Below are positions 1-38,361 of a stretch of DNA of 38,361 bases, one piece after another. The stretch's first letter is position 1. The number at the start of each line of letters is the position of its first letter. This DNA comes from Lysobacterales bacterium (GTDB lineage: Bacteria > Pseudomonadota > Gammaproteobacteria > Xanthomonadales > SZUA-36). Where the stretch lies: the NCBI GenBank assembly GCA_013002505.1, contig JABDJL010000036.1, positions 1 to 38,361 of the forward strand, given 5' to 3'. The notes beneath the pieces are model-generated. The model saw only the letters and a program-made list of their open reading frames with translations, was not told where the DNA came from and did not search any database. The translations under genes and the position numbers were made by a program.

Positions 1-968
1 GTCTTGCCCTTGACCTTGCCCTCGGTGAATTTCTCGACGTAGTCCACGTTGACCCGCGCGGCGCGTTCCAGCAGGCGTGAGTGCAGGTAGAACACGTCAC
101 CCGGGTAGGCTTCACGGCCCGGCGGACGACGCAACAGCAGGGATACCTGGCGATAGGCCCAGGCCTGCTTGGTCAAATCGTCGTAAATGATCAGTGCGTC
201 TTCACCACGGTCACGGAAATACTCACCCATGGTGCAACCAGAATAGGGTGCGATGTACTGCATCGCGGCCGACTCCGAAGCAGAAGCATTGACGACGATG
301 GTGTGTTCCATGGCGCCGTGTTCTTCGAGCTTGGCAACCACGTTGGCCACCGTTGACTGCTTCTGGCCGATGGCAACGTAAATACACTTAATGCCCGACT
401 TGGCCTGGTTAATGATGGTGTCGATCGCGATCGCCGACTTACCGATCTGGCGGTCACCGATGATCAGTTCGCGCTGGCCCCGGCCGATTGGCACCATCGC
501 GTCAATGGACTTGAGTCCGGTCTGCACGGGCTGGTCAACCGATTTACGCCAGATGACGCCCGGCGCGACCTTTTCGATCGGCGCAAAACCGTCGTTTTCG
601 ATCTCGCCCTGGCCATCGATGGGATTACCGAGCGCGTCCACCACGCGGCCCAGCAAGCCCGGCCCATGTGGAACTTCGAGAATACGCCCGGTGCATTTGA
701 CCGTGTCGCCCTCGGTGATGTGCTCGTAATCGCCCAGGATTACCGTTCCGACCGAGTCGCGCTCGAGGTTGAGGGCCAGCCCGAAGGTGTTGCCCGGAAA
801 CTCGATCATCTCGCCCTGCATGGCGTCTTCAAGACCATGCAGTCGGGCAATGCCGTCGGATACGCTGACAACGGTGCCTTCGTTGCGCGTTTCCGAAGCG
901 ATGTTCAGTTCTTCGACGCGCTTCTTGATCAGCTCGCTGATTTCAGATGGATTCAATGTCGCTTGCAT
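1..968 (-). CDS. atpA: ATP synthase F1 subunit alpha (partial, C-terminus off window)
   Basis: This is the non-catalytic nucleotide-binding alpha subunit of the F1 head, which alternates with beta in the cytoplasmic hexamer. The first 322 residues are visible, starting at an ATG (966-968) that encodes [20 protein letters not shown]; the rest lies beyond the left edge. The Walker A loop is GDRQIGKS at about residues 171-178. The commoner bacterial form is GDRQTGKT, and the changed residues still fit GxxxxGK[S/T]. Further conserved stretches follow, including [10 protein letters not shown] and [20 protein letters not shown]. It is the last visible gene of atpI-B-E-F-H-A and begins 70 bases after atpH. 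atpG, atpD and atpC would be expected further left. Identity is not in doubt. Confidence 0.97.
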
Positions 969-1038
969 CTTTTTTTCCCAGTCCGGCCGTCAATCGGTGC
1001 CGGAATTAAATGTTTCTATGAATGTTTCGCCAATCACC

Positions 1039-1572
1039 TCAGGCCAATCCGGCCTGCAATTTTTCGAGGCGGCCAAGTAGTGAACCGTCAATCACCTGGT
1101 CGCCGGCATAAACGATGGCGCCTCCGAGCACCGAGGCATCGATGATGTTTTCCATCTCGATTTCCCGGTCGAACCGCCTGGCCAGCGCTTGTTCAAGCTG
1201 TTGTGCCTGGCGTGGCTCCAACTCGATGGCCGAAACCACCCTCACACGCAGGCGTTTTTCCGCCTCCTGCCTCAACTCTGAAAACAGGGATGAAATCTCC
1301 GGCAGCAAGGACAAACGCTTGTTTTCGCCGAGCACGGAGAGAAACCCGGTGAATGATTTGTCGGCGCCTTCTCCCAGCGCGTCGGTAATGATTGCCAGGC
1401 ACTGCTCACGGCTGACCTCGGGATTCCGCAGCAGGTCTGCCACGGTTTCATCCGAGACGATGGCGCCCACCGTGCTCAACAAGCGATCCCAACCGGCGAG
1501 GTCGGACTGCTCGTTGGCCAGTGAGAACGCAGCCTTGGCGTAAGGCCTCGCGAGTGTCGTCAGGTTGCTCAT
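1039..1572 (-). CDS. atpH: ATP synthase F1 subunit delta
   Basis: The 177-residue delta subunit links the F1 head to the peripheral stalk at the membrane and is part of the stator. The N-terminus [19 protein letters not shown] is the usual helical-bundle start, and the C-terminal part carries the family's typical [11 protein letters not shown] and [28 protein letters not shown]. Length and order match other gammaproteobacteria. Its ATG overlaps the atpF stop in an ATGA arrangement (1569-1572), so translation is probably coupled to subunit b. Confidence 0.96.
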
Positions 1573-2039
1573 ATTTCCTTGATCAGCTTGTCAAGCAACT
1601 CGCGGTGTGCCTCGGCGTCAATTTCTTTTTCAAGAATCCTGGACGCGCCCAGCACGGCAAGGCTCGCAACCGAGGTACGCAGTTCTTCGCGTGCCTGGTT
1701 TGCAGCCAACCCGATCTCGGATTCGGCCGCGGCAACCTGCCGTTTTTTCTCGCTGACGGCATCGTCCTTGGCCTGCTCCAGTATCTGGCTGTGCCGCTGG
1801 TTGGCCTGGTCGACGATCTCGCCTGCCTTGTCCCGGGCCTGGCGAATTTCTTCGTCTGCCTTGACCTTGGCGGCTGCAAGCTCTTTCTCGGCCCGGTCTG
1901 ATGCAGCCAGTCCATCGGCAATCTTTTCACGTCGCTCGTCCATGGCCTTCAGCAAAGGCGGCCAGATAAACTTCATACAAAACCATACGAAGATCATCAT
2001 TGCGATCGATTGCAGTATCAGGGTGGCATTGATATTCAT
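1569..2039 (-). CDS. atpF: ATP synthase F0 subunit b
   Basis: Subunit b (156 residues) forms the peripheral stalk. A single N-terminal membrane helix (about residues 5-25, [20 protein letters not shown]) is followed by [20 protein letters not shown], a family hallmark, and then a long charged, alanine-rich helix that forms the stalk dimer. It begins MNINATLI. It overlaps atpH by four bases and follows atpE by 37 bases. The single copy implies a b2 homodimer rather than the b/b' heterodimer of phototrophs and alphaproteobacteria. Confidence 0.96.
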
Positions 2040-2076
2040 GCCTGCTCCTCTTCTAAAGCGTTAAAGCGCGGCAAAC

Positions 2077-2349
<273 letters not shown>

Positions 2350-2398
2350 TTACTCTCCGTAGAGTCTTTTACTCACAAAAAAACCAGTAGATGCCGAC

Positions 2399-3472
<1,074 letters not shown>

Positions 3473-3543
3473 TCATGCCGCAAAACCCCGTGCTTTGCCG
3501 CGTTTTAACTCCCACTTGGGAAGTTGGTCTTATTGACTGAAAA

Positions 3544-3960
3544 TCAACCCCCAAAAAGCGGGCGCAGAAAGCCAATGAAAATGACCAGGATCATGCCTGC
3601 GAAAAACCAGCCGTAAGCCAGGGGTTCGACCAGCATGAAAACCGCCATGCAGATCAAGGCCGTGGTCAGCAATTTTGCCGCCTCGCCCAAGACCGCTGCG
3701 CGTAAAAAAGCGGCGCTGTCTCCCCCGACATTGCGCAGCACTATCAGTGCAAACAGCAAGGACGGGACATACGCCGCCAGGCTTCCAAACAGGGAGGAGT
3801 AAGCAGCAACCGGGCCGACCAGTAATAATGCACCAGCCAGTGCCAGACCTGTCAGTGACTGCGCCCGCAGGCACCGCCTTGTAACCAGGTGAATATCGGT
3901 TGAACTGCCTTGGCCGCCCGCCGGATTCATTTCAGGGAAATTTTTGTCTGCCCCTTCCAT
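3544..3960 (-). CDS. atpI: ATP synthase-associated protein I
   Basis: A small, very hydrophobic protein with about four membrane helices (for example SLTGLALAGALLLVGPVAAY and LLTTALICMAVFMLVEPLAY) sits directly before atpB, the usual place and topology of AtpI, which helps c-ring assembly and is poorly conserved. The frame is open back to an ATG at 4089, but the best promoter (4047-4076) would start the message near 4040. The real start is therefore downstream, at 3960 (138 residues, MEGADKNFPEMNP) or 3930 (128 residues). Neither has a good Shine-Dalgarno. Assignment rests on position and hydrophobicity rather than strong motifs. Confidence 0.8.
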   Translation of the reverse strand: MEGADKNFPEMNPAGGQGSSTDIHLVTRRCLRAQSLTGLALAGALLLVGPVAAYSSLFGSLAAYVPSLLFALIVLRNVGGDSAAFLRAAVLGEAAKLLTTALICMAVFMLVEPLAYGWFFAGMILVIFIGFLRPLFGG

Positions 3961-4046
3961 GCCCGGGAGCCTGCTCCGCCTTGTTCTGTCGCGTTTTTTT
4001 CGCGTCGTTTTCTGCGTGAGAAGTAAATCCCCGCAAAAGACCGCCC

Positions 4047-4076
4047 ATTTTAGCATCGGGCTTTGAGCGCGGGCAA
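4047..4076 (-). promoter_or_regulatory. Probable sigma70 promoter of the atp operon
   Basis: Read on the minus strand there is a -35 of TTGCCC (4071-4076), an 18-base spacer, and a -10 of TAAAAT (4047-4052) preceded by TGC, an extended -10. Transcription should begin near 4040, about 80 bases before the atpI start chosen here. No other comparably good site was seen upstream of atpI. Confidence 0.6.
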
Positions 4077-4192
4077 CGGTTGTGGGCATTTTCGGGATAA
4101 AAACAGGCGATTCACGAACGCTTTAAGCTGATTTTGGTCAATATGTCGGCGCCGGGGCTCAGTATTATCATGCTCCCAAAGGAGTCTGTCGC

Positions 4193-4645
4193 ATGAAAGA
4201 GTTTCCCCACAAGTACAAGGCCAGCGCACACTGCAACCCGAACGACCCGGTCGAGCTCACCAGTCCCGGCCTTGATCCGATATCCAGCACGGCGCCACCC
4301 GAATTCGGCGGGCCGGAAGGTTACTGGTCGCCTGAGACCCTATTGGTCGCTTCGGTGGTCGATTGCTTCAACCTGACCTTCAAGGCCATAGCACGCGCTT
4401 CGAAACTGGAATGGCTGGAGCTGAATTGCGCGGCCGAGGGTGTGCTGGACAAGCAAGACCGAATCACCCGGTTTACGGGCTTTGATCTGATCGCGAGCCT
4501 GAAAATCCCGGCGGGGACTGATTCCGCCAAAGCTAAGCGACTGCTTGAAATGGCCGAGAAAAACTGCCTGATCACCAACTCCATGTCCGCAGGCATTGAA
4601 CTGGACATCAGCGTGGAAGTGGCGCCCGCCCCGGCTGCAGGCTGA
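4193..4645 (+). CDS. OsmC family peroxiredoxin-like protein
   Basis: This 150-residue protein has the OsmC/Ohr fold signature. The first reactive cysteine is Cys58 in LVASVVDCFNLTFKAIA, and the second is Cys125 in EKNCLITNSM. The glycine-rich GGPEGYWSPETLLVAS segment precedes the first helix. Family members reduce organic hydroperoxides in the cytoplasm with thiol or lipoyl reductants. This one looks more like the generic OsmC/YhfA-type branch than Ohr, so the substrate is uncertain. The start is supported by AAGGAG at 4179-4184. It is transcribed away from atpI and towards the ATP-grasp gene, from which it is separated by 23 bases. Confidence 0.88.
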   Translation: MKEFPHKYKASAHCNPNDPVELTSPGLDPISSTAPPEFGGPEGYWSPETLLVASVVDCFNLTFKAIARASKLEWLELNCAAEGVLDKQDRITRFTGFDLIASLKIPAGTDSAKAKRLLEMAEKNCLITNSMSAGIELDISVEVAPAPAAG

Positions 4646-4668
4646 GTCAGTTCATACCGCCATTTTCA

Positions 4669-5604
4669 TCAGGCCGCCGCCTTCAGCTGGGCAAGTTCGC
4701 GGGCACACAGGTCGGCCACGGCACCCATGCCGTTCAAACCGTGTTCCGCTTCCAGGTCGCTGTTGAAATTCGTGGTGCCGTTGATGTCATAAACGAACCG
4801 CTCTCCGTCCGCGTCTTCAACCCACTCGATACCGGCGATATCAAGTTCATGCAGACAGGTGAACTCGATTAACTTGCGAACCAGCGGGTCTGAAGACCTA
4901 ATATCCTTACGAAGCGAGAACACCCCGGAATCGCCGACCGGGCAAAAATCTTCGCCCACCTCGCAGGGATCTGCCGGGCACAACTCGAACCCCTGGCTGG
5001 TATTGGCGGCAATCGCATACAGGAATGCGCCGTCTACGATCTCGACGCGTGTGATGAATTCGCCGCGCGGCTGGATGTATTGCTGAATAAGCGTAATTCC
5101 ATCGGGTGAGTCTTCAAAGTCCGGGCTGTCCACGTACTCGTCGAAAGCGTCATAGTCGTTGAATAACCTGACGCCCAGCCCTTTACCGCCCTGGTTGTGC
5201 TTGGTGATGAACGGAAATGCCATTTCACGGGCCGCATCCTTGAGTCCGGTTTTGCCCATCAGGCCGATTGTCTTCGGTGTCCTGATGCCGAAAGCCTCGA
5301 GTGCAGCATGCTGGCGCAACTTGCTCACTTCCATGGCGGCCGGTCCACTGCCGTTGATCACGCGGCTTCCACATTGCTCGAGCTGGTAAATGAGTTCGCG
5401 GGAAAAGACCAGGCCACCCTGGTGGCCACGAGTGTGAGATGAAGGTGACATGCGATTGAGGTAGACACCGGGCCCGGGGCTACAGCCGATATTGATCCGG
5501 TTGTCGACCATGTAGTGCTCGGCCGTTTCAATTCCACGGTCGGCCAGCGCCTTGCGCAATGGCGGCATCCATTCTTCATTTTCAAACAATATGTGCAGCT
5601 TCAT
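4669..5604 (-). CDS. RimK-like ATP-grasp ligase
   Basis: A 311-residue ATP-grasp enzyme of the RimK/glutathione-synthase type. Such enzymes activate a carboxylate with ATP and join it to an amine. The nucleotide-binding part shows Lys135 followed by the glycine-rich loop QGGKGLG (138-144), and the Mg-binding end is DINGTTNFNSD (273-283). The N-terminal part carries LNRMSPSSHTRGHQGG (49-64), typical of proteins annotated as RimK-family alpha-L-glutamate ligases. A cysteine cluster Cys209-x4-Cys214-x6-Cys221 sits between the ATP-binding halves. No signal peptide is seen. The substrate is unknown, and it is not a close match to GshB. It stands alone between the atp and par regions. Confidence 0.8.
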   Translation of the reverse strand: MKLHILFENEEWMPPLRKALADRGIETAEHYMVDNRINIGCSPGPGVYLNRMSPSSHTRGHQGGLVFSRELIYQLEQCGSRVINGSGPAAMEVSKLRQHAALEAFGIRTPKTIGLMGKTGLKDAAREMAFPFITKHNQGGKGLGVRLFNDYDAFDEYVDSPDFEDSPDGITLIQQYIQPRGEFITRVEIVDGAFLYAIAANTSQGFELCPADPCEVGEDFCPVGDSGVFSLRKDIRSSDPLVRKLIEFTCLHELDIAGIEWVEDADGERFVYDINGTTNFNSDLEAEHGLNGMGAVADLCARELAQLKAAA

Positions 5605-5890
5605 CAGAGCGTTCCAGTGGGCTTACTTGCTTTGACCCCTATTCTCGTTCGCCGTCTCAACGGCTTACATGCACAGAGATGCAGCTTTGCAGCCACAACA
5701 GTTGAGTCGTAGTTCAGTGGAAAGGGATTAGTGTGGAGTGCTTTCAGGATTGGTTTTGCGCGCAGCAGCGGGCGAAACCCAAAAAGTTACGGCAGGTAGA
5801 AGAAAGTTCTAATCCCTCCAAACCCCCTTGAGTCATAAAGAGAGGCTTAGAGTTTGGCGGCGCAGGTGAAAATACGATGCCGAGCGGGGC
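5605..5890. other. Intergenic spacer between parB and the ATP-grasp gene
   Basis: These 286 bases hold no credible coding sequence, tRNA or strong hairpin. The spacer should carry the end of the opp-rsmG-par transcript and the promoter of the ATP-grasp gene. I found no convincing -35/-10 pair and no U-tract terminator on the minus strand. Confidence 0.5.
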
Positions 5891-6763
5891 CTAGTCGCCT
5901 TTCAGGTGGCCGATGATGCCTTCGAGCTCATCCGATGAGTTGTATTCGATGACCAATTTACCCTTGCCCTTATTGCCGTGCTGAATGCGTACCTTGGCGC
6001 ACAGCGCCTCGGCAAGGTCGTCCTGCAGGCGCAGGATATCGGGATCGACAGATTTTGACTTCGGCCGGGGCGGATTCTGCAAACGGCGCACCAGCGCTTC
6101 GGTTTCCCGCACCGACAGTTTCTTGCGGGTCACCTCGCGCGCTGCGCGTACCTGGAGGCCCTCGGGCAGTGCCAGCAGTGCCCGCGCATGGCCCATTTCC
6201 AGGTGCCGGGCATCAATCATGTCGCGAACTTCACGCGTTAATTCCAGCAATCGCAACAAGTTGGAAACCATCGAGCGCGATCGCCCGACGGCCCCGGCTG
6301 CCTCGCCGTGCGTGAGCTGAAAATCATCGACCAGGCGTTTCAGGGCGGCGGCTTCTTCGAGCGGATTCAGATCCTCCCGCTGAATGTTTTCAATCAGCGC
6401 GAGCGCCATGGCGGCTTCGTCGGGAATGTCGCGGATGATGACTGGAATAAGCTCCAGCCCGGCCTGTTGCGCAGCGCGCCAGCGCCGCTCACCGGCAAGA
6501 ATTTCATACTGGTCACCCACCTGGCGCACCACGATCGGCTGGATCACGCCCTGGGCCTTGATGGATTCTGCCAGCTCCGCCAGTTTTTCCGGCTCAAACA
6601 CGGAACGCGGCTGAAACGGGCCCGGCCTGATCAGGTCCACGGCCAGTTCACCGGCGGCGCCTCCGCTGCCCTTGTTACCGGAATCAACAGCCTTGTCCAG
6701 CGTGCTCTGGCTGAGCATCGAGCTGAGGTTTCTGCCAAGTACCGGCTTTTTCCTGGAAGTCAT
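5891..6763 (-). CDS. parB: Chromosome-partitioning protein ParB (Spo0J)
   Basis: ParB loads on parS sites near the origin as a CTP-dependent clamp and works with ParA in segregation. I start it at the ATG at 6761-6763 (MTSRKKPVLGRNLSSMLSQ), giving 290 residues. The frame is open upstream, but that part overlaps parA and looks non-coding. The N-terminal CTPase domain shows IRPGPFQPR, QPIVVRQVGDQYEILAGERRWRAA, and ENIQREDLNPLEEA. The helix-turn-helix follows (LTHGEAAGAVGRSRSMVSNLLRLL), and the C-terminal dimerisation segment ends KGKLVIEYNSSDELEGIIGHL. It lies 16 bases after parA and is the last gene of the run. Confidence 0.96.
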   Translation of the reverse strand: MTSRKKPVLGRNLSSMLSQSTLDKAVDSGNKGSGGAAGELAVDLIRPGPFQPRSVFEPEKLAELAESIKAQGVIQPIVVRQVGDQYEILAGERRWRAAQQAGLELIPVIIRDIPDEAAMALALIENIQREDLNPLEEAAALKRLVDDFQLTHGEAAGAVGRSRSMVSNLLRLLELTREVRDMIDARHLEMGHARALLALPEGLQVRAAREVTRKKLSVRETEALVRRLQNPPRPKSKSVDPDILRLQDDLAEALCAKVRIQHGNKGKGKLVIEYNSSDELEGIIGHLKGD

Positions 6764-6779
6764 TTGTGCCTGTTTCTCA

Positions 6780-7559
6780 CTATCCGGCCTCGCGTTTTCG
6801 CCTTCTGCGTAGTATCTCACCGGCCAGCCCGATATAGGCCAGTGCGCCACGTGAGCCGGGATCATAGCGCAACACCGGCACGCCGTGGCTGGGTGCTTCG
6901 GCGACACGCACGTTTCGCGGTACCATGGTCCGATAAACCTGCTCGCCGAAATGCTCTTCGAGCTGGTCCGAGACAGCGCTGGAAAGGTTGTTACGCACGT
7001 CAAACATGGTTCTCAGCAGCCCTTCGATCTCCAGGCCAGGATTCACGCTGGCCCGGACCTGCTCAATGGTTTCGAGCAGCGATGCAAGGCCTTCAAGCGC
7101 ATAATACTCACATTGGATCGGTATCAACACGCTGTTGGCAGCCGTCAGCGCATTAAGCGTCAGCATGTTCAAAGAGGGCGGACAGTCAATGACGATCCAG
7201 CCATACTGCGGTGCAACTTCATCCAGCGCCTGCTGCAGCCGGTACTCGCGCTGCTCCTGCTGCATCATTTCGACTTCGGCGGCAGTCAGGTCACTGTTTG
7301 AAGGCAGCAGGTCGAAACCCAGCTCGGGCAGCTTGATAATGGCCTCGGACACACTGGCCTGGCCGGTCATCACGTCGTAAGCGGAACGTTCCAGGCTGCG
7401 CGGGTTCACGCCACAGCCGACCGTGGCATTGCCCTGTGAATCGAAATCCACCAGCAAGGTCCGGTAGTGCATGTCCGCCAGGGCCGCCACCAGGTTGACG
7501 CAGGTCGTGGTCTTGCCCACCCCGCCTTTCTGGTTCGCGACCGCTATGATTCTTGCCAT
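6780..7559 (-). CDS. parA: Chromosome-partitioning ATPase ParA (Soj)
   Basis: This 259-residue deviant Walker A ATPase forms the nucleoid-bound gradient that moves ParB-parS complexes. The deviant P-loop KGGVGKTTT (residues 11-19) carries the signature lysine, Walker A' is LLVDFDSQGNAT, and Walker B is WIVIDCPPSLNML. There is no N-terminal helix-turn-helix extension, so it is the short chromosomal Soj type rather than a plasmid ParA. It begins 50 bases after rsmG in the same orientation. The rsmG-parA-parB order is the classic origin-proximal arrangement. Confidence 0.97.
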   Translation of the reverse strand: MARIIAVANQKGGVGKTTTCVNLVAALADMHYRTLLVDFDSQGNATVGCGVNPRSLERSAYDVMTGQASVSEAIIKLPELGFDLLPSNSDLTAAEVEMMQQEQREYRLQQALDEVAPQYGWIVIDCPPSLNMLTLNALTAANSVLIPIQCEYYALEGLASLLETIEQVRASVNPGLEIEGLLRTMFDVRNNLSSAVSDQLEEHFGEQVYRTMVPRNVRVAEAPSHGVPVLRYDPGSRGALAYIGLAGEILRRRRKREAG

Positions 7560-7609
7560 GGGTTCTCAATCAATGTTGATGCCTGTTTTTCACCGGGCAA
7601 TTCCGAAGA

Positions 7610-8239
7610 TCAGCCCACCGAACCTGCCATGATGACCAGATGACGCTCAGCCTGCAATTGCGGCACGTCAATTTTCTTTACCTCGAGTACCTTTAGCCAT
7701 TCGGGTAGTGCGGTAATTTCCGCCTCCGGGTAACGGCCCTTCATGGCCAACAGCCGCGTTTCAGGCGCCACAAGATGACGCACGGCGGTTCCGAAATCAA
7801 GCAGGCTCTTGAATGCCCGGCTGATAATCGTATCCGGTGGCGGCTCGGGCGCCCATTGTTCAAGCCTGTGATGCACCGGGGTGACATTATCCAGGCCAAG
7901 CGTGCGCTGCACGTGACGCAGAAACCTGACTTTCTTGCCGACGCTGTCGAGCAAGGTGCAACGCAATTCCGGGTGGAGTATTGCAAGGGGCACGCCGGGT
8001 AAACCGGCGCCGCTGCCGGCGTCGAGTAGCGTGCCCCCGGGCACGAACGGCGCGACGGCCGCGCAGTCGAGCAGGTGCCGCGGAATGAACTGTTCGAGGT
8101 CGCCGGGCGAGACCAGGTTATAAGCCCTGCCCCAGCGCCTGACGAGTTCAAGGTATGCGAGGAGCTCTTCAAGCGCCCGCTCACCAGGCTCGATGTCCAG
8201 GTCGCACAATCCGGCCCGTAAGGCACCGGCATCACTCAT
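7610..8239 (-). CDS. rsmG: 16S rRNA (guanine527-N7)-methyltransferase RsmG
   Basis: RsmG (formerly GidB) methylates G527 of 16S rRNA in the cytoplasm. The 209 residues include the SAM-binding motif LLDAGSGAGLPGVPLAI, the upstream YNLVSPGDLEQFIPRHLLDC, and ISRAFKSLLDF with a conserved arginine. The ATG (8237-8239) lies inside the 3' end of the oppF-like gene, giving an 8-base overlap, so translation is likely coupled to the peptide transporter. mnmG, the usual upstream partner of rsmG, is not here; its place is taken by the transporter genes. Confidence 0.96.
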   Translation of the reverse strand: MSDAGALRAGLCDLDIEPGERALEELLAYLELVRRWGRAYNLVSPGDLEQFIPRHLLDCAAVAPFVPGGTLLDAGSGAGLPGVPLAILHPELRCTLLDSVGKKVRFLRHVQRTLGLDNVTPVHHRLEQWAPEPPPDTIISRAFKSLLDFGTAVRHLVAPETRLLAMKGRYPEAEITALPEWLKVLEVKKIDVPQLQAERHLVIMAGSVG

Positions 8240-9277
8240 CCTGGTTTCGCTTGCGCACGGCGACCCGGCGAATGGTCAGGTCCAGCTCCTCGGCACAATG
8301 GCAGGCCACCCAGTCATCATTTTCCATTCTGCGCAGAGGCGGCACCTCGACCTTGCAACGCTTGACGACGAAAGGGCAGCGGGTGTGAAACACGCAGCCC
8401 TGCGGTGGCTCGAATGGCGACGGCATATCGCCGGTCAGGCCGGTGTCCGGCTGTTGCCGCGCAATTTCCGGGTCAGGGACCGGAACAGCCTTGACCAGCG
8501 CGCTGGTGTAAGGGTGAAGGGGTTTGCGGTAGAGCGCCCCCTGGCGCGCGATTTCCATCGCCTTGCCCAGGTACATGACCATCACCCGGTCACTGATGTG
8601 TTTGACCACCGACAGGTCGTGGGCGATAAAAATCAATGACAGTCTGAGCTTCTTCTGAAGATCCTTCAGCAGGTTCACGATCTGGGCCTGGATGGAAACA
8701 TCCAGGGCGCTGACCGGCTCGTCGCATATGATCAGCCGCGGGTTCAGCACCAGCGCGCGTGCAATCCCGATTCTCTGGCACTGCCCGCCGGAGAACTCGT
8801 GTGGGTAGCGATTGATCTGGTTGGGCAACAGTCCAACCATTTTCATCATCCCGCGTACGCGCTCCTCTACCTGGACTTTTGCGAACTTTGGATAAAACGT
8901 TTTCAGGGGCTCGGCGATGATATCGCCGACCGTCATCCTGGGGTTCAACGATGCCAGTGGATCCTGGAACACGATCTGCAGTTCCTTGCGCTTTTTTCTC
9001 AAGGCTTCGTCATCAAGCCCGGTCAGGTTTTCCCCCAGCCACAGGACCCGCCCGCGCTGGGGCCGGATCAATCCAAGAATGGCCCTCGCCAGCGTCGACT
9101 TACCACAGCCGGACTCGCCTACCACGCCAAGTGTTTCCCCCGCCGCAAGATCAAAGCTGATGCCGTCCACGGCCTTCAGTACGCTTATCTTGTTCGACAT
9201 CAGGCCACCCTTGTGGACCTGGAAATGCACGGCCAGGTCCTGCACGCGCAGTACCGCCTCGGTGCCGGTTGCCGATT

Positions 9278-9281
<4 letters not shown>
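8232..9281 (-). CDS. oppF: Peptide ABC transporter ATP-binding protein, OppF-like
   Basis: This is the second ATPase subunit of an oligopeptide/dipeptide importer (349 residues). Walker A is GESGCGKST (about 55-63), the signature is LSGGQ-like (FSGGQCQRIGIARAL), Walker B is LIICDEPVSALD, and the switch histidine is in IAHDLSVV. The C-terminal oligopeptide-transporter extension carries CVFHTRCPFVVKRC plus a later Cys; similar four-Cys tails in Dpp-type ATPases are reported to bind an iron-sulfur cluster. Its start overlaps the oppD stop by four bases, and its end overlaps rsmG. Substrate class is inferred from the whole cluster. Confidence 0.93.
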
Positions 9282-10239
<958 letters not shown>

Positions 10240-10240
<1 letters not shown>

Positions 10241-11169
10241 CAGCGGTCCTTGGGGTCAAGTGCGTCGCGCAGACCGTCGCCGATGTAATTGAAGCAATAC
10301 AGCGTCACGGTCAGGAAAACGGCCGGAAAAATCAGCGTCCACGGCGCAGACTCCATGTCCTGGGCGCCGTCATTGACCAGCGCACCCCAGGAACTCATCG
10401 GCTCCTGCACCCCGAGGCCCAGAAAGCTCAGGAATGATTCGACCAGGATGACCTGCGGAATGGTCAGGGTCACGTATACCATCACCACGCCCAACAGGTT
10501 GGGAACAATGTGGCGGCGAATGATATCCAGCCGCCCCACCCCGCACGCCTGGGCCGCCTCGACAAACTCGGTATTCTTGAGGCTCAGGGTCTGGCCGCGC
10601 ACAATACGCGCCATGTCCAGCCAGTTCACGGCACCAATGGCGACGAAGATCAGTATGATGTTGCGCCCGAATACGACCATCAACAGGATGACGAAAAACA
10701 TGAACGGCAAGGCATAAATGATGTCCACGATGCGCATCATGACGCGATCGGTAATGCCGCCATAAAACCCGGCAATCGACCCGTAGGTCACCCCGATGAC
10801 CAGGCTGACCAGGGTTGCGACAAAGCCGACCAACAGCGAAATGCGGCCGCCCTCCAGCGTGCGGACCAGGATGTCACGGCCCACGGCGTCAGTGCCAAAC
10901 CAGTGACCGGTCGAAAGACTTGGCCCCGTGGACGTGTTGTCCCAGTCGGTGAAGTCAGCTTCCCAGCTAATCAGCCAGGGCCCGATGATTACCACCAGGA
11001 TCATGGCCGCCATGATGAATGCGCTGAACACGGCGGCGCGGTTCTTCAACAGCCGGTGCCAGGCGTCCTCCCACGGTGAACGACCGCGAATATCGCCCAG
11101 CTCCATCGCCGCCTCGAATGGATCGACGGGATGCTGCTCGAGAACGCCGGCTTCAGTATTCTTCGTCAT
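10240..11169 (-). CDS. oppC: Peptide ABC transporter permease, OppC-like
   Basis: Inner-membrane permease of 309 residues. A cytoplasmic N-terminus (RSPWEDAWHRLLKNRAAVF) and first helix are followed by a periplasmic stretch with GTDAVGRDILVRTLEGGRISL, the usual OppC/DppC landmark, then the five-helix core. The EAA loop that contacts the ATPases is EAAQACGVGRLDIIRRHIVPN. It begins inside the 3' end of oppB (17-base overlap). It pairs with oppB and the two ATPases to make a complete importer. Confidence 0.94.
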
Positions 11170-12100
11170 AACGAATCTTCGGGTTGAGCCACGCGTAGAG
11201 CAGGTCGACGATGAAATTGAGCAGGATAATCAGCAAGCCATAAAAAATGACCACGCCCATCACCAGCGTGTAGTCCCGGTTCAGCGCACCGGTGACAAAA
11301 TACGAACCCAGCCCGGGTATCGCGTAAATACGCTCGATGACCACCGACCCGGTGATCAGGCCCGCGGTAGCCGGCCCCATGAATGAAATTACCGGCAACA
11401 TGGCGGGTTTCAGCGCATGCCGGCGGATCACGGTTTTTTCAGGCAGGCCCTTGGCGCGCGCCGTGCGGATGAAATTACTGTGCAGCACTTCGATCATGCT
11501 GCCGCGCGTCAGCCGTGCAACGTATGCGATCATCGGCAGCGCCAGCGTGATGACCGGCAACACCATGCGCTGCACCGACCAGTCCCAGCCACCGGCCGGT
11601 AACCAGCCTGCGTAGACCGCAAACACCAGGATCAACAGCGGAGCGACCACGAAATTGGGGATCGAGATGCCGAGCATCGCAAAGCCCATGGTCGAGTAAT
11701 CGACCGGCGTGTTCTGCTTCATGGCCGCCGTGATGCCGATCATTGTCCCGACCAGGAACGCCAGCACCATCGCAAGCCCGCCCACCGTCAGCGATACCGG
11801 AAAGCCCTCGGCAATGAGCTCGTTGACCGTCCAGTCCTTGTACTGGAACGAAGGCCCGAAATCGAGCACCAGGATTTGCCCGAGATAACGAAAATACTGC
11901 TGGATCAGCGGCTCGTCGAGGTGGTACTTGGCCTCCAGGTTGGCCTGGATTTCCGGCGGCAGGGCTTTCTCGCTGTCGAACGGGCCGCCCGGAGCGACGC
12001 GCACCAGGAAAAACACGACGGTGATCAACAGCAACATGGTCGGCAGCACTCCCAGCAGGCGCTGGGCTGCGTGGCGCAGGATGCCGTGCTCGTGCATCAT
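11153..12100 (-). CDS. oppB: Peptide ABC transporter permease, OppB-like
   Basis: Inner-membrane permease of 315 residues with an N-terminal helix (GVLPTMLLLITVVFFLVRVAPGGPF) typical of OppB/DppB, five further helices and the EAA loop RTARAKGLPEKTVIRRHALKPA. The start may be either of two adjacent ATGs (12098-12100 or 12095-12097). Both overlap the stop codon of the preceding binding-protein gene, implying coupled translation. The oppA-B-C-D-F order is the canonical one. Confidence 0.94.
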   Translation of the reverse strand: MMHEHGILRHAAQRLLGVLPTMLLLITVVFFLVRVAPGGPFDSEKALPPEIQANLEAKYHLDEPLIQQYFRYLGQILVLDFGPSFQYKDWTVNELIAEGFPVSLTVGGLAMVLAFLVGTMIGITAAMKQNTPVDYSTMGFAMLGISIPNFVVAPLLILVFAVYAGWLPAGGWDWSVQRMVLPVITLALPMIAYVARLTRGSMIEVLHSNFIRTARAKGLPEKTVIRRHALKPAMLPVISFMGPATAGLITGSVVIERIYAIPGLGSYFVTGALNRDYTLVMGVVIFYGLLIILLNFIVDLLYAWLNPKIRYDEEY

Positions 12101-13782
12101 GAACCGGCGGGCCTGGATTTGAGCAGGTACATGTAGCGCGAGTAATGATGGTCCATGACGTTGTTTTCCCAGCCCCGCACATGGCGGTCGACCAGCCGCT
12201 TGGTCACGTAGGTATAAACAGGGATGATTGGCCAGGTTTCAAGCAACATGCGTTCCGCCTCTTCCATCAGGCGCCTGCGCCGCGCGGGAATTCGCTCGCT
12301 GGCAATCATCGTCAGCAACTCGTCGTAAACGGGGTTGCTGTATCCGTAGTCATTCTGCCCGTGCCCTGTCCGGAACAGCTCCAGGAAGCTGTAAGGATCC
12401 CCATAGTCGCTGATCCAGCCGGCACGGAACACCTGGGTGAGAAACTTCTGCTCGCGATTCTGCAGGAATACTTTCCACTCCTCGTTGACCAGCGTGGCAT
12501 GAACGCCAAGCACCTGCTTCCACAGCGAGGCTATGGCCAGCGCCATTTTTTTATGGTTTTCACTGGTGTTGTAACGAATCTCCACCCTCAGTGGCCGCTC
12601 TTGCGAGTATCCGGCTGCGGCGTACAGCCTGCGTGCCTCGTCATTGCGTTCCTGCTGCGTCCAGTCCGCCCACTCCGGTTGTGGTGACTGGTACTCGCCG
12701 ATTCCCGGCGGTACCAGCGTGAAAGAGGGCTGCTCTCCGAATTGGCTGACTTTTTCCGTCAACAGCTCCCGGTCGATGGCCATCACCAGCGCCTGGCGCA
12801 GATCAGGGCTTTCAATGAAGGGCTCGCGAGTCAGGTTGAAGCCGAAGAAGTATGAGCCCAGCCACGGGCTGACAACCAACTCTTCGGGGTGATGCCGTTG
12901 CAGCCACTTGAACTGGTTGTTGGGTACCTCGTAAGTCCAGTGCAATTCCCCGGCACGGTACTGCTTCAGGGCGGTGGACTGGTCTTCGTAGGGGTAGTAG
13001 TAAACGCGGTCGAGCAGCACCTGGTCAGCCGAATGGTAGTGCGGATTTCGCTCAACCAGGATATGCGATCGAACCACCCACTCCCTGAGCTCATAAGCCC
13101 CGTTCGAAACCAGGTTTCCGGGCCGCGAGAATCGCGCCCCATGCTCGGCAAGGCTGGGCCGGTGCACCGGGTAGGTCGACGAGTGGCTGAGCAGCCCGAG
13201 AAAATAGGGCGTCGGGTCCCTGAGGCGAATCTGTAGAGTAAATTCATCAAGCGCCTCGATTCCGAGCTGGTCCGGCGGAAGCATGCCCCCCAGCACCGCC
13301 TCGGCATTTTCGATGGGCAACAGCACCTGCGCATAGTTCGAGGCTGTCGCAGGGTCAGCGCTGCGCTGCAGGCCGAGCACGAAGTCTTCGGCCATGACCG
13401 GGTCACCGTTGGACCACCGCGCATCGCGCCGCAGGTAAAAGGTGTAGGTTTTGCCGTCCCGGCTGATGTTCCAGCGTTGCGCGGTACCCGGAATGACTGT
13501 TCCGTCCGGCGCCTCGGTGGTCAGCCCCTCGAACAGGTCACGCAGGATGTGCGATGACGGTACGCCTTCGGCCAGGTGTGGATCGAGGGTTTGCGGTTCT
13601 TCGCCGTTGGCCCGGCGCAACACCTGTTCCGCGGCCAGCGTGGAAGGATCTGGCCGGCCGTCAACCAAAAGCTCATCCACAGGCCTGGGCCGGTTGTCCC
13701 TGGGCGGCGTTAGCTGGCCGTCATCACCCCCACAGGCCATGAGCAGTGCTGGCAGTACTGGTGCGAGGAGGCTGAATTTCAC
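12097..13782 (-). CDS. Peptide-binding lipoprotein, OppA-like
   Basis: A 561-residue family 5 extracellular solute-binding protein. The N-terminus MKFSLLAPVLPALLMACGGD has a lipobox (L14-M15-A16-Cys17), so it should be a membrane-anchored periplasmic lipoprotein. Recognisable segments are FYLRRDARWSNGDPVMAEDF, the QYRAGELHWTYEVP strand, SPWLGSYFFGFNLTREPF and LRQALVMAIDRELL, all characteristic of OppA/MppA proteins. It is clearly paralogous to the next gene upstream, with conserved blocks in the same order. Its start overlaps that gene's stop by four bases. Ligand specificity cannot be read from sequence; peptides, including murein peptides, are the family norm. Confidence 0.91.
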   Translation of the reverse strand: MKFSLLAPVLPALLMACGGDDGQLTPPRDNRPRPVDELLVDGRPDPSTLAAEQVLRRANGEEPQTLDPHLAEGVPSSHILRDLFEGLTTEAPDGTVIPGTAQRWNISRDGKTYTFYLRRDARWSNGDPVMAEDFVLGLQRSADPATASNYAQVLLPIENAEAVLGGMLPPDQLGIEALDEFTLQIRLRDPTPYFLGLLSHSSTYPVHRPSLAEHGARFSRPGNLVSNGAYELREWVVRSHILVERNPHYHSADQVLLDRVYYYPYEDQSTALKQYRAGELHWTYEVPNNQFKWLQRHHPEELVVSPWLGSYFFGFNLTREPFIESPDLRQALVMAIDRELLTEKVSQFGEQPSFTLVPPGIGEYQSPQPEWADWTQQERNDEARRLYAAAGYSQERPLRVEIRYNTSENHKKMALAIASLWKQVLGVHATLVNEEWKVFLQNREQKFLTQVFRAGWISDYGDPYSFLELFRTGHGQNDYGYSNPVYDELLTMIASERIPARRRRLMEEAERMLLETWPIIPVYTYVTKRLVDRHVRGWENNVMDHHYSRYMYLLKSRPAGS

Positions 13783-15350
13783 TGGGCTTCCGTTTCGATA
13801 TCCAGGTAGCGCGACAGGTGTATATCGCGCACGTTATCAACAAATCCCTTCACGCCGGGCGCAACCAGGTGCCGGGAAACATAATAGTAAAGCGGTATGA
13901 CCGGCATGTCGCTCATCAACAGCCTCTCGGCTTTCATCAGGGCAATGTCACGCTCGACTCCCGCCAGCTTCGTGGATTGCTCCATCAGTTCATCGAAATC
14001 CGGGTTCGCGTACGCGCTCCAGTTTAAAGGTTCGTCACTGCGAAACAGATCCAGGAAACTGGCCGGATCGGCATAGTCGGCAATCCACCCGCCACGAAAC
14101 ACCTCGGTCAGCACCCTTTGCCGCCGGTTGTTGACGAACACTTTCCACTCCTCGTTGATCAATGTCGTGGCCACACCCAGCACCTGCTTCCACATCGCGG
14201 CCACGGCCACGGCCATGCGGCGATGCTGACCTGAGGAGTTGTAGCGCAGCTCAATGCGTGGCGCGTTGTTGCGGCTGAAACCGGCGTTTTTAAACAGGCG
14301 GCGCGCTTCGATAGCGCGTTGATCGGCATTACCCATGAAGTCAAATGTCCAGTGGCTGCCACCCAAACCGGGCGGTACGATGCCCCACGCCGGCAATTCA
14401 CCGGCGCCGGTGATGACCCGCACCAGGACATCGCGGTCTATGGCCAGCGATAACGCGCGGCGCAGGTCCGGGTTGTCCCGGAACGGCGCCCTCGACAGGT
14501 TGATTCCGAGCCAGAAACTGCCCAGGTAGGGCGACACGCGCAGCGCGTCGCCATGATGGTCCGCCAGCCATTCAAAGCGGCCCGGCGGAATGGTCTCGGT
14601 GATGTGCAGCTCTCCGGCCCGGTAGCGCGATAACTCGGCCGACGGGTCTTCGATGGGGTAAAGCTCCACGGCATCCAGCGCCAGGCTGTCACGGCTATGA
14701 AAGTATGGATTGGGCCGCAAGCTGATCTGCGCATGGGGTGTCGTGTCAGAGATGAAGAATGCGCCATTGACCGGCGCCTGCCGGGCATCCTCGCTGCCCA
14801 GCTCATGCATCGGATAGGTCACCGGGTGGGCCAGGATCTCTTCGAACCAGGGCGTGGCCCGCTGCAAACGAACCTGTACCGTTTGCGGGTCCAGCGCCGA
14901 GATGCCCAACGATTCGGGGTCCTGTTCTCCCGACATAACCTGTTGAGCGCCCTCCACCGGCGACAGAAGGTTCGCGGTTCGCGCCTGGCTTTGAGGATCA
15001 ACCGCCCTGCGCCAGCCAGCGACAAAGTGCGCCGCGGTGACCGCGTCGCCGTTGGACCAGCGCGCATCTTCCCGCAGGATAAAGGTCCAGGTCAGGCCAT
15101 CGTCGCTGACTTTCCAGGACTGGGCCACGCCCGCCACCGGCTCCCCTTGTGCATCGAAAGTCAGCAACCCTTCCCTGGTTTCTCGCAGCAGGTGGATCGC
15201 CGACAGGCCTTGCGCCTGGTGAATGTGGAGTGAATCCGGTTCCGGGCCGATACCGCGCCGCAGGACTTGTGCTTCGACAGAAACCACGCTGACCATGAAA
15301 ATTAAAAGCACCGTTGTACAGCGCATGATCTTCTGGAATGGTCGGGTCAT
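13779..15350 (-). CDS. Periplasmic peptide-binding protein, OppA-like
   Basis: First gene of the transporter run, 523 residues, a family 5 solute-binding protein. The signal peptide ends around VVSVEAQ (Ala-x-Ala type) with no lipobox, so it should be free in the periplasm, unlike its neighbour. Matching blocks are FILREDARWSNGDAVTAAHF, RYRAGELHITETIP, SPYLGSFWLGINLSRAPF and LRRALSLAIDRDVL. The start is either the ATG at 15350 (used here) or the one at 15326 (MRCTTVLLIF), which would fit better with the weak promoter at 15355-15383 and a short GAAG-type ribosome site. It probably arose by tandem duplication with the lipoprotein gene. Confidence 0.9.
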   Translation of the reverse strand: MTRPFQKIMRCTTVLLIFMVSVVSVEAQVLRRGIGPEPDSLHIHQAQGLSAIHLLRETREGLLTFDAQGEPVAGVAQSWKVSDDGLTWTFILREDARWSNGDAVTAAHFVAGWRRAVDPQSQARTANLLSPVEGAQQVMSGEQDPESLGISALDPQTVQVRLQRATPWFEEILAHPVTYPMHELGSEDARQAPVNGAFFISDTTPHAQISLRPNPYFHSRDSLALDAVELYPIEDPSAELSRYRAGELHITETIPPGRFEWLADHHGDALRVSPYLGSFWLGINLSRAPFRDNPDLRRALSLAIDRDVLVRVITGAGELPAWGIVPPGLGGSHWTFDFMGNADQRAIEARRLFKNAGFSRNNAPRIELRYNSSGQHRRMAVAVAAMWKQVLGVATTLINEEWKVFVNNRRQRVLTEVFRGGWIADYADPASFLDLFRSDEPLNWSAYANPDFDELMEQSTKLAGVERDIALMKAERLLMSDMPVIPLYYYVSRHLVAPGVKGFVDNVRDIHLSRYLDIETEAQ

Positions 15351-15354
15351 GTGT

Positions 15355-15383
15355 ATGCTAGGCCTCGCACCCGACCATTCTAA
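15355..15383 (-). promoter_or_regulatory. Possible promoter of the opp-rsmG-par operon
   Basis: Minus-strand -35 TTAGAA (15378-15383) and -10 TAGCAT (15355-15360) are separated by exactly 17 bases in the 57-base spacer that also serves gshA. The hexamers match the consensus only moderately (3/6 and 4/6). Transcription would start near 15348, which would favour the downstream ATG at 15326 for the first binding protein. Confidence 0.3.
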
Positions 15384-15407
15384 TGACTATCAGGCAACGG
15401 TGGACAC

Positions 15408-16769
15408 TTGGGCGTAAAAAAGACAGAGATTATCGAGTCCCGCCAGCAGTTGCTGGATTACCTCGCATCGGGCAGCCGTCCGAAGGATGAATGGCGGCTC
15501 GGCACCGAGCACGAAAAATTCGGATTCGACACCGAAACGCTCGCGCCACTTCCGTACGAGGGAGCGCGCAGTATACGCGCCATACTCGAAGGCCTGGCCG
15601 AGCACTATGACTGGCAACCCGTGCTGGAGCATGGCAGGCCGATTGCACTGCTCGATAACACGGGCGCCTCGGTGACGCTTGAACCCGGCGGGCAACTCGA
15701 GTTGTCAGGCGCGCTGCTGGACAATATCCACGACACCTGCCGCGAAGTGAACACCCACCTGAAGCAGGTCAAGTCGATTGCCGAACCCATGGGTGCGGCG
15801 TTTCTCGGCATGGGCTTCCAGCCACGCCAGCGGCGGCGTGATACCGAGTGGATGCCCAAGGGCCGCTACCAGATCATGCGGTCGTACATGCCCAGGGTCG
15901 GCAACCTCGGCCTTGACATGATGAGCCGCACATGCACGGTACAGGTCAACCTGGATTTTTCGTCTGAACGGGACATGGTGGACAAGTTCCGCACCTCGCT
16001 GGCGTTGCAACCGGTGGCCACGGCATTGTTCGCCAATTCTCCGTTCGTGGACGGCCGGCCGACCGGCTTTGTCAGTTTCCGTTCCCACGTCTGGGAGGAC
16101 ACCGACCCTGACCGCACCGGCATGCTGCCATTCGTGTTCGAGCAGGGCTTCGGCTTCGAGCGGTACCTTGATTACATGCTCGATGTGCCGATGTATTTCG
16201 TGCACCGCGGCGAGGAGTATCTTGATGCTTCCGGGCTTTCATTCCGGGACTTCATGAACGGCAAGCTCGAGATTCTTCCGGGCGAAAAACCGACCATGAC
16301 AGATTTCGAGGATCACCTGACCACGGCTTTCCCCGAAGTTCGCCTGAAGCGTTTCCTCGAGATGCGTGGCGCTGACGGCGGACCCTGGCGCCGCCTGTGT
16401 GCGCTGCCTGCATTCTGGGCAGGCCTGCTCTATGACCAGTCATCGCTTGACGCGGCCTGGGACCTGGCAAAGGACTGGACGATGGAAGAACGCCTGGAAT
16501 TGCGTCGCGACGCACCGAAACTCGGGCTTCGGGCTGAGATCAGGGGCCGCAGCCTGCAGGACCTGTCGCTAGACCTACTGGACATTGCCAGCGCCGGCCT
16601 TAACGCCCGCAAGCGCCTGAACGCGTCCGGCGACAATGAAACCGGCTTCCTGGCGCCACTGCAGGAAACCGCCCAGAGCGGCATCACGCCCGCGGATCGC
16701 AAGCTCGCGTTGTACCACGGGCGCTGGAATGAATCGGTGGACCCGATTTTCAGCGAGTGCGCTTACTGA
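15408..16769 (+). CDS. gshA: Glutamate-cysteine ligase, plant/alphaproteobacterial type
   Basis: It catalyses ATP-dependent joining of glutamate and cysteine, the first step of glutathione synthesis, in the cytoplasm. The 453 residues belong to the GCS2-type family: LGTEHEKFGFD near the N-terminus, EPGGQLELSGA, MPKGRYQIMRSYMP, SRTCTVQVNLDFSSE and FRSHVWEDTDPDRTGMLPF. This is the plant/Rhizobium-like group, not the E. coli GshA group. The apparent start is a TTG (15408-15410) with GGTGG a few bases upstream; no in-frame ATG lies near the conserved N-terminus. It diverges from the opp run. Its last seven bases overlap the 3' end of the convergent beta-propeller gene. gshB is not in the window. 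Confidence 0.93.
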   Translation: MGVKKTEIIESRQQLLDYLASGSRPKDEWRLGTEHEKFGFDTETLAPLPYEGARSIRAILEGLAEHYDWQPVLEHGRPIALLDNTGASVTLEPGGQLELSGALLDNIHDTCREVNTHLKQVKSIAEPMGAAFLGMGFQPRQRRRDTEWMPKGRYQIMRSYMPRVGNLGLDMMSRTCTVQVNLDFSSERDMVDKFRTSLALQPVATALFANSPFVDGRPTGFVSFRSHVWEDTDPDRTGMLPFVFEQGFGFERYLDYMLDVPMYFVHRGEEYLDASGLSFRDFMNGKLEILPGEKPTMTDFEDHLTTAFPEVRLKRFLEMRGADGGPWRRLCALPAFWAGLLYDQSSLDAAWDLAKDWTMEERLELRRDAPKLGLRAEIRGRSLQDLSLDLLDIASAGLNARKRLNASGDNETGFLAPLQETAQSGITPADRKLALYHGRWNESVDPIFSECAY

Positions 16770-18247
16770 TCCTTGTCCGCCACCCGGTCGAGCATGTAAT
16801 CCACGAGGTCGTTCAATTGCTCATCCGAGCAGTGATAGCACATGCCCTTCTCGGGCATATCCCCGACACCCTCTCGCGCACGCTGGTACACGTCCTGCCT
16901 CTGGCGACGCAAGACCGCGGTCCATTCTTCAGGGTGGCTGAGCCGCGGCGCGTTGTAACCACCGCTGTCATGACAACCCGAGCAAATGATCTGGTAAAGC
17001 AGTTGATTGTTAACCGGTGGTGGCTCGGCGCTGATCGTAGAATCACGTGACAGGCGGTACAGCCTGCCGTTCTGGGACAAGACCAGGACGGCACCATCCG
17101 GAGCGACCTTGATATCCCGGATGCGGCCGTTGATTTCGCCCAGGATGGGGTATTCAGACCTGACGGAAAGGCCATCCAACGCGACCTTGCTGACGTGTTT
17201 GCCTTTCAGCGCGCCGGCCAGGATGTGACCGTCCCATTGCGGGAACATGGCGCCTCGATACACCGTGAGCGGTGAGATCGCCTCTGAAGGAAGGTAATAA
17301 AACAGCGGTTGGGTCATTCCATCGGCGTGGGTGCCAGCGCCCATCGGTGCCATGATGTAATCCATGCCGTAGGTGACCACGGGCCAACCGAAATTGGCTC
17401 CGGCCTTCACCAGGTTGATCTCGTCGCCGCCCAGCGGGCCATGCTCGGCAGCGAACATGCAGGCGGACTCGGCGTCCCAGTGCAGGCCTTGCGGGTTGCG
17501 CAGTCCAAGGGCATAGACCCTTGGATCGGCGCCAGGCGTATCGACAAATGGGTTGCCTGGGGCTGCAGATCCGTCATCGTTGAGGCGTAAAACCTTGCCC
17601 TCCAGCCGGTCCAGCGCCTGCGCCCGTTCGGAGACGCTGCGGTCGCCCACCGTGACGTAGAGGAATCCATCGCCGCCAAACTCCAGCGCTCCACCAAAAT
17701 TCGCCGGTGACCAGTCAAACGGTTCTGCGATCAGTATTTGCTGGAATTCCGACAAACGGTCTTCAACCAGCACGGCCGATCCGACCGCGGTTGCGAAAAA
17801 TCGTCCGGTCTTTTCGTCCGAACTGACATAACTGAAATAAATACGCTGGTTTTCGGAAAAGCGTGGATGTAGCTCCACGTCGAGCAAACCGACCTGGTCC
17901 TGGCCGGTGGCGATATCCGGCAAACCGGTGATTTCGCGGCGTGAACCGTCAGCCAGGTCCAGGCGAAGCAGCCGGCCGTCAAACTCACTGATCAGTAATT
18001 CGCGACCATCCAGGAACTCCATGGCCCACGGCTTGTTGAGCCCGTCGGCCAGGATATCGAGGCGCGCATCATGGACATTGACCGCGGCCAGCGTGGCCAG
18101 GTCACCCTCGTAAGCCGTAAACAGCTCAGAATAATCGGGATTGACGGTTTGCCCGCTGGCCGCGTCGATTGCCTGCCCGGCAGCTAAGCGGTTCTGTACC
18201 AGTAAAACTCCTGCGAGTAAGAGGCTGAACAGGCATCGAAAGATCAA
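16763..18247 (-). CDS. PQQ sugar-dehydrogenase-like beta-propeller fused to cytochrome c5
   Basis: A 494-residue exported protein. A signal peptide (MIFRCLFSLLLAGVLLVQNR) precedes a beta-propeller of the soluble glucose/sorbosone dehydrogenase family: LNKPWAMEFLDGRELLISE, YVTVGDRSV, YALGLRNPQGLHWD and AAEHGPLGGDEINLV. The last about 75 residues are a cytochrome c domain with heme site CSGCH (422-426), a probable axial methionine in GVGDMPEKGMCYHC (Met464), and the Cys470/Cys473 pair typical of cytochrome c5. Together this suggests a periplasmic quinoprotein dehydrogenase passing electrons through its own heme. Whether PQQ and calcium bind, and which alcohol or sugar is oxidised, cannot be read here. 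It lies 4 bases after the small secreted protein gene, so the two are probably one operon. Confidence 0.87.
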   Translation of the reverse strand: MIFRCLFSLLLAGVLLVQNRLAAGQAIDAASGQTVNPDYSELFTAYEGDLATLAAVNVHDARLDILADGLNKPWAMEFLDGRELLISEFDGRLLRLDLADGSRREITGLPDIATGQDQVGLLDVELHPRFSENQRIYFSYVSSDEKTGRFFATAVGSAVLVEDRLSEFQQILIAEPFDWSPANFGGALEFGGDGFLYVTVGDRSVSERAQALDRLEGKVLRLNDDGSAAPGNPFVDTPGADPRVYALGLRNPQGLHWDAESACMFAAEHGPLGGDEINLVKAGANFGWPVVTYGMDYIMAPMGAGTHADGMTQPLFYYLPSEAISPLTVYRGAMFPQWDGHILAGALKGKHVSKVALDGLSVRSEYPILGEINGRIRDIKVAPDGAVLVLSQNGRLYRLSRDSTISAEPPPVNNQLLYQIICSGCHDSGGYNAPRLSHPEEWTAVLRRQRQDVYQRAREGVGDMPEKGMCYHCSDEQLNDLVDYMLDRVADKDQ

Positions 18248-18251
18248 TCAG

Positions 18252-18677
18252 CTAATCCCCGTTTGCCTCGTCTTCTTCGCTGAAGTCTTCCATGCTCTCG
18301 ACCTTCCATACGACCAGGCGCCAGTTATCGCGCATCGGTGAGCTGTGGTCGAAACCTACGTAGTAGATTTTGCCAGCCTCGAACAGCCACTCCAGGGGTG
18401 GAACATTCACTTTCTTGCGAATTCGTTCCTCGTTGACCGGACAGTGTTTGAGATTGACGGTCGTGGTGCCGTGCATGGTGTGCCAGCCCGGTTCAATATC
18501 GAATCCAAAATTGGGCAGCATCCGGTTTTCACCGTCTATGGTCTTGATCGAAACCGGCGCCAGGCACTCGGCCACGTTCTCCTTGTAAGTCACCACGCGC
18601 GCCAGTTCCGGGTCGAGCCCGAAGGCAGCGACAGGGAGCAACAATACGGCGGTGAATGCCATCAATAATCTTTTCAT
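18252..18677 (-). CDS. Secreted small protein of unknown function
   Basis: I start this at the ATG at 18675-18677, which has AGGAG about ten bases upstream and gives 141 residues beginning with a clear signal peptide (MKRLLMAFTAVLLLPVAAFG). An upstream in-frame start would add 29 positively charged residues and hide the signal. The mature part has two cysteines (38 and 79) that could pair, a histidine/methionine stretch (GWHTMHGTT), and an acidic tail (SMEDFSEEDEANGD). I do not recognise the family. Its position just before the dehydrogenase-cytochrome gene suggests a role in the same periplasmic process. Confidence 0.75.
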   Translation of the reverse strand: MKRLLMAFTAVLLLPVAAFGLDPELARVVTYKENVAECLAPVSIKTIDGENRMLPNFGFDIEPGWHTMHGTTTVNLKHCPVNEERIRKKVNVPPLEWLFEAGKIYYVGFDHSSPMRDNWRLVVWKVESMEDFSEEDEANGD

Positions 18678-18777
18678 TTCAGTAGGTCTCCTGGAACGAT
18701 TCCGGCGGATGACCGGCTTTTTGCCCGTTCCTGAACGCATCATGCTCGGCCCAAGCTGAACCATGGCTGAACGCAGT

Positions 18778-21231
18778 TCAGAAAGGTAAATTCAGGTCCC
18801 GGCGCACTGAAAGCATCTGCATTCGGAACGACTCCTTGATGATTTCAAGTGACTCCTCGCTGTCCGCCTCGAAGCGCACTACCAGGATCGGTGTTGTGTT
18901 CGATGCTCGCACCAAACCCCAACCGTAATCATAATCGGCGCGAAGACCATCGATCGTGCTGACCCGCGCGTCGACAAAGCGGGCCTTTTCCTGGAAATCA
19001 GCCACAAATTCGTGGTTCTCGCCTTCGTTCATCTGCACTTTCAGTTCGGGCGTGCTGATACTGGCCGGCAGGCTGCTGAGGACCTGCTGCGGTGTCCTGT
19101 CATCCATGGCGAGAATTTCCAACATCCGGGCCGCGGAATAAATGCCGCAATCGAAACCGTACCAGCGATCCTTGAAAAAGAAGTGCCCGCTCATCTCGCC
19201 GGCAAACGGCGCATCCACCTCTTTCATACGGTTCTTGATCAAAGAGTGGCCGGTCTTGAACATTTCGGGGTCACCACCGGCCTCGCGAATGACCTCGTCA
19301 AGCTTGCCGGTGCACTTGACGTCATAGATGATTTTGGCGCCCGGATTCCTGCTCAGCACTTCGCGCGCGAATAACATCATCAGGCGGTCTGAATAGATGA
19401 TTTCGCCGTCGGGTGTGACCACGCCGAGGCGGTCAGCATCGCCATCGAAGGCAACGCCAAGGTCCGCCTGCATCATGGCAACAGAGCCGATGAGATCTTC
19501 CAGGTTATGCGGGTCGCTGGGGTCCGGGTGGTGGTTGGGAAAATCTCCGTCAACATCGTCGAACAAGGGCAGCACTTCGGCGCCGATGTCGCGAAGCACG
19601 TCAGCCGCACATACCCCGCCGATACCATTACCGCAATCTGCAACCACCTTGATGGGCCGCTTGAGCTGGATGTCCCCGGCAATACGGTCGCGATAGGCTT
19701 GCAGGCGTTCCTGCTGCGTGATGTCTCCCTTGCCAATCCTGATATCGCCCGCTTCGAGGCGTTCGTAGAGACCGGTAATCCTTTCCTGGGCCAGGGTCTT
19801 GCCGCCCAGCATAACTTTGAAGCCGTTGTAATCGGGTGGGTTATGGCTTCCCGTGACCATGACCCCTGAACCGCTGCCGGCCTCGTAAGCCGCGAAATAC
19901 AATACGCCAGTGGGCACCGCACCGATATCAATCACATCGCAACCAGTCGATGAAATGCCTTCAATCATGCCTTTGACCAGGCCGGGGCCTGAATGCCTGC
20001 CATCACGTGCGACGACGACCGGCGCGGCGCCATCTTCGAGCGCCTGTGTGCCGATGGCCTGTCCAACCTGGCGCGCGATACCTTCATCAAGCGACTGGCC
20101 AACCACGCCGCGAATGTCATAAGCGCGAAAGATTTCAGGTGATAATTCCACTGGTGCGTTTCCTCCGGGTTTGTTGCGTTTACGGTCTGCGAGTGTGAAT
20201 GGCAGGTCGCCCAGCTCAACGGGCGGATTGCTTGGTTCAGGCGGCCGTTCTGCTTGTCGCGGCTCTGCCGGCTCCTCCGGCTCCTCCGGCTCCTGCGGTT
20301 CCGTTTCTTCGTCAGCTTCATTACCCAGTTGCGCGGGGTCTTCCTTGAGTTCTGCCAACGGGTGAAGGCTGCGCTGATGCATGATGACACCCAGGGCCAG
20401 TAACAGGCATCCTCCCAGCAGGAGAACGAGTTTTTGAAATCCGCTCGTAGTGGCGGGCGGCGCCACGTTCGGAACCACGACCCGGAACAATGAACCCGGG
20501 ATTGTCCTGCGGCTAAGGCCATTGGTGGCGGCGCTGGCATCACCGTATGATTCCATCAAAGTCGGGGTATACCGGCCGTTATTCTGTTCCAGGGCAATAT
20601 AGCCGCCGGAGGGTAAAGTCATATCAAACGAGGCGAGCAGCAGCTCGCGGCCGGCGCTTACCATCATGAAGCCAACATAATCCTGCGCGTCGCCGAGCCT
20701 GATCACGCCGGCCAGTTCCTGTTCGCCGAGCAACTGCACCGGCGCCTTGCCGTTGCTTCTTGCCGCGATCAGCATGTCCAGAATGATCCAGCCCTGGTCG
20801 CCGAGGGCCTTGGGGTCGGCAAGGTAGTCGTTGGGCCCAAAAAGGCGAACCGATTCGAAATCCCGTAAGCGCCCGTTCAGGTACTGTTCCAACTCCCGGG
20901 TCGTTTCCGGGTCTTCAATAGCCATCATGGCCAGCGACTTCACCTGCTCGTCTTCAAGCAAACGGGTGAATGACTGGATGGGCTCCGACAACTGCGATAT
21001 GACGCGTTGCGCCTGCTCCTGTGCTTTTCCGAGATTGCGTTCACTCGATGCTCCGGTAAACAACAACACGGTCATCATCAGGATCATGCTCAATCCAAGG
21101 ATGATTAAAAGCAGTGGGCTTTTAAGGAATGATGGTATCGGGATATGGCCAATATCGAGCTTCTTCCCAGCCCCGCCTTTGTGTTCCTTGTCTTTGCCCG
21201 CTCCGGGCTTGAATTTGAAATCGAGTTTCAT
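18778..21231 (-). CDS. algC: Phosphomannomutase/phosphoglucomutase with membrane-anchored N-terminal domain
   Basis: The C-terminal 457 residues are a complete alpha-D-phosphohexomutase: phosphoserine loop [11 protein letters not shown] with Ser462, Mg site DGDADR (596-601), sugar-specificity loop GEMSGH (678-683) and phosphate loop RASNTTP (775-781). It interconverts mannose or glucose 1- and 6-phosphates for LPS and exopolysaccharide precursors. The N-terminal 360 residues are an addition: a Lys/Gly-rich cytoplasmic start, a membrane helix (about 38-58), about 200 extracytoplasmic residues resembling a sensor domain, a second helix (about 265-284), then an acidic Pro/Glu linker (about 300-335). 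Long AlgC forms occur in pseudomonads and Xanthomonas relatives. Its ATG overlaps the dut stop (ATGA), so the two genes are coupled. Confidence 0.92.
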
Positions 21232-21683
21232 GTCTGTCCTGTATGCCCGAACCCTCCGTCACCGCGCTCGGTGCCTTCAAATTCGGTCACGACTCTCCAG
21301 TTTGACTGGATGATCGGCACAAATACCATCTGCGCAATGCGCGCTCCCGGCTCAATGGTGAAGGGTTTTGCTGAACGGTTCCAGCACGAGACGAAAACCT
21401 GTCCCTGGTAATCACTGTCAATCAGACCCACGAGGTTGCCCAGCACCAGCCCGTGTTTGTGCCCCAGGCCAGACCGTGGCAGCAGGGTCGCCGCGATGCC
21501 GGGATCAGAAATATGCATCGCGAACCCGGTTGGAACCAACACGGTCTGACCGGCTTCCACGGTCATCGCCTCTTCGGTACAGGCCCTCAGGTCCATGCCG
21601 GCTGATCCGGGCGTTGCGTACTCCGGAAGCGGAATCTCCCGCCCCAGCCTTTCGTCAATAATTTTGATTTGTACTTCGTTCAA
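21228..21683 (-). CDS. dut: dUTP diphosphatase
   Basis: Trimeric dUTPase hydrolyses dUTP to dUMP, keeping uracil out of DNA and feeding thymidylate synthesis. Conserved motifs are present in order: [50 protein letters not shown] and, at the C-terminus, [11 protein letters not shown]. The start is most likely a TTG (21681-21683) encoding MNEVQIKI, with GGGGAG five bases upstream, giving 151 residues like E. coli Dut. The frame is open for about 180 codons further upstream, but that stretch has no family similarity. It is coupled to algC, as in Pseudomonas, but coaBC, the usual upstream neighbour, is missing. Confidence 0.95.
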
Positions 21684-21906
21684 ATTACTCCCCGGATCGC
21701 TTTCGCTCCGGCCGTGCAGGACAAGACAGACAGCCATTGCCTCTGCCTGCGCCAGGAGTGTGTTGCCGGGCTCCCGGGGCAGGCCTTCGTGTACCGGCAT
21801 CACATGATAACAAGGCTCGAATCGCTGCGCTCTACGGGCAAGCAGCCTACAGGAAATGGCGCAGATTCTGCTACCACCAAACCATGAAGGACCGCATGCT
21901 TTATCC

Positions 21907-22581
21907 ATGACAAACGCAAGCGAGCCTGCCATGACTGTGCCGGGGTTTTCGACAGGCAGCATCGAGGCCCGCCCGGGCGTCATGGATGACGCCACCCTCA
22001 TCGCGCACTTGCTGCTTGTGACTGCCCCGGCGGGCGCCTGTCTTGCGCAGGCCCAGGCCGCAATGAAACGCCACGGTTCACTGACCGGCCTGTTTCGTGC
22101 TGCCGCAGCTGGTAAATGCGCGGCGGAACCGGGCGAGGTGTACGAGTTAGTAATCGCGGCCCAGGAACTGCTGCGGCGCCAGCTGAATGAAAAACTCCTG
22201 AACGGACAAGCCCTGACCAGCCCGGCGGAAACCATCGATTTCCTGAGACTGCACCTGGGTCACCGTCGCAGGGAGGTGTTCCTGTGCATATTTCTCGATA
22301 CGCGCCACCGTGTCATTAGTTGCGACAACCTGTTCCTGGGATCCATTGACGGCGCCAGTGTTTACCCCAGGGTCGTGGCGGAACACGCGCTGCGACACAA
22401 TGCCGCGGCCGTCATCGTCGCGCACAACCACCCGTCTGGCGTCGCCGAACCCAGCCTCGCCGACCAGGCCATCACCCGTCGGCTCAAGGATGCCCTGGGC
22501 CTGCTCGAAATTCGCCTGCTGGATCACTTCATCATTGGCAGCGAGGAGCCCGTGTCAATGGCCAGCCGCGGAATGATCTGA
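21907..22581 (+). CDS. radC: RadC family JAMM-domain protein
   Basis: RadC/YicR proteins have a helix-hairpin-helix-like N-terminus and a JAMM metalloprotease-like fold. The metal site is visible as His173 and His175 in VAHNHPSG with Asp186 in SLADQA, and the upstream glutamate in RREVFLC (about Glu123). The biochemical function is unproven; the old repair assignment is not supported. I choose the ATG at 21907 ([11 protein letters not shown]), giving 224 residues, close to E. coli (222). An ATG at 21856 would add 17. It leads directly into rpmB-rpmG, as in many gammaproteobacteria, and diverges from dut. Confidence 0.92.
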
Positions 22582-22603
22582 GCGTTGTTTCGGGCCGAAA
22601 AGC

Positions 22604-22632
22604 TTGCAGCAGAACGGCGCTTGGGGTATAAA
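22604..22632 (+). promoter_or_regulatory. Probable promoter of rpmB-rpmG
   Basis: A -35 of TTGCAG (22604-22609), a 17-base spacer and a -10 of TATAAA (22627-22632) lie just after the radC stop. The bases after the -10 (GGCCCGC) form a GC-rich discriminator, as in ribosomal promoters under stringent control. A start near 22640 would give a leader of about 30 bases before rpmB. Confidence 0.55.
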
Positions 22633-22670
22633 GGCCCGCTATTTTTCTGCCGCAACAACGGAACAGCACA

Positions 22671-22907
22671 ATGTCCAGAGTATGCCAGGTGACGGGCAAG
22701 AGGCCGGTCGCCGGAAACAACGTGTCGCACTCGAACATCAAGAGCAAGCGACGCTTCATGCCCAACCTTCACAGCCACCGTTTCTGGGTCGAAAGTGAAA
22801 ACCGTTGGGTCAAGCTTCGTGTGTCCACCAAGGGCCTGCGTATCATCGACAAGAAGGGTATTGATACCGTGCTTGCCGATCTTCGCGCCCGTGGTGAGAA
22901 AGTCTGA
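22671..22907 (+). CDS. rpmB: 50S ribosomal protein L28
   Basis: A 78-residue basic protein, exactly the E. coli length. It begins [20 protein letters not shown] and continues [19 protein letters not shown], the L28 signature. It binds 23S rRNA in the large subunit. It has one Cys near the N-terminus and no CxxC zinc pairs. rpmG follows after 13 bases, and the pair shares the promoter just upstream and the terminator downstream. Confidence 0.98.
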
Positions 22908-22920
22908 GGAGGACTGAACC

Positions 22921-23088
22921 ATGGCCAAATCAGCCCGTGAAAAGATTCGCCTGGTATCGACCGCCGATACCGGACATTTCTACACCACCGACAAGAACAA
23001 GAAGAACATGACCGGAAAGTTCGAGATCAAGAAATTTGATCCGGTCGTGCGCAAGCACGTCATCTACAAGGAAGCCAAGATCAAGTAA
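22921..23088 (+). CDS. rpmG: 50S ribosomal protein L33
   Basis: A 55-residue protein beginning [20 protein letters not shown] and ending with the conserved [11 protein letters not shown]. It lacks the two CxxC motifs, so it is the zinc-independent form. The ATG is preceded by the strong ribosome site GAGGAGG. It is the last gene before the terminator at 23111-23140. L33 sits near the E site of the large subunit. Confidence 0.98.
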
Positions 23089-23110
23089 GCGGTCTTTACT
23101 TTCGTCAAAG

Positions 23111-23140
23111 AAACCCGCCTGGTTAAGCGCGGGTTTTTTT
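23111..23140 (+). terminator. Rho-independent terminator after rpmG
   Basis: An 8-base stem (AAACCCGC at 23111-23118 paired with GCGGGTTT at 23129-23136), a 10-base loop and a T run to 23140. It lies 22 bases after the rpmG stop. The reverse strand also gives the stem followed by a short T-rich stretch, so it may partly stop the convergent hyuA-like transcript. Confidence 0.88.
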
Positions 23141-23205
23141 GTGCCCGCAAGTTGCTCGGTATCGGTCCGCGCAGCGACGGCATATCCGAGTACATCGCGG
23201 GCGCC

Positions 23206-25167
23206 TCACTTATGAAGGATCAGGTTGCCCCATTCGTCGCACTGCGCCCGCCATCCCGGCGCCAGCCACGAGGTCGCCGAATCCTCCACCAGGATCGCCG
23301 GCGCACCGATAGTCACGCCGCGACCGAGTTCACTGCGCCGATAGACCGGTACCGGGCCGCTGACCCCCGCGACCGGGACCTGCGCCACGGGGCTGGCCTG
23401 GCCTTGTTCGCCAACCCGCTGCAGCGATGTCAATGGCGCCTGTGCCCTCATTGAAGAGCGAATGTTGACCAGCTCGACCGGCCGTTCGAGACGATGCCCA
23501 ATTCGTGAATCATGCGTGTCGTGGAAAAGCTGCTCCAACGCCAGCCCGGGCTCGTACGGCAGATCCAGCACATTACTTTGCCCGAGATAACGCAGCTCCA
23601 CGGTCCGCACCTCGTGCAGTCCGGCCCTGCTGGCGCCTTCCCGTGCAAGCTCTGCTTCCGACTGCTGCGCCATCGCGGCAAATTCCTCGAGCAAATCTTG
23701 GTCACTGACCTGGTTGACGTTTTCCAGGATCGCACGGCTGCGATCCCGGCCAGGCCTGGAGGCCACCATGCCAAGGGCCGACAGTACGCCACCGGCGGCG
23801 GGCAGTATGATCCTGTCCATGCCCAGCAAGTCAGCCAGTTCGCACGCATGCAGGCCTCCCGCGCCGCCAAAACTGAGCAGTGCACATGTGCCGGGATGAT
23901 GTCCCCGCTCCACCGACATGACGCGCAAGGCCCTGGCCATGTGTTCATTGGCCAGACGAATCACCCCCCTGGCCGCCTCGACCCGTGTGCAATCCAGGTG
24001 CGCAGCCAGGCGATCAGTTGCAGCCTTTGCCGCCCCGGTAACCAGCGGCATATGACCCCCCAATAATGTATTTTCGGGAATCCTTCCGAGCACCAGGTTG
24101 GCGTCGGTGACGGTCATCGCTTCGCCACCCTGTCCATAACAGGCCGGGCCGGGTTCGGCTCCGGCGGACTCGGGCCCCACCAGCAACATACCGGCACGAT
24201 CGACACGCGCAATGGAACCACCCCCGGCGCCGATGGTATGTATATCCACTGAAGCCACGCCCAGCGGCCACGCGCCGATCCGGTTGCTGGTGGTCAGCGG
24301 AATCTGGCCGTCAATCAGCGAAACATCAGTGGACGTGCCGCCCATGTCGAAGCTCAGCAGTTTTTCCACGCCCGTCTGCTGACCAAGCAGATGCGCCGCC
24401 GCGAGACCGCCGGCGGGGCCGGACAACAGCAGGTGCACTGCGCGACCGGACGCCTGCGCGGCGGAAACCGTGGTGCCCGAGCTCTGCATCACCGAAATCC
24501 CTGCCTTGGGCAATCGCGTGGCCAGCTTGTCGAGGTAAGCTGAAATAACTGGCCCGACCGACGCATCGAGCCAGGTTGCAATGCCGCGTTCGTATTCCCT
24601 CAATTCGGGCAACACCTCACTCGACAGGGACACGAAATAGCCGGACCTGAACCTGTCTGCGAGCCGTTGCTCCTGTTCCGGCCGCAGGAATGAGAACAAC
24701 AGGTTGATGGCGATCGAATCAGGCGCCTGTTGTGAAATGGATTGCGCCAGGTCTTCGATATCCTCATCCGTGGCCTGCGATTGCAACGTACCATCCGCCA
24801 GGATTCGCGTGGGTATCTCGAAACACAGGGCATCAGGCACCGGCGGCGCCACTTCCGGCTGGTCAAGCCGGTAGACCTCTGTGCGCTCCTGGCGTCCCAG
24901 GGTGAGGATATCGGAGAACCCCGAGGTCGCCACGTACGCGACACGGGCGCCCTTGTTTTCCAGCACGGCATTGGTGCCGACCGTGGTTCCGTGGACTATC
25001 TGGATGGGGACGTCATCGAGGCCCAGGCGTTGCAGGCCCTCGGCGATGGCTTTCGATGGATCAGCTGGCGTAGACAGCACCTTGCACTGCCTGACCTGTT
25101 GCCCGCTGATGACATACAGGTCGGTAAACGTGCCGCCGGTGTCAATTCCGGCCACGATACGCGTCAT
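23206..25167 (-). CDS. Hydantoinase/5-oxoprolinase A-type protein (HyuA-like)
   Basis: A 653-residue member of the hydantoinase A/oxoprolinase family, which hydrolyse cyclic amides (5-oxoproline, hydantoins) with ATP. The actin-like ATPase motifs are GIDTGGTFTDLYV near the N-terminus, VHGTTVGTNAVLE, LLSGPAGGLAAAH, LSFDMGGTSTDVSLI and IGAGGGSIARVD. FGGAGGLHACELADLLGM and DLLEEFAAMAQQSE fit the C-terminal half. The start at 25165-25167 (MTRIVAGID) fits the promoter at 25217-25245. An ATG at 25203 would add 12 residues and be nearly leaderless. The partner HyuB subunit is absent on both sides. The gene converges on rpmG's terminator and diverges from mutM. Confidence 0.88.
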   Translation of the reverse strand: MTRIVAGIDTGGTFTDLYVISGQQVRQCKVLSTPADPSKAIAEGLQRLGLDDVPIQIVHGTTVGTNAVLENKGARVAYVATSGFSDILTLGRQERTEVYRLDQPEVAPPVPDALCFEIPTRILADGTLQSQATDEDIEDLAQSISQQAPDSIAINLLFSFLRPEQEQRLADRFRSGYFVSLSSEVLPELREYERGIATWLDASVGPVISAYLDKLATRLPKAGISVMQSSGTTVSAAQASGRAVHLLLSGPAGGLAAAHLLGQQTGVEKLLSFDMGGTSTDVSLIDGQIPLTTSNRIGAWPLGVASVDIHTIGAGGGSIARVDRAGMLLVGPESAGAEPGPACYGQGGEAMTVTDANLVLGRIPENTLLGGHMPLVTGAAKAATDRLAAHLDCTRVEAARGVIRLANEHMARALRVMSVERGHHPGTCALLSFGGAGGLHACELADLLGMDRIILPAAGGVLSALGMVASRPGRDRSRAILENVNQVSDQDLLEEFAAMAQQSEAELAREGASRAGLHEVRTVELRYLGQSNVLDLPYEPGLALEQLFHDTHDSRIGHRLERPVELVNIRSSMRAQAPLTSLQRVGEQGQASPVAQVPVAGVSGPVPVYRRSELGRGVTIGAPAILVEDSATSWLAPGWRAQCDEWGNLILHK

Positions 25168-25216
25168 GCCTGGTTCGGGAGATTGGGCCACGTTGTTCGC
25201 CATGCAGAGTGCGGCT

Positions 25217-25245
25217 ATTGTAACGGGCCGGCGGCACCCTGCCAG
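25217..25245 (-). promoter_or_regulatory. Probable promoter of the hyuA-like gene
   Basis: On the minus strand, a -35 of CTGGCA (25240-25245), a 17-base spacer and a -10 of TACAAT (25217-25222). Transcription would begin near 25209, giving about 40 bases of leader to the ATG at 25167. It sits in the 106-base gap that also serves mutM. Confidence 0.55.
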
Positions 25246-25273
25246 CCGCGCCAGACGAAACACAAAGGAAGCC

Positions 25274-26083
25274 ATGCCTGAACTGCCCGAAGTTGAAACC
25301 ACCCTGCGCGGCATTGCTCCGCACATGGAGCATCGCGTTATTGACGCGATCGAGGTGCGCGACGACCGGTTGCGGCAAAAAATTCCGACTGCGGTGCAAC
25401 GCGTGGTCGGCCACCAGGTCGAATCGTTGCGGCGGCGCGCCAAGTACATATTGATCCGGACGGCAAACGGGACGCTGCTGATTCACCTTGGCATGTCGGG
25501 CTCGCTGCGCGTGCTGACCAGCGAGCAGGAACCTTCCCGGCATGATCATTTTGACATCGTTACCGGCGGCACGACCATCCGTTACAACGACCCAAGGCGT
25601 TTCGGCCTGCTGCTGTGGCACGACAGTTCGCCTGAATCGCATCCACTGCTGTCCAGCCTCGGCCCTGAACCGCTTGGCGACGCGTTCGACGGCGACTACC
25701 TGTATCAAAAGTCCAGGGGCCGCCGCCTGGCGGTCAAAAACTACATCATGGATGGGCGCGTGGTGGTGGGTGTCGGCAACATTTATGCTTCGGAAGCGCT
25801 GTTCATGGCCGGGATCAGCCCGGTGCGTGCCGCAGGCCGTGTGTCGCTGGCCCGCTATCGCGCACTGGCAGCAGCGATCAGGGACGTGCTGGCGCGCGCC
25901 ATTCGGCGCGGCGGTACAACGCTGCGGGATTTCGTGGACTCCGACGGGGCGCCCGGATACTTCGCCCAGGAACTACTGGTTTATGGCCGCGCGGGACAAG
26001 CCTGTTTTCAATGTGGCCGTGCCCTGCAACAGCGGGTCATCGGGCAACGCTCGAGCTTTTATTGCAAGACCTGCCAGTCCTGA
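25274..26083 (+). CDS. mutM: Formamidopyrimidine-DNA glycosylase
   Basis: Bifunctional glycosylase/AP lyase removing 8-oxoguanine and formamidopyrimidines. The catalytic N-terminus is MPELPEVETTLRGI (Pro2 nucleophile after Met removal, Glu3), Lys57 is in RRRAKYILI, and the C-terminal zinc finger uses Cys244, Cys247, Cys264 and Cys267 (ACFQCG to FYCKTCQ). The start is fixed by the required MPELPE and by AAAGGAA just upstream. The frame is open further upstream but overlaps the divergent gene. At 269 residues it is normal length. It ends 13 bases from the convergent small membrane protein gene. Confidence 0.97.
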   Translation: MPELPEVETTLRGIAPHMEHRVIDAIEVRDDRLRQKIPTAVQRVVGHQVESLRRRAKYILIRTANGTLLIHLGMSGSLRVLTSEQEPSRHDHFDIVTGGTTIRYNDPRRFGLLLWHDSSPESHPLLSSLGPEPLGDAFDGDYLYQKSRGRRLAVKNYIMDGRVVVGVGNIYASEALFMAGISPVRAAGRVSLARYRALAAAIRDVLARAIRRGGTTLRDFVDSDGAPGYFAQELLVYGRAGQACFQCGRALQQRVIGQRSSFYCKTCQS

Positions 26084-26096
26084 GTCCGCAAGCAGT

Positions 26097-26306
26097 TTAC
26101 CCGCCGGTGTCGTCCTCGAGGTCCTTTTCCATTTGTTGCTGGGCTTTTTTCACCGCATCGAGATACTGATCCTCGATGTTCTCGGCGTCTTTGAGCAGCT
26201 TGACCTGGTCACCGATAAAGGTTTCTTCCACAGGCCTGGGCTCAGGTTCCTTCATGAAATGAAAAACCGCCAGCAGAATTAAGATCAGAGCGATCATCCA
26301 GCGCAT
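26097..26306 (-). CDS. Small membrane-anchored protein of unknown function
   Basis: A 69-residue protein with one N-terminal membrane helix (MRWMIALILILLAVFHFM), a proline/glutamate-rich spacer (KEPEPRPVEETF) and a charged, probably helical tail (AVKKAQQQMEKDLEDD). No family is recognised. It lies 48 bases after tdk and could be the last gene of the acyltransferase-tdk cluster. Topology would place the tail in the cytoplasm or periplasm depending on insertion. Coding status is supported by sensible composition and position only. Confidence 0.6.
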   Translation of the reverse strand: MRWMIALILILLAVFHFMKEPEPRPVEETFIGDQVKLLKDAENIEDQYLDAVKKAQQQMEKDLEDDTGG

Positions 26307-26354
26307 TTCGGCCTCCCGGGCTGCCGGCCACGGATGGCCGGGAACAGGAATACT

Positions 26355-27008
26355 CTACAACAAATCTTTTTCAGGGTCGGCGTCCGCGACACCATCATTG
26401 GCCGGGGGCTCGATAAACTTGATGCGCTTGCCGCCAAAAAAAACGCTCTTGAACTCCTTGCGGCTGACCGACACGTAGCGGTCATTGCCGCCGATTTCGA
26501 CCTGGGCGCCTTCGCGCAGGGCATAGCCGCGCTCATCAACGCGCACCACCATGTTGGCCTTGCGCCCGGTGTGGCATATCGTTTTCAGTTCACGTAACTC
26601 GTCGGCCCAGGCCAACAGGTGCTTGCTGCCTTCAAACAACTCTCCCTGGAAATCCGTGCGCAGGCCAAAACACAACACCGGAATGGCCAGTTCATCGACC
26701 ACCTCGGTCAGCTGGTAAACCTGCTTGCGGGTCAGGAATTGTGCCTCGTCCACCAGCACGCAGTGCACGTTGTGGTCATCAAGCTCCTGGCGCGTTAGTT
26801 CAAACAGGTCGGAATCCGGTTCGAATATCGTGGCCGGCGACTCGAGGCCGATGCGCGACTTGATGACGCCCACCTTGTAGCGGTCATCAAGCCGGGGCGT
26901 GAACAACAACGGCGTCATGCCCCGTTCACGATAATTGTGCGCAGACTGCAGGAGCACGGTGGTCTTACCCGCGTTCATGGATGAATAGTTGAAATACAGT
27001 TTTGCCAT
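26355..27008 (-). CDS. tdk: Thymidine kinase
   Basis: Type II (TK1-like) thymidine kinase, salvaging thymidine to dTMP with ATP. Walker A is in [12 protein letters not shown] (Lys15), the catalytic glutamate is Glu88 in [10 protein letters not shown], and YGL-like [15 protein letters not shown] and the thymidine-binding [12 protein letters not shown] are present. The zinc-lasso cysteines of many family members are mostly gone: only Cys145 remains in TICHTGRKA, with Thr147 and Ser182 at sites I recall as cysteine in E. coli. The Xanthomonas type seems similar. The C-terminus ends in an acidic tail (DADPEKDLL). 217 residues. Confidence 0.94.
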
Positions 27009-27045
27009 GTTGAACCAATTCGTCAGGCCAGTTTAGTCCGGCGCC

Positions 27046-27990
27046 TCAATATAACTGCTCCGCTGGCAGCGATGCCTCGTCCGCAGCTTTTGTCGTTTTC
27101 GCGCCTGGCCTGGCGACAAAGAATTGTCCTGCAACTTGCCAGATACGCCATTGTGCAGAATCCGCCAGCAAATGGTCTTCCAGGTAGCGGCAATAATCTT
27201 CGATCAGCGCGTCCCCCGGGCTGCACGCAGCGCCCAGTTCCAGTTGCCGCAATCCTGAATCACCGGGCTGTAACGTGATTGCATAGAAATGGTAGTTCCT
27301 GCCGGATGCTTTGAGGATTTCCGGAAACCCGGCATTGAACTTCACCCGGTGGCCGGCCACCGTTCCTATAAGCGTGGACCGTCCCGGCGCCGGCGGCGCA
27401 TCGAGTACGACCACCGATGTGCCCGGCCTTGGCAGTTCTTCGGCCAGGCGTGCGCCCGCGCCACGGATGGTGATGGCCCTGTCGCCACACATTTTCCGGA
27501 TGTGCCGCACCGAGAGCACCAGGTACAGCCAGAAAAACGGCCGGTGGCAAAGGATCGATCGCTCTACGCTGCGAAAAACCAGCAAGGGCCGCTGATCCAG
27601 GTGTTTCAGCAGGGCAAGAATGGCGATCGAAGGGCCCCAGTGCATACCGATCAAAACCCGGTCCCGGGCTTGGGATAGCTGCGCGCTGCCGGCAATTTCG
27701 GAAAAAACCGTTGTTTGCCGCCCAAGCATTAACAACCCGAGATCACGCGCTTCGAGCAACATGACCATGCGTGCGCGCTGCAGCCATTGAGCATGGTCTT
27801 CGATATCCACGTAGTTAGCGGCTTGCCGCAGGCTGACGCGTAATTCACCCGCCAGCAGCCACGACCAATGCGAGGCTGAGCGGACCAATTTACGCGACGC
27901 ACGACCCGGAATTAACAGCGATAATAGCGGTATCAGCAGATACGCCAGCAGGTCGGAACATTGAACAGAAAGGGATTTAAGCGGCTTCAT
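27046..27990 (-). CDS. LpxL/HtrB-like acyltransferase homologue
   Basis: A 314-residue protein with an N-terminal hydrophobic segment (LLAYLLIPLLSLLIPGR) and the layout of the LpxL/LpxM lipid A acyltransferase family: GMHWGPSIAILALL (113-128), VVVLDAPPAPGRST and FNAGFPEILKASGRNYHFYAI. The family's HX4(D/E) active site would be His117 here, but the fifth following residue is Ile122, not an acid. It may be a divergent enzyme using another residue, or a non-catalytic homologue. It is upstream of tdk by 37 bases and diverges from the polysaccharide deacetylase gene, hinting at envelope or glycolipid chemistry. Confidence 0.7.
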   Translation of the reverse strand: MKPLKSLSVQCSDLLAYLLIPLLSLLIPGRASRKLVRSASHWSWLLAGELRVSLRQAANYVDIEDHAQWLQRARMVMLLEARDLGLLMLGRQTTVFSEIAGSAQLSQARDRVLIGMHWGPSIAILALLKHLDQRPLLVFRSVERSILCHRPFFWLYLVLSVRHIRKMCGDRAITIRGAGARLAEELPRPGTSVVVLDAPPAPGRSTLIGTVAGHRVKFNAGFPEILKASGRNYHFYAITLQPGDSGLRQLELGAACSPGDALIEDYCRYLEDHLLADSAQWRIWQVAGQFFVARPGAKTTKAADEASLPAEQLY

Positions 27991-28090
27991 TTTTTTCGCA
28001 CCGGACCCGGGAACCGGATGCTCACTTTAAGCAAGCCGGGCAGCGCCAGAGTATATCTCAAGCGCAGCACTTCCTCGCGGGTATAGGCTG

Positions 28091-28885
28091 ATGCAGTTTC
28101 ACGTTCCAATCCTGACCTACCACTCGCAGAACATTGCCGGCCACGCCACGGCCGACAATGATCACGTGGCATTTGCCGCGGACCTCGAACAACTGCACGG
28201 CGATGGATGGCGGTTTATTTCCCTGGATACCTTGCTCGATTGCCTGGACGGCAGCGGCGTGGCGCCCGGCAAAAGCCTGTGCCTGACGTTCGATGACGGT
28301 TGTGATTTCGACGCACGGGACATTGATTACCCCGGTTTCGGTGTCCAGCGCAGTTTTCTCGGCATCATGCGCGATTTCGTGGCCAGGCATGGTCCGTCAG
28401 AACAGCCGGGCTTGCAGGCCACCTCGTTCGTCATTGCCAGCGGCGAAGCGCGCGGCATCATTGATCAGAAGTCGTTGTTCGGCAAGGGCTGGATCAGCGA
28501 CGACTGGTGGGGCGAGGACCCCCTGATTGGCATTGGCAACCACGGCTGGGACCACAATCATCCCGACCTCGGCCCGGAACGGGGTGGCTTTAGCGGTATT
28601 TCGACAATGGCCCAATGTGAACGCCAGGTCGAAGAAGCGGCCACAGAGATCGAGCAGCGCTGCGGTACCCGGCCCGCGTTCTTCGCCTACCCCTTCGGAG
28701 AATCCAGTGAATTTATCCGCGAGCACTATTTCCCGAAGTTTACCCACCGTCACCGCTGCCGTGCGGCGCTCGGCACCGAGCCCGGCCATGTCACGGCCGA
28801 GAGCAACCGCTGGAACCTGCCGCGCTACGTGTGTGGACGCGACTGGAAAAGCCCGCATGAACTGCTTTCGCTTGTCGGCGACTGA
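28091..28885 (+). CDS. Polysaccharide deacetylase (NodB-like, CE4)
   Basis: A 264-residue NodB-homology protein. The metal-dependent site is visible as LTFDDG (Asp68, Asp69) and an H-x3-H pair (His151, His155 in GNHGWDHNHPD). FFAYPFGESSEFIREHYF fits the later catalytic motif. It begins MQFHVPILTYHSQN, typical of enzymes annotated as polysaccharide deacetylases. No signal peptide is seen, so it should act in the cytoplasm, perhaps on a lipid- or nucleotide-linked sugar; that is inference. It diverges from the LpxL-like gene across a 100-base spacer. The ribosome site (TATAGG) is weak. Confidence 0.85.
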   Translation: MQFHVPILTYHSQNIAGHATADNDHVAFAADLEQLHGDGWRFISLDTLLDCLDGSGVAPGKSLCLTFDDGCDFDARDIDYPGFGVQRSFLGIMRDFVARHGPSEQPGLQATSFVIASGEARGIIDQKSLFGKGWISDDWWGEDPLIGIGNHGWDHNHPDLGPERGGFSGISTMAQCERQVEEAATEIEQRCGTRPAFFAYPFGESSEFIREHYFPKFTHRHRCRAALGTEPGHVTAESNRWNLPRYVCGRDWKSPHELLSLVGD

Positions 28886-28898
28886 AAAGAAAGATCCC

Positions 28899-28925
28899 CA
28901 CGAATTACACGAATTACACAAATTG
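28899..28925. repeat. Three tandem 9-base repeats
   Basis: CACGAATTA, CACGAATTA and CACAAATTG follow each other just after the deacetylase stop codon. The AT-rich run stands out against the surrounding GC-rich DNA. Similar strings occur in other bacterial genomes from memory, but I cannot show that here. Confidence 0.7.
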
Positions 28926-28999
28926 ATATTTGGACTTGGCCGTGCCAAGCGAATCGCCTGTTCTGCTTGCCAGGCTCCGAACTCTTGAGTCGAAATCTG

Positions 29000-29023
29000 G
29001 GGACAGGGTCGCGACCCTGTCCC
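29000..29023. repeat. Perfect 24-base palindrome in REP-like context
   Basis: The arm GGGACAGGGTCG (29000-29011) is followed directly by its exact reverse complement (29012-29023). On the minus strand it is preceded by GGGGTCAGGGTAAA, a string of the kind found beside REP-type elements mobilised by RAYT (TnpA-REP) transposases in gammaproteobacteria. It sits between convergent genes and could also end transcription, though no T run follows. Confidence 0.65.
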
Positions 29024-29085
29024 TTTACCCTGACCCCACCTCGTGTACGTAATTTGCGGATATGTTCTTGAGGTTTATCGAGAAG

Positions 29086-29649
29086 TCACTCGTCCCCCAA
29101 TTTGTACAGGTCGAAATACATGCTCACCGCGTCGTCAGGACTGCGCAGGTCCAGGCCTCGCAAGGCTTCGACATCGCTCTGCTGGTAAGCCGTGCGGCGC
29201 GCATCGAAACCGCATTCAGCGGCGAGGTGTTTGAGCGTTTCCTCGTCGTACAGGAAGGTGTGCCCTGCAAATCGCATGCCGGTGTTGAATATCTCCCCAG
29301 CAGTGCCGGTCTGCAGGGGCACGCCCACGTGCTCATTCCACAGGAACTTCAAGCGTGCCTGGTCGTGTAAATACAGGCGGGCCAGTTCCCCGAGGTCGGG
29401 GGTCAAGACACGCAGCACACCACGCGGCTGCAGAATACGGTGGCACTCACGCAGGAAAACACGCGCCTGGTCCAGCTCAAGCTGGTCGATAAAATCCTCG
29501 GTGTGCATCAGCTCGGCGACGCCGTTGGCAAACGGCAGATTTCCCGACAGGTCCGCGCAGACCTCGGGTTTGCTGTCGCGATCCAGGTCCACGTTCACCC
29601 AACCGTCAAACTTCCAGTGCCCGGAGCCAAGATTGATCCTGATGCTCAT
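29086..29649 (-). CDS. Class I SAM-dependent methyltransferase
   Basis: A 187-residue protein starting at the ATG at 29647-29649, which overlaps the prmA stop (ATGA). Motif I is INLGSGHWKFDGWVNVDLD, followed by ELMHTEDFIDQLELDQARVFLRECHRILQPRGVLRVLTPDL, the usual post-motif layout of type 11 methyltransferases often found in polysaccharide or small-molecule pathways. No signal peptide. The substrate is unknown. It is the last gene of the cutA-to-prmA run, where dusB or fis often follows prmA in relatives. Confidence 0.85.
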   Translation of the reverse strand: MSIRINLGSGHWKFDGWVNVDLDRDSKPEVCADLSGNLPFANGVAELMHTEDFIDQLELDQARVFLRECHRILQPRGVLRVLTPDLGELARLYLHDQARLKFLWNEHVGVPLQTGTAGEIFNTGMRFAGHTFLYDEETLKHLAAECGFDARRTAYQQSDVEALRGLDLRSPDDAVSMYFDLYKLGDE

Positions 29650-30557
29650 GCCTGTCCCTCTTGCGCGCTCCGTACGGCGGTGATCAATACCCACTCTTCG
29701 AACTGCATTGTTTCAAAACCATCAAACCAGGGCCGGTAAGCGGCCTTCACGTCTTCAGCCTGCGTGTACATGATGCCGCTCAGTGCAATTTGCCCGGCCG
29801 GCCGGCAAAGTTCCGAAAAACCGCGGGCAAGTTCGATCAGCGCGCCTGCCAGTATGTTGGCCAAAATGACATCGTACTGCAGCCCGCTCATTGGACCGGG
29901 TCCTCGCACTTCGACCTGTTCCGCTACCGCATTGTTGGCGGCGTTACTGCGGCTGGATATCAGCGCCTGGGGATCATTGTCCAGGCCGGTGACCTGCTTT
30001 GCACCCAACACGGCGGCGGCGATCGCGAGTATGCCCGAGCCGCAGCCATAGTCGAGCACGCTGCAACCCTTTAATGACTGCGATTCCAGCCACTCCAGGC
30101 ACAGGCGGGTTGTGGGATGCGTGCCACTGCCAAAGGCCAGCCCGGGATCCAGCTGAATGACCTTTTCTGCATTTTCAGGCACGGCATGATCGCGCGGTAC
30201 TACCCACAGGCGCTTTCCGAACTGCATGGGTTTGAAGTCGTCCATCCAGGCGCGCGTCCAGTCCTGGTCTCGAAGCTCCGTCACCCGGGCCTCGAGCATT
30301 CTCGCGCCGGGCGCCTCGGCGCACAGGGACGCCAGCAGATCATCAGTGCGATGCGTATTTTCAAAAAGCCCGGTTATCGTCACCTCTGGCCATAATGGCG
30401 TTTCGCCAACACCCGGTTCGAGCACCGGGTGGTCGGCGGAATCTGCGAGGCTGACCGACAGCGCACCGATTGAATGCAGGGCCCCCTCGAACACTGGCAC
30501 CTGCTCCCGAGGGATTTGCAACTGCAGCTGCAGCCAACTTTTTCCGGGGTCAGTCAA
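29646..30557 (-). CDS. prmA: Ribosomal protein L11 methyltransferase
   Basis: PrmA trimethylates several amines of ribosomal protein L11. The 303 residues have the N-terminal L11-binding domain ([20 protein letters not shown]) and the SAM domain: [37 protein letters not shown], and the substrate-site NILA in [12 protein letters not shown]. It overlaps accC by 8 bases and the following methyltransferase by four, so it is translated as part of the same message. The accC-prmA pair is common in gammaproteobacteria. Confidence 0.96.
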
Positions 30558-31908
30558 CTTCCCGTTCAGCGAGACGCTTTTCCAGGTAATGGATGTTAAA
30601 TCCGCCCTTCAGAAAGCCCGGATCGCTGAGCAGCCACTTGTGCAGAGGCACATTGGTCTTGATGCCCTGCAGCACCAGCTCATCAAGCGCCACCCGCATG
30701 CGCGCCAGTGCAGCGCTGCGGTTTTCACCATGGGCGATAATCTTGGCGATCATCGAGTCATAGTTCGGCGGCACGCGGTAGCCATCGTAAATGTGAGAGT
30801 CCATGCGGATTCCAGGCCCACCCGGGGCGTGGAAATCATCAATGGTGCCCGGGCAGGGCATGAAGTTATCCGGGTCTTCGGCGTTGATACGGCACTCGAT
30901 GGCATGCCCGCGGAACTGGATATTGTCCTGCTTATAGGACAGCCTGGCGCCGGCCGCGATCAGGATTTGTTCGCGCACCAGGTCAACGCCGGTGATGCGC
31001 TCGGTGACCGGGTGCTCGACCTGGATGCGGGTGTTCATTTCGATGAAATAGAATTGCCCGTCGTCGAACAGGAATTCGAATGTGCCGGCGCCGCGGTAAC
31101 CAATGCGCTTACAGGCGTCGGTGCAAATCTTGCCGATCTTTTCGCGCTGCTTGTCGGTGATGCCGACTCCCGGCGCCTCCTCGATCACTTTCTGGTGACG
31201 GCGCTGGGTCGAGCAATCACGCTCTCCAAGGTGAATGGCGTTTCCATGCTGGTCAGACAATACCTGGATCTCGATGTGGCGCGGATTCTCGAGGTACTTC
31301 TCCATGTAGACCGTTTCATCGCCAAACGCACCCTGGGCTTCCTGGCGGGTCAGTTGCAGGGCATTGGCCAGGTGTGCCTCGGTGTGCACGACACGCATTC
31401 CACGACCACCGCCACCGGCCGCCGCCTTGATGATGACCGGGTAACCGATTTTGCGGGCCACGGTGATACTTTCCTGCAAGTCCTCGGAAAGGGGGCCGTC
31501 TGAGCCCGGTACACAGGGCACGCCGGCCTTTTTCATGGCGGCAATCGCCGATACCTTGTCGCCCATCAGGCGAATGGTTTCAGGACGCGGACCGATGAAA
31601 ATAAAACCGCTTTCCTCGATGCGTTCGGCAAAGTCGGCATTCTCGGCCAGGAAACCGTAGCCCGGATGCACTGCCACAGCATCCGTGACCTCGGTGGCGG
31701 CGATGATGGCCGGAATGTTCAGGTAACTCTCGGCGCTTGGTACCGGGCCGATACACACCGATTCATCGGCCAGCGCCACGTGTTTGAGGTTCCGGTCCAC
31801 GGTGCTGTGCACGGCCACGGTCTTGATGCCCATGGCCTGGCAGGCACGCAGAATTCTCAGTGCAATCTCGCCGCGGTTGGCGATGACAATCTTGTCAAGT
31901 ACAGCCAT
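30550..31908 (-). CDS. accC: Acetyl-CoA carboxylase, biotin carboxylase subunit
   Basis: ATP-grasp enzyme that carboxylates biotin on AccB, the first half-reaction of malonyl-CoA synthesis. The 452 residues show [15 protein letters not shown], the glycine-rich ATP loop [14 protein letters not shown], the catalytic region [18 protein letters not shown], and [13 protein letters not shown]. It ends [19 protein letters not shown]. Nine bases separate it from accB. Full length, with no deviations seen. Confidence 0.98.
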
Positions 31909-31917
31909 GCCGGGCGG

Positions 31918-32373
31918 TCAGCGAATGACGAACAAGGGTTGATCGAACTCGACGGGCTGGCCGTTCTCGGCAAGTATCGCCACGACCGTACCGGCAACGT
32001 CGGATTCAATCTGGTTGAACATCTTCATGGCCTCAATAATGCACAAGGTGTCCCCGACACCAACTTTCTGTCCCATGGCGACGAAAGGTTCTGCCTCCGG
32101 GCTGGACGAGGCATAGAAGGTGCCCACCATCGGTGACCTGACCAGCTCGCCGTCGGGTACCGGGGTATCGCCCTCGTCCGGCGTGACCGGTAATTCGCCT
32201 TCAGACGGCACCTGTATAGGTGCCGGCTGCGGAGCCTGCATCATGACCTGCTGCGGTTGCGCAACCGCGCCTCGAGTCAGCCTGACCGACTCTTCGCCTT
32301 CGATGATTTCGAGTTCCGTCAGGTTTGACTCTTCCAACAGCTCGATCAGTTTCTTGATTTTACGAATGTCCAT
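31918..32373 (-). CDS. accB: Acetyl-CoA carboxylase, biotin carboxyl carrier protein
   Basis: BCCP (151 residues) carries biotin on Lys117 in the motif [12 protein letters not shown] (AMKM 115-118). The N-terminal helix ([20 protein letters not shown]), a Gln/Pro-rich linker (about 38-75) and a C-terminal biotinyl domain with the short thumb ([10 protein letters not shown]) are all in order. The ATG is preceded by AAAGAGCC. It is the first of the accB-accC-prmA-methyltransferase group and has a possible promoter of its own at 32431-32458. Confidence 0.98.
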
Positions 32374-32430
32374 GATTTCGGCTCTTTAAATGTTCATTGG
32401 GTGGCACTGGGCGAGGTGCTCTTGTTCTCA

Positions 32431-32458
32431 AGAATAGCGGACATTGGCCGCGACTCAA
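32431..32458 (-). promoter_or_regulatory. Possible promoter of accBC
   Basis: Minus strand: -35 TTGAGT (32453-32458), a 16-base spacer and -10 TATTCT (32431-32436), in the 98-base gap between aroQ and accB. The match is moderate. A start near 32424 would give a leader of about 50 bases. Confidence 0.4.
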
Positions 32459-32471
32459 TCCTGTTCATCAC

Positions 32472-32927
32472 TTATTTAGCGGCCTGGCCGGGCTCAATCC
32501 TGTTCAGTACTGCCTGCAAGGCCAGCAAGTATGACTCTCCGCGGAAGCCGCTGATGACGCCCATCGCAATGTCGGCGAAATAGGTCTGTTGCCGGAACGG
32601 CTCCCGTGCATCAACGGCCGACAGGTGTACTTCGATAAACGGAATCCTGACGGCCAGCAAGGCGTCCCTCAGGACCACGCTGGTGTGCGTAAAGCCGGCC
32701 GGATTGAAAATGATGTATTCGACGCCGTCTTTCGCCGCCCCGTGAATGGTATCGACCAGTTCGCCTTCCGAATTGCTCTGCACATGCGCCAGTTCAACCC
32801 CGCATGCCCCGGCCAGTGACCGCATGTCCCCGATGATGTCGTCGAGGCTGCTTGAACCATAATGATCCGGCTCACGCTCACCGAGCAGATTCAGGTTGGG
32901 TCCGTTCAGAACGAGTACTTTGGCCAA
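32472..32927 (-). CDS. aroQ: 3-dehydroquinate dehydratase, type II
   Basis: Converts 3-dehydroquinate to 3-dehydroshikimate in the shikimate pathway as a dodecamer. The 151 residues begin MAKVLVLNGPNLNLLGEREP (with Tyr23 in HYGSSSL as the likely catalytic base), continue with IIFNPAGFTHTSVVLRDAL, and EVHLSAVDAREPFR supplies the substrate loop. The start codon is TTG (32925-32927), with GGGAG seven bases upstream. It is followed by accB, a frequent pairing, and lies 151 bases after the TlpA-like gene. Confidence 0.96.
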   Translation of the reverse strand: MAKVLVLNGPNLNLLGEREPDHYGSSSLDDIIGDMRSLAGACGVELAHVQSNSEGELVDTIHGAAKDGVEYIIFNPAGFTHTSVVLRDALLAVRIPFIEVHLSAVDAREPFRQQTYFADIAMGVISGFRGESYLLALQAVLNRIEPGQAAK

Positions 32928-33078
32928 AACACTGCTCCCTCACAGGGCCGTGTAGTCTGCCGCATACCATTCAAATTGTCCACAGTTCGCCGCCGTATTG
33001 CCGAAGATCGCGACAAGATTACATTTGAGCCCTAAAAAGAGAGGCGCCCGAAGAAAGGGCCGGGGCGTGAGGTCTGAA

Positions 33079-33636
33079 TCAGAGCAAAGGCCTGATCTGT
33101 TCGCGCAGCTCGTGCTCTTCGACCTCGCCAAGCTCGGTCCAGCGCACAATGCCGTCACGATCAAGCAACACCGAATATGGCAGCATTCCGGCACGGTTGC
33201 CGTAAACAGAACTCATGGCCATGACATCCACCGTACCCACCGCGTTGCGGTAGGTGATGCCCAGTTCATCGAGAAAATCCGTGGCTTGCTGCACGTCGTC
33301 CATGGCCACGCCAAGGACCTCGAAACCGCGGCCATTCAGTTCCTCGTGCACGCGCGCCAGCATCGGCATTTCCGCGCGACAGGGTTTGCACCACGTGGCC
33401 CAGAAATTGATTAGCACCACGTTGCCATCGAGGTCCGCTGCGGTCAGAACTTCACCGGTCGTGGTCCCCAGTGAAAAATCCGGACGGCTCGTGCCCAGCA
33501 GGTCAGCGGGGCTGCTTATGGTAGCTGCCTGAAGCGGCTCCGGTGTCCCGTTCCTGAGTACAGTCTCGGTAAATAACCAGCCGCCACCGGCCCCGGCGAG
33601 CCCGGCGATAATCAACAATGTCCACTTAAGATTCAT
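33079..33636 (-). CDS. TlpA-like membrane-anchored thioredoxin
   Basis: A 185-residue thiol-disulfide protein, anchored by an N-terminal helix (WTLLIIAGLAGAGGGWLF), with a periplasmic thioredoxin fold. The active site is WCKPC (Cys83, Cys86) in VVLINFWATWCKPCRAEMPML, and the cis-proline region is GMLPYSVLLDRDG. It starts inside the 3' end of dsbD (11-base overlap, ATG at 33634-33636), so it is probably reduced by DsbD. Likely roles are cytochrome c maturation or periplasmic reduction. A cytochrome c5-bearing protein is encoded elsewhere in the window. Confidence 0.9.
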   Translation of the reverse strand: MNLKWTLLIIAGLAGAGGGWLFTETVLRNGTPEPLQAATISSPADLLGTSRPDFSLGTTTGEVLTAADLDGNVVLINFWATWCKPCRAEMPMLARVHEELNGRGFEVLGVAMDDVQQATDFLDELGITYRNAVGTVDVMAMSSVYGNRAGMLPYSVLLDRDGIVRWTELGEVEEHELREQIRPLL

Positions 33637-35929
33637 CAATGACCCTCTGCAAATGTGCTGAAAACTCGCCCGGAGTGAAATACCCGACCAGGCGGTAGGG
33701 CTTCATTTCGCGCCCCTGGCGGTCAAAAAACAGGATGGCCGGCGGGCCAATGATACCGAAGCGCTTCATCAGGGCCTGGTCAACTTTGTCGTTGGGGGTG
33801 ACGTCGGCCTGGATGGCTTGAACTTGTGAGAGCAGGGTCTGCACCTCCGGCTCCGGGAAGGTGTTGCGCTCCATGCGGATGCACTCAACGCACCAGTCCG
33901 CATAAAAATCCAGCATCGCCGGCTTGCCGGCGGCGGCCGAAACGGCCAGGGCACGCTCAAGATCTTCTAGCGACTTGATGCGCTGAAACGCCACGTGATG
34001 TTCTTGTGCCATGCCTGAGCCGAGGCCGGCCAGCGGTTTCATCCAGTTGTTGTTGCCTGCCGCGGCGCCAATCAGCTCGGCGGCGCCAACCAGCAACAAG
34101 GCCAGGCCCAGGGTTTTCCAGACCCGTTTCCAGCCCGAGGCGCCCGGCGGAATGGATTCCAGCGCGCCGAGGAATACACCGCTGCCGATGGCCAGCAGGC
34201 CCCACAGCAGCAGGATAAGCGGGCCCTGGACGATTCGTTCCAGCATCCAGATGGCCAGCGCCAGCAAACCAACGCCGAACACTGCCTTGACCGCGCCCAT
34301 CCAGGCGCCAGCCCTGGGAATCAGTTTTCCGGCCGAGATGCCGAACAGGATCAACGGCACGCCCATGCCCATGGACAACGAAAACAGCGCTGTACCGCCG
34401 AGTGCCGCATCACCCGATGCGCCAATGACGATCAACGCTGCCGCCAGCGGCGGCGCCACGCATGGCCCGACAATCAGGGCCGACAGGAAGCCCATCACCG
34501 CCACGCCGCCGTAACGCCCGCCGCTCTGGCGGTTGCTGCGCTCGGTCATCGCGGTCTGCCACCTGGCCGGTAGTTGCAGCTCGTAAAAGCCAAACATGGA
34601 AAAGGCCAGCGCCACGAACAACGTGACAAAGCCACCAATGATCCATGGATTCTGGAAAGCGGCCTGCAAATTCTTGCCGAACAGCCCGGCCAGCACACCG
34701 GCCGCGGTATAGGTGGCCGCCATCGCCAGCACGTAAACCAGCGACAGCGAAAACGCCCGGCCGGTCGTCAGGCGGTCGCCCTGCCCGGCAATAATGCCCG
34801 ACAGTATCGGTACCATCGGGAACACGCAGGGCGTGAACGCCAGCAACAACCCGGCGATAAAGAATGCAAACATGGCCGCCGTGGGGTTTTCGACCAGCAA
34901 GCGCGCCAGGCGGTCCTGCTCACTGACCGGCGGCACGGTCTCACCTTCAACCGGCTCGAGGAACAGCTCGACGGTCGGCGTCTGCTGAATGACGTTCTGC
35001 TCGATGGCCACGTCGGAGGCAGCGACCAATACTTCGACCGAGCCGCTTTGCGGCGGATAGCAGATATCGCCATCGCGGCAGCCCTGGTAGTCGGCCTCCA
35101 GTGTAATGGCCTGTTCAGGCCCGGCAGGGCGATTCAGGCGCACCGGGATTTCGGCCTGGTCGAAAATGACCGGCACCGGCCCGAATTCCGGGTCGTCCTT
35201 GATTATCCCTTGCGGCAGGCTGACCTGGCGTACTTCAAAGCCATCACCGCTGGTGACGCGGAACATGAACTTGTCCACGTACAGGTAGTAGCCGGGCTGA
35301 ACGGTGAAGCGCACGAGGATGGTTTCGGCACTCAGTGCAATGGCCTCGTACAGAAAGGCGTCTTCCGGTTGTAATGCCTCGTCGTCTTCGGCGAGCAGCG
35401 CATTGCTTTGCGGAGCGACCTCCGGATCAAAGGCTGACGCCAGCGAACCCTCCGCGGTCAGGCCGGACGCTGGTAGTTCCACGCTCACGTCCTGGCTCGA
35501 TGGCGGGTAACACAGCACCGACTCCAGGCAGCCCTGCGACCGAATTTCGAGGTCGACGCGGCTGACGCTGGCCGGTACCGAATCCAATGGCAGCGTGATC
35601 ACCAGGTTACCGTGGTACTTGATGACCTCTTCGCCCAGCAGTTCATCAAACTTCTTTTCACCGGGCGGGATGATGGCCTCGCCCAGCGTAACGCCCGCGG
35701 TCGTCGTACTGAACCCCAGGAACTTGTTGTTGTACAGGTAGTAATCCGGCGCGATCTGCCAGCGAATCTCGACCGAATCACGGTCCAGCGCCTGCGCCGA
35801 GATACGGAAGACCTCGTCGTAACTCTTGACTTCGTCGAACTCGATCGCGCTGACAAGCGCCGGCATCAGCAATGCCGCCAGTGCGGTCACGTGCAGCAAT
35901 ACCCGGTTTGTTATTCCCGTGAGATTCAT
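33626..35929 (-). CDS. dsbD: Thiol:disulfide interchange protein DsbD with two N-terminal domains
   Basis: DsbD carries electrons from cytoplasmic thioredoxin to periplasmic thiols. After a signal peptide (to about Ala28) come two nDsbD-like immunoglobulin-fold domains: about 29-152 with Cys134/Cys140 (QGCLESVLCYPP), and about 188-302 with Cys284/Cys290 (QGCRDGDICYPP). The eight-helix core has Cys368 (FTPCVFPM) and Cys490 (VGPCVAPP), and the C-terminal thioredoxin domain has Cys680/Cys683 (DWCVEC). All eight cysteines pair logically. At 767 residues it is about 200 longer than E. coli DsbD (565), accounted for by the extra N-terminal domain. It is two bases after cutA and overlaps the TlpA-like gene. 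Confidence 0.94.
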   Translation of the reverse strand: MNLTGITNRVLLHVTALAALLMPALVSAIEFDEVKSYDEVFRISAQALDRDSVEIRWQIAPDYYLYNNKFLGFSTTTAGVTLGEAIIPPGEKKFDELLGEEVIKYHGNLVITLPLDSVPASVSRVDLEIRSQGCLESVLCYPPSSQDVSVELPASGLTAEGSLASAFDPEVAPQSNALLAEDDEALQPEDAFLYEAIALSAETILVRFTVQPGYYLYVDKFMFRVTSGDGFEVRQVSLPQGIIKDDPEFGPVPVIFDQAEIPVRLNRPAGPEQAITLEADYQGCRDGDICYPPQSGSVEVLVAASDVAIEQNVIQQTPTVELFLEPVEGETVPPVSEQDRLARLLVENPTAAMFAFFIAGLLLAFTPCVFPMVPILSGIIAGQGDRLTTGRAFSLSLVYVLAMAATYTAAGVLAGLFGKNLQAAFQNPWIIGGFVTLFVALAFSMFGFYELQLPARWQTAMTERSNRQSGGRYGGVAVMGFLSALIVGPCVAPPLAAALIVIGASGDAALGGTALFSLSMGMGVPLILFGISAGKLIPRAGAWMGAVKAVFGVGLLALAIWMLERIVQGPLILLLWGLLAIGSGVFLGALESIPPGASGWKRVWKTLGLALLLVGAAELIGAAAGNNNWMKPLAGLGSGMAQEHHVAFQRIKSLEDLERALAVSAAAGKPAMLDFYADWCVECIRMERNTFPEPEVQTLLSQVQAIQADVTPNDKVDQALMKRFGIIGPPAILFFDRQGREMKPYRLVGYFTPGEFSAHLQRVIDES

Positions 35930-35931
35930 TG

Positions 35932-36264
35932 TCAGTGCCTGTTTTCCTGGCTAACGCTATCTTCCACCCAGTGCATGTAGGCACCGGATACTCCGCCCGC
36001 AGGTAAGCCGACCACCTCGGGAACATCGTATGGGTGGTGTTCGGCCAGCCACCGCTCCACGTTCCCGAACTGGCTTGCTACGGTCTTGGCAATTAACAAC
36101 AGCTCTGCATCATTCTGAATCGAGCCCTGCCAGCGGTAAATAGACCGCACCGCGGGCAAAATGTTTACACACGCAACCAGTTCAGCTTCTACCAGCCCGC
36201 TGGAAAGGCGCAGTGCGGTCTCCTCGTCGGGACAGGTGCAAAGAACAATCATCAGTTCAGACAT
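35932..36264 (-). CDS. cutA: Divalent-cation tolerance protein CutA
   Basis: A 110-residue trimeric CutA1 protein: MIVLCTCPDEETALRLSSGL, ELVACVNILPAVRSIYRWQG and the C-terminal HPYDVPEVVGLPAGG are conserved. The original copper-tolerance link is not well supported, and its molecular role is uncertain. It is immediately upstream of dsbD, as in many gammaproteobacteria, and is the first gene of the run that ends at 29086. Confidence 0.95.
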   Translation of the reverse strand: MSELMIVLCTCPDEETALRLSSGLVEAELVACVNILPAVRSIYRWQGSIQNDAELLLIAKTVASQFGNVERWLAEHHPYDVPEVVGLPAGGVSGAYMHWVEDSVSQENRH

Positions 36265-36297
36265 GATGCGAATACTACCGGATGGCGCGCCCCCAGG

Positions 36298-36325
36298 CTG
36301 AAATGCGAAGCCTTTCGTCTATAAT
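36298..36325 (+). promoter_or_regulatory. Promoter with perfect -10, possibly giving a leaderless message
   Basis: A -35 of CTGAAA (36298-36303), a 16-base spacer and a perfect -10 TATAAT (36320-36325). The ATG of the lipoprotein gene begins at 36332, six bases after the -10, where transcription itself should begin. No ribosome-binding sequence is present. Confidence 0.65.
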
Positions 36326-36331
36326 TTCAAT

Positions 36332-36733
36332 ATGATCAGAATCCTGACAATACTGGCTGCCGGGCTGTTGTGTGCCTGTGATACGTCACACGATGCAATG
36401 ATTGTTGACGGTAACATTCAGAGCAAGGCGGTGTCCGGAGCGATTGCGCCGGATACTCTCTACAGGGGCAGTCTCGTTGCCACCTCTAACGGCATCTGCG
36501 GGCTGGTCCTGATCGAAGCGGGCCAGTTCGCAGAAGATGCGTCCATTCGATTCAATACTTCTTTCGATCCACCCGGTTTTGAAGCCGCTGACGGCATCAG
36601 AGCGGACTGCATCGCAGGACAGGTCAGCTTTATTGATCTCGTGACCGGGCAGTCGCATACCAGCGCAGCGCCGGATTCACTGGACGCAGCCGATGCCTTC
36701 ACCCGGAGTCATATCGAAATCCTGCTGCTTTAA
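36332..36733 (+). CDS. Small putative lipoprotein of unknown function
   Basis: A 133-residue protein with a short lipoprotein signal (MIRILTILAAGLLCACDTSH), acylated Cys16 in LCAC, and Asp17 at position +2, which in E. coli keeps lipoproteins in the inner membrane. The mature part is acidic, with two further cysteines (about 56 and 92), no repeats and no recognised domain. It diverges from cutA. The start is the only one that includes the signal peptide, and it coincides with the expected transcription start. Confidence 0.72.
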   Translation: MIRILTILAAGLLCACDTSHDAMIVDGNIQSKAVSGAIAPDTLYRGSLVATSNGICGLVLIEAGQFAEDASIRFNTSFDPPGFEAADGIRADCIAGQVSFIDLVTGQSHTSAAPDSLDAADAFTRSHIEILLL

Positions 36734-36910
36734 GGTGCTGAAAATGTCACCCCAGGGATCCGGTGCCAGTCGCGCCGGGAACACCCGCAAACTGGCTATT
36801 TGAACTTTGGCAACAAGCCGACTGAGCCAAAGCTGATCCATTCCTGCATTATTGAACCTGGATTTTGCTGCGCGCCACCGAAAGAAGCGTCCGATCCCGA
36901 GCCCCGGTCG

Positions 36911-36937
36911 TTGCTTCACGCGGATTAACGACATAAT
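36911..36937 (+). promoter_or_regulatory. Weak candidate promoter of the DUF3592-like gene
   Basis: TTGCTT (36911-36916) and CATAAT (36932-36937) are separated by 15 bases, shorter than ideal. A start near 36944 would lie just before the strong ribosome site at 36949-36957, in agreement with the GTG start at 36963. Confidence 0.3.
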
Positions 36938-36962
36938 CTGCGCAACCAGGGAGGGTGGATTT

Positions 36963-37451
36963 GTGACGTTCTTGCGGAGTACCTGGTTGTGGGCGAGGGA
37001 TCTTCTGTTCGCCGCCATATTCATCATTGTCGGTATCGTATTCGTGGTTTGGCCAATCGGGCCATTGCTGGAATACCACGACATCTCAGGCTGGCAGGCG
37101 CAGGATTGCATGATTGAGTCATTCTGGTTCGAGCAGGAAAAGCCGACGGTTTCTTCGGAGTTGAAAGTCCGTTACATTTATCGTTTTGGAGACCAATCGT
37201 ACGCGTCAGAGCGCCTGGCTCAACAACCCATCAAGTTCATGGACCCGGGTGATGCCGGGCCGATTGTTTCTGCCATGACACCGGGCGCGGATCACCCCTG
37301 CTTTGTTAATCCTGATAAGCCATCGGAGGCCATACTGCTCAAGCCTTTCAAGATCGAAGTATTCGTCTGGCGATTTGGCCTGTTGCTGGGCATTTGTTTC
37401 CTGGTCACAGGAGCACTCAGTCTTCGCAAAGCGGGGCAGGAATACGAGTAG
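36963..37451 (+). CDS. DUF3592-like membrane protein
   Basis: A 162-residue protein with two membrane helices (about 13-33 and 137-152) flanking an extracytoplasmic beta-rich domain. The segment CFVNPDKPSEAILLKP (from Cys113) is typical of DUF3592 proteins. A second cysteine (Cys49) could pair with it. I start at a GTG (36963-36965) preceded by AGGGAGGGTGG. The frame is open upstream to 36852, but those 37 codons look unlike a membrane protein N-terminus. Function unknown. It may be co-transcribed with the upstream lipoprotein gene, 229 bases away. Confidence 0.75.
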   Translation: MTFLRSTWLWARDLLFAAIFIIVGIVFVVWPIGPLLEYHDISGWQAQDCMIESFWFEQEKPTVSSELKVRYIYRFGDQSYASERLAQQPIKFMDPGDAGPIVSAMTPGADHPCFVNPDKPSEAILLKPFKIEVFVWRFGLLLGICFLVTGALSLRKAGQEYE

Positions 37452-37470
37452 GCCATTTCTCACCGTTGTT

Positions 37471-37563
37471 GGGTAGTTGATTTGCCCGGGAAGCGCGCCT
37501 TAAGCGTACGGTCTATGCAAGCCGCTTTTGAATCGAGGCATTCCTCGGTTTGCTCAACTACCC
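37471..37563. other. Intergenic inverted-repeat structure
   Basis: GGGTAGTTGA (37471-37480) and its exact complement TCAACTACCC (37554-37563) enclose 73 bases. Within them is an 8-base hairpin (37531-37538 with 37543-37550, CATT loop, one G-T pair) and a weaker 5-base one (AAGCG/CGCTT). This could be a structured RNA, a pair of terminators between convergent genes, or an element remnant. No T run follows and no flanking duplication was found. Confidence 0.45.
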
Positions 37564-37627
37564 GCTGGTACTTTCCCAGGCGCGGCAACATGGTCAGACA
37601 AAAGCGGTCTTGTACGGAGCATTGAAG

Positions 37628-38361
37628 CTACTGCCCGGCGTGACCAGGAAGTGGTGATATGACAACTGTGCTGCCCATGGCACAAGCCAGGGTTTTACAG
37701 GCGCTTTCGCGGTTACGCGCAATCATCAGCACGCCTTCGGCGCGCATGATACCGATCCATTCGCCTCTTTCTACGTCACCGTAGTTGCTTCCCAGCAGCA
37801 CCTGGACGGTGTGCTCACCGACGGTCAACAAGAAGTGATCGCCAGGTTCAATGCCAAGTTGCTCGAGGTCTGCGGGCACAAGACTAGTGAAGATGTTTCC
37901 GTGATTGGCGGTGACGCCGGCAATGGTGCCCTCGGCGCGGTTCTCGAAAAAGCGGGCCGTTGAGTTGGCGGCAACTGCGATGGTGCCGTCTTTGTGGCGG
38001 GCCAGTTCGCCATGGTCTAGGTAGTGCTCCAATGCGCGAATCGCGGCCAGGCGCTCGGGGTCATTGACGTTTACATGCCCATCCCGGTCCACCCGCCACA
38101 GCGCAGCCGGCACGGTGGCCTGGCTGGAACGCTCCACGTAGTCACGGGGTCCGTCGATCTCGCTGCGATTGGTCAGGAACAGGATCGGAATTTTTGGATC
38201 GAAATTCAGGCTCAGCGGGCCGTGCTTGACGTCCAGCCGGATGGCCGCACCGGCGGCCAGCACTGCGTCATAGACTTCACCATGGCGTTCCGCGATCAGC
38301 GCACCGATGATACCGCCCATTGAATTGCCCATCAGCACCACCCGGCCCGGTTTGCCATGGG
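37628..38361 (-). CDS. Alpha/beta hydrolase fused to SAM-HAT C-terminal-like domain (partial)
   Basis: The 5' end lies beyond the right edge; 243 residues are visible. The first about 110 are the second half of an alpha/beta hydrolase: nucleophile elbow GRVVLMGNSMGG with its serine, a possible acid in FLTNRSEIDGPRD, and a candidate catalytic histidine in RVDRDGHVNV. The rest resembles the C-terminal domain of SAM hydroxide adenosyltransferases (DUF62, the chlorinase/fluorinase family): HGNIFTSLVPADLEQLGI, VQVLLGSNYGDVERGE, and EGVLMIARNRESACKTL match the GNxxTN, TYxxVxxGE and GxLEIAxNxGSAAxxL pattern I recall. The catalytic N-terminal domain of that family is absent. No stop interrupts the frame. 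The function is unknown. Confidence 0.75.
   Translation of the reverse strand, partial: HGKPGRVVLMGNSMGGIIGALIAERHGEVYDAVLAAGAAIRLDVKHGPLSLNFDPKIPILFLTNRSEIDGPRDYVERSSQATVPAALWRVDRDGHVNVNDPERLAAIRALEHYLDHGELARHKDGTIAVAANSTARFFENRAEGTIAGVTANHGNIFTSLVPADLEQLGIEPGDHFLLTVGEHTVQVLLGSNYGDVERGEWIGIMRAEGVLMIARNRESACKTLACAMGSTVVISPLPGHAGQ

Follow-up and report, generated by a model that had tools for sequence, protein, structure and literature searches.

A single gene fragment on the minus strand of the window, the whole stretch of DNA analysed here (38,361 nt, the entire contig C180), encodes the second half of an alpha/beta hydrolase joined to a SAM_HAT_C domain of the DUF62/fluorinase type. This domain combination, of which the searches described below found no earlier record, is well supported, on one truncated gene. 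We are fairly sure of the domain anatomy, whereas the mechanism is something that we infer.

The fusion frame and its two domains

The fusion ORF (37628..38361, minus strand) is a single open frame of 243 codons plus a stop (38359..37628) and runs off the end of the contig, which belongs to an assembly of 3.04 Mb in 196 contigs (92.6% complete). No stop codon lies between the hydrolase half and the SAM_HAT_C half, so the position and the uninterrupted frame reported in the first-pass annotation stand. The 5′ end of the ORF is not readable here because the window is the whole contig and the frame is open at its edge; the 5′ half of the hydrolase, including the first strands and the oxyanion region, lies beyond it. 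The end of C180 overlaps no other contig of the same genome, and a whole-genome scan with Abhydrolase_6 recovered no contig-edge fragment resembling the missing first half of the hydrolase.

The visible hydrolase half (aa 1-123; 37991..38359, minus strand) carries the nucleophile elbow GNSMGG (aa 11-16) and, further on, DGHVNV (aa 93-98). Across aa 4-121 the Pfam hydrolase families score under their curated cut-offs (the visible half reaches 20.7 bits, the cut-off being 27), as is expected because the domain is truncated at its 5′ end and only half is present. Across an alignment of this half and seven related esterases, Gly11, Ser13, Gly15, Gly16 and His95 are invariant, Glu67 falls at or beside the catalytic acid column and Asp69 sits two residues further on. 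This alignment points to a probable catalytic set of the nucleophile Ser13, His95 and the acid Glu67 (or Asp69). In the first structural model the hydrolase half was disordered for want of alignment rows, and it was refolded alone with the seven related esterases, giving a pLDDT of 77 and a pTM of 0.72. The predicted order of elements, strand-Ser-helix-strand-strand-helix-strand-His-helix, is the one seen in alpha/beta hydrolases, in the second half of the fold. The structures matched by Foldseek and VIA were alpha/beta hydrolases, with VIA Z scores of 8-10 and no Foldseek E-value <0.001 for the partial domain, and the best sequence relative was a Lachnospiraceae Esterase-family protein (37% over aa 4-75). 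The nucleophile elbow, the probable order of acid and His and the predicted second-half fold are all shared with cap-less alpha/beta-hydrolase esterases (Esterase PF00756, monoacylglycerol lipase, carboxylesterases). Unlike these, the fusion sequence is remote from all matches and has a SAM_HAT_C barrel directly after the last hydrolase helix.

The second domain was identified by Pfam as SAM_HAT_C (PF20257), which matched aa 144-232 across profile positions 1-83 of 84 (33.7 bits against a curated cut-off of 25.5, E 4.8e-8). An independent profile built from 35 canonical C-domains, with the fusion protein left out, scored the protein at 28.2 bits; 20,000 shuffled versions of it reached 9.8 bits at most. 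The NCBIfam fluorinase model gave a weak match at the same place, and the best six PDB sequence matches, all weak, were DUF62 or fluorinase chains aligned at the SAM_HAT_C region. AlphaFold assigned a pLDDT >90 to most of residues 150-236, and the modelled barrel starts at around aa 131, slightly before the sequence match, and is complete over aa ~131-237 (aa 131-237 being 37649..37969, minus strand). Structure comparison of this barrel returned 21 entries with Z >7, all of them DUF62 or fluorinase structures (Z 11-17, next rows <=6.6). The closest solved fold was 2zbu (Z 17.2, rmsd 1.4 A over 101 residues), with 1rqp at Z 15.2; since canonical DUF62 barrels were among the rows of the model's alignment, the fold evidence depends in part on the sequence evidence. 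The fusion protein contains a genuine, complete SAM_HAT_C domain. Both domain assignments made at first pass are thus upheld, by the Pfam SAM_HAT_C score and by the predicted folds of the two halves. The usual catalytic partner had been described as absent, and indeed no SAM_HAT_N was found in the 243 aa or in the whole assembly, where the fusion holds the sole SAM_HAT_C.

Residues of the barrel

In the fluorinase barrel, Asn215, Arg277 and Ala279 contact adenine, while Asp210-His211, Ser269 and Arg270 contact methionine (PMC1282579). By PDB alignment these correspond in the fusion to Asn155 (Asn215), Arg215 (Arg277), Thr150 (Asp210), Ala207 (Ser269) and Glu208 (Arg270). Gly154-Asn155 is kept, and Gly-Asn is invariant in 42/42 canonical barrels; the Asn155 codon, the equivalent of fluorinase Asn215 (PMC1282579), lies at 37895..37897 (minus strand). 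Compared with the same 42 barrels, the nearly invariant positions Thr158, Gly199, Asn216 and Gly229 and the nearly invariant aromatic at Phe254 (here Tyr193) are also kept, as is Gly209. The conserved Asp-x-(Phe/Tyr)-Gly-Asn motif reads Ala-Asn-His-Gly-Asn in the fusion, Gly-Asn alone being retained: the Asp found in 42/42 canonical rows is Ala151, and the Phe/Tyr before Gly-Asn, likewise present in 42/42, is His153. A His in place of the aromatic could weaken adenine binding. The states at Ser269, Arg270 and Arg277 are weak evidence either way because these positions vary within the DUF62 family; Arg277 is common to fluorinase and the fusion and is unconserved in DUF62.

The pattern of residues suggests that the adenine side of the barrel has been kept and the methionine side lost. 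The first-pass annotation had proposed a nucleotide- or SAM-responsive domain. The SAM part of that proposal now appears less likely than a barrel that would bind adenine or adenosine, with the methionine-linked Asp and the Ser269/Arg270 positions lost and the adenine-contact Asn kept. Like DUF62, fluorinase FlA and chlorinase SalL, all of which combine SAM_HAT_N with SAM_HAT_C, the fusion has a complete C barrel, Gly-Asn and most of the invariant positions. Unlike them, it is fused to a hydrolase, has no SAM_HAT_N, and is changed at the Asp, aromatic, Ser269 and Arg270 positions. Having neither an N domain nor the full Asp-x-(Phe/Tyr)-Gly-Asn motif, the fusion protein is not a DUF62 enzyme.

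Distribution of the pairing

SAM_HAT_C was found in 5/299 genomes of the order and 41/398 genomes of the phylum, the window's own being counted in both. Forty-three other SAM_HAT_C loci were read (one further locus, G370, was left out), and all have the usual N domain: 41 are complete N+C, L035 is truncated where its contig ends, and L051 is frameshifted. The latter (G465:C23:22695-22933) is a canonical DUF62 gene whose C-terminal barrel is interrupted by an apparent frameshift; the genome that carries it has a listed completeness of 100%. Among the loci, L010, L012 (window's family), L014 and L027 stand apart within DUF62 as a subgroup whose barrel loop is longer, and the signal-peptide-like N-termini of L014 and L027 suggest possible export of these two SAM-HAT proteins.

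Searches with the whole protein found no second copy of the fusion in ~700 related genomes (40 relatives, 39 family, 299 order, 398 phylum), yielding solely partial matches that were at chance level or confined to the hydrolase. L004 was considered as a relative (31% over 65 residues, E 2.5e-4) and discarded as a chance match, its locus having peroxiredoxin- and LysR-type genes. A pattern-based scan of GTDB contigs, which reaches close relatives only, found no fusion and one esterase without the barrel. Searches of viral, phage and plasmid collections, at the sensitivity used, gave no match to the fusion, and no paper naming a hydrolase-SAM_HAT_C pairing was found in the literature. Conserved co-occurrence in relatives, to which the first-pass annotation had looked for support, was therefore not seen, as no relative with the pairing was found. 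The fusion is likely to be rare, although its absence elsewhere is unproved because the collections hold one genome per species and the GTDB scan is limited to close relatives.

What the barrel may do for the hydrolase

Our preferred reading, which we hold tentatively and rate at somewhat less than an even chance, is that an alpha/beta-hydrolase serine esterase or thioesterase captured a DUF62 C-terminal barrel. A barrel alone is half of a binding site only. Here it would still offer the adenine half of a DUF62-type site, and the hydrolase would replace the N domain as the site's other wall. Adenosine-containing esters or thioesters (acyl-adenosine, acyl-CoA or similar) would then be held at the Ser-Glu/Asp-His centre, and a trimer is possible, as in DUF62. 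Because a hydrolase would stand in the N domain's place against the adenine-binding side of the barrel, the enzyme would be expected to act on adenosine-containing compounds. The main doubts are that there is a single example, that its 5′ end is missing, that just 370 bp separate the junction from the contig end and that an aminotransferase pseudogene scar lies at the 3′ side. That this is a new enzyme architecture, with the fluorinase/SAM-hydrolase barrel serving apart from its own catalytic partner as a portable adenine-recognition module, which would target a serine hydrolase to adenosyl esters/thioesters or switch the hydrolase in response, seems to us rather doubtful.

Next best after the adenine-site model, and in our judgement unlikely, is a purely structural or regulatory barrel, one that would fix the oligomer or act as a remote sensor of an adenosine compound, with the hydrolase working on esters of an unrelated kind. 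DUF62 proteins are trimeric, and StDUF62 moves towards the trimeric state in the presence of adenosine (PMC12120602), which would suit such a role, as would a barrel that is predicted to be intact and is confidently folded in the model. Moreover, the loss of the methionine contacts and of the aromatic before Gly-Asn may mean that ligand binding is altered. Against this, the adenine-contact Asn and nearly all of the invariant positions have been kept.

The locus itself bears on whether the fusion functions at all. Directly 3′ of the fusion gene is the remnant of a C-terminus (37529..37665, minus strand) which, from inspection of its sequence, we take to be that of an aminotransferase; 102/130 bases (78%) match an intact gene on C35. 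The remnant has a one-base gap and lacks its original stop, and the fusion ORF extends into it, out of frame, with its final codons. With this broken gene adjoining, the fusion gene therefore arrived or was rearranged at this site. The other neighbours are cutA and a DUF3592 protein (both by Pfam), a small unassigned ORF, and a gene that by inspection is presumably dsbD; the neighbouring genes give no hint of adenosine metabolism or of a function. The DUF3592 gene (36966-37451, plus strand) is convergent with the fusion gene, and beside it is a 133-aa lipoprotein-like ORF (36332-36733) with no Pfam match.

A chance recombination product at this scarred locus, decaying or non-functional and under no selection for joint function, would account for the pseudogene with its frame break and out-of-frame overlap, and for a fusion kept by no relative. 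We nevertheless consider it improbable, as the frame is intact over 243 codons, the catalytic Ser and His and the invariant barrel residues are kept, and the third-position GC (0.73 and 0.63) is within the range of the neighbouring genes. Least probable of all is an assembly chimera in which the terminal ~370 bp of C180 (the hydrolase half) was wrongly joined to a SAM_HAT_C gene: contig ends in a 196-contig assembly are places where chimeras occur and the join is in no second genome searched, but it is same-strand, in frame and between two complete domain ends, with no severed SAM_HAT_N partner anywhere in the assembly and no other contig overlapping the end of C180.

A single truncated example is a lead and not an established system. 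In every other case examined SAM_HAT_C accompanies SAM_HAT_N, the edge-cut L035 and the frameshifted L051 included. If it is true that the barrel of the fusion protein works with an unrelated catalytic domain, SAM_HAT_C would be a separable nucleoside-binding module, which would bear on the origin of the DUF62 enzymes and would provide a natural design for adenosine-directed esterases.
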